Source: a virus. From it: DNA of 64,000 nucleotides. Of the stretch, positions 1 to 64,000 are shown one piece after another; within the stretch, counting starts at the first letter, position 1; each line of letters starts with the position of its first letter. The notes under the pieces were generated by a model, which made no database searches, had not been told where the DNA came from, and was given only the letters and a program-made list of their open reading frames with translations. The stretch covers positions 1 through 64,000 of the IMG/VR virus record IMGVR_UViG_3300043410_000857; one strand, written 5' to 3'. The translations under genes and the position numbers were made by a program.

Positions 1-1839
1 GATAAATGCTTTAACAGGCTTACCATTAATGATCGCCATATTTTCTGTTACAGGATCTTTAGGTGTTTGTTCTTCAGCACTTGGAATAAGCTTACCAATA
101 TTCTTAATACCTAATACTTCTAACATCTGTTTATTAAGTTCAGGTAAATCGTAGATTTGTGGATATTGTTGTGCCATTTGCATCACAGCTTGATACTGAA
201 CAACCTTTTGTGACATGGTTGCAGCATTAGGATCTGATACTGGAATAACATCGACATTATCGTAGTCAGCTTGTTTAGCTCTTCTATCACCTACTTCAGG
301 GTCATAATTATATTCTTCTGGAGTGTAATCACGAATGATGTTCTTAAGAAGTTTAAACTCTTGTTTCATTGCATAGTAAATACGCGCTTGTACGGCACTC
401 ATTACTTTTAATGTGCGTTCGAGGATCGCTAATGTTGTACCGACTGGCGCATTAGCTGACATGTCTGAAACTTTTAATCCATCTGCGTTAGCAAAAGCTC
501 TGCCTTCTTCGATGATTTGATTCATCAAACTTTGTAATACTTGTGATGGTTCTTTGTATGGAAGCGGTAAGATGTTGTCACGCACTGCACCACTTGGTAC
601 ATCTACGTCACGCCATTCACCTGGAGCGATTGGTGTATCATCGCCTTTGATTCTTAAACCACGTGATTTAAGTCCACCTGGTAGATTTGATAAAGTACCC
701 GCATCAACAAGTTGACGAAGAATCATTGTACCTGACTTAGCAAAGGCACCTATTAAATGAATTAAACCGAAGCAATAGAAGCCAAAGCCAGGTATGTAAC
801 CGTAATGAACAAAGTGATTACGTTTTAATTTTAATTTATCATCAGGATTCCAGTTACGACGAATTGCTAAAATTGTACCTGTGCCTTTTTCAATAGTCAC
901 AATATAAGGTAGTGCAATACCATCATCACTATCACCATTTTCTAAATCTAGATTGACATGCATTTCTAGAATCTTATAGCGATCATCTTCTGTTGGATTA
1001 AATCCTAATTTCTCTGCAATCTTTCTTTCTGCTTCATCAACATCTAAGAACGGCTCACCTAAATCTGTATCTCTATAGAATCCAGCAACGATTAATTTGC
1101 GCAATTCATTTTTTGTTTTACGCATCACATGAGTTACACGTTCAGCTGTTTCTAAACTTGATGCACCATATGGCACTACGATATCTTCTGCAGGCACATA
1201 CATAGAAACTTGGCGTTCTAAGTTTGGATCATAATAAACTTTCTTAAATGCATTACCAGCTAAGCCTAATCCCCATAACATTCTTTCATGCTCTGGTCTG
1301 TACTCAGGCATTGCATTGGTTAACTGATAGTTCATATCTTCTTGAACTCGTTCAGCTGCGTCTTCTTTTTCTCTTGTTTGTTTACCTACGATTTGAGTTT
1401 TAACTGGGCCTGATGCTGGAAATGTCTCCATCATAGTTTCAGCTTGGAATTTAACCAGCGCTTCTGTCATCAAGGGGTGGTACACATTGCATGCCCCAGG
1501 CCACGGTTCTGTGCGGTCTTCAATTTTAAGACCGAGTAATTCTAATCCGTCTACGTATGTTGTTAACCAATCTTTTCTAGAATTAATATCGGCATCATAT
1601 TCACCAATAAGATCACCAGACAATTCTGTAAGTTGTCCTTCCTCTAACTCTTCTGCTAAGTTAGCGTTAAATTCATCATTAGCTTCTTTACCTGGAGTAA
1701 TTGTAATTTCCATACTGCCATCAGCAAGTGTGACGCTTTCTGGGTTTTCAATTTCAATACTTAAATCAGGTTGAGCACTCGCTAACTCTTCTAATCCTTG
1801 AGGAGCTTGACTTACACTTTTATCTATATTGACTGCCAT
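1..1839 (-). CDS. Portal protein (3' end cut by window edge)
   Basis: The reading frame is open from ATG at 1839 to base 1, giving 613 residues with no stop, so the C-terminus lies outside the window. Portals form the dodecameric ring at one capsid vertex through which DNA is packaged and ejected. The call rests on family resemblance: an N-terminal stretch containing PWPGACNVYHPLM, a region with GLGLAGNAFKKVYYDP, and a long helical second half, as in portals of many aquatic podoviruses. It also lies directly downstream of the large terminase on the same strand. Nothing odd was seen apart from the truncation. Confidence 0.88.
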   Translation of the reverse strand, partial: MAVNIDKSVSQAPQGLEELASAQPDLSIEIENPESVTLADGSMEITITPGKEANDEFNANLAEELEEGQLTELSGDLIGEYDADINSRKDWLTTYVDGLELLGLKIEDRTEPWPGACNVYHPLMTEALVKFQAETMMETFPASGPVKTQIVGKQTREKEDAAERVQEDMNYQLTNAMPEYRPEHERMLWGLGLAGNAFKKVYYDPNLERQVSMYVPAEDIVVPYGASSLETAERVTHVMRKTKNELRKLIVAGFYRDTDLGEPFLDVDEAERKIAEKLGFNPTEDDRYKILEMHVNLDLENGDSDDGIALPYIVTIEKGTGTILAIRRNWNPDDKLKLKRNHFVHYGYIPGFGFYCFGLIHLIGAFAKSGTMILRQLVDAGTLSNLPGGLKSRGLRIKGDDTPIAPGEWRDVDVPSGAVRDNILPLPYKEPSQVLQSLMNQIIEEGRAFANADGLKVSDMSANAPVGTTLAILERTLKVMSAVQARIYYAMKQEFKLLKNIIRDYTPEEYNYDPEVGDRRAKQADYDNVDVIPVSDPNAATMSQKVVQYQAVMQMAQQYPQIYDLPELNKQMLEVLGIKNIGKLIPSAEEQTPKDPVTENMAIINGKPVKAFI

Positions 1840-1849
1840 AATTTAATCC

Positions 1850-3406
1850 TTATACTAAATACAATCTATTTTTATTTGACTTGAACCCATATATTTCTTC
1901 AGGTTCATCACTAGGTAATCTAATAAAGCCACCTTGTCTAAACCTCATTAATGCTAGTGTTGTTGCGTCGACTAAGTCGTCATTTGCTCCACTAGGAAAA
2001 TCATTACATTCCTCTATTACTTCTTTTGCCCAACGTCTATCAGGTGCCCAGACAATGCCTGATCTAAATAAATCTGATACACTATTAACACGACTGATTT
2101 TATCTTGGCCTTTACCCGGCGTATATTCACCGACAGGAATACCCATCCTTCTGAACTCTTGGTAGAGTGCAGCGCCGTTAGATTTCTTTTCTACAATAAA
2201 CGCATCAGGCTCCCACTCTTTGTATTCTTCAATACACATTTCTTTAAGCTCAGGAAACTCCATACGCTTTTTGATGCTGTTTAATAGTATTATATTATAA
2301 TTATTGGTTTCTTCGTTAAAAAAGACACCCCAAGTCGTTAAAGCATTGAAGTCAGCCCTGTTATTAGACTCTTGAGCCGCGTCTAGACTCATGATTGTGA
2401 ATTCACAATGAGGTGGATCTTCTTCTTCCCATATCTTCCACCACTCTCTTTTAATCAGTGCACCCTCTTCTGATACAGGGTTTTGCATGTATTGCGAGTT
2501 CCAATACCGAATATCTAACGCTGCTTTCTTAGCTAGTAACTCTTTTAAAGGCCAGAACTCAGGCCAGAGTGACTCCATCTCACCTTGTTTATTCTCAATA
2601 ATAGCTGGAAACTCAACCACTTCCCACTGATCTACTTCATCGTTCTTCACCATCTGGTTAATAATTTCACCAGTTAAATCTAATTTACTCCACCTAGTCA
2701 TCACTACGATGATCGAACCACCAGGCATAAGACGTTGTAGAGGACCAGACTGAAACCACTCCCAAGCAGGCTTAAAGACATCAGCCCTTCCAAGTTTTGC
2801 ATCTTGCTCTGAGTGTGGATCATCAATGATAAAAAGATCAGCCCCGCGACCAGCGAGGGCACCACCAACACCAATAGCAAAATACTCTCCATTAAAGTTT
2901 GTTCCCCATCGTGAAGCGCTCTTCGAGTCAGCTTGTAATTCTACTTGCGGAAATATATCTTTATACGCGTCACTACCCACAAGATTACGTACGCGACGTC
3001 CAAAATTAACCGCCAAATCAGCCGTGTGGGATGCCATGATAACCTTCTTGTGAGGATATTTACCAAGGAACCATGCAGGAGCCAAGTAGGATATGAGCTC
3101 GGACTTGCCATGACGAGGCGCAATATTAACGATAACTCTCTTCTTTTTACCATTAGCGATGTCTTCAAATATTTGAGCCAGTTTTCGATGATGTTCTCCT
3201 ATAATATAACCTGGGTATACGTGTTGTATAAAATCTAAAAATGTTTCTTTACCTGACTTCTGTACGATTTGTTTTTTATATACTTTGAGCAGGCGATTGG
3301 CTTTAACCTTTTGTTCATCTGTTAAATCAGCGAAGCTTGCTTCTAGTAGTGCAATATCTTCCTCGGTGATTTTTGGTTTTACTTCGTTACTCGCTACGAC
3401 TGTCAT
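1850..3406 (-). CDS. terL: Terminase large subunit
   Basis: This 518-residue protein is the ATP-driven packaging motor and nuclease. The Walker A motif APRHGKSE is at about residues 96-103 and the Walker B motif LFIIDDPH at 191-198, followed by a coupling-like MTRWS at 236-240. The C-terminal RNase H-like nuclease shows an acidic strand (IMSLDAAQES), a middle acidic motif (FIVEKK) and a late NDDLVDAT motif. Full length for the family. Its start overlaps the end of the upstream gene by 20 bases, and the portal follows 10 bases after its stop, giving a standard packaging cassette. Confidence 0.96.
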   Translation of the reverse strand: MTVVASNEVKPKITEEDIALLEASFADLTDEQKVKANRLLKVYKKQIVQKSGKETFLDFIQHVYPGYIIGEHHRKLAQIFEDIANGKKKRVIVNIAPRHGKSELISYLAPAWFLGKYPHKKVIMASHTADLAVNFGRRVRNLVGSDAYKDIFPQVELQADSKSASRWGTNFNGEYFAIGVGGALAGRGADLFIIDDPHSEQDAKLGRADVFKPAWEWFQSGPLQRLMPGGSIIVVMTRWSKLDLTGEIINQMVKNDEVDQWEVVEFPAIIENKQGEMESLWPEFWPLKELLAKKAALDIRYWNSQYMQNPVSEEGALIKREWWKIWEEEDPPHCEFTIMSLDAAQESNNRADFNALTTWGVFFNEETNNYNIILLNSIKKRMEFPELKEMCIEEYKEWEPDAFIVEKKSNGAALYQEFRRMGIPVGEYTPGKGQDKISRVNSVSDLFRSGIVWAPDRRWAKEVIEECNDFPSGANDDLVDATTLALMRFRQGGFIRLPSDEPEEIYGFKSNKNRLYLV

Positions 3407-4025
3407 CTTCGTCTTCTATAATTTCTGCGTCTACTGTTTGTGGTGCGGGTTTAATAAGTGCTTTTTGTTTTAGCTCGGACAACATCGATAATAATTCTTT
3501 TTCAACTTCTTCCATCGTCTCCATTTTATGCACAACTTCTGTTTTCTTCTTAAATGCATCTACACCATCTACTTCACCAATGGATCTTAACGCTGTAATT
3601 TGTTCTTTTGGGTTTTCTGATTTTTCAACAATGTCAACGAGTCTATTTACTACGTATAACTTTAAATCTGCTAAGTCTTTCACTATCATATGATTGTAGC
3701 AACCTACTAAGCCACCTAAGTAAGCCATGGTTTCATTTGCGTATAACCCAAATTCTTGTTTCATACCTGGGTTTTGAACCATTTTTCGAGCTAAGTCTTC
3801 TGCTTCTTTGATATTTTCTGCATCTGGCTTGATTTCTTCACCCGTTATGTCACTTATTTCTTTAATTGTGGTAGCACGAAGCGTAACTTCGTCTTCTACG
3901 GTCATACTTGGTAGGGCTTCTGTGGAACTTTTTGGAATAGGTATACCTTCTTCGATAGAAGGCACGATAACTACGGGGTTATTCGCGTTATCTTGTTGAT
4001 TTTCTTGGATATTCTGGTCTTGCAT
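3387..4025 (-). CDS. Putative terminase small subunit
   Basis: The 212-residue protein is called mainly by position, immediately upstream of and overlapping the large terminase. It is acidic at both ends, with a Gln/Asn-rich N-terminus and a C-terminus ending in DAEIIEDEDDSRSE. A central helical segment (about residues 75-175) could form the oligomeric DNA-recognition ring. I see no clear helix-turn-helix, so the function is inferred. It is the first gene of the minus-strand transcription unit; AT-rich DNA at 4026-4130 upstream probably contains its promoter, but I could not fix the boxes. Confidence 0.6.
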   Translation of the reverse strand: MQDQNIQENQQDNANNPVVIVPSIEEGIPIPKSSTEALPSMTVEDEVTLRATTIKEISDITGEEIKPDAENIKEAEDLARKMVQNPGMKQEFGLYANETMAYLGGLVGCYNHMIVKDLADLKLYVVNRLVDIVEKSENPKEQITALRSIGEVDGVDAFKKKTEVVHKMETMEEVEKELLSMLSELKQKALIKPAPQTVDAEIIEDEDDSRSE

Positions 4026-4130
4026 GTGTCGCTGTTTACACCTTTTATATATTATGCAGCTGATTTGTGGGATTTTAACACAGAATTTTAGGAAAACAAG
4101 GTAAAATATAGTTTCAGAATAGGAGGTTTT

Positions 4131-4199
4131 ATGGAGATTGATATAGTTTCTGTTGTTGATGTTGGTATTAACCTTGTTTACTTGGTAGTTACATTTTGA
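4131..4199 (+). CDS. Hydrophobic 22-residue minigene
   Basis: An ATG is preceded by a strong AGGAGG Shine-Dalgarno at 4121-4126 and opens a 22-codon frame encoding a mostly hydrophobic peptide (Val, Ile, Leu rich, one Asp-Val-Gly break). Its TGA stop overlaps a TTG start of the next small frame (TTGA at 4196-4199). That frame in turn overlaps the SprT-like gene, so this is the ribosome entry point of a three-frame coupled chain. It could be a short membrane peptide or merely a translational leader. Function unknown. Confidence 0.5.
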   Translation: MEIDIVSVVDVGINLVYLVVTF

Positions 4200-4279
4200 A
4201 TTCTACGGATATCTTAATAGCGGTTGTGTATTGCATCGTGATTTACCTAGTCTATCTTATGCTATCTATGCCTGTATGA
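4196..4279 (+). CDS. Putative 27-residue single-TM peptide (TTG start)
   Basis: Starting at TTG 4196, the frame encodes about 20 consecutive hydrophobic residues (ILIAVVYCIVIYLVYL core) with a short polar N-terminus, long enough for one membrane span. It overlaps the preceding minigene through TTGA and the SprT-like gene through ATGA (4276-4279), an arrangement typical of coupled translation. No family was recognised. Confidence 0.5.
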   Translation: MNSTDILIAVVYCIVIYLVYLMLSMPV

Positions 4280-4623
4280 AGTTAACCACGTTAACCTCGG
4301 CCAACTTAGCTCACCTCTATGACATGGCATGCAAACTGCCACCATTTAACAAACTAAAAATGCCTAAGTCTAGCAAAGTTAAATTTAAAGTCATTAGTGA
4401 CCCTGGTATTTACGGATGTTTTGACGAAGTTGAAATGCAGATTGAAATTAGTTCTGGTTCATGTGGTCACTTCACTACTATCTTTGCAACACTCCTTCAT
4501 GAAATGGTTCACCTCGCTCTCTATATAAAGAAAGATCCTAAGTTTCACCTCCATGAGGAATCCTTCCTCAAAATTAAAGCTGTGTATTCCGAAGTTTATA
4601 GCCTCGATCCTAAAGCTATTTAA
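4276..4623 (+). CDS. SprT-like zinc metalloprotease
   Basis: This 115-residue protein has the zinc-binding HEMVH motif at residues 75-79, with downstream histidines at 91 and 93 that could supply the third ligand, as in small SprT/Spartan-like domains. Family members act on DNA-bound proteins or as general gluzincin-like proteases; the phage substrate is unknown. I chose ATG 4276 rather than the longer TTG start at 4231, because 4276 sits in an ATGA overlap with the upstream minigene and nothing resembling a ribosome site precedes 4231. It converges with the oxygenase gene, overlapping by 8 bases. Confidence 0.75.
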   Translation: MKLTTLTSANLAHLYDMACKLPPFNKLKMPKSSKVKFKVISDPGIYGCFDEVEMQIEISSGSCGHFTTIFATLLHEMVHLALYIKKDPKFHLHEESFLKIKAVYSEVYSLDPKAI

Positions 4624-5140
4624 TCTCTAATATAAAATTAATTACTCTTCTCTTATTTGTTTTTATAGGTAATAACCCTGTATGCCATATATTTGATTTG
4701 AATATAACTGCACGATTTCTTTTTGGAGTCACTCTCATCAATTCTGTTTTCTTATCTTCTTTGTACAATATAGTATCCCCATCTGCATCATCTACGTAAT
4801 ATAAAAGAGAGACATAGTTATCTTTAGTTGTGTCTTGGTGAATTGTTTTTTCTACGTACTCTTTTGGTATAACTCTATTTGTTAATAGATTAGCTTTTAT
4901 TCTACCTATGCTATTTATTTTGTACTCAGTTTTATTTTCAAACACTTCAAGCATAGGATGTATATTTAAATACCACGCTGATAAAGGTTGGTCGTTGTAA
5001 AAATTATGTACGAGCTGAGGTTCGTTGTCCCCTTCGTATGATGTGTATTGATTTAAGTACCACGGGAAATTAGCTGAGTTTAACTCTTGTAATACTTGGT
5101 TAGCGAAGTCTTGAGGTAAGAAGTTATCTATAATCTGCAT
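4616..5140 (-). CDS. 2OG-Fe(II) oxygenase
   Basis: The 174-residue protein matches the prolyl-4-hydroxylase-like fold: an HxD pair (H101, D103 in TIHQD), a distal histidine (H153 in IWHTG) and an arginine at 164/165 for 2-oxoglutarate binding. Such enzymes use iron, O2 and 2-oxoglutarate to hydroxylate proteins or nucleic acids; the substrate cannot be told. A perfect TATAAT lies at 5152-5147 on the minus strand, about 7 bases before the ATG, and no Shine-Dalgarno is present, so the mRNA may be leaderless. It is the only minus-strand gene in this small island. Confidence 0.85.
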   Translation of the reverse strand: MQIIDNFLPQDFANQVLQELNSANFPWYLNQYTSYEGDNEPQLVHNFYNDQPLSAWYLNIHPMLEVFENKTEYKINSIGRIKANLLTNRVIPKEYVEKTIHQDTTKDNYVSLLYYVDDADGDTILYKEDKKTELMRVTPKRNRAVIFKSNIWHTGLLPIKTNKRRVINFILEIK

Positions 5141-5146
5141 CGTTCT

Positions 5147-5152
5147 ATTATA
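5147..5152 (-). promoter_or_regulatory. -10 box of oxygenase promoter (leaderless)
   Basis: A perfect TATAAT on the minus strand ends 6 bases before the ATG at 5140, so the expected transcription start coincides with the start codon. The -35 region is only an A/T-rich tract. Confidence 0.55.
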
Positions 5153-5300
5153 CCCTAATATTTGATAATTTTTTTGTAGAAATTTTTTTCTATGTGCCTA
5201 TTTTTTAAGCACGGGGGGTGTTTCTATATTTTGAGTTTTATTGTAGTTATTCGCGCAAATCTAAGTGTATATGATAAAAAATAATTCTTTCTACATTTTT

Positions 5301-5360
5301 GGGGTCCCGGGGTATAGGTGGGGTCCAGCCCTGGAGGCCTCTCGATCCTGGTGCGCCGGT
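5301..5360. other. GC-rich island in intergenic DNA
   Basis: These 60 bases hold 43 G or C (72% by direct count), between strongly AT-rich flanks. They contain GGGGTCCCGGGG followed by GGTGGGGTCC and CCCTGGAGG. They lie between the divergent oxygenase and ArdC-like genes, upstream of the ArdC promoter. No ORF or clear hairpin explains them. The rest of the 5141-5467 gap holds the two promoters. Confidence 0.6.
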
Positions 5361-5392
5361 AAAATAATTTATATTAATTAGTAAAATAATAC

Positions 5393-5421
5393 TTGACATA
5401 TATTAATTTAATATGTATCCT
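5393..5421 (+). promoter_or_regulatory. Sigma70-type promoter of the ArdC operon
   Basis: TTGACA (5393-5398), a 17-base spacer and TATCCT (5416-5421). The expected start is near 5428, about 40 bases before the ArdC-like ATG, which has its own AGGAG site at 5455-5459. Confidence 0.7.
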
Positions 5422-5467
5422 TGATCCTGCAGTATTTAATTAACTATTCTAAACAGGAGTATCAAAT

Positions 5468-6292
5468 ATGAATATAGCTCAAACAATAACCGATAACATT
5501 ATTAAACAGTTAGAAGCTGGAGTGGCTCCCTGGGTTAAGCCCTGGCATTCACACGGCATCGATGCACCATATAATCCAGTAACCAAGCGTTACTATAATG
5601 GTATTAATTTCGTACAGCTCTCGATGATGCCTGGATCAACTCACAATTGGTTAACATATAAACAAGCTCAAAGCATCGGCGCTCAAGTGCGCAAGGGTTC
5701 CGTTGGAGTTCCAGTTATCTATTTCAGTCCGCTCGAGGTTACTGATAAGGTAACAGGCGACGCTAAAAAGATTCCAATGCTTAAGCATTACACTGTATTT
5801 AATGCGGATCAGATCGACGGCCTGGAGTTACCAGCATCAACCGAGCGCACCGAGATCGAGGCCATTGAATCATGCGAGGCATTCATTAAAAGACAACGTG
5901 CACGTATCCAGTTCGGAGGCGATCGCGCATTCTATACTCCAACGTTCGATTATATTCAACTCCCGGAGCGTAACCAATTCAAGTCAACTGGTGATTATTA
6001 TGCGACAGCATTACATGAGTTATCACACTGGACAGGCCACGAGTCACGACTTAACCGCGACTTTAAGAATAAGTTCGGATCAGAGGCTTATGCGTTCGAG
6101 GAGTTAGTAGCGGAGTTAGGTAGCGCTATGCTATGCGCTCACAATAAGATCGACGGTCAATTACAGCATGCTAGTTATATCGAGTCATGGCTTCAAGTAT
6201 TAAAAAGCGATCCTAAGAATATTCTTAAGGCAAGTGCGCTAGCTCAAAAGATCCTAGCATTTACAACCAACGAGGAGGCAGAGGAGGCTTAG
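5468..6292 (+). CDS. ArdC-like anti-restriction protein
   Basis: The 274-residue protein has the ArdC architecture: an N-terminal ssDNA-binding domain (DUF1738 type; W22-K-P-W, the RYYNGIN motif at about 41-47 and WLTYKQA at 61-67), then a zincin-like metallopeptidase domain with HELSH at 183-187 and a downstream acidic helix (FEELVAELGSAM at about 210-221). ArdC proteins of plasmids and phages protect incoming DNA from restriction. Promoter and AGGAG site make it the first gene of an early transcription unit, which fits protection soon after entry. Its codons look richer in GAG and ATC than those of the small genes further right, hinting at separate acquisition. Confidence 0.88.
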   Translation: MNIAQTITDNIIKQLEAGVAPWVKPWHSHGIDAPYNPVTKRYYNGINFVQLSMMPGSTHNWLTYKQAQSIGAQVRKGSVGVPVIYFSPLEVTDKVTGDAKKIPMLKHYTVFNADQIDGLELPASTERTEIEAIESCEAFIKRQRARIQFGGDRAFYTPTFDYIQLPERNQFKSTGDYYATALHELSHWTGHESRLNRDFKNKFGSEAYAFEELVAELGSAMLCAHNKIDGQLQHASYIESWLQVLKSDPKNILKASALAQKILAFTTNEEAEEA

Positions 6293-6310
6293 GCCTCCCT
6301 GGAGTTTATT

Positions 6311-6544
6311 ATGAATACATATATTAAGAATAGAATCGACCTACATAAACTAGCTATAAAAGAGGAATGCCGAGGCGGTGATCTCGATGAGAAATATGCC
6401 GGTGGTTTATGGGACTGGGCTGGAGAAATTGTTCATAACGTAGCAGATGAATCGCTCCAGGAGGATTTACAATGCGAAATCTATTATGCACTTCAAGAAG
6501 TATTTGAATCATTTTATAAAGGAGCTAACCATGAGTATCTATGA
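6311..6544 (+). CDS. Small acidic protein, ArdC operon
   Basis: 77 residues, acidic and probably helical; no family recognised. It follows the ArdC-like gene by 18 bases, with GGAG upstream (6301-6304), and overlaps the next gene by 14 bases. A role alongside ArdC in early defence is possible but rests on position only. Confidence 0.75.
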   Translation: MNTYIKNRIDLHKLAIKEECRGGDLDEKYAGGLWDWAGEIVHNVADESLQEDLQCEIYYALQEVFESFYKGANHEYL

Positions 6545-6758
6545 GGAATATTTTGATGGCCGTAAACCAAGTAACAACCAAGTTATGCAAAGCATCAAGC
6601 GCGGTTTAAAACAAGGTTACACCGAGTTCGAGGTAAGCTGGGGCGAGAACATGGTATCACTTCAAAAGAACTATGACGGCACCTGGTTCGGACACGGCTG
6701 GATTAGGAATATATCCGGTGACACGTTAGCAAAACATTTTGAACAGGGAGGATTTTAA
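6531..6758 (+). CDS. Small hypothetical protein
   Basis: 75 residues from ATG 6531, chosen because GGAG at 6521-6524 gives a good ribosome site. An upstream in-frame codon at 6447 would place most of the extra N-terminus inside the preceding gene. The sequence alternates strand-like and helical parts, with several aromatics (WFGHGW). No family recognised. Confidence 0.75.
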   Translation: MSIYEEYFDGRKPSNNQVMQSIKRGLKQGYTEFEVSWGENMVSLQKNYDGTWFGHGWIRNISGDTLAKHFEQGGF

Positions 6759-6759
6759 T

Positions 6760-6957
6760 ATGAATTACTATGCGCTAACAAGTAACATGGTATGGGATTT
6801 AGGAGTCCAGTTATCACCAGGCAATGCCGAGTACTATGCCGTGGATCAATTCAATATACACCACGCGCCTGGAGGCTTTCTTATATTAAACTCAAATGAA
6901 CTAAAAGAAGTGGTTCGACTTAGTAACAAAAGGTTAGAAGCGGAGGGCGTCTTTTGA
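6760..6957 (+). CDS. Small hypothetical protein ending in a terminator
   Basis: 65 residues from ATG 6760, preceded by GGGAGGA at 6746-6752; an upstream in-frame codon at 6739 lies inside the previous gene. No family recognised. The last codons and the TGA stop are inside the stem-loop of an intrinsic terminator, so this is the last gene of the ArdC unit. Confidence 0.75.
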   Translation: MNYYALTSNMVWDLGVQLSPGNAEYYAVDQFNIHHAPGGFLILNSNELKEVVRLSNKRLEAEGVF

Positions 6958-6971
6958 CGCCTTTTCTTTTT
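6946..6971 (+). terminator. Intrinsic terminator of the ArdC operon
   Basis: Perfect 6-bp stem GGCGTC/GACGCC around a TTTT loop, followed by TTTTCTTTTT. It overlaps the 3' end of the preceding coding sequence. Confidence 0.85.
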
Positions 6972-6979
6972 GGGGTAGA

Positions 6980-7003
6980 GAACAGGTATCAAGGCCTCTT
7001 GCT
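6980..7003 (+). repeat. 24-bp direct repeat, copy 1
   Basis: Begins GAACAGGTATCAAGGC and matches 23 of 24 bases with 7853-7876. Both copies follow intrinsic terminators, and together they bracket the Gp88-like gene and its promoter. An 11-base part also occurs inverted at 13973-13983. Confidence 0.75.
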
Positions 7004-7027
7004 TATTTTGTATTTGCTTTTTGTAAC

Positions 7028-7056
7028 TTGACAAATAAACTAATTTAGCGTATTTT
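7028..7056 (+). promoter_or_regulatory. Promoter of the Gp88-like gene
   Basis: TTGACA (7028-7033), 17-base spacer, TATTTT (7051-7056). A GGAAAGGG ribosome site follows at 7075-7082. Confidence 0.7.
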
Positions 7057-7087
7057 AATAGGACATTCATTATCGGAAAGGGATAAC

Positions 7088-7744
7088 ATGCAAGTGATTA
7101 AATTCTTAAAACGCGATGCTATTAACATAGCTGGATCGTGTACTAAAACATCTAAAATGCCTAGTGAATCTTATTCATTACCAGCCAAGGCATGCATAAC
7201 CGGATCGAAGCTAGCTAACATTAAGGGCTCAGTATGCGAAGATTGCTACGCATTAAAAGGTAATTATCATCGCTTTGCTAAAACAATAGAGCCGTTACAA
7301 TATAAAAGGCTTGAATCTATTAATCATCCGTTATGGGTCGATGCTATGGTTAAGCTAATAGGTAATAAACCCTATTTTCGCTGGCATGATTCGGGGGATC
7401 TACAAAGCGTAGAACATCTACAAAAAATAGCAACGATCGCAAGGCGCCTAGATCAAACATTATTTTGGTTACCGACCCGCGAGTATGACATTGTTAAGGA
7501 CTTTTTGAAAACCGAGTCAATCCCAGTGAACCTAGTTATACGTATGTCAGCCATGTATAAAGATCAACCAGCTAAGTTACCGAGGTCACTCAAGGGTTAT
7601 GCTAATGTTTTAACCTCAACCGTACATAGTACAACCGAGTTAGACGGTTTTAAGTGCCTAGCACCTAGCCAACAAGGTCAATGTGGTTCATGCCGTGCTT
7701 GCTGGGATAACAAGGTTACTAATGTTTCATACCTTGCTCACTAG
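7088..7744 (+). CDS. Gp88-like cysteine-rich phage protein
   Basis: The 218-residue protein resembles the phage 'gene product 88' family: an N-terminal NIAGSCTKTSKMP-like segment, an alpha/beta body, and cysteine pairs consistent with metal or Fe-S binding (C-x2-C-Y-A at about residues 50-54 and C-x2-C-x2-C near residues 200-206). The biochemical role of the family is not known. The gene is a stand-alone cassette with its own promoter and terminator, framed by 24-bp direct repeats, which suggests a moron-like insertion. Confidence 0.7.
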   Translation: MQVIKFLKRDAINIAGSCTKTSKMPSESYSLPAKACITGSKLANIKGSVCEDCYALKGNYHRFAKTIEPLQYKRLESINHPLWVDAMVKLIGNKPYFRWHDSGDLQSVEHLQKIATIARRLDQTLFWLPTREYDIVKDFLKTESIPVNLVIRMSAMYKDQPAKLPRSLKGYANVLTSTVHSTTELDGFKCLAPSQQGQCGSCRACWDNKVTNVSYLAH

Positions 7745-7763
7745 GTTTAACCTAGTTTTACCG

Positions 7764-7793
7764 AGCCCTCTTAGGAGGGCTTTTTGTTTTTCT
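7764..7793 (+). terminator. Intrinsic terminator after Gp88-like gene
   Basis: AGCCCTC/GAGGGCT stem (7 bp) with a TTAG loop and a TTTTGTTTTTCT tract. Confidence 0.85.
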
Positions 7794-7852
7794 ATAGTTG
7801 ACTATTTTACTCAAGTTTTATTTTTTAGGGGGATCGACATCAACGGGGGAGG

Positions 7853-7876
7853 GAACAGGTATCAAGGCTTCTTGCT
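7853..7876 (+). repeat. 24-bp direct repeat, copy 2
   Basis: Starts GAACAGGTATCAAGGC; one mismatch to 6980-7003. Lies just after the terminator of the Gp88-like cassette. Confidence 0.75.
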
Positions 7877-7894
7877 CAGTTTTAATTTTGTTTT

Positions 7895-8280
7895 GCCAAG
7901 TTAAACTCGGTTTTAACGTGGTTTTAACTAGGTTTTTCCGTGTTCTCCTTTTTGTTCTCTCCATGTTCTCCTTTTTTTAAGCTAAGTTATTGATTTTATT
8001 GGTTTGTTCCATGTTCTCCTTGTAAAAATAGGGGATGGAGGGGTAAAAGTTTGGTAAAACTTGGTCTTACTTGGCTCTTTTTCGCAGTGTAATTTTCCAA
8101 CCCATTCACTCTCGTTGAAGTGAGAGAACAGAGAACATTGCACAAAAAATAAGCATCTATAATAATAATAATAATAAAAATATTTATATATATCATATAC
8201 TTAGTAATACCTTGTTTTCTTTTTTTCCATGTTCTCTGTAGCTATATGTAAAGTTAACCAAGTAGAACATAGAGAACATC
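7895..8280. other. Candidate replication origin (phased repeats, TGTTCTC boxes, AT-rich tract)
   Basis: This is the core of a gene-free block (7794-8537). It shows 11-bp phased units (CTCGGTTTTAA, CGTGGTTTTAA, CTAGGTTTTTC at 7906-7938), three 10-bp phased TTGG units at 8051-8080, and TGTTCTC boxes in direct orientation at 7941, 7953, 7964, 8012 and 8230 and inverted (GAGAACA) at 8124, 8131 and 8272. Between the last box groups is an AT-only stretch (8158-8195) including repeated AAT. Iterons next to easily melted DNA are typical of initiator-bound origins, but a repressor operator array would look similar. The flanking 8281-8537 is low-complexity, A-rich and holds no gene. Confidence 0.5.
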
Positions 8281-8537
8281 AATAAAATCAAGCACTTACA
8301 AGGGACTCAAAACCAAGTCCCACCAAGCAAAACCCTTTAAAATCAAAGACTTACCAAAAAAACAAGGTAAAAACGAGGTAGAACACAGAAAACAAGAACA
8401 ACAAAACAATAACCGAGTAAAAAACTCAAGTATTAAACACATCGCGACATCGAACCCATATAAAAAAGCCTAGCAAAAACCATGCCAAGTTAGTAAAGCT
8501 AAGTAAAAATAAATATATAAAATAAGTAAACTAAGTG

Positions 8538-8566
8538 TTTACAAATGAGAAAAAGAAGCGTATTGT
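8538..8566 (+). promoter_or_regulatory. Promoter of the small-gene operon
   Basis: TTTACA (8538-8543), 17-base spacer, TATTGT (8561-8566). A start near 8573 supports ATG 8611, not the in-frame ATG at 8545, as the first codon of the operon. Confidence 0.6.
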
Positions 8567-8610
8567 TATTTCCAAGTAGTACAATCATTAACCACCGAGG
8601 AGAAGCAAAC

Positions 8611-8829
8611 ATGGCAACACTAACAATAAACATTACTAGTCAAGAACAAGATTTATTAACAACGGCATTACAATCCCACAAGGATTATTTAGAACAATTC
8701 GCATTAGAGTTTATGAACTCAGATAACGCAGACACAAGAAAAGAAGCTGAGAAGTTAAGAAGAGAGTTTTTTGAATCAACACTACTATGGAAAAAGATTC
8801 TTCACGCTAATGGAAAGGAGGGTAAATAA
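8611..8829 (+). CDS. Small helical protein, first gene of early operon
   Basis: 72 residues, charged and predicted helical; no family recognised. ATG 8611 follows GAGGAGA at 8597-8603 and lies downstream of the promoter at 8538-8566. The upstream ATG at 8545 would be untranscribed from that promoter. It opens a dense run of overlapping early genes. Confidence 0.75.
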   Translation: MATLTINITSQEQDLLTTALQSHKDYLEQFALEFMNSDNADTRKEAEKLRREFFESTLLWKKILHANGKEGK

Positions 8830-8979
8830 ATGTACGAATTTTGGTATGAAGCGTTAGACAAAAAGGGCAGATTGTTAGGTATGGTACATGGTAAGAACGA
8901 TGAAGATGCTATGAGTAAGGCAAGACATCTTTATGGACTAGCAGTCATTGAAGTTAACATTGTGGAGGAAACAAAATGA
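8830..8979 (+). CDS. Small protein (49 aa)
   Basis: The ATG follows directly after the previous stop, and the TGA overlaps the next ATG (ATGA at 8976). The sequence pattern is strand-strand-helix-strand with an EDAMSKA helix, a fold common in tiny phage proteins. Function unknown. Confidence 0.75.
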   Translation: MYEFWYEALDKKGRLLGMVHGKNDEDAMSKARHLYGLAVIEVNIVEETK

Positions 8980-9185
8980 AAACATTTAAAGTAAGCATAC
9001 CAAGACGAGTGTCTTTTACCGATTGCGAAGTATTCTTTGTTGAGGCAGAGACAGAACAAGAAGCTATTAGTATGGTGCATGAAAGTAATGACATAGGGGA
9101 GTTTGTGAATCAAGGCGATTATGAAACCGAGTATGTCTATGAAACCGAGGCAGAAGAAGTTAAACCATTGGAGGTGGCAGTATGA
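8976..9185 (+). CDS. Small acidic protein (69 aa)
   Basis: Shows the same strand-helix pattern as its upstream neighbour (AETEQEAISMV helix) with an acidic C-terminal tail rich in Glu and Tyr. ATGA overlaps link it to both neighbours. Function unknown. Confidence 0.75.
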   Translation: MKTFKVSIPRRVSFTDCEVFFVEAETEQEAISMVHESNDIGEFVNQGDYETEYVYETEAEEVKPLEVAV

Positions 9186-9391
9186 AAGTAAAAGACCTAA
9201 TAGAAAAGTTAAGAGTTATGCCAATGGACTACGATGTAAGGATTGAGTATGACAAATCTTTAAAAGAAATGGAGTCAATGGCACCGGAAGATTTCCTAGT
9301 AAACTTTTGGATTGATAATGTAGAACTTCACAAGCATGGTTCAAGTGGGTATGAAGAGTTTGGCGAAGTTGTGATAAGGGGGACAGAATGA
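9182..9391 (+). CDS. Small protein with KVKDLIEKL N-terminus
   Basis: 69 residues. The N-terminal MKVKDLIEKL followed by a MP-x-D motif occurs in many short phage and plasmid proteins of unknown role. Overlaps both neighbours by 4 bases (ATGA). Confidence 0.75.
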   Translation: MKVKDLIEKLRVMPMDYDVRIEYDKSLKEMESMAPEDFLVNFWIDNVELHKHGSSGYEEFGEVVIRGTE

Positions 9392-9645
9392 TAGCGATTA
9401 ACAACATAGAAGAACTAAAGAAGCATTGTAATGAAGACCCATACAACGAGTTTGTGATGCGTTTGAATGGTGGGTTTAGGTCAACCAAGCGTATCCAGTA
9501 TTGGAAAGATGTTGACGCGTGGTACGTAGTACATGAGATTGACGATAGCGAAGTTGAATATGGTAGTACCAAAGAACTCATAGAAAACGAGCCAATGATT
9601 GTTAAGGCAATAGAGAACAACGCTTTTTATAAGGAGGATGTATGA
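9388..9645 (+). CDS. Small hypothetical protein (85 aa)
   Basis: No family recognised. A central strand-rich part (FVMRLNGGFRSTKRIQYW) is followed by an acidic segment and a helix. It overlaps the previous gene by 4 bases and the next by 4. Confidence 0.75.
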   Translation: MIAINNIEELKKHCNEDPYNEFVMRLNGGFRSTKRIQYWKDVDAWYVVHEIDDSEVEYGSTKELIENEPMIVKAIENNAFYKEDV

Positions 9646-9815
9646 GTGAAAGACTAAAAATAGAGGCATGGTATCTGAATGTAAGGTGGAATAAAGAAGT
9701 GAATGGGTATCAAGAAGAAGAGATTTACGATTTGCCTGTTGAAATTGTCAGACAGATTGATATATTTCTAGACGGAGTTGAGGAAGAGCGCAACAAGGAG
9801 GAAGAAAATGAATAA
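9642..9815 (+). CDS. Small acidic protein (57 aa)
   Basis: ATG 9642 has AAGGAGG eight bases upstream inside the preceding gene. The C-terminus is very acidic (Glu-rich). Its TAA overlaps the next gene by 8 bases. Function unknown. Confidence 0.72.
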   Translation: MSERLKIEAWYLNVRWNKEVNGYQEEEIYDLPVEIVRQIDIFLDGVEEERNKEEENE

Positions 9816-9957
9816 CAAAGAAATACATAGCATGACACTTCGCGACTTGAAATCCCTATTAAAACAATTTAAGAGTGGACTAGTAGGCATGGGTATGCGA
9901 GATATTTATTTAATGCACTTAATTGAAGACGAGATTGATAGGAGGACTAACAGATGA
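9808..9957 (+). CDS. Small helical protein (49 aa)
   Basis: Two likely helices (LRDLKSLLKQF and MRDIYLMHLIEDEIDRR), resembling the short helix-hairpin of many phage regulators, but no family is recognised. The ribosome site AGGAGGAAG at 9797-9805 lies in the upstream gene; ATGA joins it to the next. Confidence 0.72.
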   Translation: MNNKEIHSMTLRDLKSLLKQFKSGLVGMGMRDIYLMHLIEDEIDRRTNR

Positions 9958-10298
9958 AACGAGCAGACCAAATATATAACAAAGTATTAGACGCGATGCA
10001 ATTAGCTGATGAGATAGAGGGAATAGAAGACCCAAAAGAATATCAGAACTTAATGCAACGGATAGAGAACACGGCACGAGTTAGGTTTTATAACTCAGTT
10101 GATTGGGAAAGAGATAATAAACAAAAATTTATTTCGGTCGATGAGATGACATCTAAACTTGTTAAGTTTGAAGCAGACTATTTAATAGAACACGAAGAAT
10201 ATTTATATGATATGCTTAGAGACGGCTTTAAGGGATTCGATAACTTTAGTGATGAAGAAATAGTTAAAGCATATATGGATAAATTTGGGGAGGATTAA
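9954..10298 (+). CDS. Helical protein (114 aa)
   Basis: Charged, probably all-helical protein with a C-terminal SDEEIVKAYMDKFGED segment. Coupled upstream by ATGA. Function unknown. Confidence 0.78.
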   Translation: MKRADQIYNKVLDAMQLADEIEGIEDPKEYQNLMQRIENTARVRFYNSVDWERDNKQKFISVDEMTSKLVKFEADYLIEHEEYLYDMLRDGFKGFDNFSDEEIVKAYMDKFGED

Positions 10299-10299
10299 G

Positions 10300-10563
10300 A
10301 TGAATAAAGAATGGACGGCAGAGAAGTTTGAACCTGCAGAGGAATGGTATGACGAGTTAGAAGACGGAGTTGAGTACTGTGTTTATTGCTATGAAGAAGC
10401 GATGGATAAAATAGGTTGTTGTGGAGAGAATCACTTCTTGACAGGCAAAGAAATAAAAGACTACGAGAAATCAAGTAAAACCTATGACCCACCAATGACA
10501 CAGACAGAAGAGTATTTACTAAACAAAGAACGTGAAGAGGAGCATAAGAGTTATGATTATTGA
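10300..10563 (+). CDS. Small cysteine-containing protein (87 aa)
   Basis: The start at ATG 10300 is supported by GGGGAGG at 10287-10293. Four cysteines (C-x2-C then CC near residues 27-45) could bind a metal, though the spacing fits no family I know. The rest is acidic and helical. Overlaps the next gene by 11 bases. Confidence 0.72.
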   Translation: MNKEWTAEKFEPAEEWYDELEDGVEYCVYCYEEAMDKIGCCGENHFLTGKEIKDYEKSSKTYDPPMTQTEEYLLNKEREEEHKSYDY

Positions 10564-10732
10564 AGACATTGAGTTAGATACGATAACGCTGACAGGCAGA
10601 TACTATATTGAAAACCAAGTAGAGCCGGAAGAATTTGTAATGAGGAGTGACGCATTGTCAGACGAGACGCTGAATATGATTTTTAGAGACCTAGGAAGAA
10701 GAAATATAAAACTAGAAAGGGTAGAGAAATGA
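10553..10732 (+). CDS. Small hypothetical protein (59 aa)
   Basis: ATG 10553 is chosen for the GAGGAG site at 10537-10542 and normal overlap; the in-frame codon at 10532 lies before that site. Strand-rich N-terminus, helical C-terminus ending in a basic patch. ATGA overlap to the next gene. Function unknown. Confidence 0.7.
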   Translation: MIIEDIELDTITLTGRYYIENQVEPEEFVMRSDALSDETLNMIFRDLGRRNIKLERVEK

Positions 10733-10890
10733 GTTTAAATTACGCAACACCAAGTATTAATTATATGAGACAATATATAACCGAGTACATCAAAGCACGA
10801 TACCCAAAGTCGCAGTTTAGCGAGGAAGTATTTGATGATGACACGATAAAAGAAATGTATGCAGAAGTTAATAGCAAATATAGGGAATAA
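10729..10890 (+). CDS. Small protein (53 aa)
   Basis: Short frame coupled to the previous gene by ATGA. Sequence includes MRQYITEYIKARYP and a Glu/Asp-rich second half, probably helical. No family recognised. Confidence 0.7.
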   Translation: MSLNYATPSINYMRQYITEYIKARYPKSQFSEEVFDDDTIKEMYAEVNSKYRE

Positions 10891-10892
10891 AA

Positions 10893-11060
10893 ATGACAGA
10901 TAAAGAAAAAGGAAAACAGATTATCGTAGAGCAAGTGGTCGTGACAGGCTACGTTAAACATAGTAATGGCAGAAAAACACCGTTCGCATTCAACAAGAAC
11001 GATTTTAAACCTAATGATTTAGTAGGTATTTTTGAAGGAGTAGGGAGGATATATAAATGA
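10893..11060 (+). CDS. Small basic protein (55 aa)
   Basis: Starts two bases after the preceding stop and ends in an ATGA overlap. Strand-forming stretch IIVEQVVVTGYV followed by a basic, Asn-rich part. Function unknown. Confidence 0.7.
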   Translation: MTDKEKGKQIIVEQVVVTGYVKHSNGRKTPFAFNKNDFKPNDLVGIFEGVGRIYK

Positions 11061-11296
11061 CAGAAGAACAGAACATGACGCCAGAGCAACGACAGTTTGA
11101 AGAAGCCATTATAGATATGGCCGTGGCCGAGCATCACAAATACTGCATGGTATATAAAAGAGCCAAGTCAGAGAAAGATGCACGGATGTTTTATACTGCG
11201 TTCAAACTAGGTGTCACCAAGGGTATGCAATACGCAACAAATAAAATCATAGAACACAACTTAAAAGTGGAGGAAGAAAATGGAAACAATAGATAA
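11057..11296 (+). CDS. Small helical protein (79 aa), paralogue of next gene
   Basis: The segment FYTAFKLGVTKGM...NKII aligns with FYVDTAYELGLSHGR...TEII of the next protein, so the two adjacent genes look like a tandem duplication. Function unknown. Coupled to both neighbours by overlap (4 and 17 bases). Confidence 0.73.
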   Translation: MTEEQNMTPEQRQFEEAIIDMAVAEHHKYCMVYKRAKSEKDARMFYTAFKLGVTKGMQYATNKIIEHNLKVEEENGNNR

Positions 11297-11456
11297 TGTA
11301 ATGGAAGAAGTGCAAAAGGATATGGCAACAAGATATGATGCCGAGTTTAACAAGATTAGATTCTATGTGGATACGGCGTATGAGTTAGGTTTATCACATG
11401 GTAGAGCCTCAGCAAAAACAGAAATCATTAACTTAATACAAGGGGATAACAAATGA
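11280..11456 (+). CDS. Small helical protein (58 aa), paralogue of previous gene
   Basis: ATG 11280 follows GGAGGAAG at 11269-11276. Shares the FY-x3-A-x2-LG-x2-x-G core with the preceding protein. ATGA overlap to the next gene. Function unknown. Confidence 0.7.
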   Translation: METIDNVMEEVQKDMATRYDAEFNKIRFYVDTAYELGLSHGRASAKTEIINLIQGDNK

Positions 11457-11629
11457 AACGAGAACTAAAAAGCAAAATGGTATACGACGCATGGAAAGAA
11501 TATGATAGGGAGATAACTATGAGTGAGTATGTGACCGTACCAAAGGCTAGGCTTCGCCGTTTAATTGTGACAGAAGTGATTGCATGGGGAATTAGTGTGT
11601 TCCTATTACTAATAAGTGTGTTAAGATGA
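11453..11629 (+). CDS. Small membrane protein (58 aa)
   Basis: A basic, soluble N-terminal part is followed by a single C-terminal hydrophobic segment (VIAWGISVFLLLISVL, about residues 41-57), i.e. a tail-anchored topology with the basic region in the cytoplasm. Role unknown. ATGA overlaps on both sides. Confidence 0.72.
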   Translation: MKRELKSKMVYDAWKEYDREITMSEYVTVPKARLRRLIVTEVIAWGISVFLLLISVLR

Positions 11630-11823
11630 TAGACCAAGTTAAGAAAAAGGAAATCGTAAACGCATACATCACTGCAATCTTGTCGACTGATGACGTAGAG
11701 AAAAATATAAATCATGTGGGTGAGATAACAAAGCATTTATCTTTAGAAGAGATTCAAGAATGTAGAGCAGAGGCGTTAGCATTTATATATAGCGAACCCG
11801 TAAACAAGAACCAAGTAAACTAA
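11626..11823 (+). CDS. Small helical protein (65 aa)
   Basis: Charged helical protein; HLSLEEIQECRAEALAFIY is the most regular helix. No family recognised. ATGA overlap with the membrane protein upstream. Confidence 0.72.
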   Translation: MIDQVKKKEIVNAYITAILSTDDVEKNINHVGEITKHLSLEEIQECRAEALAFIYSEPVNKNQVN

Positions 11824-11833
11824 GGAGAACCAT

Positions 11834-12100
11834 ATGAAAAGAGTAGCAGTTGATTTATCAGAAGGACAACGAGAGTTATTACGCCAAGCATCAAGTGGTT
11901 TATCAGGGCAAGAGTGGGACAAACTTCCACCGGCCGAGAAGCGTGAGTATATGACCAAGTTAAACAAAGTGATTGATTGGTTAGTCGAGATTAACCCATA
12001 TGCCTTCGGCGTATCAACCATCAAGCAACACTTTGGTAGAACAAGAACAGAAGCGATTGAAAGAAACAGAGAAGAGAAAGAGGAGAAAGATAATGACTAA
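11834..12100 (+). CDS. Small protein with charged C-terminal helix (88 aa)
   Basis: AAGGAG at 11822-11827 precedes ATG 11834. Residues 1-65 look globular and helical (RELLRQASSGLSG, INPYAFGVSTIKQHFG); the end is a run of Arg, Glu and Lys. Overlaps the next gene by 8 bases. Function unknown. Confidence 0.75.
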   Translation: MKRVAVDLSEGQRELLRQASSGLSGQEWDKLPPAEKREYMTKLNKVIDWLVEINPYAFGVSTIKQHFGRTRTEAIERNREEKEEKDND

Positions 12101-12374
12101 GTTTAGCGCAGTTGTAGAAGTTAGTATGGACGATGTATATCTCAAGCAAGTAGAGAGTTGGGGAGTAGAACCAAGTGACCATGTTGCAACCCTACTCACC
12201 GAACACTTACGCGAGAAAGGCCTTGTCGCCAAGGCATCGGTACTAGAATCAGAACACACATTATTTGAAAGGTTAAAGAAACATCAAGAACACTTAATAC
12301 AAGCGGATGCTTATAATGATTTAGAAGAAGAGATTATTAGCCGTGCTTGTATTGGTGGAGTATGTGAGGATTAA
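12093..12374 (+). CDS. Small hypothetical protein (93 aa)
   Basis: Start ATG 12093 follows AGGAGAAAG at 12081-12089; the longer in-frame option from 12000 lies within the previous gene. SDHVATLLTEHLREKG forms a clear amphipathic helix. Ends in a Cys-containing tail (RACIGGVCED). No family recognised. Confidence 0.75.
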   Translation: MTKFSAVVEVSMDDVYLKQVESWGVEPSDHVATLLTEHLREKGLVAKASVLESEHTLFERLKKHQEHLIQADAYNDLEEEIISRACIGGVCED

Positions 12375-12375
12375 T

Positions 12376-12576
12376 ATGAGAACATTAGAAGATTTAATTA
12401 ATGAACAAAGTATGTTTGAAGATAGCGCGTTAGAAGATGCGAGTGCGTATGCTCGTATGGTGAACAACGGTGCTAATAGATTCAAGACACAATCCTTCAA
12501 TATATTTAAGGCAGTAGAAGATGGTATGAAGTTAAGCATCCAACAACAACGAGGAGAAGTAGCATGGAAGAAGTAG
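12376..12576 (+). CDS. Small hypothetical protein (66 aa)
   Basis: GAGGA at 12366-12370 marks ATG 12376. Acidic N-terminal helix, then a mixed segment ending in a Gln-rich stretch. Overlaps the next gene by 13 bases. Function unknown. Confidence 0.72.
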   Translation: MRTLEDLINEQSMFEDSALEDASAYARMVNNGANRFKTQSFNIFKAVEDGMKLSIQQQRGEVAWKK

Positions 12577-12773
12577 GACAAAAAATACAAGACAAATCAG
12601 TAGAACTTGTGACAGATTTTATGATGAATAAATTTACATTCGGAGAAGCTATGGCATCACTATCTATGGCGATGATTACCATTGCTCAAACTACAGGGGT
12701 AGATAGACAAACTTTCGTAGACAACATGGGTAATGATTGGGACAGAATAATTAAAAGCAAGAAAACACACTAA
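12564..12773 (+). CDS. Small helical protein (69 aa)
   Basis: A helical protein with a Met/Ala-rich middle (EAMASLSMAMITIAQTTG). That segment is hydrophobic but broken by Ser and Thr, so I do not call it a membrane span. CGAGGAG at 12550-12556 is its ribosome site. Confidence 0.72.
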   Translation: MEEVGQKIQDKSVELVTDFMMNKFTFGEAMASLSMAMITIAQTTGVDRQTFVDNMGNDWDRIIKSKKTH

Positions 12774-12784
12774 GGAGAAGTATC

Positions 12785-13066
12785 ATGAATGAACCAATAC
12801 AGAAAGATTTATTTGAACAGACAGATGCAAACGTACGTGAACATTGGAACAACCTCGCTAGTAATTTCTTAGTAGGTAAAACAATTAGACGTGTACGATA
12901 CTTAGATGATCGTGAAAAAGATGACATCGCTTGGAGTCATTCCGGTTTAGTGATTGAGTTTACGGACGGTCATTGGATAGTACCGATGAGTGATGATGAA
13001 GGTAATGATGCCGGTGCGTTATGGACATCAAGCCAATCAGAAGTTAATGTCTTACCGGTAATTTAA
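12785..13066 (+). CDS. Small acidic protein (93 aa)
   Basis: AAGGAGAAG at 12772-12780 precedes the ATG. The part IRRVRYLDDREKDDIAW with GLVIEFTDGHWIVPMSDDEGND is strand-rich and reminiscent of small single-domain phage proteins of unknown role. No confident family. Confidence 0.75.
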   Translation: MNEPIQKDLFEQTDANVREHWNNLASNFLVGKTIRRVRYLDDREKDDIAWSHSGLVIEFTDGHWIVPMSDDEGNDAGALWTSSQSEVNVLPVI

Positions 13067-13067
13067 T

Positions 13068-13403
13068 ATGGGAACGGCACTCGTTAGAATGAAAAGCGAT
13101 AAACAGATTGTGGGTATGTTTGTTTATAAGAATGAGAAAGATTTATTTTGGTTAGTAGACCAAGCCACAGACCCGTATGACTGTGAGTATGTAGACATCG
13201 ATCATGGTGGTCTTATATGGTTAGGTCAATCTGAAAAACTTGTCGATGATGAGTATCAGAAGTGGGTCGATGAAAGTGAAGATGAAGACGCACCTCATGA
13301 AATGATATTTAATAATGCAACGATTGATGAGTATGCTTATGATCGAGTTGTCGCTAATGAATGGATAGATGTGACCGATGATGAGGAGAACTATTACAGA
13401 TGA
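13068..13403 (+). CDS. Acidic hypothetical protein (111 aa)
   Basis: Strongly acidic (many Asp and Glu, especially the C-terminal half). Acidic phage proteins sometimes mimic DNA, but no known inhibitor family is recognisable here. Starts one base after the previous stop, and its TGA overlaps the nuclease start by 4 bases. Confidence 0.77.
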   Translation: MGTALVRMKSDKQIVGMFVYKNEKDLFWLVDQATDPYDCEYVDIDHGGLIWLGQSEKLVDDEYQKWVDESEDEDAPHEMIFNNATIDEYAYDRVVANEWIDVTDDEENYYR

Positions 13404-13687
13404 CACCCGAAGGTAAAGTAAAGAAGCAAGTTAAAAAGATATTAGATGATCTTGGTGCATACCATTTCTCACCTATGACCGCAGGTTATGGTAAGAGTGG
13501 TGTGCCTGATATCATTGCTTGTTATAAAGGATGCTTCATTGGAATCGAATGCAAGGCCGGAAAGAATGAACCTACGTTGTTGCAAAAACACAACATGAAA
13601 CAGATCATTGCTCAGAAAGGCTTGGCAATCGTGGTAAATGAGAGTAATATTGAGGAACTATTAGCCATGCTAAAGGAGTTAGAATGA
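13400..13687 (+). CDS. VRR-NUC domain nuclease
   Basis: A 95-residue stand-alone VRR-NUC protein of the PD-(D/E)xK superfamily. Catalytic residues are visible as E4 near the N-terminus, D37 in GVPDIIA, and E50-x-K52 in GIECKAG. Phage members are thought to act as structure-specific or Holliday-junction-type nucleases in replication and recombination. Full length for phage members. It is coupled by overlap to the DUF3310 gene that follows. Confidence 0.9.
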   Translation: MTPEGKVKKQVKKILDDLGAYHFSPMTAGYGKSGVPDIIACYKGCFIGIECKAGKNEPTLLQKHNMKQIIAQKGLAIVVNESNIEELLAMLKELE

Positions 13688-13974
13688 CTAGATTAAGAAC
13701 TATTCTTAATAAGTACAAAGGTAAAGCACTTAAGTTTACCAAAAAAATCAAGGACAATGTGAATCACCCTTCACATTACACACAAGGCGCGATCGAATGT
13801 ATCGACGCTATCAAGGAAGCCACCAAAGGACTATTCGGTATTGAGGCGGTATGCACTGCCAACATTATTAAATACGTCTGGCGTTGGAAATTTAAAAACG
13901 GTATCGAGGATTTGCGTAAAGCAAGATGGTATCTCGATCGTCTTATCGATGAAGTATCCCACACAAAGAACTGA
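13684..13974 (+). CDS. DUF3310 (SaV-like) protein
   Basis: This 96-residue protein carries the DUF3310 signature: NHPSHYTQGAIECIDAI (about residues 27-43), KYVWRWKFKNG and EDLRKARWYLDRLI toward the end. The family is widespread in phages; some members were annotated as nucleotide kinases without strong support, and the role remains uncertain. It overlaps the VRR-NUC gene by 4 bases. Confidence 0.88.
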   Translation: MTRLRTILNKYKGKALKFTKKIKDNVNHPSHYTQGAIECIDAIKEATKGLFGIEAVCTANIIKYVWRWKFKNGIEDLRKARWYLDRLIDEVSHTKN

Positions 13975-13983
13975 TACCTGTTC
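13973..13983 (-). repeat. Inverted 11-base copy of the GAACAGGTATC repeat
   Basis: GATACCTGTTC on the plus strand, the reverse complement of the core of the 6980/7853 repeats. It sits in the 28-base gap between the DUF3310 gene and the hydrolase. Confidence 0.5.
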
Positions 13984-14002
13984 CTAAGAAGAAGGAGGAC
14001 AT

Positions 14003-14389
14003 ATGCTAGATCAAGCATTGTTATGCCTCGCGACCACCATTTACATGGAGTCTGCGCATGAGCCACGTGAAGCCCAAGTTGCCGTAGGATACGTCTTGTA
14101 TCGACGGGCTGACTTTGACCACAAGCAAATATGTAATGAGATGAAAAAACCTGCTCAGTTTAGTTGGTATGGATTTATTAAACCACCGTCGGTGATCCGA
14201 CAGGAATATAAAGATATAGCATACCGAGTATTACATAGATTAGAAATTGATTATAGTTATGGAGCAACAAATTTTCATGATACGACTATACAAAAACCAA
14301 AGTCGTGGTACAATTTAAAACCTGTGGTCAGATGGTCACACTTAATATTTTATAAACAAGGCGAAACAAAATATGCAAGAAACCCTTAA
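14003..14389 (+). CDS. SleB-like cell wall hydrolase
   Basis: A 128-residue protein of the cell wall hydrolase SleB family: the CLATTIYMESAHEPREAQVAV segment has the family's catalytic glutamate (E16), and the C-terminal ATNFHD and SWYN motifs fit. It would cleave peptidoglycan during lysis. No signal peptide is present, so export would need a holin or other help. GAAGGAGG upstream marks the start. It lies in the early half of the genome, far from the holin-lysozyme pair at 41.6-42.6 kb. Confidence 0.85.
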   Translation: MLDQALLCLATTIYMESAHEPREAQVAVGYVLYRRADFDHKQICNEMKKPAQFSWYGFIKPPSVIRQEYKDIAYRVLHRLEIDYSYGATNFHDTTIQKPKSWYNLKPVVRWSHLIFYKQGETKYARNP

Positions 14390-14624
14390 ACAACCTTACG
14401 CGTGGGCGACAGAAGAATACAATATAAATGGTGAACTTGTATGGTCATCCATTACTCAATTTCGCCCGAAAGAACTCTCTTGGATTCGCGATCTGCCAAC
14501 CAAGAAACATCACATCGTGATAACACCTCTTTACAAAGATGAGGCCAATGCAGAAAAGATTACAGGCATTAAGAGTTATAAAGAATCAACCAAAAAATTA
14601 ACAGAAGCATTTGGAGGACTATGA
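14373..14624 (+). CDS. Small hypothetical protein (83 aa)
   Basis: No family recognised; mixed strands and helices (SWIRDLPTKKHHIVITPLY). Overlaps the hydrolase by 17 bases and the next gene by 4, so it is co-translated with both. Confidence 0.73.
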   Translation: MQETLKQPYAWATEEYNINGELVWSSITQFRPKELSWIRDLPTKKHHIVITPLYKDEANAEKITGIKSYKESTKKLTEAFGGL

Positions 14625-14833
14625 TGAAGAATCTAATAAGTCAAAAGTGGGTAGTAATCATTACAATGTTTTTAATAGGATACTTTACTTGCTTGGCAAT
14701 AGGGGTCTACACTACAACACAAAAGAAATACAAAATGAATCTTAAATGTGTACAAGGCGAACTCTATGAAGAGATTAGACCTAACATGTTTGTGAAGTCT
14801 CACCTAGAATGTTTTGAGCAAAGAACTTTTTAA
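14621..14833 (+). CDS. Single-span membrane protein
   Basis: 70 residues. A short basic N-terminus is followed by one hydrophobic span (VVIITMFLIGYFTCLAIGVY, about residues 11-30), then a 40-residue polar domain with two cysteines likely in the periplasm. This topology and its place two genes after the hydrolase suggest a lysis accessory (inner-membrane spanin-like), but it lacks an obvious coiled coil. ATG 14621 and 14624 are both possible starts. Confidence 0.72.
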   Translation: MMKNLISQKWVVIITMFLIGYFTCLAIGVYTTTQKKYKMNLKCVQGELYEEIRPNMFVKSHLECFEQRTF

Positions 14834-14947
14834 ATGCTTGACGCTATAAGATTAATATGGGCAATTCTAACTGCGTATGTATCAACACCTGATACGCCGA
14901 AAGAACCACCATGTCAACCAAGTCAACAATGTGAGATCAAGAAATGA
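14834..14947 (+). CDS. Tiny protein with hydrophobic N-terminus (37 aa)
   Basis: ATG directly after the previous stop, ATGA overlap with the lipoprotein gene. A short hydrophobic start (IRLIWAILTAYV) and a Pro-rich, two-Cys tail (TPKEPPCQPSQQC). Possibly membrane-associated; role unknown. Confidence 0.6.
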   Translation: MLDAIRLIWAILTAYVSTPDTPKEPPCQPSQQCEIKK

Positions 14948-15075
14948 AATATGTTATTGTAGGTGTATTGTGCATATTAACAGGGTGTGCTAATTTCGCC
15001 GCGTCTGTAGGTGGCACGTTCGTAGGTAACATAGCCTCTGATAGAGTCATAAAAGAGATGGACAAAAAGAAATGA
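14944..15075 (+). CDS. Small lipoprotein
   Basis: 43 residues with a lipoprotein signal peptide: hydrophobic stretch then lipobox LTGC at residues 12-15, leaving a 29-residue mature lipoprotein ending in a charged helix. Phage lipoproteins of this size act as outer-membrane spanin components or in superinfection exclusion; the neighbouring hydrolase and membrane protein favour lysis, but the Pro-rich composition typical of Rz1 is absent. Confidence 0.72.
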   Translation: MKYVIVGVLCILTGCANFAASVGGTFVGNIASDRVIKEMDKKK

Positions 15076-15212
15076 TTGTTTACAGAGTTTTAAATTTGTT
15101 TGGAGTAAGAAAGCGATGTGTTAAACAACGCAAATCAGATAAAAATAAAAGATTGCGTGACAAGTTAAAAAGAATTAGAGGACATAGATATTGGTGGAAG
15201 GAAGTAGAATGA
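15072..15212 (+). CDS. Small highly basic protein (46 aa)
   Basis: Rich in Lys and Arg throughout (RKRCVKQRKSDKNKRLRDK), so probably nucleic-acid binding. Coupled to both neighbours by overlaps (ATGA). No family recognised. Confidence 0.68.
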   Translation: MIVYRVLNLFGVRKRCVKQRKSDKNKRLRDKLKRIRGHRYWWKEVE

Positions 15213-15400
15213 TTCCGTTTAGTTATGCCATAGTAGATGATGAAGGTGAAGTAATACGTAAACACAGATGGTCTGTCAAGGAGGCTAAATGGTTTACAGA
15301 GAACAACCCAGGTGTTAAAGTAATTAAACTAGTTACAGAAAAGATTAAGGAAATTGGATATGATGAACTTAGTAAACTATGTGGCGAAGCGCCATATTAA
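15209..15400 (+). CDS. Small hypothetical protein (63 aa)
   Basis: ATG 15209 follows GGAAGG at 15196-15201; the in-frame TTG at 15191 precedes it and is less likely. Strand-rich start (FSYAIVDDEGEVIRKHRW) followed by a helix. Overlaps the next gene by about 40 bases. Function unknown. Confidence 0.7.
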   Translation: MIPFSYAIVDDEGEVIRKHRWSVKEAKWFTENNPGVKVIKLVTEKIKEIGYDELSKLCGEAPY

Positions 15401-15614
15401 TCTTGATACAGTAAAAGACTTAGTACAAGACGAATTAGAGTTAGCTAATAAAATTAATCAATACTTTAAAGAGAAGAAACCATTACATAGAAAAGATGTG
15501 TTAGATTATTTTGGTATTACAAAACATATGTTCTATAAATTAAAATATGCGAATGCTATTAAAGTACCTGCATACATGACAACTAAACAAATAAGAATAC
15601 ATAGATATAAATGA
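15360..15614 (+). CDS. Putative small DNA-binding protein
   Basis: 84 residues from ATG 15360 (ATG 15363 also possible), with AAGG at 15347-15350. The segment RKDVLDYFGITKHMFYKLKYANAIKVP (about residues 46-72) reads like a helix-turn-helix of the phage excisionase/MerR kind, and the C-terminus is basic. DNA binding is inferred from this pattern only. Confidence 0.65.
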   Translation: MMNLVNYVAKRHINLDTVKDLVQDELELANKINQYFKEKKPLHRKDVLDYFGITKHMFYKLKYANAIKVPAYMTTKQIRIHRYK

Positions 15615-15808
15615 TGAGTGATGAAGCAGATATAGCAAACGATTTAGCGCAACATGCAATTGATGTAGCCATAAGGAATGCACATGATAAAGTCAAAAAA
15701 CCTTCTAATCAGACAGGGTGTTGTATCTGGTGTGAAACACCGGTCAAAGATGATAGACGTTGGTGTTCGATTGAATGCCGAAACGAATTTGAGAAATACG
15801 CAAACTAA
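15611..15808 (+). CDS. Small zinc-finger protein
   Basis: 65 residues: an acidic helix, then C-x2-C (CIWC) and C-x3-C (CSIEC) pairs spaced like the C-terminal zinc finger of TraR/DksA-related and other small phage finger proteins. It probably binds zinc; a transcriptional or RNA polymerase role is possible but unproven. Overlaps the upstream gene by 4 bases. Confidence 0.7.
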   Translation: MMSDEADIANDLAQHAIDVAIRNAHDKVKKPSNQTGCCIWCETPVKDDRRWCSIECRNEFEKYAN

Positions 15809-15821
15809 GAGGAGAAAATTT

Positions 15822-16061
15822 GTGAATGACGCAAAATTACAAGGGTTAGAACCATGGCAAATGAAAATATTTGCAAAGAACGCAAAACGTGGATGGAGAT
15901 TCTTCCAACCTGATTCGATTGAGAAGCCAACACCTCGTTCTGCTTATGAAGCTTGGGGTAGTAGTTATAACCGAGATGACTTCGAGAAAAAAGAAAAACG
16001 CTACCAAAGAATTATGGCTTGTATATTTATCGTGGCTCTGATATTATTATCGATATTGTAA
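15822..16061 (+). CDS. Small tail-anchored membrane protein (GTG start)
   Basis: GTG 15822 is chosen because of the strong GAGGAG at 15809-15814; a longer in-frame ORF from 15678 would overlap most of the zinc-finger gene. 79 residues: a polar domain followed by one C-terminal hydrophobic segment (IMACIFIVALILLSIL). Last gene before the structured RNA region. Confidence 0.68.
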   Translation: MNDAKLQGLEPWQMKIFAKNAKRGWRFFQPDSIEKPTPRSAYEAWGSSYNRDDFEKKEKRYQRIMACIFIVALILLSIL

Positions 16062-16109
16062 AGGTTATGGGCGAAAGCACTTATATGTTTAAATTCGTGA
16101 TGGTATTTT

Positions 16110-16120
16110 TGCTATATATT
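16110..16120 (+). promoter_or_regulatory. Possible extended -10 promoter of the polymerase leader
   Basis: TGC followed by TATATATT, an extended -10 arrangement like the TGCTATAAT at 60579-60571 (minus). No good -35. A start near 16125 would place the whole hairpin-rich block in the leader of the polymerase mRNA. Confidence 0.4.
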
Positions 16121-16420
16121 AACCGCGAGTAGCCCACCAAAAATCCTACAATGCAAGTAGGCCAGCCAGAGATCATATACTCCTTATCGGCTGGGGTCAA
16201 TGACGGCACCGCTATCTGTCGTTTGCATAAGATAGCAAAGATATGAGGGAAAGTAACACGGGCAACACGGATGACGGCGACGCTGTTTAACAGTATCCAC
16301 CCGCACATCGAGGTCGGGAAGTCTGCCTTATGCGTTAGAATTAACGTTGAGTGCTGTGACTGCAACCTTGGGAACCCGACGTGGCTAGTAGTGTACAGAC
16401 TAGTATAAGTACCTCACCAA
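16121..16420 (+). ncRNA. Candidate structured RNA / leader of DNA polymerase
   Basis: This gene-free stretch is visibly richer in G and C than its surroundings and packed with perfect stems: CCTAC/GTAGG (16145-16161), CCAGCC/GGCTGG (16162-16194), GCTATCT/AGATAGC (16211-16236), nested CGGG/CCCG, GGAT/ATCC and CTGT/ACAG (16259-16303), GTCGGG/CCCGAC (16313-16380) enclosing CGTTA/TAACG and GTTGAGT/ACT-g-CAAC, and CTAGT/ACTAG (16385-16403). TGAGG (16244-16248) pairs with CCTCA (16412-16416), closing a multibranch domain. No terminator follows; the polymerase ribosome site is 11-17 bases beyond. I could not match it to tmRNA, RNase P, group I introns or a known riboswitch. Confidence 0.55.
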
Positions 16421-16442
16421 TTTAAAACGCGGAAGGGCGCAC

Positions 16443-18302
16443 ATGCAATTAGTAACACTAGACTTTGAGACCTACTATGACGTAGGTTTTTCACTTTCAG
16501 GTTTAACCACAGAGGAGTACATCAGAGATGAAAGATTCCAAGTTATCGGCGTTGGTATTAAAATTAACGAAGGCGAAACGGAGTGGTATACGGGCAGTCA
16601 AGCCGGTGATGCGCTTAGTAAAATTAACTGGAAAGAATCCGCGCTCTTATGTCACAACACTCAGTTTGACGGTGGCATTCTGTCTTTCAGGTATGGTATT
16701 GTTCCTAGTTTATACCTTGATACTTTGTCTATGGCTCGCGCTATTAATGGCGTTGACGCCGGTGGAAGCCTTGCTTATTTGGTTGAAAGATATGAACTTG
16801 GCGCTAAAGGTACCGAAGTCGTTGACGCGAAAGGCAAGAGGTTAGAAGATTTTAACGATGACGATCTATTAAGATATGGTAGTTATTGTATCAACGACGT
16901 TGAACTCACATACAAGTTATTCCAAGTATTAGCACCGCAATTCCCCGAAGAAGAAATCAAACTTATTGACATGACCTTGCGCATGTACACCGAGCCTACA
17001 CTTGAGGTCGATGACGCCCTTTTACAAGCTAGGTTAGAAGAAGTCCAAACAGAGAAGCAGTTATTGTTACAAGGTTTAATGAGTAAACTCGAGTGTCAAA
17101 CGGAAGAAGAAGTTCGTGCTAAGTTAGCATCGAATAAACAATTTGCAGAGCTCTTAGTTGAGCTTGGTATTACGCCACCTACAAAAATAAGCCCAACAAC
17201 AGGCAAAGAAACATTTGCATTAGCAAAAGGTGACCAAGCATTCTTAGATTTATGTGAACACGAAGATCCATTTATTCAAGAACTTTGTCGCGTGAGGTTG
17301 GGTACTAAAAGTACTATAGAAGAATCTCGTATTGAAAGGTTCATCGGTATTGGTTCGCGTAATAAAGGTAAGCTTCCTATTCCGTTGAAGTATTATGGCG
17401 CACATACAGGTCGATGGGCAGGTTCAGATAAAGTTAACTTCCAAAACTTACCCGCAAGAGATAAGAAAAAGAAAGCCCTCAAGAACGCGGTCATCGCACC
17501 ACAAGGACACCAAGTCATAAACTGTGACTCATCTCAAATTGAGGCTCGTGTTTTAGTTTGGGTAGCAGGACAGAACGATGTATTGAATTGGTATGCAGAA
17601 GGTCGCGATGTATATTGTGAGTTTGCTACTAAAGTCTATGGTAAACCTATTACAAAGAAAGATAATACAGAACGTGCCGTAGGTAAGACTTGTATTCTAG
17701 GACTAGGTTATGGCACAGGATGGGCAAAGCTACAACATACACTTAAAATCGCTGCCGGTGTAGAGTTTGATGAACAAGAATGTAAACGCCTCGTAGGTGT
17801 GTATCGCGAGGTTAATGATAAGGTAATCCAGTTATGGAAAGCATGCGATGATGCATTACAAGATATTGCAATATGGCCAAAAGGTAAAGAGCCATATCAT
17901 CTAGGTCCTACAAAAGCTTTACTTGTAACACCTAAGGGCATACAATTACCGAACGGATTATATATTACATATCCTGGACTTACGTGGGATACTTCAGAAT
18001 CAAAGAGTAAATTTGTATATAAATCAAGACGGGGCTTTAATAGTATATGGGGTGGATCCGTAGTGGAGAATGTGATTCAAGCGTTAGCCCGTATTATTGT
18101 AGGCCAACAGATGTTAGAGATTAATAAAAAGTATCGTCCTGTGTTAACGGTTCACGATGCGGTAGTCTGTGTTGTTCCGAAGATAGAAGTAAATGAAGCC
18201 CTTTCCTTCATAACTACGACTATGTCTAATCCTCCTAGTTGGGCAGCCGGACTACCTGTAGCGTGTGAAGCAAAGCATGGCGATAGTTATGGAGATTGTT
18301 AA
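16443..18302 (+). CDS. DNA polymerase family A with 3'-5' exonuclease
   Basis: 619 residues, two domains. The proofreading exonuclease (about 1-190) shows DFETY at 7-11, NTQFDGG and YCINDVELTYKL. The polymerase domain has motif A (CDSSQIEARVL, D362), motif B (R411, K415, Y423) and motif C (VHDAV, H571-D572). The residue equivalent to E. coli Phe762 is leucine (L419), a variant linked with slower, more faithful polymerases in environmental phages. There is no 5'-3' exonuclease domain, as usual for phage enzymes. The ribosome site GGAAGGG (16431-16437) follows the structured leader. It replicates the phage genome together with the primase-helicase downstream. Confidence 0.96.
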   Translation: MQLVTLDFETYYDVGFSLSGLTTEEYIRDERFQVIGVGIKINEGETEWYTGSQAGDALSKINWKESALLCHNTQFDGGILSFRYGIVPSLYLDTLSMARAINGVDAGGSLAYLVERYELGAKGTEVVDAKGKRLEDFNDDDLLRYGSYCINDVELTYKLFQVLAPQFPEEEIKLIDMTLRMYTEPTLEVDDALLQARLEEVQTEKQLLLQGLMSKLECQTEEEVRAKLASNKQFAELLVELGITPPTKISPTTGKETFALAKGDQAFLDLCEHEDPFIQELCRVRLGTKSTIEESRIERFIGIGSRNKGKLPIPLKYYGAHTGRWAGSDKVNFQNLPARDKKKKALKNAVIAPQGHQVINCDSSQIEARVLVWVAGQNDVLNWYAEGRDVYCEFATKVYGKPITKKDNTERAVGKTCILGLGYGTGWAKLQHTLKIAAGVEFDEQECKRLVGVYREVNDKVIQLWKACDDALQDIAIWPKGKEPYHLGPTKALLVTPKGIQLPNGLYITYPGLTWDTSESKSKFVYKSRRGFNSIWGGSVVENVIQALARIIVGQQMLEINKKYRPVLTVHDAVVCVVPKIEVNEALSFITTTMSNPPSWAAGLPVACEAKHGDSYGDC

Positions 18303-18544
18303 TGAAGAAGACTGCACGCAACGATATCACAGGTGATTTTATTCACAGTAAACCAAGCAGTGATATGTTTGAAGAAGGTTGGGATAGAATATTCGGCAAG
18401 AAAAAAGAAATAGTAGAAGACTCAAGAAAGAATATAAAACCTGAAATATTTACTATACCGAAAGAAAAACACGAACATACAATGTTACCAGAATACGAAC
18501 TCGACAAATCGACAGGTGAGGTAATTAAAAAGGATACACCATGA
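18302..18544 (+). CDS. Small charged protein (80 aa)
   Basis: TAATG junction with the polymerase stop and ATGA overlap with the next gene. Lys/Glu-rich, probably unstructured; the piece DMFEEGWDRIFGKKK recurs in small phage proteins near replication genes, but the function is unknown. ATG 18302 is preferred over TTG 18296. Confidence 0.72.
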   Translation: MKKTARNDITGDFIHSKPSSDMFEEGWDRIFGKKKEIVEDSRKNIKPEIFTIPKEKHEHTMLPEYELDKSTGEVIKKDTP

Positions 18545-19167
18545 TAAAAGAACCTAACTTTGAATTATTATTTCCGACTCCTGTTATGTTCAGTGAACTT
18601 GGTCGTGACTTTACTCAAGCTGAATTAGACTATATAAAAGGTCATGGCGAAGAAGGTAAGACTAATCGTAATGTAGGTAATGTCACATCTAATAATAATT
18701 ACATATTAGAAGAACCTGAAATGGCAGGCTTAAAGAAGTTTGTAACAGAAGCTTTGAATGAATATGTTAAACGTGTATATAAACCTAAATATCCTGCAGA
18801 ATCTTTCGTGACACAATCATGGTTAAACTATACGGCTAAAGGTGAGTTTCATCATAAGCATGAACATCCTAACAGTTTTATATCAGGTGTATTATATATT
18901 CATACTGATTCAACTAAAGACAAAATTACTTTCCATAGATCGGGATATAAACAATTACAATTAGCTACTGACACTTTTGATATTTACAATTCAGATTCAT
19001 GGTGGTTCAATGTAAAAACGGGTGGTATTGTTATGTTTCCTTCAAGCTTAACGCATCATGTAGAAGATGTTGTAGCCGATGAAACAAGAATTAGTTTAGC
19101 CTTTAATAGTTTTATTAAGGGAACACTCGGTGATAACCGATCATTAACGGAGTTTAAAAATGGCTAA
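18541..19167 (+). CDS. 2OG-Fe(II) oxygenase (2OG-FeII_Oxy_5-like)
   Basis: 208 residues. The core HHKHEHPNSFISGVLY (about 104-119) with SWLNYTAKG before it, then LTHHVEDV (about 170-177) and R183, match the putative 2OG-Fe(II) oxygenase family common in cyanophages and other aquatic phages. Iron ligands are probably H107 or H109 with H172/H173. The substrate is unknown. It overlaps both the preceding gene (4 bases) and a second, different oxygenase (8 bases), so the pair is co-expressed inside the replication operon. Confidence 0.85.
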   Translation: MIKEPNFELLFPTPVMFSELGRDFTQAELDYIKGHGEEGKTNRNVGNVTSNNNYILEEPEMAGLKKFVTEALNEYVKRVYKPKYPAESFVTQSWLNYTAKGEFHHKHEHPNSFISGVLYIHTDSTKDKITFHRSGYKQLQLATDTFDIYNSDSWWFNVKTGGIVMFPSSLTHHVEDVVADETRISLAFNSFIKGTLGDNRSLTEFKNG

Positions 19168-19726
19168 AAACCTAGAAGACTATATTAAGATTTATCCAAC
19201 ATTAGATACAGAATTATGTGACAAGATTAGAAAAGAATTAGAGGAAGTATCTTGGGAGCAACATCTTTTTTATAATTCTGACGGAAAGTATGTTACTCAA
19301 AGTGGCAACAGAGAATTAGATATATCATGGGATAATATTCCTAGCCGTGCTGACCTTACTCAAAAGGTTTGGGAAACAATATCTAAATATATTTTAGAAG
19401 ATTTTAAAAATCCATACTTTGATGGATGGTCAGGGTTTACTACAATTAGATTTAATCGATATCATCCTGATAGATTAATGGCATTACATTGCGATCATAT
19501 TCATGATATGTTTGATGGCCAACGAAAAGGTATTCCAACACTGACTATATTAGGCGCATTAAATAATGACTATGAAGGCGGTGAGTTCTTAATGTTTGAT
19601 GAAGAAAAAGAATTTAAAATTAAAGCAGGCGAGATTATGATATTCCCGTCAGTCTTTTTATACCCACATCGTGTGGCTCCTGTTACCAAAGGTGTTAGAG
19701 ATACATTCGTAAGTTGGGTGTGGTAA
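19160..19726 (+). CDS. 2OG-Fe(II) oxygenase (prolyl-hydroxylase-like)
   Basis: 188 residues with H110-C-D112, distal H170 (LYPHRVAPV) and R180 (KGVRDTFVSW): the complete HxD...H...R set of the P4H-like fold. Sequence and motif spacing differ from the preceding oxygenase, so this is not a recent duplicate. Targets could be proteins or modified bases. Its TAA is fused to the nuclease ATG (TAATG). Confidence 0.85.
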   Translation: MAKNLEDYIKIYPTLDTELCDKIRKELEEVSWEQHLFYNSDGKYVTQSGNRELDISWDNIPSRADLTQKVWETISKYILEDFKNPYFDGWSGFTTIRFNRYHPDRLMALHCDHIHDMFDGQRKGIPTLTILGALNNDYEGGEFLMFDEEKEFKIKAGEIMIFPSVFLYPHRVAPVTKGVRDTFVSWVW

Positions 19727-20382
19727 TGTCTGACTTTACTTGGTCGTACTCATCCCTCAAGCAATATCAAAACTGCCCTAAGCAATATTATGAAATCAAG
19801 GTTGCAGAAAACTATACGATCATTCCTTCGGAGCAAATGAAATATGGAACAGAAGTACATAAAGCTTTGGAAGACTATGTTAAAGATGGCAAAGAATTGG
19901 CGACAAACTATCTCCGGTTTAAAAACATGGTTGATTCACTCAAAGAAATCCCTGGTCAAAAATATCCTGAATATGAAATGGCCCTCTATCGAGACCGTAC
20001 GCCTTGCGATTTCAAGGATCCTAATCGTTGGGTGCGTGGTATTGTTGACTTACTTATTGTTGATGGAGATTATGGTTTTATTGTGGATTATAAAACTGGG
20101 TCTCACAAGTATCCCGACCCTAAACAATTGCGCCTAATGGCTTTAATGACCTTTGCACATTTTCCACAAATCAATAAGATTAAAGCAGGTTTATTATTTG
20201 TAATGCACGATGTATTTATTACAGAAGAATATAAAAGAGAAGATATTGATAAGTCATGGGAAAAGTTTACAGGCCCTTTAATGAGACTTACAAAGTCTTA
20301 CCAAGAAGATACATGGCCGCCAAACCCTACGCCGTTATGTAGATTCTGCCCAGTTAAAACCTGCGAGTTTAATCGAACCTAA
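19726..20382 (+). CDS. Cas4/RecB-like PD-(D/E)XK nuclease
   Basis: 218 residues from ATG 19726 (TAATG coupling; the TTG at 19714 is inside the previous gene). Motifs in order: C17 in YQNCPKQYY, YGTEVHKAL with H45, GIVDLL, IVDYKTG and a following Gln/Arg-Leu helix, then a C-terminal cysteine cluster LCRFCPVKTC. This is the layout of Fe-S-containing Cas4/AddB-type exonucleases, which in phages resect DNA ends for recombination or degrade DNA. There are no CRISPR genes nearby, so a replication-recombination role is likelier. Confidence 0.88.
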   Translation: MSDFTWSYSSLKQYQNCPKQYYEIKVAENYTIIPSEQMKYGTEVHKALEDYVKDGKELATNYLRFKNMVDSLKEIPGQKYPEYEMALYRDRTPCDFKDPNRWVRGIVDLLIVDGDYGFIVDYKTGSHKYPDPKQLRLMALMTFAHFPQINKIKAGLLFVMHDVFITEEYKREDIDKSWEKFTGPLMRLTKSYQEDTWPPNPTPLCRFCPVKTCEFNRT

Positions 20383-20383
20383 T

Positions 20384-20830
20384 ATGAACTGCTGCGTTTG
20401 TGGAAACGAGCTTTTAAAATATGCAGGCAGAGGTAGGCCTTTCGTATATTGTAGTGATAAATGTAAAAGAGTTGGACAAATCCGGGCTACAAATAAATGG
20501 ATAAATAATAATTGGGAACGATATTTTGATACTTTATGTAGACTAAAAAACCGTAAAGAACAAGGATTAAATTCAAAAATTTTAATAGAAATATTAAAGC
20601 GTCAAAATTATAAGTGTGCTTTGACAGGATTAGAATTAACATGTTTAAGAGACCCTAACAAACGATACGGTACAAATGCAAGTATTGATAGAATTGATAG
20701 TAATTTAGGGTATAATATAGACAATATCCATTTAGTGTGTGCGGATATAAATGTATTTAAACGAGATATGACCGTCGATGAATTTGTCGATTGGTGTAAG
20801 AGAGTAGTGGTATATGCCCTTTGTAAATAA
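20384..20830 (+). CDS. HNH endonuclease with N-terminal zinc finger
   Basis: 148 residues. The N-terminus has CxxC and CSDKC pairs (C3, C6, C23, C27), a small zinc ribbon. The C-terminal half carries KCALTG followed by SIDRID, GYNIDNIHLVC, N and K, matching the HNH/His-Me finger pattern of phage homing-type endonucleases. It is inserted between the Cas4-like nuclease and another HNH-like gene, and lacks a good ribosome site. Probably a free-standing homing endonuclease. Confidence 0.75.
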   Translation: MNCCVCGNELLKYAGRGRPFVYCSDKCKRVGQIRATNKWINNNWERYFDTLCRLKNRKEQGLNSKILIEILKRQNYKCALTGLELTCLRDPNKRYGTNASIDRIDSNLGYNIDNIHLVCADINVFKRDMTVDEFVDWCKRVVVYALCK

Positions 20831-21116
20831 ACCTAGACCTATCTATAAAGATTCCCCGCTTGAACATAAGAAGCGTATGGAACGCCAACGTGCACGCCGT
20901 GCAATAGATAAGAAGTATCCAGATAAAAATGGTAATGGCGAAGCTGACATTAGAGAAGGTAAAGATGTATCACATAAGAAAGCCCTTGACAAGGGTGGTT
21001 CAAACAAGGACGGATATTTTATCCAGTCTGCCAAGAAAAACCGTTCTTTCAAACGAGATTCAAAGCATAATTTAGTTTCTGAATCAAGTAAACGCGAACG
21101 TAAAAAATCTAAATAA
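20814..21116 (+). CDS. Small basic HNH-like protein
   Basis: 100 residues, very basic. The stretch DVSHKKALDKGGSNKDGYFIQSAKKN resembles the His-Gly-Gly-Asn part of a minimal HNH nuclease fold, with an upstream DKNGNGEADI that could be read as an Asp-rich loop. Nuclease activity is uncertain. Overlaps the preceding HNH gene by 17 bases and ends 51 bases before the helicase. Confidence 0.6.
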   Translation: MPFVNKPRPIYKDSPLEHKKRMERQRARRAIDKKYPDKNGNGEADIREGKDVSHKKALDKGGSNKDGYFIQSAKKNRSFKRDSKHNLVSESSKRERKKSK

Positions 21117-21131
21117 ATAGTAAAATTTTAG

Positions 21132-21160
21132 TTGACAGATAGAAATACCTATAGTAATAT
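21132..21160 (+). promoter_or_regulatory. Promoter of the SNF2 helicase (probably leaderless)
   Basis: TTGACA (21132-21137), 17-base spacer, TAATAT (21155-21160). The expected start is the ATG at 21167 itself, and no Shine-Dalgarno precedes that ATG. Confidence 0.7.
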
Positions 21161-21166
21161 AGGCAA

Positions 21167-22732
21167 ATGGAAATCTTAAACAACACAGCTGTAAAGCTCA
21201 CAGTACCGGAACACATAGTTCCGCATATCACAAGTAACATAGAGAAAGCAGAAATTATTTCTCGCAATGGTAACCTGACAGAAATGTTAGTTTATTGGGG
21301 TGTGCCAGAGATGACCAAGCTCAACCAGATTGTTTCATTCCGAAACAATTTACCTTCACCTATTTCACGTGATTATAACTACCCAGGTTTATATAAACCT
21401 TTTGATCACCAAAAAACCACTGCTGAATTTTTAAGCATTAATCGTCGTGCCTTTTGTTTTAACGAAGCAGGTACAGGTAAAACTTCTTCAGTGATTTGGG
21501 CTGCGGATTATCTAATGTCACAAAAAGAAATAAAGCGTGTCTTGGTGATATGTCCGTTATCTATTATGTATTCAGCATGGCAAGCCGATATCTTAAATAC
21601 AGCAATGCATCGTCCTGTTGCAGTAGCACATGGTAGTGCAGAAAAGCGTAAGAAGATTATAGAAGGTCCGTATGAATTTGTAATTATTAATTATGATGGT
21701 GTGGCTATTGTTAAAGATGTAATTGCTAATGGTGGTTTTGATTTAATAGTGATTGATGAAGCAAATGCATACAAAAGTCCACAAACTACGCGCTGGAAAA
21801 CCCTAGCTAAACTTCTTAAGCCTGAGACAAGACTATGGATGATGACAGGTACACCTGCGTCTCAATCTCCAGTTGATGCATACGGGCTAGCTAAACTTGT
21901 GTGCCCACAGAACGTGCCTAAATTTAGTATGGCATGGCGTGATAAGGTTATGCAACAAGTCACAAGATTCAAATGGGTTCCTAAAAATAATGCTAGACAT
22001 GAAGTCTTTAAAGTATTACAACCTGCGATTCGGTTCTCTAAAGATGAATGCTTAGACTTACCTGATGTGATGTATCAAACAAGAGAAGTACCACTATCAC
22101 CTCAAGTACAAAAATATTATAAACAATTAAAAGAACAAATGATGATTGAAGCTGCCGGTACACAGATTAGTGCTGTCAATGCTGCAGCAGGTTTAAGCAA
22201 GTTATTACAAATATCAGGCGGTGCAGTTTACACAGATAAGAAAGAAGTATTAGAGTTTGATATTCAACCTCGTCTATCTGCATTAATGGAAGTAATAGAT
22301 GAGACTGAACATAAAGTTATTATCTTTGTACCGTTTAAACATACGATAGATTTATTAGAAAGATATTTAACTGATCATCATATACCAAATGAAGTTATTC
22401 AAGGAGATGTATCAGCAACCCAACGAGCGAATATTATTAATCAATTTCAATCCATGGAAAATCCTAGGGTTCTTATTATTCAACCTCAATCAGCATCTCA
22501 TGGCGTGACTTTAACTGCAGCTAACACAGTTGTATTCTGGTCACCTGTGATGTCAGTTGAGACATACTTACAATGTATCGCTCGTATGGATCGTGTTGGA
22601 CAAAAAAACAAGATGACAGTAGTACACTTACAAGGTTCGGAAGTAGAAAAAAGAATGTACAAAATGTTACAAGGTAAAGTAGATATGCATACTAAACTAG
22701 TTGATTTATATAGAGAGGAATTAGAAGCATGA
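21167..22732 (+). CDS. SNF2-family DNA helicase/translocase
   Basis: 521 residues with two RecA-like lobes. Motif I AGTGKT is at 101-106, Ia LVICPLSIMYSAWQ at about 126-139, motif II IDEAN at 196-200, motif III MMTGTPAS, IV VIIFVPF, V SHGVTLTAAN and VI QCIARMDRVGQ. This is the SWI2/SNF2 layout, like T4 UvsW-type and other phage remodelling helicases that process forks and recombination intermediates. Its promoter makes it the head of a second replication transcript, and the next gene overlaps by ATGA. Confidence 0.93.
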   Translation: MEILNNTAVKLTVPEHIVPHITSNIEKAEIISRNGNLTEMLVYWGVPEMTKLNQIVSFRNNLPSPISRDYNYPGLYKPFDHQKTTAEFLSINRRAFCFNEAGTGKTSSVIWAADYLMSQKEIKRVLVICPLSIMYSAWQADILNTAMHRPVAVAHGSAEKRKKIIEGPYEFVIINYDGVAIVKDVIANGGFDLIVIDEANAYKSPQTTRWKTLAKLLKPETRLWMMTGTPASQSPVDAYGLAKLVCPQNVPKFSMAWRDKVMQQVTRFKWVPKNNARHEVFKVLQPAIRFSKDECLDLPDVMYQTREVPLSPQVQKYYKQLKEQMMIEAAGTQISAVNAAAGLSKLLQISGGAVYTDKKEVLEFDIQPRLSALMEVIDETEHKVIIFVPFKHTIDLLERYLTDHHIPNEVIQGDVSATQRANIINQFQSMENPRVLIIQPQSASHGVTLTAANTVVFWSPVMSVETYLQCIARMDRVGQKNKMTVVHLQGSEVEKRMYKMLQGKVDMHTKLVDLYREELEA

Positions 22733-23493
22733 TTGAAATACACTATTCTTTACCAGATTATAGTAGTCAAACTATTCTTACAGGGGATCCTAATAAATAT
22801 GCCTGGAGAGAAATAGCTTACTTCGACCCAGAACCTGTCTTAAATCTTTTGGCACAAGAACGTGATAAAAATATATCGTACTTACAATGCCCAGCATTCA
22901 CAAATTATTATAAGAATTGTTATTTAATAAGGTGTCCTTTTGATTTGACTATATCTTTAGACCCAGTAACTAATAGTTTTAGAACTAATGAATTTGATCA
23001 GGAGTTTTATGATAAGTATTTAGTAGATAGAGTAGACCAAAATAATATTTATAGGATGTTAAGTTTAAGGATATTGTATTTATTCTATAGTGAACATGAA
23101 GTATTGATGCAACAAATATCTCCTTCTATGCATAAAACAGAACTAATAAACAATATAAATATAATTCATGGGGAGTTTGACATATCTAAATGGATAAGAC
23201 CAGTAGAGTTTTCTTTTGAGATTGTAGATAAAACTAAGCCCCTTATTTTAAAAAGAGGAGACCCTTTATTTTATATACGATTTGCAACAAACGAGACAGT
23301 TAAATTAATAAGGAGCCCTATGACAGAAGAATTAAATTATATAAGTAGTGCATGTTTATATGCAAAAGATGTAATAAGAAAACAATCATTAAATGAAAGA
23401 TACGAATCCGCTAAGAGTTTAATTAGTTCGTATAAAGATAAAATATTTGGTAAGAAATCAAAATGTCCATTCAGTTTTTTAAGGAGGAAATAA
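22729..23493 (+). CDS. Conserved phage hypothetical protein (254 aa)
   Basis: The LQCPAFTNYYKNCYLIRCPFD segment (about residues 49-69) is a pattern I associate with conserved, uncharacterised proteins of T4-like and other aquatic phages. The remainder alternates strands and helices and ends in a basic Cys-containing tail. No catalytic motif seen. Its place between helicase and ssDNA-binding candidate suggests a replication accessory. Confidence 0.75.
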   Translation: MIEIHYSLPDYSSQTILTGDPNKYAWREIAYFDPEPVLNLLAQERDKNISYLQCPAFTNYYKNCYLIRCPFDLTISLDPVTNSFRTNEFDQEFYDKYLVDRVDQNNIYRMLSLRILYLFYSEHEVLMQQISPSMHKTELINNINIIHGEFDISKWIRPVEFSFEIVDKTKPLILKRGDPLFYIRFATNETVKLIRSPMTEELNYISSACLYAKDVIRKQSLNERYESAKSLISSYKDKIFGKKSKCPFSFLRRK

Positions 23494-23949
23494 ATGAGTG
23501 AAAATTTAAATGAAGATCTAGGTATATCAGTAGAGGCCGATTCTAATTCTGCCCCTAAACTAGAAGAATTAGTAAAAACTTACTTGACAATACGAGATGC
23601 TAAGAGTACTCTATATCGTGAGTACACTACAAAAAGTGGGCAGTTAGAAGAAGAATTAAAACAGATTGAAGCTGTATTGATTGACGAGTGTAACCATATT
23701 GGCGCAGATAGTATTCGTACTAATGCAGGCACAATTACTAAGTCTGTAAAAGAAGAATACTCATGTGGTAATTGGGATGAGTTTAAACAATTCGTGATCC
23801 AAGAAAATGCACTAGAGTTATTAGCGCAGAAGATTCATCAAAGTAATTTTAGAGAGTTTATGGCTAATCATGGCGGTGATGGATTACCACCTGGTATTAG
23901 TTCCGTAAGAGAATTTAGAGCAGTAGTAAGAAAACCAACAGCAAAATAA
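23494..23949 (+). CDS. Helical protein, possibly Gp157/Gam-like
   Basis: 151 residues: acidic N-terminus, a long helical region (about 25-70) likely to form a coiled coil, then a compact domain with IRTNAGTITKSV and a conserved-looking HGGDGLPPGI. The helical-then-IRT-GTI order recalls phage Gp157 and host-nuclease-inhibitor-type proteins, but the match is weak. AGGAGG at 23483-23488 marks the start. Confidence 0.72.
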   Translation: MSENLNEDLGISVEADSNSAPKLEELVKTYLTIRDAKSTLYREYTTKSGQLEEELKQIEAVLIDECNHIGADSIRTNAGTITKSVKEEYSCGNWDEFKQFVIQENALELLAQKIHQSNFREFMANHGGDGLPPGISSVREFRAVVRKPTAK

Positions 23950-23959
23950 GGAGAAGTAT

Positions 23960-24811
23960 ATGAGTACCGATTTAATAGCGCAGTTACAACAAAATTCTTT
24001 AATGGCCCCTGGCGGTCTTAATGAAGATACATTAGCAGTTGCAGGTCGTGCTAATACAAGACGTCTATCTACGGATGGCGGTAAGTTTAATTTATTAGTG
24101 AATGGTAATGAAGTTGCATCTACAGATAAAGAGATTGAAGTAGTCTTTGTCAAGATGGCTCACTCACCTTCACGTACATTCTATGGTAGCGCTTATACAC
24201 CAGGTGCTAAATCTAAACCACTATGTTGGTCTAATAATGCACAGACACCTGACGCAGAAGTAAAAGAACCGCAAGCCCCTGCATGTAATCAATGTAAGCA
24301 TAGTATTCGTGGTGCGACTCCTGCATGTAAATTATCATGGAGAACTGCAGTAGTTCAACCTACAAAACCTACAGAAGTAATGCAATTAATCTTGTCTCCT
24401 AAGTCTTGCTTTGGTGATGAAGTTAATGGTAAGCGTCCGTTCCAAACCTATATTAGATACCTTGCTGCAAGCGGTATTAATAATAACAATGTGATCACTA
24501 AGATTTCTTTCGACAAATCTGTGACATATCAGAAGTTATTATTTGAACCAAGTGGTGCCGTGCCTATGGATATGTTAGGTACATTAAACAATGTAGGCCA
24601 ATCAGACGAGGCTAAAAACTATGTAACACTACGAGTATTCCAAGAGGCAGATGATACTCCACCTGTTGCACAGCCAACCCTTAATACACCACAACCACAA
24701 GCAGATGTTGTTGAGCCAACATTAAGAGCAACTGAACCTGCACCGGCGCAACCAGCTGCACCAAAAGCTGATGTAAGTTCTATCATTAATAAATGGTCTG
24801 CAAAGTCATAG
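23960..24811 (+). CDS. Putative ssDNA-binding protein
   Basis: 283 residues. The core (about 40-225) has a cysteine set (PACNQCKHSIRG and a nearby ACK) that could bind zinc as in T4 gp32, and strand-rich segments. It is followed by a Pro/Ala-rich linker and a short conserved-looking end (SSIINKWSAKS), the usual shape of an SSB with a protein-docking tail. The tail is not strongly acidic, which weakens the call. The position between helicase and primase supports it. Confidence 0.6.
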   Translation: MSTDLIAQLQQNSLMAPGGLNEDTLAVAGRANTRRLSTDGGKFNLLVNGNEVASTDKEIEVVFVKMAHSPSRTFYGSAYTPGAKSKPLCWSNNAQTPDAEVKEPQAPACNQCKHSIRGATPACKLSWRTAVVQPTKPTEVMQLILSPKSCFGDEVNGKRPFQTYIRYLAASGINNNNVITKISFDKSVTYQKLLFEPSGAVPMDMLGTLNNVGQSDEAKNYVTLRVFQEADDTPPVAQPTLNTPQPQADVVEPTLRATEPAPAQPAAPKADVSSIINKWSAKS

Positions 24812-24820
24812 GAGAAAATA

Positions 24821-25129
24821 ATGGCTAGACCATATAGTGAACAATTTATATTAGGATTGAATAAAGCTGATCCTACGCGTATCGGAGTACAACTGGGTAA
24901 GGTTTGTGTAAAAGCAAACCTCCCAACCTCTTATGTTGCAGAAGCTTTCAATGTATCTAGGATGTCAATACATAGTTGGTTTCGCGGTCAATATGTAAGA
25001 GAAAAGAATTATGAGCGTATCGTAAAGTTTATAGAAAAAATTAACCAAGGACTTGACAAAGGTATATTACCTGCGCCGGATATGACCGTGGCTAAAAATT
25101 ATTTAAACGCAATACGTGACAAAGTATAA
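24821..25129 (+). CDS. Helix-turn-helix DNA-binding protein
   Basis: 102 residues. LPTSYVAEAFNVSRMSIHSWFRGQYV (about 35-60) is a clear helix-turn-helix of the XRE/Cro type with recognition helix RMSIHSWFRG. It could be a repressor or a replication regulator. It lies between the SSB candidate and a promoter-operator block in front of the primase gene, so autoregulation of that promoter is a natural guess. Confidence 0.75.
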   Translation: MARPYSEQFILGLNKADPTRIGVQLGKVCVKANLPTSYVAEAFNVSRMSIHSWFRGQYVREKNYERIVKFIEKINQGLDKGILPAPDMTVAKNYLNAIRDKV

Positions 25130-25143
25130 AAACGTAGTAGAAT
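25116..25143 (+). promoter_or_regulatory. Promoter of primase-helicase gene
   Basis: GTGACA (25116-25121), 16-base spacer, TAGAAT (25138-25143), overlapping the end of the HTH gene. The expected start is near 25150, at the base of the hairpin below. Confidence 0.5.
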
Positions 25144-25148
25144 AGAGA

Positions 25149-25194
25149 TATCCCGTAGTAAATTTTAAAAACACACAATTTGTGTGGTGGGATA
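25149..25194 (+). promoter_or_regulatory. Nested hairpin in primase leader
   Basis: Outer stem TATCCC/GGGATA (25149-25154, 25189-25194) encloses a perfect CACACA/TGTGTG stem (25172-25186) with an ATT loop. As RNA it would cap the 5' end of the primase mRNA; as DNA it could be an operator for the neighbouring HTH protein. Confidence 0.5.
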
Positions 25195-25223
25195 CTGTTG
25201 ACTAAAAAATTAGGAAACTGCAA

Positions 25224-28082
25224 ATGATTACAGAATTTTATAAGAAAGTATTACCAAGTAAGGGTGTGTATTGCATAGCAACAAAAGACCCGGGCGAAGG
25301 TACATACATGAAACACAAATTTGTTGAGAACATCGATGACATAGAACCAACAGTCAAAGACCTCATCAAAACAAATACTAATATCTTCGTAGCCTTAAGT
25401 TCATTCGATGGCTATAGTCGTAAAGCAGAAAATGCAATACTAGCCAAGTCATTCTTTGTTGATCTTGATGTTGGCGAAGGTAAAGGCTATTTATCTAAAG
25501 GCGAAGCTAATCAAGCATTAGAAGATTTTGTTAATAAAGAAGGCTTACCTCCTCCAGTTAAAGTAGATTCAGGCGGTGGTATACATGCATACTGGCCTCT
25601 TGATCACGATATCCCTACACCTGAATGGAAACCCTACGCTGAAAAGTTTAAAGAGTTTTGTTTAGGTAGAGGACTTAAGATTGATCCAGTTGTTACTGCA
25701 GACGTAGCACGTATCTTACGTTGCCCTGATACATTCAATCAAAAATCTGATCCACCAAGTCGTACCTATATGTTGACTGAAGATGTACCGGTTTATTCTT
25801 ATGAAGAATTTAAGAACTTCTTAGGTGAAGTCCAAGTAGCACATGATGATATTCTAGCTTCTATCCCTAAAGGACTTAGTGAAGATCAGAAGAAAATGTT
25901 AAAGCTAGATAACTATGAGTCCAAGTTTAAAGACATAGCTATCAAGTCATTAGAAGGTAATGGTTGTAATCAGATTAAGTTTATATTAGAGAATGCTAAA
26001 GAAGTGCCAGAACCTTTATGGTGGGCAGGGCTTTCTATTGCTAGAAATTGTTCTGATGGGGACGAAGCTATTCACATGATGTCGGAAGATCATCCTGACT
26101 ATAACAAAATAGCAACCATCAGAAAGGCAGAAACAACACGAGGTAAGCCTCAGTCATGCGAAACATTTAACAATGTTAATCCAGGTGGATGCGACGGCTG
26201 TCCGTTTAAAGGCAAAATCAAACCGGCTAACCCATTAGGAATTAGTAATCAACTTCAAATATCACCTGCCGTAAGTGAGACGGTACTAGAAACAATTACT
26301 ACTACAACCACAACTACAACTAAAGTATCAACTAAACTTAATGGTTTACCACAAGAGTTACAACCGTTTGTATATGGTAAGAATGGCGGTATCTATTATT
26401 TACCTCCTATGGAATATGATTCAGAGGGAGTACCGATAGCTAAAGAACCTATCATTGTATCATTGTATGACATCTATCCAGTCAAGCGTATATTCAGTGT
26501 GGCTGACGGTGAATGCTTACTTATGAAAGCTATGTTACCTAATGATCCAGAAAGAGAATTTTTATTACCAATTAAACATGTCTATGCTATTGAGAAATTC
26601 AAAGAAGTCATAGCAAGTAATGGCGTGTTATTTAATCCAGGAAACAAGGAGGTAGGATATTTAATGAACTATATAATCAAGTGGGGACAGTACCTCATGA
26701 ACAAATCCTCTGCAGAAATTATGCGTATGCAGATGGGGTGGACACCTAACAGAGAATCTTTTGTAATTGGTGGAACCGAGTATTTACGAGATGGTACAGA
26801 TGTATCATCACCAACATCACCATTATGCCGAGGTATTGCTAAGCATTTAGCACCTGCAGGTAGCTTTGATAACTGGAAGATTGCAGCAGATAAACTTAAT
26901 CAACCAAGTTTAGAACTACATGCCTTTACTATGTTAGCAGGGTTTGGCTCAGCATTGATGGATTACACATCAACCTCCGGCGTGACAATATGTTTAACAG
27001 GTGAATCAGGTGCAGCGAAGACTGGTGCTTTATATTCAGCTTTATCTGTATGGGGTAACCCTAAAGATTTATCCGTGTTAGATGCAACAGAGAACGGTAT
27101 GACAGGTCGTTACCTAGGCTTACATAATATTCCATTTGGTCTAGACGAAGTGGGTAACATATTACCTAAGACTCTATCTCAGTTAATCCATAAGATTTCA
27201 CAAGGTAAATCTAAGATCCGTATGCAAGCATCAGTCAATGCAGAACGAGACCATGAGATGTCAGCATCATTAATAGCAATCTTTACATCAAATCATTCTT
27301 TATATGACAAGTTAACGACATTGAAGAAAGACCCTAATGGTGAAGTAGCACGGCTTATTGAATTATCTGTGCGCAAGCCAGACGTATTTAAAACTGATGC
27401 AGCGATTGGCCGTGAGATTTTTGATAGCTTTAGATTTAATTATGGATGGGCAGGACCTAAATTTGTCCAAGCTGTTTATACCACAGGCGAACAATCAATC
27501 AGTAACATGATAGATAAATGGTGCTTGAAGTTTAAGAAAGACTTTGGTGAAGATACATCCTATCGATTCTATGAGAACTTAGTAGCTGCAGCAATGACAG
27601 CAGGCGAAATAACTAACACTGCCGGTATTACAAACTTTGATTTGACTAGAGTTTATAAACGTATCGTAACAGAAATGATTACAATTAAAGATAACGTAGT
27701 TAAGGTCAATAGTGTTGATTATGAATCTGTACTATCAGACTATGTCAATAAGAATCAAACTGGCATCCTAGCTTATAAAGACGGTAAGATGATTATGGAA
27801 CCTAGAACTGCATTGGTTATTCGTGTAGAAAATGATAGTCATACGATGTATATATCTAAGACTGAATTTGATAAGTACCTAGGCGAGATGTCTGTAAGTA
27901 GAAAAGAATTCTTATTCCAATTAGTACAAGCAGGTATTGATATTCAAACAGGTAAAGATGTGAAGAAGCGTATGAATGCAGGATGGAAAGATTTTGGTAA
28001 AGCTGCAACAAGTGTTTATAAACTTAATCTATCCTCACTACCTGAAGAGATTCTAAAGGGATTAGATGAGTCTACACACTGA
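25224..28082 (+). CDS. Primase-helicase (AEP-like primase + AAA/DUF927-like helicase)
   Basis: 952 residues. The N-terminal archaeo-eukaryotic-type primase has FVDLDVG at 78-84 (metal-binding DxD), SGGGIHAYW at 116-124 with H121, and DVARILRCP at 160-168. A cysteine knuckle (C-x4-to-C-x2-C in the NPGGCDGCPFKGKIKP region, about 310-330) follows. The C-terminal half is a DUF927/SF3-like ATPase with Walker A GESGAAKTG at about 593-601 and a Walker B-like FGLDEVGN. It would prime and unwind for the family A polymerase. AGGA at 25211-25214 precedes the ATG. Confidence 0.88.
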   Translation: MITEFYKKVLPSKGVYCIATKDPGEGTYMKHKFVENIDDIEPTVKDLIKTNTNIFVALSSFDGYSRKAENAILAKSFFVDLDVGEGKGYLSKGEANQALEDFVNKEGLPPPVKVDSGGGIHAYWPLDHDIPTPEWKPYAEKFKEFCLGRGLKIDPVVTADVARILRCPDTFNQKSDPPSRTYMLTEDVPVYSYEEFKNFLGEVQVAHDDILASIPKGLSEDQKKMLKLDNYESKFKDIAIKSLEGNGCNQIKFILENAKEVPEPLWWAGLSIARNCSDGDEAIHMMSEDHPDYNKIATIRKAETTRGKPQSCETFNNVNPGGCDGCPFKGKIKPANPLGISNQLQISPAVSETVLETITTTTTTTTKVSTKLNGLPQELQPFVYGKNGGIYYLPPMEYDSEGVPIAKEPIIVSLYDIYPVKRIFSVADGECLLMKAMLPNDPEREFLLPIKHVYAIEKFKEVIASNGVLFNPGNKEVGYLMNYIIKWGQYLMNKSSAEIMRMQMGWTPNRESFVIGGTEYLRDGTDVSSPTSPLCRGIAKHLAPAGSFDNWKIAADKLNQPSLELHAFTMLAGFGSALMDYTSTSGVTICLTGESGAAKTGALYSALSVWGNPKDLSVLDATENGMTGRYLGLHNIPFGLDEVGNILPKTLSQLIHKISQGKSKIRMQASVNAERDHEMSASLIAIFTSNHSLYDKLTTLKKDPNGEVARLIELSVRKPDVFKTDAAIGREIFDSFRFNYGWAGPKFVQAVYTTGEQSISNMIDKWCLKFKKDFGEDTSYRFYENLVAAAMTAGEITNTAGITNFDLTRVYKRIVTEMITIKDNVVKVNSVDYESVLSDYVNKNQTGILAYKDGKMIMEPRTALVIRVENDSHTMYISKTEFDKYLGEMSVSRKEFLFQLVQAGIDIQTGKDVKKRMNAGWKDFGKAATSVYKLNLSSLPEEILKGLDESTH

Positions 28083-28266
28083 GCCTGAATGGGTATTCCC
28101 TTTTGAAGCAATGTCCATTGGGGAAAGTTTCTTTATTCCTACGCTAAAGCCTTCGCCTATGATTTATGCAATCGAGACGGGGGCTAAACGTGCTGGGGTC
28201 AAAATGAAAGCTTTTGTTACAGTGAAAGACAATTGTCTAGGTGTTAGAGCCTGGCGTATTAATTAA
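28066..28266 (+). CDS. Small conserved phage protein (66 aa)
   Basis: Overlaps the primase-helicase end by 17 bases, with AAAGGG upstream. The pattern WVFPFEAMSIGESFFIP followed by a basic helix and VTVKDNCLGVRAWRI resembles short uncharacterised proteins found beside phage replication genes. Its stop overlaps the convergent stop of the giant virion protein. Confidence 0.72.
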   Translation: MSLHTEPEWVFPFEAMSIGESFFIPTLKPSPMIYAIETGAKRAGVKMKAFVTVKDNCLGVRAWRIN

Positions 28267-28271
28267 TCGCC
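28253..28271. terminator. Possible bidirectional terminator at the convergence point
   Basis: GGCG and CGCC flank the palindrome ATTAATTAAT exactly where the plus and minus operons end. There is no good T-tract on either side, so the call is weak. Confidence 0.3.
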
Positions 28272-31200
28272 GTATTCTTCTATAAGTTGATTCTTAAGTT
28301 TCTTATTAAGATAAACACCGTCTACTGAATTCTTAACACGCTCTTCCTTACCAATATAAGAACGTCTTAATGTATCTGTAGATATTGAATATGAAGGATG
28401 AGCTTCATTAAAGTTGCGTCGTTTCTGATCAATCTCAGCTAGCATCTCATCATCACCTGAAATCTTAGCTAGGTAATATAAGTCTAGAATAGAAGTACGT
28501 CTTGCTTGAATTAGTTGTTCAGCTTTCTTCATAGAGTTAGCTCTAGCATAAGCCTCTGATAGCTCTGCATTACTGAATCCAAATATCTGCATGAAGGAAC
28601 TCATAGCACTTACATCGTCTACAATTTTAGCACCGCTTGATGTTAATGCACCTTCTGTTGCAAATCTAAATGCTTTAACAGGATTCTTCACGAAAGATGG
28701 AGTCATAGTCTCTAATGCTTTCATTGATTCACCTTGATTGAATTGTGTCATTGCACGTTCAGGATTTACAAGTAAAGCTTGGTAAGCTGGGCCGAAGAAG
28801 TGTTCTGCTACGTATGGAGCAAATCCAACTTCAGATAAGCGTCGGTCATCGGTATGCCATACCATGCCATTGAAACCTGTTCTCGAAGCAATATCGAGAT
28901 TTGTTAATTTATTGAGTGGGCCTTTATAACCGAGATCCCCGATGGCTGATCGAACTTGTTCATCAAAATCATATGGCTCATCGTCATCACCAAACATAGC
29001 TGCGCAAGCAGACATAAACATATTAGCTGCGCCGTAGAGAGGTAAGCCTTGAGCACCAGAGAATGCATAAGTCATACCCATAATACCTGCTAATTGTTTT
29101 TGTGCAATTAACCGAGTAGGCTTATCAACACCTTGGAATGCTTGATGAAACAGTCTAGCTACGTTATAAATCTGTGTTTGAGCAAAGCGTTTGAAAGTAA
29201 ATGCAACCTTACCTAGTCCAGTTTGGAACATCTTAGGACCAGCTTCAGATAAAGCATGTGAATGAGATCTAACTGTAATATCAATTGCTTCTTTAATAGC
29301 TTGTTCTGGGGATAAACCTTTTTCAATACCTAAATCATATGCAGCAATTAATGTAACTTCTCTATTCAATCTTTCTGAATTACCGAATACCCAACCAAGT
29401 CCTGTCTCAATCTTGGCTCTAGTTCCAGTAAATTCATCTGCTGTAGAACGACGCATTTCGGTCAATTCATAACCTACGTTACGACGAAGTGCTGATTGAC
29501 TTACCGCTGCATGATAAAGTTTGTAGTATTTATCACCAGGTTTTAAATTAGCACCGAAGCTAAAGTCAGGCATGAATCTTCTATTAGTATCAAAGCCGCC
29601 TTTTCTATAAGTACCATATGCATTACTTAAAGCTTTAAATGTAGCACCCCAACCATATTTACCACTAAGCATAGGCACTACAACCATAGGAACTTGAGTT
29701 AAGTTGATAAGCGCAGAAGATACGTTACCTGCAATATGCCACATGTAACTGAACCAACCTAAGTTAGAAGATAAGTTATCTGCTACAGGATTGTCTAAGA
29801 ATTTCTTTTGATCATACATATTTTGAGCGACTTGAGAAATCACTTTGTTTTGATTAAAGTCAGGATTATTTTGCCTATATGCTGCTTCTTGATCTTTTAA
29901 CTCTTTATAGTGTTCATCTAACTCAGGTCTAAATTCTAGGTTAGATAATTGATTAGCTAGTTTAGAACCTACATCAGCAAAGCCGCCTACTACGTCTTTA
30001 ATATATCCTTCTACGCCTTCACGAGTACGCATTTGTTGACGTAAGGATTCATCTGGGAATAGATCTAGGTATGATTTATAAACTTCATTAATAAGTCGTT
30101 CTTTGCTTTCACGTTGTACTGGGTCTTCTTCATTAATAACCATTTGCTTATCTAGTAAGTCAATAATATTTTTAACGAAGCCAATAGGAGGTGTATCTTT
30201 ATAGTTTACTTCTCGAGTAATAAGAGATGATTCAAAATCTTTACCGCCTGCAGCTTGAGCTTTTCTTTGTTCATCAGCTATTTCAGCAGGGGATTCTCTA
30301 TGAACTACAACGCGTTCACCATTCTTATCATTATAAGCAAGTCTATAATTGCCTTTACGACGTAGTGGTAAGTAGAATGAAATCTTTTCATTTTCAAAAC
30401 GAGTTCTTAATTGATCTGCAATACTCTTGCCTGCACGACGTTCTACTTGATCAATCATTTTATTACGGTATTCAGCGTATTGATTAGAATACTTATATGC
30501 TAAGTCAGTTAATTCTTTAGGTAAGTTATTCCAAGCACGGATAAGTTCTTCATCATAATTCTCTTGGTCTTTCTTCGCTACTCTAGGATCGATACGGTTA
30601 GCAGTAAGCTTATGTGCAATATCATTAAATTTATCTATAACTGGTTTTGGGTACTTCTTAAGAATGTCAACACCGTCAAATACCATATGTTCAACTTTTT
30701 CACGAAGTTGTTCTAAGACATTACCACGTCTATTAATAGTATCTAAAATCTTATTAAGTGCAGGTAATTCAGTGCCAAATAACTCTGTCATCTGAGGTAA
30801 TGACAAGAATGACATACTTAGAGCTCTTAATTTATCTGGAATAATAGAGTAGACGTTACGTACTTCACGGCCAAGCTTACTATTATAAACTGGAGTAGAT
30901 CTAATTGTTTCACCTACAGAATCTACTAAACTTCTAGACTCTTGTACATCATATTGATTAAGGTCTTTCTTAGCTTGCAATGCCATCGCTGGCGCAGCTG
31001 TCTCTTTTTGTTTTAATGTTGTACGTAGTGAATGCAAGATCATGTCTTGGATATCAGCAGACGTCATATTATTAGGATTATATAACCCAGCTTTAGTTAA
31101 GAATGTTTTAACTGCAGCAACAACTCGACGCCAAATAGTATTTTGTGGCGCTGTTTCACCAATTCTAGCAAGTACTTCACGTAGATAAGCTTCAGAATTA

Positions 31201-33614
31201 GGTTGTAATTCAGGATACATTTTAGTTACATGATCATGTGCTGCCGTAACTGCAGGATCCATTTTGTTTAATTGTTTAACTTGGCGCAATACTTGTTTAT
31301 AAATATCTTTACCAAGCATACCTTCTAAACCTTGATGCTCACCTACTTCATGTAATAATGTACGACGTGCAGTATCTTTTGATACTCGGTTAGCAATAAT
31401 GTAGGATTTACCTTTATGGTATGCACCTACTGTAGAGGCACCAATCTTATCTTGAATCTCACGAGGTAAATCTTTTACATCATTCACAATACCTATGACA
31501 CCACGTTTGATTGCATTGCGGATGTTATTACCAAATTCTTTTACTAGATGGCTAATAAGTGATTCAGATGTTTCGCCTGTTGTTGGGGCAGCTGCTCTTG
31601 ATTCTTGTGGAGTAGTAGGCATCGATACATCTACTTGATTACCTTCTCGATTAAACGGGAACGGCATAGCCCAATTACCATCTTCATTAGCTAAATGCAT
31701 AGGAAGATTTTCTTGATAATCAAAATTGTTTCTATCAAACTGTTCAGACCATCTTATATTTCCTTCTACGTCTACAGGCATATGAGTGTATCCAGCTTCT
31801 TTTAAAGCTAGTGCCCTATGTCTTCCTTCATGTCCTGTTACTTTAGCAACGGTAGGATTTTTTTCAGAAGTATTAAAAAATAATTGAGGGATACCTTTAA
31901 AGTTTCTATCTTCAAATTGACCACCTTTTGCAACAATTTCTCTAGCATTTTTAAGTTTATCAGCGTCTACTTTATCCTCTTTAGCTAACGCTAAAAACTG
32001 ATCAATAGGCATCAGTACTCTATTAGTACGATTCTTATGCTGGTTAACTGCTTGATTAAATGTTTCAGGTTCAGCGCCTTTAAAGAATTTAATTGAGTCT
32101 TCTGGTTTTAATGCACCAGGCTCTGGCGTTTTTCCTCTTTCAGGTTGTCCAATAATACCTGTAGTGTCGCTAGGTCCAGCTCCGAGGCGTTTTTCAGTTC
32201 TTCCGGGTAATCCTCGCTCCACGGGCTGTCCAAGTAACGAAATATCTTGTGTAGTTGCTGGGGGGACCAATCCTTCATCTTTAACTCTCATTTCCTGAAT
32301 AGGTGGTTTAAATTGTATTTCCTCAACAAGTTTCTCGTCAAGCTTGCCTTTTTTCATAGCATCAATCACTGCATACTTATCTTCGTTTGCAAGTTGATCA
32401 AACTTAATATCACTCATTGAGTTCCATTTTTCAATGGCTTGTTGTTCGTATGGAATATTTTTAGCACCGCTTGGTGGGGCAGGAGGTGGTGCACCAGGTA
32501 ACACATTCGCTGATGCTAAGTCGCCTAGTTCTGGTGGAGGTGGAGCTGGCTCTTCTTTAGTTTCTGTTTTACCACGTATACCTTCTACTGCACCAGCAGG
32601 AGCACCAAAGATACCACCAGCAATAGAACCACGTAGACCAGACTCAATAATTCTATCCCACTCTTTTGAACCAAATACTTCTGGGTGATCTGCAATAAAA
32701 CGTTCTGCTGCAATACTGATGCCTTCTTGAGCTGACTCAGTTAAACCTTCCATTGCCATGCCTTCACCGAGTGCGGCTGTAGCACTTCTAAGTACACCTG
32801 GTTTCATACCAGATTTTTCTAGAATCTTTTCAGCGATAGACATCTTTAACTGTTTGTCTGCTGGGCCTGCTAATTTTTTAAATACGTAAGCTGGGAATGC
32901 TGAATCTAAACCAGCACTGACTGAAGAATATAACGCAGCTGCACCAGGTTCTAATTTACCTGTAGCATCGTATACATTTTGAAATAATTCAGGATAGTTT
33001 TGTGCGTATGAACCTAAGTAAATACCTAAGTTTTGACCAACCATTTGTCTCTTAGCTAATTCAGGTGCTGCTTCTTTTAACTTATTAGCCGCGTATAGTT
33101 GAGCAGCTTCACCAGTAAGACCAGCTTCTGCGGCAGCTTTTTCAGCTGCTTCCATTAAACCACGTTTAGCTAATGCACCAGCACCAACACGACCTACAGC
33201 ACCAGGACCAATACTTGTTAATAAATTAAGTGCTTGTTCACCTGCTGTTTCTAAAGCGTAAGTACCAAGACTTGTAGGACCTGTAATTTCTTTATAGGAT
33301 TGTACTTCGGCAGGATGTTGTGCTTGGATCATGCGTTGTGTTTCAGTCGCTTCATCCATTTGACGCTTAGCATAATCTTCAAAACCTAATGCAGAACCTA
33401 CCGCTGCAGGAATAACATCTCCAAATGCAGAACTAAGTTGCATCTTACCACGCTCCCAAGCATGACCTAAAGCTTCAGAAGGTGTGTAATCAGGGCGGAA
33501 AGGTTTTTGTTCAGGTAGTTTTTCGTTTTCAATTGCGCTTGCAATTTGATCTTTGGTCATATCATCTGGGAATGATACAACGCCATAACCTTGAATATTA
33601 ATTAACTGAGGCAT
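28263..33614 (-). CDS. Large polyvalent protein, probably ejected virion protein
   Basis: At 1783 residues this is the largest gene. The N-terminus has a short beta module then a hydrophobic, Ala/Gly-rich region (about 125-345) that may insert in membranes. A GHEGRHRALAL motif (about 590) resembles ParB-like domains of polyvalent proteins, and HEVGEH at 755-760 looks like a zincin metallopeptidase site. The C-terminal third (from about 1280) resembles LPD38-type polyvalent domains. Such proteins are packaged and injected with DNA. It is the last gene of the late operon, downstream of the other internal virion candidates. Confidence 0.78.
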   Translation of the reverse strand: MPQLINIQGYGVVSFPDDMTKDQIASAIENEKLPEQKPFRPDYTPSEALGHAWERGKMQLSSAFGDVIPAAVGSALGFEDYAKRQMDEATETQRMIQAQHPAEVQSYKEITGPTSLGTYALETAGEQALNLLTSIGPGAVGRVGAGALAKRGLMEAAEKAAAEAGLTGEAAQLYAANKLKEAAPELAKRQMVGQNLGIYLGSYAQNYPELFQNVYDATGKLEPGAAALYSSVSAGLDSAFPAYVFKKLAGPADKQLKMSIAEKILEKSGMKPGVLRSATAALGEGMAMEGLTESAQEGISIAAERFIADHPEVFGSKEWDRIIESGLRGSIAGGIFGAPAGAVEGIRGKTETKEEPAPPPPELGDLASANVLPGAPPPAPPSGAKNIPYEQQAIEKWNSMSDIKFDQLANEDKYAVIDAMKKGKLDEKLVEEIQFKPPIQEMRVKDEGLVPPATTQDISLLGQPVERGLPGRTEKRLGAGPSDTTGIIGQPERGKTPEPGALKPEDSIKFFKGAEPETFNQAVNQHKNRTNRVLMPIDQFLALAKEDKVDADKLKNAREIVAKGGQFEDRNFKGIPQLFFNTSEKNPTVAKVTGHEGRHRALALKEAGYTHMPVDVEGNIRWSEQFDRNNFDYQENLPMHLANEDGNWAMPFPFNREGNQVDVSMPTTPQESRAAAPTTGETSESLISHLVKEFGNNIRNAIKRGVIGIVNDVKDLPREIQDKIGASTVGAYHKGKSYIIANRVSKDTARRTLLHEVGEHQGLEGMLGKDIYKQVLRQVKQLNKMDPAVTAAHDHVTKMYPELQPNSEAYLREVLARIGETAPQNTIWRRVVAAVKTFLTKAGLYNPNNMTSADIQDMILHSLRTTLKQKETAAPAMALQAKKDLNQYDVQESRSLVDSVGETIRSTPVYNSKLGREVRNVYSIIPDKLRALSMSFLSLPQMTELFGTELPALNKILDTINRRGNVLEQLREKVEHMVFDGVDILKKYPKPVIDKFNDIAHKLTANRIDPRVAKKDQENYDEELIRAWNNLPKELTDLAYKYSNQYAEYRNKMIDQVERRAGKSIADQLRTRFENEKISFYLPLRRKGNYRLAYNDKNGERVVVHRESPAEIADEQRKAQAAGGKDFESSLITREVNYKDTPPIGFVKNIIDLLDKQMVINEEDPVQRESKERLINEVYKSYLDLFPDESLRQQMRTREGVEGYIKDVVGGFADVGSKLANQLSNLEFRPELDEHYKELKDQEAAYRQNNPDFNQNKVISQVAQNMYDQKKFLDNPVADNLSSNLGWFSYMWHIAGNVSSALINLTQVPMVVVPMLSGKYGWGATFKALSNAYGTYRKGGFDTNRRFMPDFSFGANLKPGDKYYKLYHAAVSQSALRRNVGYELTEMRRSTADEFTGTRAKIETGLGWVFGNSERLNREVTLIAAYDLGIEKGLSPEQAIKEAIDITVRSHSHALSEAGPKMFQTGLGKVAFTFKRFAQTQIYNVARLFHQAFQGVDKPTRLIAQKQLAGIMGMTYAFSGAQGLPLYGAANMFMSACAAMFGDDDEPYDFDEQVRSAIGDLGYKGPLNKLTNLDIASRTGFNGMVWHTDDRRLSEVGFAPYVAEHFFGPAYQALLVNPERAMTQFNQGESMKALETMTPSFVKNPVKAFRFATEGALTSSGAKIVDDVSAMSSFMQIFGFSNAELSEAYARANSMKKAEQLIQARRTSILDLYYLAKISGDDEMLAEIDQKRRNFNEAHPSYSISTDTLRRSYIGKEERVKNSVDGVYLNKKLKNQLIEEYGD

Positions 33615-33624
33615 GTTCTAGGTT

Positions 33625-35100
33625 TTATTGAAAGCCTTTACCAGGTACATATGTAGCAGCAATATTTGGAGTAGCTGCAGTGCCAGCAGATGGATTACCT
33701 GTTAATGCTTGTAATCTTAAATCTTGTCTAGCTTTTTCCATACGTCGTAAATATTCATCGTAGTTTTTAGAACCTTTTTCTTTTGCATTACCACCAAGTT
33801 CAGCTAAGATTTCTTTTTCTCTAGATGGTAAATGCTCGTTAATATACTCAATAGCTTTTAAGTTCTCTGTAACTGTAGGTTGTTTACCTGCTGTAGCTTT
33901 GTTTAATGCAGCTAAGTTATCTTCTTTATTGATTTGATATAGAACTTTATCATGTTTATCTTGTAATTTTTCTTTGAAGTTTCTTTCTTCAGCTGCTTGT
34001 TTACTATCAGCACCGTATTTACCAACTGCAATTTTCTCTGCACGGTCTGCTTTAGCAATGTCATTAAGTAATGAGAAGCGTTTTTCTTCTAGAGCTGCCA
34101 TTTTTTCTCTAGACTCACCATAAGCTTTAAGTCCTGCAGTAGCACCTTCAGCAATATTTTGTAATGCATATGGAGACTTACCCGCAGCTATACCAAAACC
34201 TGCTTGAGCTAAAGCCATCCATGGAGCAATACGTTCTTGTTCAGTCGCACCTTTTTCCATCTTAGCTAGTCTATCCGCAAGCTGTTGTTTCATAGGATCT
34301 ACACCTAAGTAATCTTGGAACTCTTTACCATACTCTGCGATACCTTTTACTTTTTCAGGCGTATAAGAACCTGGGTATCCTTCAAATGGATTAATAGGTT
34401 TAGGTGGTACATTTTTATCTTGTGTAGCAATATTTTGAGTAGTGTCTAATATAGGTTTTTTATTTACGGTAGGAGCACTTGGTAAATCTACTGGAGTCGC
34501 TGCAGTAGCACCTGACATAGCGTTAACTACACCGCGTTCTTGTAATAGTGCTTTCTCATCCATTGTAAGTGGTATACCTTGTTGAGATTTTTGTATTGCA
34601 ATTTTAGCGGCTTGTCGTTTACCTTCTTCAATTTTAGCTTGTACATCAGCCATAGCAGCTGATTGATCTGGAGAAGCTGTATAAAAGTTAGGTGAAATAT
34701 AAGAACCATCAGTTATACCTGCATAACTAGGCACATGACCACCTTCATCAAACGCTACAATACCGCCAGCTGCCATACCTTGACCGCTAAACATTTGATC
34801 AGGTACTGGTAACCCAGCAACACCTGGTTCTGTAGGAGCACTTGACATGGTAGGATTACCTTGTGCAGGGTTTTTAGCTAGCATCGCAAGGCCGCTAGGT
34901 TGTGACTGTTGTTTTATATCGTCTGCCACTGTAGTTTCAGGTGCTTTTTGTTTTTCATAGTTAGCACGCATTTCTTTTCTACGTTGTAACTCAGATAAAG
35001 CTAAGTAACTTGGTACTTGGCCAGTAGGATTTTGCACATAATTAATAAGTGCGTTGTCAGGTACACCTTTTAATTCGTTTTGTAATTTAACAATATTCAT
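33625..35100 (-). CDS. Putative internal virion protein (491 aa)
   Basis: A mostly low-complexity protein: Gln/Pro-rich N-terminal half including AAGGIVAFDEGGHVPSYA, a helical C-terminal half (about 290-450) with Lys/Glu-rich coiled coil and an Ala/Gly segment. The GG-V/I tag is shared with several other late proteins. The position between the giant polyvalent protein and an Ala/Gln-rich protein suggests a part of the ejection apparatus. Confidence 0.65.
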   Translation of the reverse strand: MNIVKLQNELKGVPDNALINYVQNPTGQVPSYLALSELQRRKEMRANYEKQKAPETTVADDIKQQSQPSGLAMLAKNPAQGNPTMSSAPTEPGVAGLPVPDQMFSGQGMAAGGIVAFDEGGHVPSYAGITDGSYISPNFYTASPDQSAAMADVQAKIEEGKRQAAKIAIQKSQQGIPLTMDEKALLQERGVVNAMSGATAATPVDLPSAPTVNKKPILDTTQNIATQDKNVPPKPINPFEGYPGSYTPEKVKGIAEYGKEFQDYLGVDPMKQQLADRLAKMEKGATEQERIAPWMALAQAGFGIAAGKSPYALQNIAEGATAGLKAYGESREKMAALEEKRFSLLNDIAKADRAEKIAVGKYGADSKQAAEERNFKEKLQDKHDKVLYQINKEDNLAALNKATAGKQPTVTENLKAIEYINEHLPSREKEILAELGGNAKEKGSKNYDEYLRRMEKARQDLRLQALTGNPSAGTAATPNIAATYVPGKGFQ

Positions 35101-35103
35101 GCT

Positions 35104-36216
35104 TTATCCTTTGCCTAGTACATTAGCTAAACCAAGACCTGCTAAACCGAGTCCACCAATTTGAGATATGGTTGAAGGTTGTGGTGTGTATTGAACTTGA
35201 GTAGAACCAAGCGCCGCAGCGTTCCCCCTAAGAATATTACTGAGGTATTCAAGTTGTTGTTTTTGATAGTTCTGTTGTTCTTGGAAGGTTTGATATTTAA
35301 GATCATCAATTTTTTGTTGTAAGGCTTGTTTCTCACCTTCAGTTGCAGCTTGTGCTTTCATTCTTTCTAGATCAGAAGTTTGTTGAGCAGCGGCAGCGGC
35401 AGCTTGTTTAGCAGAAGCATCAATACCTGTAGTAATACCAGCAAGACCAATGTCTTTACCAAGTCCTGCAGCGTATTGTTGAGCTTGTTGATTAAGTTGT
35501 TCAGCTTGTAGACGTCTAGCTTGGTCAGCTTGGAACTGTGCTTGCGCATTTGTATATGCTTCTTGTTGACCTTTAGCTCTAATATCTGCAATATTTTGAG
35601 CAGCACCACGACCTTGTTCAGCTTGTAATAATGCTTGACGTGCACCACCAAATGTACCACGGCTAATAGCACCAGTCATACCAGCAGCTTTAGCTAAGTC
35701 TCTTTGTTTTTCTGCTTCACGAACTGCAATATCAGTAACATTAGTTGAGTAAGGAGACATGTAATATGAAGCAGCACCCGGAGTAAATGTACCACCAGTT
35801 GTTGTTGTAGGTGTATATCCGAAGGCTTGAGTAAGACCTGTAGCACCAGCACCAAAACCTAATCTTTGACCTTCTGTAAGACCTGCTGTAGCAGCACCAA
35901 AACCACCTGGTCTTGTCATACCCGCTACTTCTTTTTGTAATGCTAATTGACCTGGTGTGAACCCTGCAATTCTTTCGCCTTCATAAGTAGGCATGCCTTT
36001 AACGCCTGTAACTTCACCAGCTGGGCCTGTAGTATATACTGCTTTACCTGTTTGTTTTAATAGTTCTTCATAGTATGGCTTAGCATATTCAGGTAAGTTA
36101 GTAGAATAAGATGTAGAAGTTTGTGAGCCTCCACCACCTGATCCACCACCAGAACCATAAAAGGTAAATGCTTCTACAAGGTTTTGAACCCAGTTAAACA
36201 AGTTTAATAATTTCAT
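35104..36216 (-). CDS. Putative internal virion protein, Ala/Gln-rich coiled coil (370 aa)
   Basis: A Ser/Gly linker near residues 20-32, then a Gly/Thr-rich part, and from about 170 a long Ala/Gln-rich helical region typical of podovirus internal core proteins that exit with DNA. No enzyme motif seen. Overlaps the upstream gene by 4 bases and is followed after 3 bases by the next, so all are co-translated. Confidence 0.65.
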   Translation of the reverse strand: MKLLNLFNWVQNLVEAFTFYGSGGGSGGGGSQTSTSYSTNLPEYAKPYYEELLKQTGKAVYTTGPAGEVTGVKGMPTYEGERIAGFTPGQLALQKEVAGMTRPGGFGAATAGLTEGQRLGFGAGATGLTQAFGYTPTTTTGGTFTPGAASYYMSPYSTNVTDIAVREAEKQRDLAKAAGMTGAISRGTFGGARQALLQAEQGRGAAQNIADIRAKGQQEAYTNAQAQFQADQARRLQAEQLNQQAQQYAAGLGKDIGLAGITTGIDASAKQAAAAAAQQTSDLERMKAQAATEGEKQALQQKIDDLKYQTFQEQQNYQKQQLEYLSNILRGNAAALGSTQVQYTPQPSTISQIGGLGLAGLGLANVLGKG

Positions 36217-36626
36217 AAATCTTTCTCCACAACCATTCTTACAGTGTTAAAGTTTGCTTTTAGTTTATATAATCTAGCTTGCGCCTCTTGGCACCAAGCA
36301 CTTACTTTTGTTGCACCTTGCATTCTAGCCCAGTTCTCTACCTGCTCGAATGTTTCATTATTTACAATTCCATTACCACCAAGGGCTGTAATAAACATCA
36401 CTCGGTTACTTGGTCTATTTTGAAACTCTACTGTCATAGCACCATTAAGTTTGCCATTCTCATCAGTAGATACTAATAAAGTTTGCTCACCTCGTACTAA
36501 TAAAAGTTGTAACTGCTCTAGAGTACAATCTCCTGTTGCAGTATTAAGTGAAGCATTTAAAAAACTATCTATATCACTCCAAACACTATATATGTTATTA
36601 GGAGCTACAATTTGTACTTTGTTCAT
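36213..36626 (-). CDS. GNAT-like acetyltransferase-fold protein
   Basis: 137 residues with the strand-helix order of GNAT folds (LLVSTDENGKLNGAMTVEF, then VMFITALGG and a helix ending in GATKVSAWCQEA). Similar small GNAT-like proteins sit among the internal virion genes of T7-like and marine podoviruses. The acetyl-CoA loop is not obvious (ALGGNGI instead of RxxGxG/A), so it may be structural. Overlaps both neighbours by 4 bases. Confidence 0.65.
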   Translation of the reverse strand: MNKVQIVAPNNIYSVWSDIDSFLNASLNTATGDCTLEQLQLLLVRGEQTLLVSTDENGKLNGAMTVEFQNRPSNRVMFITALGGNGIVNNETFEQVENWARMQGATKVSAWCQEAQARLYKLKANFNTVRMVVEKDL

Positions 36627-38353
36627 GCAGGCATGTATTTTTCTGGTTTAATTTCTTTACCTTGTTTAGTATGACCAGTTCTAGCTTTTCTTACTCGGTC
36701 TAACATAGAATATAATCTTTTTGATCCTGCTTTAGATGAACCATTACCAATATGACTTACAACATCTGCAGGTACTACAAATTCACCATCTGCTAAACGT
36801 GCTGGTTGTTTACCTTCTATTGTAGCAGGAATTGAATCACTCATGCCATCGCCTTGACCATCTAAGTAACCACCATGAGCATAACCACGTGGAGCATTCA
36901 TACCAGCATAATAAGTTGGACCCATAGCCACAGAAGGATTATAACTTGGTGCCATAGGTTGGCTAGGTGCTAATGAACCGAGACCTTGACCTTGTTGAGC
37001 TTGGTCAGTGCCTTTAATTTGTTTAACAATAGCAGACTCAATAGGATTTTTAGGTTGATAGTTAGGATCAGCTTTTAAATTATTTACTACTTGAGTCACA
37101 ATACTACCGTCTGAACTTGGTGCATTACCTAATGTAGCCGCTGCAGTTTGTACTGCTTGAGAAGGCACTGTTTGTGCAGATGCTGTAGGGCTAGAAGTTG
37201 GTATTATTGAACCTAATCCCATATTTTGATCTAACGCAGGTAAATCTTCTTTTGTAGCATCGCCACCATCAGCAAAGCTTACTGGACCGCCCATAGCATA
37301 TCCCATAGTTTGTGCTTGGTTTAATGATTGTTCACGAGCTAAAGAATCTAATCTTCCTACACCATAACCATCACGGCTTAGCGCTGGATTAGTTTGTGTG
37401 TCGGTCGCAGAATATAAATCTCTTAAACCGCCTGTAGTAACTGTACCACCAACTGCATATCCATCAATATAACCACCTTCAGCAACTAATCGAAGACCAG
37501 TATCATTACCTAAACTTAGTGTTGAATATGGATCATATTTATCTTTAGTGCTTGGTTTTATAGGTTCGCCATAAATATCTGATGGTTCTATTCCGCTTAA
37601 AACAGCGCCACCTATAGGCATAGCAATTTTACTATAGCCTGCTAAGTCACTAATTTGTTTTGAACCCTCTGGAGTATAATAGTTTTTAAACTTATCCCAT
37701 GCGCCTTCTTGTCCAGTAGCTATATTTTTAATACCTGAACCCATTTTATCAAGACCGCCTAAAAAGCTTTTATCTACACCCGTAGCTCCTGTACCTGCAG
37801 AACCCGCAAAACCTGATGCATTTGCTTGATTTAATAAATTAGTTGGGTATAGATTTTGAGTTTGAAGACCCGTGTTCATACCAGATAAAGGATTAGCGAT
37901 ACCTTGTTTTACTACATCTGTAGCATTAGCTGCAGTCATAGGATCTACATATCCCGAAGTAGCAACAGAAGGAGGAGTGGGCGTACCCGCAGCTGCAAAA
38001 CCTTGACCTAAATTAAATCCACCATAGCCACCTAAACCACCGGTTAATGCACCCATCAAATGATCTTTATTAGTAGCAGCCCCCGTTGCAGCCCCTGCCG
38101 CAATACCTGCCCATAAAGGCATACCAGCACCACCTGTCATAGCGCCAGCAAACATAGGTAATAAACCCTTGAAGAATCCACCTAAGCTAAATGCTTCTGG
38201 AAGACCTGTATGAGGGTTAATAGTTAAGCTAGTGCCTTGTTTTTTAGCTAAATAGTTAAGTCCAGCCACTTCATGTGGGCTCATATGAACGAGCATAGTA
38301 TCGCCATGGCGACCTAAGGAAGCTAAACCGTGAGCTGTGTGGGATGTAGTCAT
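36623..38353 (-). CDS. Putative internal virion / tail protein (576 aa)
   Basis: It begins with HGDTMLVHMSPHEVAGL and INPHTGLPEAF, a start I recognise from marine podovirus virion proteins. A Gly/Ala-rich hydrophobic segment follows (about 58-125, possibly membrane-active), then disordered repeats with tags such as VAEGGYI, YAVGGTV and YAHGGYL. The end ARLADGEFVVPADVVSHIGNG and a basic helix is also widespread in such phages. The role is probably within the ejectosome or tail; no tape-measure coiled coil dominates. Confidence 0.68.
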   Translation of the reverse strand: MTTSHTAHGLASLGRHGDTMLVHMSPHEVAGLNYLAKKQGTSLTINPHTGLPEAFSLGGFFKGLLPMFAGAMTGGAGMPLWAGIAAGAATGAATNKDHLMGALTGGLGGYGGFNLGQGFAAAGTPTPPSVATSGYVDPMTAANATDVVKQGIANPLSGMNTGLQTQNLYPTNLLNQANASGFAGSAGTGATGVDKSFLGGLDKMGSGIKNIATGQEGAWDKFKNYYTPEGSKQISDLAGYSKIAMPIGGAVLSGIEPSDIYGEPIKPSTKDKYDPYSTLSLGNDTGLRLVAEGGYIDGYAVGGTVTTGGLRDLYSATDTQTNPALSRDGYGVGRLDSLAREQSLNQAQTMGYAMGGPVSFADGGDATKEDLPALDQNMGLGSIIPTSSPTASAQTVPSQAVQTAAATLGNAPSSDGSIVTQVVNNLKADPNYQPKNPIESAIVKQIKGTDQAQQGQGLGSLAPSQPMAPSYNPSVAMGPTYYAGMNAPRGYAHGGYLDGQGDGMSDSIPATIEGKQPARLADGEFVVPADVVSHIGNGSSKAGSKRLYSMLDRVRKARTGHTKQGKEIKPEKYMPA

Positions 38354-38386
38354 AAAAGATCCTTCATAATTAGTGTAATAATACCA

Positions 38387-39127
38387 TTAATACAGCGCCG
38401 ATACAAACGTTGAAGTAAGAATGATTGATGGGGAAGCGGGATGTACTGGGCTTGTACCTGGCGGATATGTAGCCGCTACTGTGTTACCTGTATCTGATGA
38501 CATTAATAATTGTATATATTGCCCTGCGTTAAATGGTAAAACAATGTTCCATGAAATAATAGCTGTACCGGGAGAGCCTCCATGTGTACTTGGAACTGTT
38601 GCAACCCCTGCACTAAATGGCACATCAACACCATCTTGTCTAAACCATAAAGTCACATTATCCGCACTATCTTCAGTAAGTAATTGGATACTAAACTGAA
38701 TATTATAATACCCAGCTATAGAATGGACTACTTTAGTTTTATCTGCCGGATCTATATAAACTTGATTACTTGCATCTGTCGTTGTAAATACAACCGTTAA
38801 TGCCGATGTAGGTGAGGGCACAGGTTGAGCTTCTGATACATAAGTACCAATAGGATGGCTAGATCCGCTAGAACTATAAGCAGCTCTTGTAATTCCAGTA
38901 AATGATGTAGCAGTCTTGCCCGTATATTTAATTAACTCATGACCTATATATAATGCACCCGCATCTAAAAAACCAGCTGTAGAAACTACATCAATATCTG
39001 CCGTTGATGTTGGATTTGGTATAGCTACAGTTAATGTAGTATAGCCATCCTGATGAAACGCACCATTAGGGAACTGAATCTGTGCCCCATATGATGTAGG
39101 TTTAATAGGATAGTAAGCAATACTCAT
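38387..39127 (-). CDS. Virion protein with connector-like beta domain (246 aa)
   Basis: ATG 39127 is preferred over 39160 because it overlaps the upstream stop as ATGA. Residues about 30-100 (TADIDVV...GALYIGHELIKYTG...TGITRAAYSSSGSSHPIGTYV) are similar to a domain inserted in the connector protein at 56840-57778. The C-terminal half is a beta-rich jelly-roll-like region. Likely a tail or decoration protein. Confidence 0.7.
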   Translation of the reverse strand: MSIAYYPIKPTSYGAQIQFPNGAFHQDGYTTLTVAIPNPTSTADIDVVSTAGFLDAGALYIGHELIKYTGKTATSFTGITRAAYSSSGSSHPIGTYVSEAQPVPSPTSALTVVFTTTDASNQVYIDPADKTKVVHSIAGYYNIQFSIQLLTEDSADNVTLWFRQDGVDVPFSAGVATVPSTHGGSPGTAIISWNIVLPFNAGQYIQLLMSSDTGNTVAATYPPGTSPVHPASPSIILTSTFVSALY

Positions 39128-39459
39128 ACTGCTTCGCCACCACTTACTGTAATAGTACAACCTGTAGCTGATGCTTTAACTTGGATTGTATCTCCTGCAT
39201 TTAATATTTGAGAACCAGCCCATTGCACAATTGTATTTAATGGTAGAGGTGTATTATAAAATAATGCATTAGAAGTTCCTGCTGTACCACCACTTGGAAC
39301 TAAACTTACATAAATACCAATAGTAGCTGAAGTTGTATTAACAATATCCATGTCTTTAACATATGTTCTTGTGTTTGCAGGTACTGTATAAATCGTAGCA
39401 TATGAAGTTGTGATCGCAGCTTGACCTAGTTGTAGTGGAGTTATATTATTGTAAGCCAT
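39124..39459 (-). CDS. Small beta-rich structural protein (111 aa)
   Basis: Thr/Ala/Ser-rich strands throughout (TTSYATIYTVPANTRTYVKDM), like short head-fibre or decoration proteins in which the T-x-Y-x-I-Y-T-V-P pattern is common. It overlaps its neighbours by 1 and 4 bases. Confidence 0.68.
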   Translation of the reverse strand: MAYNNITPLQLGQAAITTSYATIYTVPANTRTYVKDMDIVNTTSATIGIYVSLVPSGGTAGTSNALFYNTPLPLNTIVQWAGSQILNAGDTIQVKASATGCTITVSGGEAV

Positions 39460-39659
39460 CAGAAAATCCCCGTTCCTGCATTAAGCCATACAAGTGCATT
39501 AAGTTTGTTATCTTCTACAATTGTCTGTCCATTTGCATTATCAAGTGTATTAAAATAAACGCGAAGCTGTTGGCTATATAAGTCAAAGTGTTGTTGTGAA
39601 AATGTAATAGGACTTAATGCTAATGCCGGTGCTTTTGATTTAACAATATAATCTGCCAT
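39459..39659 (-). CDS. Small virion protein (66 aa)
   Basis: The start at 39659 follows GAAGGA on the minus strand; the in-frame start at 39689 lies in the preceding gene. Contains SQQHFDLYSQQLRVYFNTLDN, a motif I have seen in small proteins next to podovirus tail hub genes. Structural role inferred from context. Confidence 0.68.
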   Translation of the reverse strand: MADYIVKSKAPALALSPITFSQQHFDLYSQQLRVYFNTLDNANGQTIVEDNKLNALVWLNAGTGIF

Positions 39660-39660
39660 A

Positions 39661-41607
39661 TTAGTTCCTTCTTCCGTCTGGGCGTGCATCTACACGAGGC
39701 ATACCAAGTTGCCATTGTGTACCTACACCGCTTGATTCAATTCTAAAATTCATTTGACGACCACGGGCACGAATAAATACTTGGTTAGTATATTGGTCAA
39801 TCGTTGCTGTTGAAGTTACTACGTTAGCTGCAGTTGTAACACCTTCTGCATTAGTTGTAGCTGATGCTGCACCAGGGAAATTACGTACACCTACAGTGAT
39901 AGTTGCTTGTGGGACTATAGCAGTACCTGTTACAGGATTAGTTGTTTGAGAGCCATTAAAGTTAACATCAGGAATAATACGACGTATAAGCATATATTTA
40001 TCGCCGTCATCGATGTCAACGTCAGCAGATTGAATATAAGCACTTAGTGGTAATGGAGGTGCACCAAGTGGTTGTCCATCATTAGGTCCATCTTCATGGT
40101 AATAAACCCAGCCATTATCAAATGCAATAGGTTTAGCAAAGTCGCCTGCATCAATCCAAGCAGTTCTTTCTAGATTGCCGTAATACCAGATATTTTCATT
40201 ATAGTTATAGATAACATATCGATCAATCTCGTTAGAATTTTGTGAACAATAGAACCATACAATTTCATTATATTCGTTATTAGTGCCTGCAAAAAAGATT
40301 TGGCTTTGTTCATAGTTGATATTGTTAAATATGTATTGACGTAGTGTACAAGGTAATGCATCTACACGACCTGAGTATGTGAAGAATTTATCTCGACCCA
40401 TCCAGTAAACTACGTTATTAATACCAATCACAGCATTAGGACCTACGATTGAAATATTATGTGATAGCTCTTGTAAACCAAATACTTCTTGTGTACCTAA
40501 ATATTGCATAGAAGTTAAAGCCGTATCAGTAAAGATAAGCATTTCTTGGCGAGAGTTAATTGCTGCTACAATACGAGAACCTGATTGTAATCTTAAGAAG
40601 CCTGCTGTATTAGTAAGTTCTGGTTTCCAGTTTTCTGGTTCTGGACCAATGTCAGGATCTACGTTTGCCCAACGAATAAGTAATGGATCATAAGTACCTA
40701 AATAATTAGGTGCAGAAGCTAAAGGGTCATAAGTAGTACAACCAAGAGCTACATAGTGACCAGATGCTGCAAATAAAGATATATTAACTTGTTGAGGAAC
40801 CGCAACGGCACCTGAAATAGAATTTAATAATACCGCACGAGTTGTAAATGTTGGATCATATGCCCAATAATAAAGATCATTTGCCCAAAGATTAAATACT
40901 AAATCATTATTAAAATTATCAAAGAACTCTAATCTAGGGTAGAAATAAACAGGTAATGTAGAACCTGAACCCCATGTGCCACGAGACCAAGGACCCGCAC
41001 CCCAGCCATAACCTAATGTAGTTATTGAGTATCCAATATTAATTTGGAATGCTGCAGTAATATTAGTATTGCCCGTAGAAGTTGCAGTAGAAGTTGCAGT
41101 AGTTGCAACAGTGATATAGGGCGTACCACTAATAACATCAATTTGGAATTCTTTATTAAAGTCAGATGCAGGAACGCCACCTACAGCATTTGTGACGCCA
41201 CTAAATGTAACCCATTCACCGTCTTCGATGCCTGAAGTAATATTTAATATTTCAACAAGTTTAGAACCTGATGTTGTTTTAAAGCAATTATCTGAACTAG
41301 GGATTGATGCATGTGTATAAGTAATACGAAGTGGAGTAATATCGTATAAAGTTGTGCCTGAATTTACATAGATTTTTTCATTGGTACCTACTGCTACCAA
41401 ACGACTGGCATCTGTTGTAGTCCAAGTAAATATACTACGTGCAGAACCTACATATGGATCAAACGTTTTTACAGTCCAGCCACCTAGTTTTTCAGGAAAC
41501 CCTGAACGGAAGCGAACTTTGTCCATATAGTACCAACCACCTTCTGAAGCATAATCAGTTTGGTCTTTGTTGATACCTGGTTTAAATATGAGTTTACTTA
41601 ATGGCAT
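39661..41607 (-). CDS. Tail hub / packaged-DNA stabilisation protein (P22 gp10-like)
   Basis: 648 residues. The N-terminus GINKDQTDYASEGGWYYMDKVRFRSGFPEKLGGW-type segment (residues about 10-45, shown here only in part: FRSGFPEKLGGW) is characteristic of podovirus tail/hub proteins related to P22 gp10. Several beta-propeller-like repeats follow, with a recurrent W/Y pattern. It would plug the connector and hold the fibres. The adjacent gene order (hub, lysozyme, holin) is usual for these phages. Confidence 0.78.
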   Translation of the reverse strand: MPLSKLIFKPGINKDQTDYASEGGWYYMDKVRFRSGFPEKLGGWTVKTFDPYVGSARSIFTWTTTDASRLVAVGTNEKIYVNSGTTLYDITPLRITYTHASIPSSDNCFKTTSGSKLVEILNITSGIEDGEWVTFSGVTNAVGGVPASDFNKEFQIDVISGTPYITVATTATSTATSTGNTNITAAFQINIGYSITTLGYGWGAGPWSRGTWGSGSTLPVYFYPRLEFFDNFNNDLVFNLWANDLYYWAYDPTFTTRAVLLNSISGAVAVPQQVNISLFAASGHYVALGCTTYDPLASAPNYLGTYDPLLIRWANVDPDIGPEPENWKPELTNTAGFLRLQSGSRIVAAINSRQEMLIFTDTALTSMQYLGTQEVFGLQELSHNISIVGPNAVIGINNVVYWMGRDKFFTYSGRVDALPCTLRQYIFNNINYEQSQIFFAGTNNEYNEIVWFYCSQNSNEIDRYVIYNYNENIWYYGNLERTAWIDAGDFAKPIAFDNGWVYYHEDGPNDGQPLGAPPLPLSAYIQSADVDIDDGDKYMLIRRIIPDVNFNGSQTTNPVTGTAIVPQATITVGVRNFPGAASATTNAEGVTTAANVVTSTATIDQYTNQVFIRARGRQMNFRIESSGVGTQWQLGMPRVDARPDGRRN

Positions 41608-42056
41608 TATTTACTTTCAAAAAGTGCACGTTCATCCAATCTACGAGTTTGTAGACCTTTCAGTATTTTAACACCAGAACGACAATATTTCACTAACGAT
41701 TCCATAGCCGCCTTTTTATCGCCCCTAAGAAGCGCTTGACGGAGTGTTGATCTTTGAAACGCCCCCAAGCCCAAATTAAAGGAAAAAGAGACCAAGCAAT
41801 CAAATTCACCTTGTCGAAGAGGCACGTTAGGTAGCATCTTGCATATTCCCAACTCGAAGCGTCGTAAGTCACGTATAAGAAGTCCATCTATTTCTTCCTT
41901 TGTAAAAGTACGATTCCAATCTGCAGGCAAAGATTTGCCGTCCCCGATAAGATGACCAACACCAACAGTCCAAAGGCCAGCAGGACATTTATAGGGCCTA
42001 TTACGCACGCCTTCATGATGTTTAATAAGTTGGATACCACGTTCTGAGGTCTTCAT
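41607..42056 (-). CDS. Endolysin, GH24 lysozyme
   Basis: 149 residues with the complete phage lysozyme catalytic pattern E-x8-C-x5-T: E15 in HHEGVR, C24 and T30 in LWTVGVGH. It cleaves the glycan strand of peptidoglycan. No signal peptide or signal-arrest segment, so it depends on the holin next door. The NLGLGAFQRSTL segment is the usual GH24 C-terminal lobe. The stop and start overlap the tail hub and holin genes by one base each. Confidence 0.94.
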   Translation of the reverse strand: MKTSERGIQLIKHHEGVRNRPYKCPAGLWTVGVGHLIGDGKSLPADWNRTFTKEEIDGLLIRDLRRFELGICKMLPNVPLRQGEFDCLVSFSFNLGLGAFQRSTLRQALLRGDKKAAMESLVKYCRSGVKILKGLQTRRLDERALFESK

Positions 42057-42568
42057 TATCTACTATTATGTTTTTCCCATTGACGAGACCCAAACCAGAA
42101 TCCGATAATGGACGCTAGAATACTCATCTCCTCAGTTGAGAACACTTTATCTAATGCAGTTAAAAAGAAATCTAAGTTAGGATTTTGTGCAGTTAATACA
42201 AGAACCCAGATTAAAGAAACAATATCTACAAATACAAGTAAACCTACAAACATAAATGTAATATAAGGTCTTACTTTAGCATTTAAATCTACTACATTTT
42301 GAGATGCTTTTTCTATAAGTTGTTTATCATGGTCATATAAAGCTACACGTTCTTGAGCGTACGTTTCTGCGTACGTTCCTTCTAATTCTATTGCAGCTAC
42401 TTTTTCTTGTGAAGCAAAACCTTTTTCTGCCATAAGCAAAGCTTGAGCATTTTGTAATTGAGCCATCTCACGTTCATGTTTCTGGTCTCCCTTTTGTTGG
42501 AAGAAACTTAATACGTTTGGCAACGCTGATGATGTGATGCCTAGTAAGGCTGAGATAATTGATAGCAT
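42056..42568 (-). CDS. 3-TM holin family protein
   Basis: 170 residues. An N-terminal hydrophobic helix (LSIISALLGITSSALPNVLSFF), a Gln/Glu-rich coiled-coil middle, then two spans (ITFMFVGLLVFVDIVSLIWV and ILASIIGFWFGS). This matches the 'holin of 3 TMs' (GTA-type) family. It would form the membrane lesion that frees the adjacent lysozyme. Confidence 0.85.
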   Translation of the reverse strand: MLSIISALLGITSSALPNVLSFFQQKGDQKHEREMAQLQNAQALLMAEKGFASQEKVAAIELEGTYAETYAQERVALYDHDKQLIEKASQNVVDLNAKVRPYITFMFVGLLVFVDIVSLIWVLVLTAQNPNLDFFLTALDKVFSTEEMSILASIIGFWFGSRQWEKHNSR

Positions 42569-42569
42569 A

Positions 42570-42965
42570 TTAGTTATTCAATGGGTTAACCATTGCCTTT
42601 CTTAATTGTTTCATTTCGTCTTTAACATTAGTTACAGTATCTACAACTTTATCTGCGGTACCTTTAGCAACGCTATTAGCTTCAATGGCTTTACCATAAG
42701 CTTCATTTGCTTTTTCTAATGCACGATTGTTAGACATCATCACATCGACTAATTGACGTTCTACTGATTTAGATCTATCTTCAAGCACTGTGATTCTTGT
42801 TTCAACTGTGCTCATCTTTTTTACTTCCTCAATCGTCGAGGTCAAATCGTTGAAGAGGGTTATCCCGTAATATACTGCGCCACCTATTGGCACTAGCACT
42901 GATAAGATAATCCCCAGTATCATTTGCGCTGATAAATTCAAGGAGTATGTTTTGTTGTCGTCCAT
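42570..42965 (-). CDS. Membrane-anchored coiled-coil protein (spanin-like)
   Basis: 131 residues: one N-terminal span (MILGIILSVLVPIGGAVYYGI, about residues 14-34), then a long polar helix with a coiled-coil pattern to the end. That is the topology of inner-membrane spanins and of several lysis accessory proteins. Its 5' 137 bases overlap, in another frame, the end of the secreted-protein gene upstream, an unusually long overlap. Confidence 0.72.
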   Translation of the reverse strand: MDDNKTYSLNLSAQMILGIILSVLVPIGGAVYYGITLFNDLTSTIEEVKKMSTVETRITVLEDRSKSVERQLVDVMMSNNRALEKANEAYGKAIEANSVAKGTADKVVDTVTNVKDEMKQLRKAMVNPLNN

Positions 42966-43896
42966 AATCTTCTTCCTGTATGAGTTTTATTTGTTCTTCT
43001 ATCTGTGATTGCTGCAGGTTGTAGCCTGAGTTTAAAAGCTGCATTGATAATACAATGCCAAAGCCTGGTACTAATTCTTTACCCTTCGGTGTTTCTGGTG
43101 CTTTCACGGTACCCGATGTCGTCGTAGTACTTTGTGTTACTGAGCTTACTGTAGAGCTTGTCGTTGTCGTCGATGCTGTCCCAGATGTGCTTTCTGATTT
43201 TTGTGTATTCCCACTTGGTGTTACTGCCAAAGTAGTGTCCAGATTCCCCGTCGGTAGCGCACTTAGATCCTGCACAGTTACAGGTTCTGTTTGGGGTACT
43301 GGAGCAGTTGTGACTTGCTGACTTATCACCGAGTTTGGATTTGTTGGACTGATCGGACTTATAGGGCTCACTGGGTTGTTGATATTCGTCGCTGTCATCG
43401 TGCAAGTATCTGACGTTGTTGACCAAGATGTCCAAGTTGGCGAACCATATGGATCCGAGCATATCGAAGTTCTTGATTCTGTTATTAATCCAGTGTAACC
43501 AGCTTGGCATGTTATTTGTCTCGTTTCAGTAGAACTAACACACGTTGGAGGATCTTGTGTGCAGTTGTTAGAAGTTGTTGTCCAAGCTCCCCAACTTTGT
43601 GAAGAACATTCATAAGTCCTAGTTTCATTAATGGCACCTGATTGGTGAATCGGGCAAGACAAAGTTCTATATTCAACTTGAGCTGTGCAAGCAGGTTGCG
43701 AAATAGTGTAACCGCATTCGGGAATGTGTGGATAAAGTTGACAAGCCAAAGCCTGACAAGCTTGCATAGTTGTACTATCCGTAACCCCAAGACTTGAATA
43801 TACTGGACCATAAGTTGACCACTGCGTCGCATAACAGTAAGCATATGCGTTACTCCTTAGTAGGAGGAAGAGCAGGAATATTGTAATCCTCACCAT
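42829..43896 (-). CDS. Secreted cysteine-rich protein with TSR-like motifs
   Basis: 355 residues. Cleavable signal peptide (hydrophobic core to about residue 19, ending AYA). About 14 cysteines in the first 170 residues, in repeats with SWGAWTTTSNNC and PTWTSWSTTSDTC, spaced like thrombospondin type-1 motifs. Then a long Thr/Ser/Pro-rich linker (170-275) and a helical C-terminal part. It must act outside the cytoplasm; possibilities are lysis, superinfection exclusion or a surface adhesin. Both ends overlap neighbours. Confidence 0.75.
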   Translation of the reverse strand: MVRITIFLLFLLLRSNAYAYCYATQWSTYGPVYSSLGVTDSTTMQACQALACQLYPHIPECGYTISQPACTAQVEYRTLSCPIHQSGAINETRTYECSSQSWGAWTTTSNNCTQDPPTCVSSTETRQITCQAGYTGLITESRTSICSDPYGSPTWTSWSTTSDTCTMTATNINNPVSPISPISPTNPNSVISQQVTTAPVPQTEPVTVQDLSALPTGNLDTTLAVTPSGNTQKSESTSGTASTTTTSSTVSSVTQSTTTTSGTVKAPETPKGKELVPGFGIVLSMQLLNSGYNLQQSQIEEQIKLIQEEDYGRQQNILLEFISANDTGDYLISASANRWRSILRDNPLQRFDLDD

Positions 43897-44332
43897 ATAG
43901 TTTTTTAAATCTTTCTGGATATTTAGTAAACCAAGCTTTCTTTGCAGCTGCGCCTACAGCACCGCCCATAGGACAAGGTGAGCCTGACATCTCCATAGCA
44001 TCCCATACAGTTTGATCTTGGCATAATACTGACACTGCTGCTACTTTTAAACCTAAGTCATTTAATGTTTTGGCTAATTTAATTTTCACACAGTTCTGAT
44101 CAAGGAGTACCGTCCCTGCAGAAACAGAAAATACGCCAACGTTGCCAGCACCTGATACAGGCACAGCACAAACATCTTGACTAAATGCAGACATGGAGGG
44201 AGCCATGGCACTAGGTACCGGCATCCCTTTATTCTGTATTACAGTAGTTTCAGCGCGAGCTGGTGATGAAAGATGTAGCTCAACTAGCAGTATTAAAAAT
44301 ACTGTAATTAAAAACCCAGCTAGGATTTTCAT
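43850..44332 (-). CDS. Secreted protein with signal peptide (160 aa)
   Basis: Hydrophobic N-terminus (ILAGFLITVFLILLVEL) with a likely cleavage site after ARA (residue about 27). The mature part has four cysteines, probably two disulphides, and a C-terminal helical KKAWFTKYPERFKKLYGEDY. Overlaps the next secreted protein by 47 bases. Family unknown; exported and late-expressed, so a lysis or exclusion role is possible. Confidence 0.72.
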   Translation of the reverse strand: MKILAGFLITVFLILLVELHLSSPARAETTVIQNKGMPVPSAMAPSMSAFSQDVCAVPVSGAGNVGVFSVSAGTVLLDQNCVKIKLAKTLNDLGLKVAAVSVLCQDQTVWDAMEMSGSPCPMGGAVGAAAKKAWFTKYPERFKKLYGEDYNIPALPPTKE

Positions 44333-44658
44333 TATGCAGCTGGTGGTTCTACTGGTGCTGGATTAGGATTTTCCCATGTCCATGTAGTTGTATTTAATAC
44401 CCAATCATCACCTGGTTTAGGTGCATAGAATACATCGTTAGCACGATCATATGTATAACCAATACCAGCATAGTTGCCTCTTAATGCAACACCGCCATCT
44501 GGTTGACCATCTTGACCATAGTGTACGCCACCACGAGTATTGTATGATGTTTGAATCCATTCACCTGGTGTAGAATCTACATAGGTATCAAAGAATTCTT
44601 TTTCAGCAACGATAACTTGCGTTACCTTACCGTCTGTTACTTTTGCAAAATGTGACAT
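44332..44658 (-). CDS. Conserved phage tail-associated protein (108 aa)
   Basis: The start SHFAKVTDGKVTQVIVAE and a middle GEWIQTSYNTRGGVHY, LRGNYAGIGYTYD, FYAPKPGDDW are recognisable from many marine phage genomes, where the gene sits beside tail fibres. Probably a small fibre or chaperone component. AAGGAGAAG on the minus strand precedes the ATG. Confidence 0.78.
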   Translation of the reverse strand: MSHFAKVTDGKVTQVIVAEKEFFDTYVDSTPGEWIQTSYNTRGGVHYGQDGQPDGGVALRGNYAGIGYTYDRANDVFYAPKPGDDWVLNTTTWTWENPNPAPVEPPAA

Positions 44659-44684
44659 TTACTTCTCCTTGTGTTAAAAAATTG

Positions 44685-45680
44685 TTAAGCTGTGTATGTA
44701 CCAGAACCGCTGGTCCATTTAATTATAGTATTACTTCCTGATGTTGTCACGGTCGGTGAGCCAGTTGTAGTACCTGTATAATTTGCTGTAGGTACTGAAA
44801 TAATAACTACACCCGAACCTCCAGCACCAGAATAATTTGTGCCATTAGCGCCTCCACCTCCACCACCACCAGTGTTTGCAGTTCCAGCAATTGCAGCACC
44901 TCCGCCTCCGCCATTTCCATCACCTGCACCTCTACCACCTCCACCAGCTCCACCTGAGCCTGCTGTGCCAGTAGTTGTATATGATGCCCCTCCACCTCCA
45001 CCAGCGTATGTAACTGAAGAACCTGTAATAGAAGATGCGGTTCCAGCACCACCATTACCACCAGCAGAAGAAGTTCCTAATCCGCCTACAGCACTTGCCC
45101 CACCACCTCCGCCTGATCCATAAACTGGTGCTGTTTCAGTACCTAATCCACCAGCGTTACCTTGTCCTGGTGTACCAGATCCTGCTGTGCCTGATCCATT
45201 ATAAGTAGCCGCTCCACCGCCTGATCCACCATTTGCACCATTTCTATTATTTGGTGAATCTGTTCCTGCTCCGCCACCACCTCCGCCTATGGCGGTTGTT
45301 AATCCAGTAAATGTAGAATTACTTCCAGACGCAGAAGATCCATAAGTCTGACTAGATCCGCCAGCACCTACTACCGCTGTATAAACTGTACCGACAGCTA
45401 GAGTTGTAGTACCAGTTAAATATCCACCAGCACCTCCTCCGCCACCCCGTCCAGTATTTGGTCCATTTTGACCTCCGCCTCCGCCTCCAGCAACTACTAA
45501 ATATGAAGCAGTATATGTAGGTGCAGTAGAAACTAAGACCCATGAAGTACCGTTATAAACTTCTAGCTGAGCATAGCTTGTGTTATATCCAGTTTGTCCT
45601 GTTGCGGGTGATGTAGGCCTTGCTGCTGTTGTCCAGCTAGGAAATCCTGCGCCTGTTGTTCCACCTAATATAAATGCCAT
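44685..45680 (-). CDS. Glycine-rich adhesin-like tail protein, paralogue 1
   Basis: 331 residues: a short N-terminal module (RPTSPATGQTGYNTS...LEVYNGTSWV, about 20-50) typical of fibre attachment, then YLVVAGGGGGG and about 200 residues of Gly-rich loops, ending in a conserved tail (GSGVVIISVPTANYTGTTTG and TIIKWTSGSGTYTA). The Gly-rich tip is comparable in composition to phage distal adhesins that form polyglycine lattices. One of five copies in tandem. Confidence 0.78.
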   Translation of the reverse strand: MAFILGGTTGAGFPSWTTAARPTSPATGQTGYNTSYAQLEVYNGTSWVLVSTAPTYTASYLVVAGGGGGGQNGPNTGRGGGGGAGGYLTGTTTLAVGTVYTAVVGAGGSSQTYGSSASGSNSTFTGLTTAIGGGGGGAGTDSPNNRNGANGGSGGGAATYNGSGTAGSGTPGQGNAGGLGTETAPVYGSGGGGGASAVGGLGTSSAGGNGGAGTASSITGSSVTYAGGGGGASYTTTGTAGSGGAGGGGRGAGDGNGGGGGAAIAGTANTGGGGGGGANGTNYSGAGGSGVVIISVPTANYTGTTTGSPTVTTSGSNTIIKWTSGSGTYTA

Positions 45681-45698
45681 TTGTTTCTCCTAAAATCT

Positions 45699-46703
45699 TT
45701 AAGCTGTATAAGTTCCTGAACCAGAGGTCCATTTAATAATTGTATTAGCACCTGATGTTGTAATCGTAGGACTTCCTGTCGTTGTACCTGAATAGTTTGC
45801 AGTTGGGACAGATAAAATAACTACACCCGAACCTCCAGCTCCACCAGCTAATCTTGGATAAGGTGAAGTATCTCCATTAGTGCCACCACCTCCACCACCA
45901 CCACCTGTATTGGCTGTAGCCGTACCTCCTACTGTACCTGCTGAACCCCCATTTCCTCCATTAGCACCACCACCTGCTGAAGCAGTTCCGCCTGTGCCTC
46001 CATTTTGACCTCCAGCACCACCACCACCTGAAGCGTATGTTACTGATGATCCTGTAATTGATGAAGCAGTACCAGATCCGCCAGAACCTCCTACTCCCGT
46101 GCTTGTAGCAGTTCCATTACCACCTGTACTGCCAGATCCACCACCTCCACCACCTACTTGATTACTACCACCATTTCCACCATTATTACCTTGGCCTGGA
46201 GTACCAGAACCTATTGCACTTGATGCTCCTGCACCACCACCTCCAGAACCTCCAGAACCTCCTGTATTATTTGTATCACCCCCCGCACCATAACCTCCAG
46301 CAGTTGATGTAATAGTTGTCAATCCTGAGCCTGATATAGATGAATCATTTCCTGAAGTGCCTTTTGTACCTGCTCCATTAACTTGTTGTGGTGATCCAGC
46401 TCCTCCACCTCCAACTGTAGCTGTATAAATAATACCGGCATTTAAAGTCATAGTTCCAGTTAAATAACCACCAGCACCGCCACCTCCATTATTACCACCA
46501 CCCCCTCCACCAGCAACTACTAAATAAGAAGCTGTATAGGTAGGGGCTGTAGCTGTAATAATCCAAGATGACCCATTATATACTTCTAAAGAATTTAAAG
46601 ATGTATTAAATCCTGTTTGGCCTGCAGATGGTGTAGATGGGCGAGTTGCCGATGTCCATGTAGGTAAAGTCATTCCACCAGTACTAGATATACCTAAGCT
46701 CAT
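45699..46703 (-). CDS. Glycine-rich adhesin-like tail protein, paralogue 2
   Basis: 334 residues with the same module order as paralogue 1: RPSTPSAGQTGFNTS anchor, YLVVAGGGGG start and the conserved C-terminal VVILSVPTANY...SGTYTA. The central Gly-rich region differs strongly in loop lengths and residues. Overlaps the small gene upstream by 4 bases. Confidence 0.78.
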   Translation of the reverse strand: MSLGISSTGGMTLPTWTSATRPSTPSAGQTGFNTSLNSLEVYNGSSWIITATAPTYTASYLVVAGGGGGGNNGGGGAGGYLTGTMTLNAGIIYTATVGGGGAGSPQQVNGAGTKGTSGNDSSISGSGLTTITSTAGGYGAGGDTNNTGGSGGSGGGGAGASSAIGSGTPGQGNNGGNGGSNQVGGGGGGSGSTGGNGTATSTGVGGSGGSGTASSITGSSVTYASGGGGAGGQNGGTGGTASAGGGANGGNGGSAGTVGGTATANTGGGGGGGGTNGDTSPYPRLAGGAGGSGVVILSVPTANYSGTTTGSPTITTSGANTIIKWTSGSGTYTA

Positions 46704-46990
46704 GCGGCTTTCCTGACCCTAGTTTTTTTATTCTTTTTATTTGCTTCTAACATATCTATAAATTCACGAATCGTTTGGTGACGAATATATTCATCTCGTA
46801 TTTCTTGTGATGATGGTGGTGGTAATTCGTTTGACTCATCCCACGATACGATTTCAAAAGTACCTCCAGAGGCTGATAAGCCGTAAAGTGCACCTGGTCG
46901 TAATGACTTCATCACAATGTCAATACCAAATTGAAAACCTTGTTCGTTACTAAATTCTTTAATTAATTCTTCTATAGTCATCTTTGCCAT
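46700..46990 (-). CDS. Small protein inside adhesin array (96 aa)
   Basis: Helical N-terminus, a middle PGALYGLSASGGTFEIVSWDE and a basic C-terminus (KKNKKTRVRKAA). It separates adhesin paralogues 2 and 3. No ribosome site better than GGG. Could be a fibre chaperone, as such genes often sit beside adhesins, but this is guesswork. Confidence 0.7.
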   Translation of the reverse strand: MAKMTIEELIKEFSNEQGFQFGIDIVMKSLRPGALYGLSASGGTFEIVSWDESNELPPPSSQEIRDEYIRHQTIREFIDMLEANKKNKKTRVRKAA

Positions 46991-46999
46991 AATTATACC

Positions 47000-48259
47000 C
47001 TATGCTGTGTAAGTTCCTGAAGCTGTATATTTTAATATAGTATTTGACCCAGAGGTAGTTACAGTAGGTGAACCAGTGGTTGTACCTGTGTATTTAGCAG
47101 TTGGAATAGAAAGAACAACTACACCAGAACCACCTGTACCTCCAGTACCACTATTTCTACGGCCTCCACCGCCACCGCCACCAGTATTAGCAGTTGCATT
47201 ACCACCAGCACCAGCACCGCCACCACCAGCACCACCAGCACCTGCAGTAGCAGTTTCAGATCCACCTCCGCCACCACCACCATAATTAGCTGGAGTTCCT
47301 GTAATAGATGAAGCAGCACCTGCACCACCTGCTGTTGGATTATTATCTGAAGCATTTAATGCCGCTGCCGCTGTACCACCTCCGCCACCTGCTGATGAGT
47401 TAGATGAAACACCGCCACCATTACCCCCACCATATCCTTGACCAGGCGTACCAGCACCACCAGTAGCAAAAGTACCAGGTTGAGCAGCTCCACCGCCACC
47501 GCCACAACCGCCTGAAGCACCATTAAAACCAGGTCCATTATTACCTCCATAACCCCCACCTACGGCAGTTTGGGTTGTAACGCCTGATCCTGATAATACA
47601 GAGTTTGTACCATTTGTATTTACCGCACCACCACCACCCACAGTAATTGTATAAACTTGCGTTGGCGTAAATGATGCAGTTCCTGTTAGTAATCCACCAG
47701 CTCCACCGCCTCCACCAGCATATGGAAATCCAGTAGTTGTACATGAGCCTCCGCCAGCACCACCAGCTTCAACTAAATAAGAAATTGAATAGGGCTGTGT
47801 AAAAGGCGTTGATCCACCATAAACGTTACTTGAAGCTAACCAACCTTGTGTTGAATCAATATAAGTTAGTGTAATACCTTGACGGTTTGTTTTTAAAGTT
47901 GCATTACCAGAGGTGCCATTAATATTTGCACCGTTACCTGCCACAGTTATATTATTAGTAGCTGCAGTTCCTGCATAATCAACAATGACTACAAACTGAC
48001 CACGAGTTGGAGTTGCTGGTAGTGTTACTGTAAACGCTGCACTTGTTGTATTACAAAAATATCCTGCGTTAGCAGTAGCTGTAAATCCAGTTGTTTGCGG
48101 TGTTGTATTCCATGCAATTGTATTTGGCATGGTTGATGAATTACTTAAAACCGCAGTACCTGTTTCTGCTGGCCATGTTAATGTGTTTGATCCTGCAATT
48201 GCTGGACCTTGCACTGTTATAACACCAGACGTATCTCCTGCTATACCAAACTTTGCCAT
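47000..48259 (-). CDS. Glycine-rich adhesin-like tail protein, paralogue 3
   Basis: 419 residues. A different N-terminal module (about 1-150; VQGPAIAGSNTLTWPAETG, VTLPATPTRGQFVVIVDYAG and YIDSTQGWL) shared with paralogue 4, then the YLVEAGGAGGG glycine-rich domain and the conserved VVVLSIPTAKYTG...SGTYTA end. The modular join suggests recombination between fibre parts. Confidence 0.78.
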   Translation of the reverse strand: MAKFGIAGDTSGVITVQGPAIAGSNTLTWPAETGTAVLSNSSTMPNTIAWNTTPQTTGFTATANAGYFCNTTSAAFTVTLPATPTRGQFVVIVDYAGTAATNNITVAGNGANINGTSGNATLKTNRQGITLTYIDSTQGWLASSNVYGGSTPFTQPYSISYLVEAGGAGGGSCTTTGFPYAGGGGGAGGLLTGTASFTPTQVYTITVGGGGAVNTNGTNSVLSGSGVTTQTAVGGGYGGNNGPGFNGASGGCGGGGGAAQPGTFATGGAGTPGQGYGGGNGGGVSSNSSAGGGGGTAAAALNASDNNPTAGGAGAASSITGTPANYGGGGGGGSETATAGAGGAGGGGAGAGGNATANTGGGGGGGRRNSGTGGTGGSGVVVLSIPTAKYTGTTTGSPTVTTSGSNTILKYTASGTYTA

Positions 48260-49494
48260 TATGCTGTGTAGCTTCCTGAACCAGAAGTAAATTTAATAAT
48301 TGTATTGCTACCTGATGTTGTAATTGTAGGAGAGCCTGTTGTAGTACCAGTATAGTTTGCAGTAGGTACGGATAAAATAACTACGCCTGAACCGCCAGTA
48401 GAACCTGTACCTCCTCCAGAACCACCACCGCCACCACCAGTATTAGCAGTTCCTGCAGAACCTGTACCACCTTGTGAACCTGTACCACCACCTCCACTAC
48501 CACCAGTACCTTGTGGGTTTACGTTAGATGCTCCGCCACCTCCGCCTGCATAGAAAGCAGGTGTACCTGTAATTGAAGAAGCTGATCCAACTCCACCAGA
48601 AGCACCACCAGATGAAGGACCATTAGATCCAACTCCACCTGCACCGCCTCCGCCACCACTAGCAAAAGAAGGAGAACCTGGATAACCTGTACCACCTGCA
48701 AAACCTTGACCTGGAGTACCAGATCCACCAGCAGTACCACCGTTTTGACCAGATCCACCACCGCCTGATCCTCCAGAAGCACCACCACTATTAGCACCAC
48801 CAGCACCTCCACCTACTGCAGTTGTAACTCCAGTTAAAGTTGAAGAACCACCTGCACTAGCTGCAGCACCTCCGCCACCTACAGTGACTGAATAAGTTGT
48901 TCCTGCTGTTGCAGAAAATGAACCAGATACTAATCCACCAGCGCCACCAGCACCACCAACCCAAAAGTTACCTCCTTGACCACCGCCACCGCCGCCTGCT
49001 ACGGATAAATATGTAATTGTGTATTGAACAGGAGAAGGGTTTCCTGAAGAGTAAACATCGGAATAATATAACCAACCTTGAGTTGAGTCTACATAAACTA
49101 AATTTACGCAAGTACGGTTTGTACTAATTATGCCTGTACCTGTAGAACCTTGTAATTTATTACCATTTGGATTAACTGTAATATTATTTGTAGCTGCCGT
49201 TCCTGCATAGTCAAGAATAGAAATAATTTGCCCTGCTGTAGGAGATGCTGGAAGTGTTACAGATAATGTACCAGACGTCGTATTCATTGGGTAGCCTGTA
49301 CCTGCTACTGCTGGGTTCACACTTGATGTTTGCACTGTGGTCCAGTTGACAGTATTAGGTATGTTTGATGTTGACGCTGTTGTGATAATCGTACCTGTAG
49401 CTGCTGGCAGTGTGATGGTATTAGAGCCCGCTATTGCTGGCACTGTCAGTGTTAAGGTACCTGATGTATCTCCGTTAAGTAAAATGCTTGACAT
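48259..49494 (-). CDS. Glycine-rich adhesin-like tail protein, paralogue 4
   Basis: 411 residues; N-terminal module like paralogue 3 (VTLPASPTAGQIISILDYAG, YVDSTQGWLY), Gly-rich domain from about 165, conserved C-terminal end with SGSGSYTA. Shares one base with the next gene (TAATG). Confidence 0.78.
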   Translation of the reverse strand: MSSILLNGDTSGTLTLTVPAIAGSNTITLPAATGTIITTASTSNIPNTVNWTTVQTSSVNPAVAGTGYPMNTTSGTLSVTLPASPTAGQIISILDYAGTAATNNITVNPNGNKLQGSTGTGIISTNRTCVNLVYVDSTQGWLYYSDVYSSGNPSPVQYTITYLSVAGGGGGGQGGNFWVGGAGGAGGLVSGSFSATAGTTYSVTVGGGGAAASAGGSSTLTGVTTAVGGGAGGANSGGASGGSGGGGSGQNGGTAGGSGTPGQGFAGGTGYPGSPSFASGGGGGAGGVGSNGPSSGGASGGVGSASSITGTPAFYAGGGGGASNVNPQGTGGSGGGGTGSQGGTGSAGTANTGGGGGGSGGGTGSTGGSGVVILSVPTANYTGTTTGSPTITTSGSNTIIKFTSGSGSYTA

Positions 49495-49503
49495 AGTTTA
49501 TCC

Positions 49504-50634
49504 TTAAGCTGTGTATGTACCTGAACCAGAGGTCCACTTGATAATTGTATTAGAACCTGATGTAGTAATTGTTGGGCTACCTGTTGTAGTACCTGAGTAT
49601 ACTGCAGTAGGTACTGAAAGAATAACTACACCTGAACCGCCATTACCTCCTGGTCCATCTCCTGGGTTACTAAATGCACCGCCACCACCGCCGCCACCAG
49701 TGTTTGCAGTTCCTGCAGTTCCTGCATTTGATGGTCCAGATCCCCCTGCACCACCTCCGCTAGACGCTGTTCCTCCAGCTGTACTTAATGGCGCTCTTAT
49801 GTCTCCACCTCCGCCACCACCTCCAGCATAACCAACAGGTGTGCCAGTAATAGAGTTAGAAGTTCCTGTTCCACCCGCACCAGCTGGTGCTACTAAACCT
49901 CCAGGAGCAGCATTAGTTCCGTTACTTGATGCTCCACCGCCTCCAGCACCTAAACCATATGTACTATAGTTAGTACTAAATCCACCACTATTACCTTGTC
50001 CAGGAGTTCCTGCATATCCTGAGTATGTACCGAATCCACCACTTGCTCCACCTCCAGAACCTCCAGTAGCTCCAGCAGCACCAAATGATGTTCCAGCACC
50101 TCCACCTACTGCGGTAGTAGCGCCTGTAAATGTTGAGTTTGATCCAGAAGAAGATGCAGCATTTCTACTTGTTGCTCCAGAACCACCAGCTCCAACGACA
50201 GCTGTATAAACAGTTCCTGATCCTAAATTTATAGTAAATGATCCAGTAATATAACCACCAGCGCCGCCACCTCCGCCTTGTGTTGATCCTCCACCAGCGC
50301 CTCCAGCAACGACTAAATAAGTTGCTGTACCAGATGCACCTGAAGTACCAGCATTAGCCCATGATGAATATGTAGCATTGTAAACTTCAATTTGATTAGT
50401 TGTTGTATTGTATCCAGTTGTACCTGTTGGAGGTGTTGAAGGACGTGTACCTGTAGTCCATGTAGGAAGATTTAATTGACCAGAAGCTGATAATGCACCA
50501 GTAATTGTAAGTCCAGTAGAAGTTAAAGTAGCTACTGTAGATCCATTTGATTGAAGTCCTATTTGTCCTGATGAGTCACCCGTTGTGACTATACCACCAG
50601 CTCCTGTTGTGATTGCATTTATCGTTGATGCCAT
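49504..50634 (-). CDS. Glycine-rich adhesin-like tail protein, paralogue 5
   Basis: 376 residues. A third kind of N-terminus (TTGAGGIVTTGDSSGQIGL, then RPSTPPTGTTGYNT...IEVYNATYSSW), a Gly-rich domain from about 108 and the shared C-terminal end. It has features of both other N-terminal types, so it may be the parent or a recombinant. Confidence 0.78.
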   Translation of the reverse strand: MASTINAITTGAGGIVTTGDSSGQIGLQSNGSTVATLTSTGLTITGALSASGQLNLPTWTTGTRPSTPPTGTTGYNTTTNQIEVYNATYSSWANAGTSGASGTATYLVVAGGAGGGSTQGGGGGAGGYITGSFTINLGSGTVYTAVVGAGGSGATSRNAASSSGSNSTFTGATTAVGGGAGTSFGAAGATGGSGGGASGGFGTYSGYAGTPGQGNSGGFSTNYSTYGLGAGGGGASSNGTNAAPGGLVAPAGAGGTGTSNSITGTPVGYAGGGGGGGDIRAPLSTAGGTASSGGGAGGSGPSNAGTAGTANTGGGGGGGAFSNPGDGPGGNGGSGVVILSVPTAVYSGTTTGSPTITTSGSNTIIKWTSGSGTYTA

Positions 50635-50647
50635 TGTGTTCTCCTAA

Positions 50648-51616
50648 TTATAATACTAACCAAGTACTGTCAGTTGGCACTGTGACAGAGATACCTGAGT
50701 TGATTGTGATTGGGCCAACGCTTGATGCATTGTAGCCAGTTGAAATAGATTGGTTTTCTGTAATTGTATATGCATTTTGCCATAGACCTGTATCAGTTTT
50801 ATTACCGCCACCTAATGGACCCCAAGAGGTACCATCGTAACCTTCAAATTTATTTGTCGTTGTGTTAAATCTTACCATACCTGCAGTCGGTGTGCCAGGT
50901 TCTTCTGCGGTAGTACCTGTTGGTAGAGTGATAGATCCTGTACCACTAAATATTAAGTTATTAGGTATAACCGCTGTACCTGCATTGAAGGTAACTGTGT
51001 CAGATGAAGCATCGCCTAGTGTTACATTACCTGTTGTTTGTAATGTTGTAAATTTACCAGTATTAGCAGTTGTAGCGCCAATAGAACCGTTTAAAGCACC
51101 ACCTGTAGAATTTAATGTAGTAAATCCACCTGTTGACGGAGTGATAGAACCTATAGGTGTATTCTCAATATCCCCGCCTAATATATACGCAGCACTTGAT
51201 AGAATCTCACCTTCAAAGAAACTTAGTGTGGATTTAATACCAGCGCCTGTACTAAATACTTGGCCTGTAGTTCCTGCTGGAATGGTATAAGTTGTACCAG
51301 TTGAATTTTTAACAGTAACATCGTCTGCTAATTCATTAGCAACTAAATAGAATTTTTCAATATCTGGCACGGTTAAATTACGAGCACCACCAGAAGTACC
51401 AGTAAGTCTTAGTCTTAAATTACGAGCAGTTTGAGAACCATTAGTATTAGTGAGGGTTAGCGTTACATCAGCACTTGAAAAAGATACGTCAGCTGAGCCT
51501 GTAATAGCTTCTTCAATCGCTGTACCTAAATTGGTATTCGTAGTCGTACCCCAGGTACCAGACTGATCGCCTGTCCCGATGAGCTCTATTTTTAGGTTTG
51601 AATAGGTGCTTGCCAT
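50648..51616 (-). CDS. Tail fibre protein (322 aa)
   Basis: N-terminal STYSNLKIELIGTGDQSGTWG followed by NTNLGTAIEEAI is the familiar start of phage fibre/attachment proteins. The middle is a beta-helix-like series (TTANTGKFTTLQTTGNVTL), and the C-terminus ends in VTVPTDSTWLVL, a terminal motif also present in the other long fibre (SRWLVL). Likely base of the fibre complex. Confidence 0.82.
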   Translation of the reverse strand: MASTYSNLKIELIGTGDQSGTWGTTTNTNLGTAIEEAITGSADVSFSSADVTLTLTNTNGSQTARNLRLRLTGTSGGARNLTVPDIEKFYLVANELADDVTVKNSTGTTYTIPAGTTGQVFSTGAGIKSTLSFFEGEILSSAAYILGGDIENTPIGSITPSTGGFTTLNSTGGALNGSIGATTANTGKFTTLQTTGNVTLGDASSDTVTFNAGTAVIPNNLIFSGTGSITLPTGTTAEEPGTPTAGMVRFNTTTNKFEGYDGTSWGPLGGGNKTDTGLWQNAYTITENQSISTGYNASSVGPITINSGISVTVPTDSTWLVL

Positions 51617-51648
51617 AAATCGTCCTTTTTATATTTCCGTATTATACC

Positions 51649-52617
51649 TTAACTACAAGGTTGTTTTGTATCAATATCGTTCCAACTTGGTGTTTGAGCA
51701 TCGTTTACATCTACCCATACGCCAGTAGGTGTTGTTATTCCTGTCCATCCAGCAGACTGACTATCGTCGACTTTAAACCAGCCGTTATAGCATAATGAAT
51801 CTACTAAAGTTATAGCTTCTGCTACAGTAGGGTTAAAATTAGCTACTACTACATAAGTATCTGTAATACCTACATTATCGACAATTGTTACATTATAAGC
51901 AAAAGATGCGTTTGTATCGTCTGTATAAGTAGCTGATTCGTCAACCTCAACATAGAATACAAATCCTGCTTCATAAACATCTGATAAAGTAATCGTATCA
52001 TCAATTACATCATAATAATCAGCATTACCTATTTCTTCATCTGTAAATGTAGCACTTTCATCAATAGCGCCTACAAAGTCAGCTTGAGCATCTTCAGTAT
52101 CTGTAAATGTAATTGCTTCAGCTTCTATTCCTGCAAAGTCAGCTTGTGCTGCTTCTGTTGTAGTTAATGTTATTGTTTCTTCGTCTAATCCTACAAAGCC
52201 AGCATTAGCATTCTCAGTTGTATCTAATGTAGAAGTTTCATCGGTTTCAGCTGTAAATTTAACTAAAGTTGATACAACTTCGCTTAGTGGGAATAATTCC
52301 GCTACACTAGCACTTGTATCCCAAGCACCATACTCTTCTGTAGTAAGCGCTAAACTTTCATCATTTGCAGCATATGTATTCCAAGTAGCTGTAGTTTCTG
52401 CATCAATATTAACTGAATCATCAGTAGCTACAAAGAAATTAAAATTAGATGGAGAATCATCATTAACTGTAAATGCCTCATCAACTTGCCCAGCATAATC
52501 AACTTTAGATATAGCATATATATCACTTAAACTATAACTTTCAGTTACTGCTACATCATACTTTGTTCCACCTAGTGAAGCAAAAGGTGCTTGAGCAAAG
52601 GTCGATAAACCAAACAT
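51649..52617 (-). CDS. Acidic tandem-repeat virion protein (322 aa)
   Basis: About residues 85-270 consist of ten or so imperfect 20-residue repeats of the type DE(S/A)-T-x-T-D-x-E-x-A-x-A-D-F-x-G, very rich in Asp, Glu and Thr and nearly free of Lys/Arg. The DNA shows the matching 60-base period. The C-terminus (SAGWTGITTPTGVWVDVNDAQTPSW) is like fibre tips. Probably a fibre spacer of variable length; calcium binding is conceivable given the acidic loops. Confidence 0.7.
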   Translation of the reverse strand: MFGLSTFAQAPFASLGGTKYDVAVTESYSLSDIYAISKVDYAGQVDEAFTVNDDSPSNFNFFVATDDSVNIDAETTATWNTYAANDESLALTTEEYGAWDTSASVAELFPLSEVVSTLVKFTAETDETSTLDTTENANAGFVGLDEETITLTTTEAAQADFAGIEAEAITFTDTEDAQADFVGAIDESATFTDEEIGNADYYDVIDDTITLSDVYEAGFVFYVEVDESATYTDDTNASFAYNVTIVDNVGITDTYVVVANFNPTVAEAITLVDSLCYNGWFKVDDSQSAGWTGITTPTGVWVDVNDAQTPSWNDIDTKQPCS

Positions 52618-52618
52618 G

Positions 52619-54292
52619 TTACAACACCAACCAACGAGATCCTGAAGGTATTGTTACCGCTGCACCAGAAGCTACAGTCATAGGGCCAGCTGCAATTGCG
52701 TTAGATCCCGCAGGTATAGAATAGCTTGTTGATACAGTTGAACTATGAACTAACATACCATTTGAAGCTACAATTTCAGGTGCCGCTAAAGCACCAGTCG
52801 ATGGTGTGAAGTTTAACTTAGTACTTGTAACACTAAGACCTGATACAGATCCAGATGTAGCACTTGTAAATGTTGGGTAAATTGCTGTAGCAGTAGATGT
52901 ATCATTAGTAATCGTAACACCAGAAGATGAAGCTACCCAAGAAGCTGTTGTACCATTAGAAGTTAATACATAACCATTAGCACCTATACCTAATCTTGTA
53001 GCGCTATTAGTACCATTACCTAATATTAAATCACCTGTAGTTGTAATAGGGCTTAATGCATTAAATGCGGCAGACGCTGTAGTTTGTCCTGTACCGCCAT
53101 AACCTATTGCTAAAGTTCCTGCTACTGTAACCGCACCTTGTGTTGCTGTTGATGGTGTTAACCCTGTAGAACCAAAACTAATTGATGTGACACCAACGCT
53201 TGTAGCCGCAGTCCATTGAGGACCTGAACCTGATGACGTTAAAACATATCCATTGGTACCAATACCTAGTTTAGATAATGTTGAAGTGCCGGATGCATAT
53301 AACAAGTCACCAGTTGTATAAGAACTATTTCCTGTACCACCAGCTGAAGCTGGAAGTGTTCCACTTGTTAAAGCAGAAGTTGATGTTGCATATAAAGCTC
53401 CACCAGAAGTAAATGATGTTAGCCCTGTACCACCATAACCTGTAGCAATTGTTGTACCTTGCCATGTAGCATTAGATACTATAGCTCCGCCTAAATCAGC
53501 AGATAATGTACCCCAATTAACTTCACTAGGTAATGAGCCAAATCTACCCCATACACCATTTGATGTACTAGATGATTCTAAGAATACAGTAGCATAACCG
53601 CCTGCAGCAACAGTATCAATCGCACCACTACCATTATTAACTATGTATAAATTACCACTAGAATCATTATCAAATAAAAATGATGTGCCAACAGTTAACG
53701 TAGTAGCATCAGGTAATTGAAAGGTTTGAGTAGTAGATCCTGTTAATCTTTGGAAATAAGTAGACGCCGCAGTAAGAACTGTTGTACCAGCAGCTGAAAC
53801 AGTAGAAGTCCAACCAGGAATAGTATTGTTATATACAATGTTAGCATTACTGTCTCGTAATACTACAGAATTAGCTCCTGATGAAGTCGTTACACCTGTA
53901 CCGCCATAAGAAACACCAACCGTAGTTCCTTGCCAAGTGCCAGACGCAATGGTACCTAAAGGAGTAACATTACCAGAGCTATCTAGGTTAACCGACTTTT
54001 CAGCGGGGTATGTAAGAAAGACTTGAGCTAATCCACCAGACAATGTAATAGGAGAAGTATTACCTGATGAGTTAGATAGAACAGTAGTACGGGCTAGTGT
54101 AGGACCAGAAGTTGAATATGTACCAATACCTACTTCCCAGTTAGCACCATCTGTAATAGTGTAATAGGTAGTATTGCCATTTCCAACAACAGCAAACGAT
54201 TGGAATCCGCTAACTGCACCGAGTAAGGTTACTGAACCTGTACCCGATGTAGTCGTGGTTTCCTGGACACGATCATAGACCACTAGAGCCAT
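52619..54292 (-). CDS. Tail fibre protein (557 aa)
   Basis: A 557-residue fibre. It starts with LVVYDRVQETTTTSGTGSVT, common in marine phage fibres, then repeated GGTG motifs (VSYGGTGVTTS, TGYGGTGLTSF, IGYGGTGQTT) that mark triple beta-helix shafts, and ends in VTIPSGSRWLVL. Ser/Thr/Gly-rich throughout. Long shaft-type fibre, presumably carrying or accompanying the adhesins. Confidence 0.83.
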   Translation of the reverse strand: MALVVYDRVQETTTTSGTGSVTLLGAVSGFQSFAVVGNGNTTYYTITDGANWEVGIGTYSTSGPTLARTTVLSNSSGNTSPITLSGGLAQVFLTYPAEKSVNLDSSGNVTPLGTIASGTWQGTTVGVSYGGTGVTTSSGANSVVLRDSNANIVYNNTIPGWTSTVSAAGTTVLTAASTYFQRLTGSTTQTFQLPDATTLTVGTSFLFDNDSSGNLYIVNNGSGAIDTVAAGGYATVFLESSSTSNGVWGRFGSLPSEVNWGTLSADLGGAIVSNATWQGTTIATGYGGTGLTSFTSGGALYATSTSALTSGTLPASAGGTGNSSYTTGDLLYASGTSTLSKLGIGTNGYVLTSSGSGPQWTAATSVGVTSISFGSTGLTPSTATQGAVTVAGTLAIGYGGTGQTTASAAFNALSPITTTGDLILGNGTNSATRLGIGANGYVLTSNGTTASWVASSSGVTITNDTSTATAIYPTFTSATSGSVSGLSVTSTKLNFTPSTGALAAPEIVASNGMLVHSSTVSTSYSIPAGSNAIAAGPMTVASGAAVTIPSGSRWLVL

Positions 54293-54302
54293 TTAGGACT
54301 CC

Positions 54303-54899
54303 TTAGCCTGCAGCTGATAAAGTATATGTTACGTTAATTGTATCGCCAGATGTTACAGTTTTAGATCCAGCAGTAAAGTTACCTGCAGAGAACAATGTAC
54401 CTGTCGTATTATCAATAGATGATGAACCACCAACATTAATAAATGCACCTGTTACAGTGCCAGAACCTGTCATTGAAAATACTACGGCAGTTGCTGTAGA
54501 TAATACTGATGGGTTAGCATTCGTAGCTGCACTAAATGATGGTGTTTTTCTATTGCCTGAATATGTAGGTGCGTGTGCTGATCCTGCTTCATACCATCCT
54601 GCATGAGATGCTTGTGTATCTGTATATGCTGGTGTTGAAGTACTAGAACCATTATTAGTCATAAGACCCATAACAACTGCACCGCCACCTGTGTTAGCAA
54701 AGTATGAATCTAGTAAGTTTTCACGGCCTACATTTGTTGTTAAATTGTCAAAGCCATCAGTCCATTTGATATTGCCATTTTTATCATAGCAAGTAAATGT
54801 GTAATGACCTTCAAGACCAACTTGATCAGCTGACCCTGCGTTTCTTGTCACGGATGCGTCTACTGAATCACCCATTCCAAATTTGTCTATATTGCTCAT
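54303..54899 (-). CDS. Structural protein (198 aa)
   Basis: Beta-rich protein with FGMGDSVDASVTRNAG, FDNLTTNVGRENLLDSYF and a C-terminal TSGDTINVTYTLSAAG. This pattern occurs in small tail or neck proteins of marine phages. Role inferred from its place beside fibres. Confidence 0.72.
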   Translation of the reverse strand: MSNIDKFGMGDSVDASVTRNAGSADQVGLEGHYTFTCYDKNGNIKWTDGFDNLTTNVGRENLLDSYFANTGGGAVVMGLMTNNGSSTSTPAYTDTQASHAGWYEAGSAHAPTYSGNRKTPSFSAATNANPSVLSTATAVVFSMTGSGTVTGAFINVGGSSSIDNTTGTLFSAGNFTAGSKTVTSGDTINVTYTLSAAG

Positions 54900-54909
54900 A
54901 ATTACTCCT

Positions 54910-55335
54910 TTAGTTAATTCTTAATACAGCAGTGGTTGAAGTTGCTGTAGGAAATTGGATTGTAAAAGTGGATGTCGCTACCTTTTCTCCACCAAAATTT
55001 AATACTGCGACTGATGCATTTGTAGTGCTATTATATATCAAAGCGCCAGCAGCGGTAAAATTTGCAGGACTCCATGTCACATTAGCGAACGTCACATAGG
55101 CTGTATTATTACTTGTATCACTACCAATCGTAGGAGTTAAAACTTTACCCCCAGCAACATAGCCTGTACCCGTAATTTCATGGTCTGTTGTATATGCAGT
55201 AGTTTCGCTATTAATAGTAGCCGTTGCATCATACAAAGCAATCTTATATGTATAAGGCGATGTGCCTGTAAAATTCTCTAGACCTTGTAATAAATTAAGT
55301 TTAAAGGTCGTGGTTTGTGCTTGTCCTAATATCAT
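54910..55335 (-). CDS. Structural protein (141 aa)
   Basis: Beta-rich; FKLNLLQGLENF...TYKIALYDATATI and FANVTWSPANFTAAGALIYN are typical of fibre-linked phage proteins. Overlaps the following adaptor gene by 4 bases. Confidence 0.72.
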   Translation of the reverse strand: MILGQAQTTTFKLNLLQGLENFTGTSPYTYKIALYDATATINSETTAYTTDHEITGTGYVAGGKVLTPTIGSDTSNNTAYVTFANVTWSPANFTAAGALIYNSTTNASVAVLNFGGEKVATSTFTIQFPTATSTTAVLRIN

Positions 55336-55976
55336 GTTCTAACTGGAACCCTAACTTGACCAGAACGATAAGCATCTTGTCTATTCTTACCATCACCAAG
55401 TTGAATTAATAATTGCATCGCATCATCATAACGTTTTTGATACTCAGTTATAACGTCTTGCTCACCCTTCATATAGGTATAAGCTTCTAATAATGAACCG
55501 TATAAAAGAACAGAACTAAAGTTATCACCTAACCAAGTTTGTCCTCCAGCCACTGTCGTAATTGACTCAGGATAATAAAAATAATGTAGTTCAACATTGT
55601 AACTAGCATCAGGTGTCGGGCCTACGATAAACGCAGAATTATCAAACACTGCATAATATTGAGGTTCACCATAAAAATCTGAATCCGTATCTGGAAACGA
55701 TTGTCTAATAAAGTTCACATCTTTATTTAATAAGTAATTATACTCGTTAGCAGCATTGATCACGGCTAAGCTAAACGTAGATAACCAATTAGTAGGTATC
55801 GCTAAATATTTATTACCTGCAGTTAATGTACCTGTTACATTCTTACGCAAAGCAGGAAGCTGCACTGAGTTATAGATACGTTGTTCTGCTTGGGTTATAA
55901 AAGTATTTATATCCGCTGTTTGAAACGTATTCTCAGTGTAGCTTTGTATCTCGTTAACTAGCTGTGTATAGTTCAT
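55332..55976 (-). CDS. Head-tail adaptor-like protein (214 aa)
   Basis: Helical start YTQLVNEIQSYTENTF...FITQAEQRIYNSVQLP, central NWLSTFSLAVI and late LLYGSLLEAYTYMKGEQDVITEYQKRYDDAM. These are shared with phage adaptor/neck proteins that sit below the portal. The order adaptor-connector-fibres is consistent. Confidence 0.75.
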   Translation of the reverse strand: MNYTQLVNEIQSYTENTFQTADINTFITQAEQRIYNSVQLPALRKNVTGTLTAGNKYLAIPTNWLSTFSLAVINAANEYNYLLNKDVNFIRQSFPDTDSDFYGEPQYYAVFDNSAFIVGPTPDASYNVELHYFYYPESITTVAGGQTWLGDNFSSVLLYGSLLEAYTYMKGEQDVITEYQKRYDDAMQLLIQLGDGKNRQDAYRSGQVRVPVRT

Positions 55977-55979
55977 TTA

Positions 55980-56195
55980 TTACGCCATAGGGCCACGAGC
56001 TTTAGTACCTTTTGTAGCTGCACCACAACCACGGATTGTAATACCGTCTGTTTTAATAGCACGAGCAGGATCGCCTACGCTTACACGTTGTACGCCTGTC
56101 TTTGGGCTAATCTGTTGTGACTTTAGTTTATTAGGATCTTCACTAAAATGAATATCTGCATTAGGTACATTTACGGGCTGTTTATATTCTGCCAT
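55980..56195 (-). CDS. Small basic late protein with RG-tail (71 aa)
   Basis: Polar protein ending in DGITIRGCGAATKGTKARG. The I-x-V/I-R-G tail recurs in two other small late proteins (58042-58299 and 58302-58730). Function unknown; co-transcribed with connectors. Confidence 0.7.
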   Translation of the reverse strand: MAEYKQPVNVPNADIHFSEDPNKLKSQQISPKTGVQRVSVGDPARAIKTDGITIRGCGAATKGTKARGPMA

Positions 56196-56200
56196 GTTAA

Positions 56201-56395
56201 TTATCCTTTTTTCTGTGCTGCGACTTTAGCTAAACCACGACCCATTTTTTTCATGTCAGCATTAGTTTTACCACCTTTGCTACCTGATTCTTTTGGACCA
56301 TTTTGAATAGCTACCTTAGCACCATCATCACCTAAATTACGACCTTTGGTTTTACCTTTTTTAGTAATACCGTCAGCTGCTGATCTATATGCCAT
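56201..56395 (-). CDS. Small Lys/Gly-rich late protein (64 aa)
   Basis: Lys- and Gly-rich, including KKGKTKGRNLGDDG and a basic C-terminus. Probably disordered and nucleic-acid binding. Part of a group of small basic proteins between capsid and tail genes. Confidence 0.7.
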   Translation of the reverse strand: MAYRSAADGITKKGKTKGRNLGDDGAKVAIQNGPKESGSKGGKTNADMKKMGRGLAKVAAQKKG

Positions 56396-56405
56396 ATACT
56401 TCTCC

Positions 56406-56837
56406 TTATGTTGTTGTTACTGTTACTGTGCCTACATTACCTATTGCAACTAGATCATTAGGCGTTAATCCAGCATCGTTTGCTCTTGAACCACCTACAG
56501 GATTCCATCCCCATTGAATAATTCTACTACCCAATAGTGGAACACCAGTTTGTAGTGGTGAAACTCCGGTACCTGCTTCTGCTTGTAATCCATCTAAACC
56601 AGACTGATAATAACTTGGGCTATCAGGTCTTGGATCGCGTATAGCTTGTGGATCATAAACTGGATATAGACCAAGACTTAATTGAGGTTGATCTGGTTCC
56701 CAGCAAGTTTTGCATACGAGTATATTAACATTTTTGGTCTTAATAACCAATCGTTTTAACTCGGTTAATTTATATCTAAAGTTACAGCGATCACACTGGG
56801 CAATCGCATTTTTACCACTAGCGTATTTGGTTCCCAT
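56406..56837 (-). CDS. Zinc-ribbon structural protein (143 aa)
   Basis: The N-terminal GKNAIAQCDRCNFRYKLTEL and LVCKTCWEPDQP (about residues 10-50) form a C-x2-C...C-x2-C zinc ribbon, then a Pro-rich stretch and a beta-rich end. Proteins of this type accompany podovirus connector genes. The role is probably in the neck. Confidence 0.75.
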   Translation of the reverse strand: MGTKYASGKNAIAQCDRCNFRYKLTELKRLVIKTKNVNILVCKTCWEPDQPQLSLGLYPVYDPQAIRDPRPDSPSYYQSGLDGLQAEAGTGVSPLQTGVPLLGSRIIQWGWNPVGGSRANDAGLTPNDLVAIGNVGTVTVTTT

Positions 56838-56839
56838 GA

Positions 56840-57778
56840 CTAGTTTCTATAATAGAACATATCTCTAGGTACGAAGCGAACTGATGCTTTTTCACGGTCT
56901 TCATCTGCAGCTAACTGGAATGACTCATCATAAGCTGCCTTTAACATCTGTATTCTTGGTTCTGCACCTGGTAATTTTAAACTTAAATAGTAAGCCAATC
57001 CTGCCACCATAGGTGGAATAAATCTAAACGGAATATCTTCAATCGTTAGACCATTACCTGCATCTTGAATACGTCTTAATCTGTAATATACAAATTGATA
57101 AAAGTTGCTTTGATCAGGCGCTGGCCATACATTCACTGTAGGTAAGTTTTGCACATAGATTTTAGCACCGATTGCATGTGACGCGATGGCCGTATTATTT
57201 ACAGCTCGGATACATCCAGTAATTGTGTTACCACTTATACCACCATATTGAATCGTTTCTTCGCCAATCTTAATAAAACCAAATTGAGCTAAGCCCACAG
57301 TTGAAGAAAGAGTTATAGTATCGTCTGCAGTTGTATCAGTAGCAGTTAAAGTTTCTGCTAATAAAAGATCCGTAGGACTTGTCATACCACTTTGTCTATT
57401 AATCCATACTTGGATAGGACGACCTGTAGCATTTTTATTAGGGATTGTAAGATACGTAGATTCAGAAATACGATTAATATTAATGTCTTGTTGAGTAGAA
57501 CCTGAACCTGTACGGGTTACCATATCTAATAAATCAATCGTATCCACAGGTAATGGATACATAATCTGACCTTGATTTAACGTGATTTGACCTGGTTCAA
57601 TGGTCCACATATTAATACCACGATTAGCCCATTCAGCTGTCATAATATTAAGTGAACGACGTGCAGTTCTTAAGTCGTACCCAGTACGTAACTCTTGACC
57701 ACAACGTTCAAACGCATCTTCAACTAAGTTATTTAAATCTAAGTTAAAGGTCGAGGTACCTGAAGTTAATTCAGCCAT
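56840..57778 (-). CDS. Head-tail connector (P22 gp4-like) with inserted beta domain
   Basis: 312 residues. N-terminal DLNNLVEDAFERCG, ELRTGYDLRTARRSLNIM and WANRGINMWTIE are typical of gp4-like connector proteins that extend the portal. Residues about 150-215 (TADDTITLSSTVGLAQFGFIKIG...IRAVNNTAIASHAIGAKIYV) look like an inserted beta domain also present in the protein at 38387-39127. The C-terminal helix (AYYLSLKLPGAEPRIQML) resumes the connector fold. Confidence 0.8.
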   Translation of the reverse strand: MAELTSGTSTFNLDLNNLVEDAFERCGQELRTGYDLRTARRSLNIMTAEWANRGINMWTIEPGQITLNQGQIMYPLPVDTIDLLDMVTRTGSGSTQQDININRISESTYLTIPNKNATGRPIQVWINRQSGMTSPTDLLLAETLTATDTTADDTITLSSTVGLAQFGFIKIGEETIQYGGISGNTITGCIRAVNNTAIASHAIGAKIYVQNLPTVNVWPAPDQSNFYQFVYYRLRRIQDAGNGLTIEDIPFRFIPPMVAGLAYYLSLKLPGAEPRIQMLKAAYDESFQLAADEDREKASVRFVPRDMFYYRN

Positions 57779-58042
57779 TTATTTTTTTCCTTTAGGAAAT
57801 CCTGCCTTCATATTTGCATATGCTTCTGGCGTAATGGTAGATTTTGATTTTGATCTAGAAATACCTTTTTCTTTACGCTTATTTATATTTGCATATAATC
57901 CTACAGAACCACCTTTTTTATATAGTTCTACTTTGTTAGGATCATCTTTACGATGAATAATCTTTTTAGCAGGCATCTTACTTGGCATAGCACCAGGTAT
58001 TTTAGTTTTCTTAATTGCGCCCATACCTCTACTCGCTCTCAT
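57779..58042 (-). CDS. Small basic late protein with KKGGSVGLYANI motif (87 aa)
   Basis: Very Lys/Arg-rich. The YKKGGSVGLYANINKRK segment and a C-terminal SKSTITPEAYANMKAGFP are familiar from aquatic phage genomes, always near neck genes. Function unknown. Confidence 0.73.
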   Translation of the reverse strand: MRASRGMGAIKKTKIPGAMPSKMPAKKIIHRKDDPNKVELYKKGGSVGLYANINKRKEKGISRSKSKSTITPEAYANMKAGFPKGKK

Positions 58043-58299
58043 TAAATAATACGTCCTCTTGATTTACCACGAACTGCGATACCGTTAGCTTTAGCTAATT
58101 GAGAAACTTTACCACCTTTAGCATATTTCTTAGCAGGTTTTTTAGTTGGTAATGGGCCCATATCATTTTCTGTAGGAGGCTGGATTTTACCTTCATGTAA
58201 ATTTTGCCAAGTTTTTTCAGCATTCTCTGCTTGTGCTTTTTGAGCTGCTTCAGTTTCTTTTTTTAATCTATCTGCTGCTTGTTGGTTTGGATCTGCCAT
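58042..58299 (-). CDS. Small late protein with GIAVRGKSRG tail (85 aa)
   Basis: ATG 58299 is chosen over GTG 58308, because AAAGGA lies at a suitable distance. Gln/Ala/Lys-rich helix first, then KKYAKGGKVSQLAKANG and the terminal AVRGKSRGRII. Shares the A-x-GG and V-R-G-K tags with its neighbours. Confidence 0.72.
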   Translation of the reverse strand: MADPNQQAADRLKKETEAAQKAQAENAEKTWQNLHEGKIQPPTENDMGPLPTKKPAKKYAKGGKVSQLAKANGIAVRGKSRGRII

Positions 58300-58301
58300 G
58301 A

Positions 58302-58730
58302 TTAACACATCTTTCCTTTAGTTTTACCACGAACTTCAATACCACCGCCACGTGCATATAATTTAGCACCGCGTTTTGATTTAGTTTGAACAGGATGTTC
58401 ACCTTTAGAAGCTAGACGACCACCTTCTGCATAGCCTTTACACATACCACCTTTTTTAAGTGTTAACTTAGTGCCTTTGCTACCTTTGTGTTCTTGAGCA
58501 TCATGTTGTTTGAATGCTTTTTTGATCATAGCCTTATCTTGAGCCATGTCCATTTTTGTATCTTCTTTCATATCTGATTTAGCCATACCGCCTCCTTTAA
58601 ATTTTTTACCTTTATCGGCAGAAAGAAACTCTTCACCGACGCTTTGTTTGATACCAACTTTCTTAGCAAACGCAGGATTTTTAGCTACGGCTGCCATTAA
58701 ATTATGTTGTTTTTTAGATACACTAGGCAT
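58302..58730 (-). CDS. Late protein with SKKQHNLM start and RGKTKG tail (142 aa)
   Basis: ATG 58730 begins MPSVSKKQHNLMAAVAKNP, a start conserved in a widespread marine phage family; the in-frame codon at 58754 precedes it. Then FLSADKGKKFKGGG, a Lys/Met-rich helix, GYAEGGRL and the terminal EVRGKTKGKMC. Probably nucleic-acid binding or a head-interior component. Function unknown. Confidence 0.75.
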   Translation of the reverse strand: MPSVSKKQHNLMAAVAKNPAFAKKVGIKQSVGEEFLSADKGKKFKGGGMAKSDMKEDTKMDMAQDKAMIKKAFKQHDAQEHKGSKGTKLTLKKGGMCKGYAEGGRLASKGEHPVQTKSKRGAKLYARGGGIEVRGKTKGKMC

Positions 58731-58731
58731 A

Positions 58732-58923
58732 CTAATCTTTCTTATTTCTATCAATAAAATTTGGAAATTCTTCGTTGTCTTCTACTTTAGTTTCTACTTC
58801 AATAGCTTCGATAGCAGCTTCTGTAGCTTGCTCTGTAACTTCTGTAGTAATTGTTTCATCAAGTAATTCCTCTTGTTTTTTATTTTTCTTAGCCATAAAG
58901 ACCCTTTCTATAAAAGCTTTCAT
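58732..58923 (-). CDS. Small acidic late protein (63 aa)
   Basis: Glu/Thr-rich (ETITTEVTEQATEAAIEAIEVE), one long helix, acidic in contrast with its basic neighbours. ATG 58923 (AGGAA upstream) and 58896 (AAAGGG upstream) are both possible; I give the longer. Confidence 0.65.
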   Translation of the reverse strand: MKAFIERVFMAKKNKKQEELLDETITTEVTEQATEAAIEAIEVETKVEDNEEFPNFIDRNKKD

Positions 58924-58931
58924 ATTAATTC

Positions 58932-59150
58932 CTATTTAAGCCAGTGTGTCACTATCCAACTAATAATTGCTGATCCAACACCTGCAATAAATATAAACGC
59001 TTTCCAACCACCTTTGATTTCATTAAGTGTGTTCTCAATGGCATCAAGTCTTTTTTTCAATTCATTCATATCTTCCATGAGAGTATCCACATCTGTTTGA
59101 ATATGTTTAATTTCTACACCGTGTTCAGCTAATTCGCGTTCTGTACTCAT
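58932..59150 (-). CDS. XhlA-like coiled-coil membrane protein (72 aa)
   Basis: An N-terminal heptad region (about 8-47; IQTDVDTLMEDMNELKKRLDAIENT) is followed by one C-terminal span (AFIFIAGVGSAIISWIVTHWL). This is the shape of XhlA-type holin partners and other lysis accessories. It is far from the holin-lysozyme pair, so a separate role at the membrane is also possible. Confidence 0.7.
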   Translation of the reverse strand: MSTERELAEHGVEIKHIQTDVDTLMEDMNELKKRLDAIENTLNEIKGGWKAFIFIAGVGSAIISWIVTHWLK

Positions 59151-59410
59151 TTACAATTCCACCTTTTTAAAGAAGCAGCCTTACGAGTAGGTCTACCTTT
59201 TTCATCTTTCATAGGACCTGGCATACCAGACATACGTGCACAAAATGATCTCTTACGAGGGCCACCTTGTGGTTGCGGTGCTTTTAAATTTGATCCTGTT
59301 GCAGCATTATATTTAGCACGACCTTTAGCGGTAAGACCTGCACCTTTTGATACAGGGAGCTTCTCACCACGTCCAACTGCTAAGCTTGGACCTTTTTTCT
59401 TACTAGCCAT
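59147..59410 (-). CDS. DUF6321-like small basic protein
   Basis: 87 residues. LTAKGRAKYNAATGSNLKAPQP and KRSFCARMSGMPGPMKDEKGRPTRKA followed by LKRWNC match the DUF6321 family, frequent in aquatic phages beside capsid and neck genes. Two cysteines could bind metal. Function unknown. Confidence 0.8.
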   Translation of the reverse strand: MASKKKGPSLAVGRGEKLPVSKGAGLTAKGRAKYNAATGSNLKAPQPQGGPRKRSFCARMSGMPGPMKDEKGRPTRKAASLKRWNCK

Positions 59411-59711
59411 AAATTAACATCACTGAATCAACGTTAGTAATAGCAGCGTAAACACCTGTACGTGCTCTAATACCTTCACCTGGAAGTAAGAGATAGTAAG
59501 TGCCTTGATTAGCCGCTGTTGGAGTACTAACTGTAGCTAATGGAATACCGCTTGTATTTGATCCGTCATATAAAACTACAGTACCTGCAAGAGCTGCAGA
59601 AGTTCCGTAAATAGCTTTGATACGGCAAGGACCTAATACAGTAGCTTGTTGAGTCTTAAATGTATTACTTGAGCCTAGTGGTTGCGTTACTAGTACATCG
59701 GTTTGCATCAT
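59403..59711 (-). CDS. Small beta-rich structural protein (102 aa)
   Basis: Strand-rich: VLVTQPLGSSNTFKTQQATVLGPCRIKAIYG... TVVLYDG ... LLLPGEGIRARTGVY. This resembles short head-decoration or neck proteins. ATG 59711 and 59708 are both possible. Overlaps the DUF6321 gene by 8 bases. Confidence 0.68.
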   Translation of the reverse strand: MMQTDVLVTQPLGSSNTFKTQQATVLGPCRIKAIYGTSAALAGTVVLYDGSNTSGIPLATVSTPTAANQGTYYLLLPGEGIRARTGVYAAITNVDSVMLIYG

Positions 59712-59714
59712 AAT

Positions 59715-59870
59715 TTATTCCCCTTGTGGTTCTTCTGTATCTAATCTTTCCACTAATGCAGTATATGCATCGATGGCGCCTTGAGATGCTGTAACAAAAC
59801 TAGATGCTTGATTACGCTCTGCCTCAAGACGCTTGATCTCAGACAAAAGAAACTCTTTTGTAATTTCCAT
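59715..59870 (-). CDS. Small helical protein (51 aa)
   Basis: A short frame between two structural genes, joined to the upstream one by a one-base overlap (TAATG). It is a single charged helix (EITKEFLLSEIKRLEAERNQ) followed by an acidic end. Possibly an accessory or chaperone of the head-decoration protein; function unknown. Confidence 0.65.
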   Translation of the reverse strand: MEITKEFLLSEIKRLEAERNQASSFVTASQGAIDAYTALVERLDTEEPQGE

Positions 59871-60451
59871 TATTGTGCGTTAGAAACCATTAAGTAGTAA
59901 GGAGTGCTACCAACCATAATCTTGATTGTATGAGTCACTGCCGCTGCTGTCTTAGCTGGAACTAATGCTGAAGGTAAGTTAAAGAGGTTAGTAATAGCAC
60001 CTGTAGTAGCACCAGAATCTGTTACTCTAATAAATGATGCTGTAGCTGGAACTGTAACACCTGCACCAAAGTTTGTATCAGCTTGAATAACTGATAGTGT
60101 ACCTGTTTGAGCTGTTTGTGTACCACCTAAAGTAGCTCTGATTGCATTACCTGCACCAGAAATCTTACCTGAACCATCTACTTCTAAAGAAATATGAGCA
60201 CCATTGATTGTGCCACCTACAGCTGCTGTAGTTGTAGTAACTACTGAGAAAGCTCTTAATGTTTCGCCAGAACCTGCTGCTGTAAATGTTAATTTGTCAT
60301 ACATTAAACGAGTATCACCTGTTGTAGCAGATGTTGTACCGTAAGATGCATTGATATTTTGTGCTGTTGTTACTGTGATTGGGCTTGTAGCTGTACCGCC
60401 AATAAAGCCATTTTGAGACGACACTGGGCCGCTAAACGTTGTTAATGCCAT
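59870..60451 (-). CDS. Head decoration-like structural protein (193 aa)
   Basis: Thr/Ala/Gly-rich, beta-rich protein (LTTFSGPVSSQNGFIG, SLEVDGSGKISGAGNAIRATLGG). Such proteins near the capsid gene are usually decoration or minor capsid proteins. It has its own extended -10 promoter and a hairpin-rich leader, so it is probably expressed strongly and partly independently of the capsid transcript. Confidence 0.72.
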   Translation of the reverse strand: MALTTFSGPVSSQNGFIGGTATSPITVTTAQNINASYGTTSATTGDTRLMYDKLTFTAAGSGETLRAFSVVTTTTAAVGGTINGAHISLEVDGSGKISGAGNAIRATLGGTQTAQTGTLSVIQADTNFGAGVTVPATASFIRVTDSGATTGAITNLFNLPSALVPAKTAAAVTHTIKIMVGSTPYYLMVSNAQ

Positions 60452-60477
60452 GATATTTTTCCTTCATACAAAGTTAA

Positions 60478-60532
60478 GCTTATCCGTCTTGTATGCGTCT
60501 GCCGGGACAGTCTGATAAGCCGGGTAACCCGG
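60478..60532 (-). promoter_or_regulatory. Structured leader of the decoration-like gene
   Basis: In the minus-strand transcript, CCGGG/CCCGG (60520-60532, TTA loop) is followed by a 7-bp stem GCTTATC/GATAAGC (60514-60520 with 60478-60484; the two stems share base 60520) closing a 29-base G/C-rich loop. Part of this loop could pair with the first hairpin. It fills most of the leader between the promoter and the ATG. Confidence 0.5.
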
Positions 60533-60570
60533 ATTCCCAAATAATACCTGAATTGATACTATTTGCAAGC

Positions 60571-60579
60571 ATTATAGCA
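60571..60579 (-). promoter_or_regulatory. Extended -10 promoter of the decoration-like gene
   Basis: TGCTATAAT on the minus strand, a perfect -10 with the extended TGn. The transcription start would be near 60565, giving a leader of about 115 bases. Confidence 0.65.
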
Positions 60580-60583
60580 CAGA

Positions 60584-60612
60584 ATAAAAAGAAAACCCCT
60601 ATTTCTAGGGGT
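60584..60612 (-). terminator. Intrinsic terminator after pqqA
   Basis: Minus strand: ACCCCTA/TAGGGGT 7-bp stem (60595-60612), GAAA loop, then TTTTCTTTTTATT. About 20 bases downstream of the pqqA stop. Confidence 0.85.
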
Positions 60613-60631
60613 CTCAGTCGTACGTTTTTTA

Positions 60632-60709
60632 TTACTTATTCATCACGTACATAGTCACTTCAAAGCCAAATCTCATTTCAGTTGCTGCTGGTTTTGTCCA
60701 TTTTGACAT
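60632..60709 (-). CDS. pqqA: PqqA homologue: PQQ precursor peptide
   Basis: A 25-codon gene in the 415-base gap between the capsid and decoration-like genes. The peptide has the PqqA signature: W4-T-K-P-A near the N-terminus, then R13-F-G-F-E17-V-T-M-Y21, and ends with N-K. In PqqA the Glu and Tyr of E-x3-Y are cross-linked by PqqE to start biosynthesis of pyrroloquinoline quinone; both are present with correct spacing. AAGGAG (60722-60717) lies 7 bases before ATG 60709. Own promoter (TTGACA at 60757-60752) and flanking terminators make it a separate, probably strongly expressed unit. No other pqq gene is visible, so host PqqB-E would be needed. Confidence 0.88.
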   Translation of the reverse strand: MSKWTKPAATEMRFGFEVTMYVMNK

Positions 60710-60728
60710 AGTAATTCTCCTTAAAATT

Positions 60729-60757
60729 TTCGTACACACCATGTGTACAGTTGTCAA
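60729..60757 (-). promoter_or_regulatory. Promoter of pqqA
   Basis: Minus strand: TTGACA (60757-60752), 17-base spacer, TACGAA (60734-60729). The -35 is perfect, the -10 weak, which would suit activation or regulation at the palindrome in the spacer. Confidence 0.55.
60732..60748. promoter_or_regulatory. Palindrome (possible operator) in the pqqA promoter
   Basis: GTACACA and TGTGTAC, a perfect 7-bp inverted repeat with a 3-base centre, lying entirely between the -35 and -10 boxes (touching the -10). A regulator bound here would control pqqA directly. Confidence 0.5.
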
Positions 60758-60812
60758 TATATTACTTTTTTGACTTTAATTCTTACGTAAAACCATGAAA
60801 ACAGGGTAAAGA

Positions 60813-60844
60813 AAAAGGGCCTACGTTTTAAGTAAGCCCTTTTA
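60813..60844 (-). terminator. Intrinsic terminator after major capsid gene
   Basis: Minus strand: AAAAGGGC/GCCCTTTT stem extended by three pairs after one mismatch, then a T-rich tract TTTTTCTTT. Starts 22 bases after the capsid stop. Confidence 0.75.
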
Positions 60845-60866
60845 GTAGTACGTAGCCAGTTGCTAA

Positions 60867-61781
60867 TTAAGCACCTGGTGAACCCCACATACCGAGAGGA
60901 TCTGACCAACCAAAGCTGTAACGTTCACGAGCTTTGTAACGTACGTTACCTGTATCAAAGTCACCGTCCATAGATGTTGATAATGGAATACGTTCAAAGT
61001 GTTTCATGCCGTTAGGAACATCAGTTGTTAAGAAGTAAGCGTTGCTATCTGTTAAGAAGTGGTTAATTGTGTAACCTTCTGGGATAGAACCGTTGTTCTT
61101 AATCGCGTTGATGTCATTGTCAGCTGTTGATACACGTAATTCAGTTTCTAGCAAGCGAGTTGCAACGAATTGCAATGCTGGTGGAACAACTAATTTACGT
61201 GGTTGAGCAGCGATCAAGAGACCACGCTCATCAGTCCAAGCAGCAATTTGAATAACTGCATTTTCAAGAGCAGTTTCATTTAAGTCTGTTGGAGTTGATT
61301 GAGTGTTGCTGTTTGAACCGCCACCAACAAGTGGGTGAGCTGTGTTGAATAATGAAACGCCATCACCACCGTTGTAAGAACCAGAAGTGTTAAAGCCATT
61401 ATTAAGAACAGAAGCTGCCTTAACTTGTTTTGTGTATGCCATAGCGCGAGCTAAAGCTTTTGTGTAACGTGCTGATAATGTGTCATACAAGTTATCTTCT
61501 ACAGCTTCTTCAGTTAAGCTGAAGCCAAGAGCGATAGTTTGATGATTGTATCGAGCTGTCCAAGCTTCTTGAGCATTGTCATAAGCGATTGCAGTGCCTT
61601 CGTTTTTGACTGGTGCTGCTGAGAAACCTGAAAGTTTTGTTTCTTCTTCGAATGAACGTTCTGATGATTCTGTTTCATAAATCTCTTTATGTTCTTCACC
61701 GTAACGTTTGTATTCTAGACCAAATAATGCATTTAGTCCTGGTAATAGCTCTTTAAGGAGCTGTGCGCGTGAAATTGCCAT
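60867..61781 (-). CDS. Major capsid protein
   Basis: 304 residues, HK97-like/Mu gpT-like major head subunit. Visible hallmarks: helical N-arm (ISRAQLLKELLPGLNALFGLEY), a DNAQEAWTARYNHQTIALGFSLTEEAVEDNLYD segment (about 68-100, in part), and WTDERGLLIAAQPRKLVVPP with ALQFVATRLLETE (about 182-215), the usual P-domain signature. A strong AAGGAGAAAA ribosome site precedes it, and a terminator follows. It forms the icosahedral shell with the scaffold encoded upstream. Confidence 0.93.
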   Translation of the reverse strand: MAISRAQLLKELLPGLNALFGLEYKRYGEEHKEIYETESSERSFEEETKLSGFSAAPVKNEGTAIAYDNAQEAWTARYNHQTIALGFSLTEEAVEDNLYDTLSARYTKALARAMAYTKQVKAASVLNNGFNTSGSYNGGDGVSLFNTAHPLVGGGSNSNTQSTPTDLNETALENAVIQIAAWTDERGLLIAAQPRKLVVPPALQFVATRLLETELRVSTADNDINAIKNNGSIPEGYTINHFLTDSNAYFLTTDVPNGMKHFERIPLSTSMDGDFDTGNVRYKARERYSFGWSDPLGMWGSPGA

Positions 61782-61797
61782 GTTATTTTCTCCTTAG

Positions 61798-62403
61798 TTA
61801 AGCTGTGGCAGTGCCAAGTGTGTTAAGTTGTTGATGCCATGTACCATTAAACTTAACGATAACTTCTGAGTAATAACCAGTAGTTGGATCGACAGTTTCA
61901 GGAACAAGAGCAGTCACTCTGAATAAGAATGTTGCGTCAGCAGCAGCAGAAGTACCATCAACAGATGAATTGATATTACCTGTTGAAGCACTGCCTGTAC
62001 CTGCAACACCTTTAACGTTTGTATTTAAAATAGTACCTGCTACTGGAGTAATCGTTTGATTATTGCCTGTAACTGCTACTTTAAATTCAGCAGCTGGATC
62101 ATTAACAACATAAGCAATAACGTTAGTTACGCCTGTTGCTGGTGCATATTGAGCTTGCACTGTTTGACCAGATGAATTTGTATATTGTACACCTACACAA
62201 ACACCGACAGCGTAAACGCTTGTGCCGTGAATGTCTGCAGCAGATTGTACTGTGCCGCCTGCGACGAAAGCCAATACTTGACCATTGTAAACAGCTTGAC
62301 CAGATGTAACAGGGTACTGATTAGTAGCACCTGCATATGGCATGCCGTCAAAACGGTTGATTGGTTTAAAGCCGTAGGGAGCGGTAACTGATGGATAAGC
62401 CAT
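61798..62403 (-). CDS. Head protein / decoration (201 aa)
   Basis: 201 residues beginning AYPSVTAPYGFKPINRFDGMPYAG, a start conserved among proteins encoded just upstream of aquatic phage capsid genes. Beta-rich, Val/Thr/Ala-rich. Probably a decoration protein or minor head subunit. Located between scaffold genes and capsid, with AGGAG upstream on the minus strand. Confidence 0.78.
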   Translation of the reverse strand: MAYPSVTAPYGFKPINRFDGMPYAGATNQYPVTSGQAVYNGQVLAFVAGGTVQSAADIHGTSVYAVGVCVGVQYTNSSGQTVQAQYAPATGVTNVIAYVVNDPAAEFKVAVTGNNQTITPVAGTILNTNVKGVAGTGSASTGNINSSVDGTSAAADATFLFRVTALVPETVDPTTGYYSEVIVKFNGTWHQQLNTLGTATA

Positions 62404-62426
62404 AGTAATCTCCTTAAATATTTATA

Positions 62427-62873
62427 TTAATTGCCTTTACCGAATGATGTCGATGACTTCTTGTCCGCAAACAATGGCATACGAGGATCATTCTGTTTCA
62501 TAAAGCTGTTATCAACGGCTTGTTCTTGTTGCTTAGCCTGATTAATGTAATAATCATTACGTTGAGTAACGAACTCTTCTGGGATCTTGCAAAGTAATAA
62601 TCCACCAATTTCTACACCGTCTTTAAAACGGGAGTTTTGGTCGACCATTAACTTCATTTCAGGGTGGTCCGCTAATTTAACGGGTTCCCATCCTTCACGC
62701 ATTCTTGTAGAAACGTTTAGGTTATCAGCTTCGTTTAACAAGCTAGTTCTAATCCAACGATAAGCCCAACCAGGTACCTTCTTAAATTCAGGTAGTAATG
62801 ATGCAGGTTTCCAGCTATCTGGTCTTACAAACTCACTTCTTGTTTCTTGTTCACGATCTTTTCTGTTATCCAT
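62427..62873 (-). CDS. Conserved capsid-operon protein (148 aa)
   Basis: 148 residues. PDSWKPASLLPEF...GWAYRWIRTSLL, NVSTRMREGWEPV and IGGLLLCKIPEEFVTQRNDYY are typical of a conserved family encoded next to scaffold in marine phages; a head assembly accessory is likely. Overlaps the scaffold gene by 8 bases. Confidence 0.77.
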   Translation of the reverse strand: MDNRKDREQETRSEFVRPDSWKPASLLPEFKKVPGWAYRWIRTSLLNEADNLNVSTRMREGWEPVKLADHPEMKLMVDQNSRFKDGVEIGGLLLCKIPEEFVTQRNDYYINQAKQQEQAVDNSFMKQNDPRMPLFADKKSSTSFGKGN

Positions 62874-63918
62874 TTGCGTTCTCCAATTTTAAAGTTTCTC
62901 TTGCATATTGCTCCGGTGTTAGACCAAATTTCTTGGCTAACGCTACTTGTGTCTTCGTCAGACGCACTTTTTTAGGCGCGGTGCTACGCGTTGCCGGGGC
63001 AACTACAGTCGAAGGTTTTGTGCGCTGGGCGGGTGTTTCCTCGTCTAGCGTTGCATCCCCAAAGTATTCTGGGAATCGTTTTTGCATCGTACTATCAATA
63101 CGACGGTAATATTCGTCAGATGTAGGATTTACTCCACTTCTAACCAATTTTTCATGTAAGCCTAATGCAAGGCTTGTCATCTCTTCATCAGATCCAAACC
63201 ATTCATTTTTTTCCTGCCAAGCTGCTGCTTTTGGATCAGGCTTAAATGCTTGTGTTTGAGGCTGTTGTTGTAATTGTGGTATATATACCTCATTTTGTTC
63301 GTCTTGTAAAGGACTTTCGTATTGAGGTCTATAATTTTGAGCTTGAGACAGCCTTAACTGTGCATCATTCATCTTTTGTTGAGCTTCAACAATTTGATCT
63401 GTATTACCAGAATCATAAGCTTCACGATATTCTCGTTTAGCTAAACTAAGCTGATGCTCTAATCCACTCTTAAGTGTTTCAATATAAGTTGCTTCGCCTG
63501 AACTTAATGTAGCTTTTAGCTTCTTATTATCTTCTGCAATCTTTTGAGCAAATTTAATAGCCTCTTCACGCTCTCTATCAGCAGCTTCTTTAGCACGTCT
63601 TTCGTCATGCCAAACTTTTTTAAGCTGCGCCATTCTTTGTTTAACTCTTTCAGAATAGTCATCGAGCGTATCTTTTTCGATTTCATCAACTACCTCTTTT
63701 GGTAAAGGCTCACGACCTTTATCTTGTGGAGGAGTATCGTCTTCTATCTCAAGGTCAAAATCTTTAGCTTCAACCTTTGGCTCTGCCTTCACTTCTCGTT
63801 TAGGCTCGGCTTCTTTAATTTCTACTTCATCTGTTTCAATAGCAGATTTCTGATTCTCCGGAATTTCAACGTCATCTGGATATTCAAAAACAATGCCATC
63901 TTGTTTTACAGTAGCCAT
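62866..63918 (-). CDS. Capsid scaffolding protein
   Basis: 350 residues: acidic disordered N-terminus (DFDLEIEDDTPPQDKG), a long charged helical/coiled-coil middle (about 90-210), Gln/Pro linker and a helix-turn C-terminus (LTKTQVALAKKFGLTPEQYARE) like those that bind the capsid N-arm. This is the usual scaffold architecture, and the gene lies in its usual place before the capsid gene. Confidence 0.83.
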   Translation of the reverse strand: MATVKQDGIVFEYPDDVEIPENQKSAIETDEVEIKEAEPKREVKAEPKVEAKDFDLEIEDDTPPQDKGREPLPKEVVDEIEKDTLDDYSERVKQRMAQLKKVWHDERRAKEAADREREEAIKFAQKIAEDNKKLKATLSSGEATYIETLKSGLEHQLSLAKREYREAYDSGNTDQIVEAQQKMNDAQLRLSQAQNYRPQYESPLQDEQNEVYIPQLQQQPQTQAFKPDPKAAAWQEKNEWFGSDEEMTSLALGLHEKLVRSGVNPTSDEYYRRIDSTMQKRFPEYFGDATLDEETPAQRTKPSTVVAPATRSTAPKKVRLTKTQVALAKKFGLTPEQYARETLKLENANG

Positions 63919-63928
63919 TTATTTCTCC

Positions 63929-64000
63929 TTATGCGCGAGTGTAGCCGCGTGGGTCTAAAACCACACCTTCTACAGTATCGTCGTTAATAATGCGGAATTC
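63929..64000 (-). CDS. C-terminal end of an upstream gene (truncated by window)
   Basis: From the right edge the minus strand reads 23 codons (…DTVEGVVLDPRGYTRA) to TAA at 63931-63929, just before the scaffold ribosome site AAGGAG. It is the end of a late gene whose start is outside the window. On a circular map it would lie downstream of the portal. Confidence 0.6.
   Translation of the reverse strand, partial: EFRIINDDTVEGVVLDPRGYTRA

Follow-up and report, generated by a model that had tools for sequence, protein, structure and literature searches.

Several described RNA systems offer the closest comparisons for the phage locus presented here. Glutamine riboswitches (Rfam glnA and Downstream-peptide) combine an E-loop with a pseudoknot and occur in aquatic bacteria and phages. 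Type III toxin-antitoxin systems of the ToxIN type have pseudoknotted RNA modules arranged in tandem shortly before a gene, while the put RNAs of phage HK022 are cis-acting antitermination elements located near early promoters. C-rich sRNAs such as RNAIII and RsaE pair with Shine-Dalgarno sites through UCCC loops. The GOLLD and ROOL RNAs are hundreds of nucleotides long and have conserved cores other than those described below. They are large, structured and often phage-borne, and their structures are available (PMC12286853).

We have analyzed a stretch of 64,000 nt (IMG/VR virus record IMGVR_UViG_3300043410_000857, positions 1 to 64,000), referred to here as the window. Early-type genes of the window are oriented rightward between ~5 and 28 kb, and the RNA locus lies inside this run, with a small gene upstream and a DNA polymerase gene directly 3' of it. 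The plus-strand early-type genes (5.4-28.2 kb) meet long minus-strand genes (28.2-64 kb) at ~28.2 kb, where the GC skew peaks. Plus-strand sequence near the array yielded neither a sigma-70 promoter nor a terminator. A sequence-only reading of this DNA had described the gap before the polymerase gene as a gene-free, GC-richer block with a single structured RNA of about 300 nt at 16121-16442. The gap does lack a conserved coding frame, and its GC content is 48%, against about 35-40% in the surroundings. The upstream gaps of 42 IMG/VR loci fetched with the window DNA polymerase were compared. The structured part proved to span 16069-16418, so that the earlier coordinates had cut its first element, and it consists of three separate tandem RNA modules, M1-M2-M3, rather than one fold (Table 1). 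A structured RNA is therefore present by homologue comparison, but its extent and single-fold layout had been misjudged.

The many perfect stems reported previously are also present, but they do not exceed chance by fold energy. The stretch 16121-16442 folded no better than shuffled sequence on the plus strand (z +0.29) or on the minus strand (z +1.18), nor did M3 folded alone (z +0.78). Since these energies are at the shuffled level, the stems by themselves are at chance level and the structure can be proved by comparison only; folding energy alone, with z near 0 as here, would miss a real RNA.

Table 1. Features of the array locus (window positions unless a locus is named)
Feature	Position	Strand	Basis or remark
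Stop codon TAA of upstream gene	16059-16061	+	sequence; P1 of M1 starts 7 nt further on
M1, alpha type of clamp family	16069-16138	+	covariance model match, 47.7 bits, E 3.4e-14
M1 P1 stem	GGGC 16069-16072 / GCCC 16132-16135	+	compensatory changes in near-identical relatives
M1 loop-E-like element	GAA 16073-16075 / AGTA 16128-16131	+	
M1 3' ACC	16136-16138	+	
M2, double pseudoknot	16145-16236	+	34 homologues, helix covariation
M2 hairpin A	16145-16149/16157-16161	+	
M2 kissing pair, loops A and C	16151-16156/16223-16228	+	
M2 variable hairpin B	16162-16167/16189-16194	+	
CTCCTTA in hairpin B loop of M2, anti-Shine-Dalgarno-like	16180-16186	+	CTCC enrichment among M2 members
M2 second pseudoknot	16203-16207/16218-16222	+	
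M2 hairpin C	16211-16217/16230-16236	+	
M3, long member of clamp family	16245-16418	+	covariance model match, 27.6 bits, E 3.8e-7
M3 P1 stem	GAGG 16245-16248 / CCTC 16412-16415	+	lengthened by T16244-A16416
M3 loop-E-like element	GAA 16249-16251 / AGTA 16408-16411	+	
M3 3' ACC	16416-16418	+	
DNA polymerase, family A type, 619 aa	16443-18302	+	ORF; Pfam DNA_pol_A in homologous downstream genes
Third structured element	L155 10420-10520; L334 2045-2140; L294 6740-6850; L171 338-440; L158 988-1060; L228 4477-4550		

M1 and M3 have in common a clamp, composed of a GC-rich P1 stem, a loop-E-like GAA/AGUA element and a 3' ACC. GAA opposite AGUA beside a stem is what we take, from the sequence, to be the loop-E (bulged-G) signature. 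M1 has the outline GGGC-GAAAGC ... GCG-AGTA-GCCC-ACC and M3 the outline GAGG-GAAAG ... AAGTA-CCTC-ACC; in both, P1 lies directly outside GAA and AGUA and shows the covariation of the family, and ACC follows directly 3' of P1. A covariance model trained on 86 diverse clamp modules, with M3 excluded, found exactly two matches in the window, M1 and M3. The long-range pairing of TGAGG (16244-16248) with CCTCA (16412-16416) in the sequence-only reading is real as the P1 of M3, with support from this model, but not as the closure of a single multibranch domain. Two of the three elements in the window are thus members of a large uncatalogued family carried by many uncultivated phages, in which, judged by sequence comparison, a constant clamp encloses variable interiors.

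Pattern scans of IMG/VR recovered at least 102 stretches with the GGGC form of the clamp and at least 120 with the GGGG form, and the family extends over hundreds of uncultivated-phage contigs. P1 was fixed in these scans, and an extra scan was therefore run for beta-type modules with P1 and flanks left free; 122 distinct modules were obtained among the matches listed. P1 forms 4 bp in 113 of these 122, compared with a mean of 43 and a maximum of 54 after shuffling, and it pairs in 47 of the 56 modules that lack GGGG (9 when shuffled). The second stem of the beta-type modules also pairs more often than in shuffles, and ACC stands 3' of P1 in the majority of this unbiased set, although not in all. 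In the clamp alignment 99% of P1 cells are paired and 67 cells are changed on both sides, versus 12.7 in shuffled alignments; sliding the alignment by one column reduces P1 pairing to 65-73%. Among alpha modules in loci fetched through M2, the interiors are almost the same while P1 is compensated as GAGC/GCTC, GAGT/ACTC and GGGT/ACCC; two array copies (L045 and L054) have a mismatch. The G-U pairs seen in P1 point to an RNA rather than a DNA structure. That the clamp modules constitute a new RNA family is, in our judgement, almost certain.

The interior of M3 is a different matter. A search for relatives through the ends of M3 returned one chance match with no real similarity, and three relatives (L004, L006 and L008) have the same M1-M2 without M3. 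The stems within M3 are putative and have no homologue support, whereas its P1 clamp is backed by the covariance model.

M2 does not resemble the clamp modules. A scan for it recovered at least 41 stretches, and in 34 homologues 98.2% of the cells in four helices, including the kissing pair and the second pseudoknot, are paired; this falls to 28-45% when the alignment is slid. Cells changed on both sides number 46, against 13.5 in shuffles, and the kissing pair itself covaries, from ATGCAA/TTGCAT to GTGCAA/TTGCAC. Hairpin B contains CUCC in 14 of 20 non-redundant members (1.9 when shuffled) and CCUCC in 7 of them (0.4 expected). M2 also occurs without M1 (L393, L394 and L396) and in tandem with itself (L395, L401 and L408).

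The sequence-only reading could not assign a known RNA class, and our searches agree with it. Rfam 15 gave no family at the gathering threshold in the window and nothing up to E 10 in 15900-16700. With beta modules there were four weak matches, to snoRNA and lncRNA models at chance level; with a beta-gamma array there were none, and 20 further module loci gave nothing but an RT-15 RNA elsewhere in L112. This RNA (RF03018, E 6e-43) is at 2460-2651 on the minus strand of a contig in which a clamp module is present as well. ARAGORN found no tRNA cloverleaf in the window, and in the open literature we found no paper describing the clamp family or M2. Two strongly covarying RNA families, one of them represented hundreds of times in environmental phages, thus appear to be undescribed. 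A third conserved structured element was noted near arrays at six loci (Table 1); it reads AGCCGGAGGTGGC...CACCGGCAGC, followed by a stem of GGGG/CCCC type that ends in GCACC.

The make-up of the array varies widely even upstream of the same polymerase gene. The window has the full M1-M2-M3 set, and its relatives have M1-M2 (L002, L003, L006 and L008), an extra GGGG module plus M1-M2 (L004), M1 only (L001, L011, L017 and L035) or no module at all (L005, L007 and L013). In five others (L010, L018, L020, L022 and L023) a small cysteine-containing, zinc-ribbon-like ORF replaces the array, and the slot upstream of the DNA polymerase is hypervariable. In related phages the gene that follows the alpha M1 may be the DNA polymerase, but also a primase-like gene or yet another one, and the records of some close relatives lack the module; this speaks against a leader specific to the polymerase gene. 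More generally, arrays are typically set among replication and nucleotide genes, with family members preceding MazG, primase, DNA polymerase, DUF3310, RusA-like and HTH genes. Roughly a third of 100 upstream genes matched ssDNA-binding protein (SSB) families, although the upstream gene in the window lineage is not an SSB. In 109 modules a stop codon lies 5-8 nt before P1; a start codon follows the element by 10-30 nt in about half of the modules, and in about half of cases the next ribosome-binding site follows closely on the end of the array.

Arrays are usually single. The pattern occurs once in 29 of 30 virus records of 32-75 kb (the reversed-pattern control gave zero occurrences in the same 30), and covariance model matches were found in 30 of 33 records, nearly always at one locus, with three records lacking a match; some of the records counted are fragments. 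An extra clamp copy is present in a few records (G024 and G007); in G024, the record of L164, it is a second, weaker module on the opposite strand (8903-8995, minus). Among named isolates, BLAST gave weak matches only, with one true member, at 9258-9354 of MW202879.1, a GenBank entry of environmental origin (Manatee Spring). A strict beta pattern scan of bacterial genomes yielded 1 contig among the matches listed, and in one bacterial phylum the clamp was found in 2 of 151 genomes, one of the two being weak.

Of the three roles proposed earlier, namely a novel regulatory leader, a ribozyme-like element and a trans-acting phage RNA, the last appears to fit best. The elements of the array probably act as RNA and not as a switch for the polymerase gene, and a role in phage biology is likely given the usual single array, its placement with replication genes and the swapping of modules. 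Our leading reading, held tentatively, is that of a portable non-coding RNA array which is co-transcribed with the early operon and acts in trans, and which is not a polymerase-specific switch. Three independent RNA modules would sit inside the early replication operon and be transcribed together with it, since P1 begins so soon after the stop codon that there is little room for a promoter of its own. This spacing would also fit, from known ribosome geometry, a fold just outside the terminating ribosome, left unwound. The clamp might allow each module to fold alone and to be recognised, and modules so clamped may persist, or be excised through cuts in the linkers, which are rich in A/U. The array would then work in trans as a non-coding RNA cassette, in which the CUCC loop of M2 could plausibly pair with Shine-Dalgarno sequences and reduce translation of target mRNAs. 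A trans cassette is favoured by the accessory make-up, the absence from close relatives, the presence of unrelated folds in one slot and the CUCC loop; the difference in module combinations between close relatives speaks for portability. A more specific version, in which we place somewhat less confidence, is an undescribed, widespread phage system: a portable, usually single array of interchangeable loop-E-clamp modules, joined by double pseudoknots with anti-Shine-Dalgarno loops. The array would be freed from the replication operon and then work in trans, either on translation (of host or phage) or on the defences of the host.

Chance stems, or translation of the minus-strand frame at 16081-16365, hardly merit belief: fold energy at the shuffled level is what chance would give, but M1 and M2 covary strongly among homologues, and M1 ranges between 55 and 79 nt in length by steps other than multiples of three, so that the frame is not kept. 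This explanation is refuted for M1 and M2, and for M3 as far as its P1 clamp is concerned. A regulatory leader of the polymerase gene, either riboswitch or protein operator, would agree with the placement of the array, which immediately precedes the polymerase start both in the window and in many relatives, and the CUCC loop could mask a ribosome-binding site. However, a leader of a single gene should stay with that gene, and M1 does not; related phages have the same alpha module ahead of different genes, further members of the family precede genes as varied as those listed above, and polymerase genes of close relatives have no array. With several downstream genes, there is no conserved association with one gene or pathway, and we consider a leader quite improbable. 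A repeated gene-expression element was ruled out, as such an element should recur and the array is usually single per record.

Three options remain after these exclusions: an RNA working in trans, an mRNA element between cistrons, or an element at the level of the genome, for instance an origin. The intercistronic explanation, by which an array closing the upstream cistron at its 3' end blocks or directs ribonucleases in cis, so that the mRNAs of its neighbours differ in lifetime with no action in trans, is unlikely but is the rival we take most seriously. The sharp gap to the upstream stop codon, the frequent SSB genes upstream and the end of many arrays just before the next ribosome-binding site are all in its favour; yet a plain hairpin would suffice as a barrier, and a clamp with unrelated pseudoknot modules exceeds that need, while the window lineage has no SSB upstream and most genomes have one copy only. 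The position right after SSB genes could nevertheless mean that the array influences the SSB mRNA in cis, the CUCC loop of M2 could have the downstream ribosome-binding site as a cis target, and the position shifts on which the trans argument is based could also arise by recombination of a cis element. We give little credence to a replication origin or primer RNA, whose transcript would stay hybridised or be processed and prime DNA synthesis. A usually single locus among replication genes would suit it, but the GC skew does not turn at 16 kb (the window minimum is at 4.8 kb and the maximum at 28.2 kb), the array is missing from records of close relatives, and one slot hosts unrelated RNA folds. 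Equally little credence goes to a self-cleaving ribozyme or tRNA-like RNase P substrate, for which a conserved pyrimidine-G on the 5' side of P1 and the ACC on its 3' side would mark processing sites. Modules have no G at -1 and a G at +1 of P1, and in L187 (6541-6679) a clamp module ending in ACCA is followed by a tRNA-Gly gene with 0 nt between them. P1 is only 4-7 bp, however, Rfam shows no likeness to ribozymes or tRNA, and ACCT ends are as frequent as ACCA ends in the unbiased set, with no conserved CCA. A tRNA-like 3' CCA end was dropped when the unbiased scan gave ACCT, ACCA and ACCC, and L187 is the sole tRNA-adjacent case, so that a general association with tRNA was rejected.

Compared with the known systems, the array resembles GOLLD and ROOL as a structured phage non-coding RNA but differs from them in length and cores, and it has no Rfam match. 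With glutamine riboswitches it shares the E-loop and the pseudoknot, but their conserved residues are others and their genes are metabolic, and the array had no Rfam match to them even at E 10. Tandem pseudoknotted modules upstream of a gene recall the type III toxin-antitoxin systems; here, however, the modules are mutually unlike and the next gene is of replication type, such as the DNA polymerase of the window, with no toxin family among the first 25 families of each list drawn up for 95 downstream genes. The put RNAs are likewise structured RNAs of about 70 nt in phage early operons, but by description they are set apart from the array, which lies in mid-operon, 5-8 nt past a stop codon. 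M2, finally, presents a CUCC loop as the C-rich sRNAs do, but is itself held by two pseudoknots and lies within a phage array.
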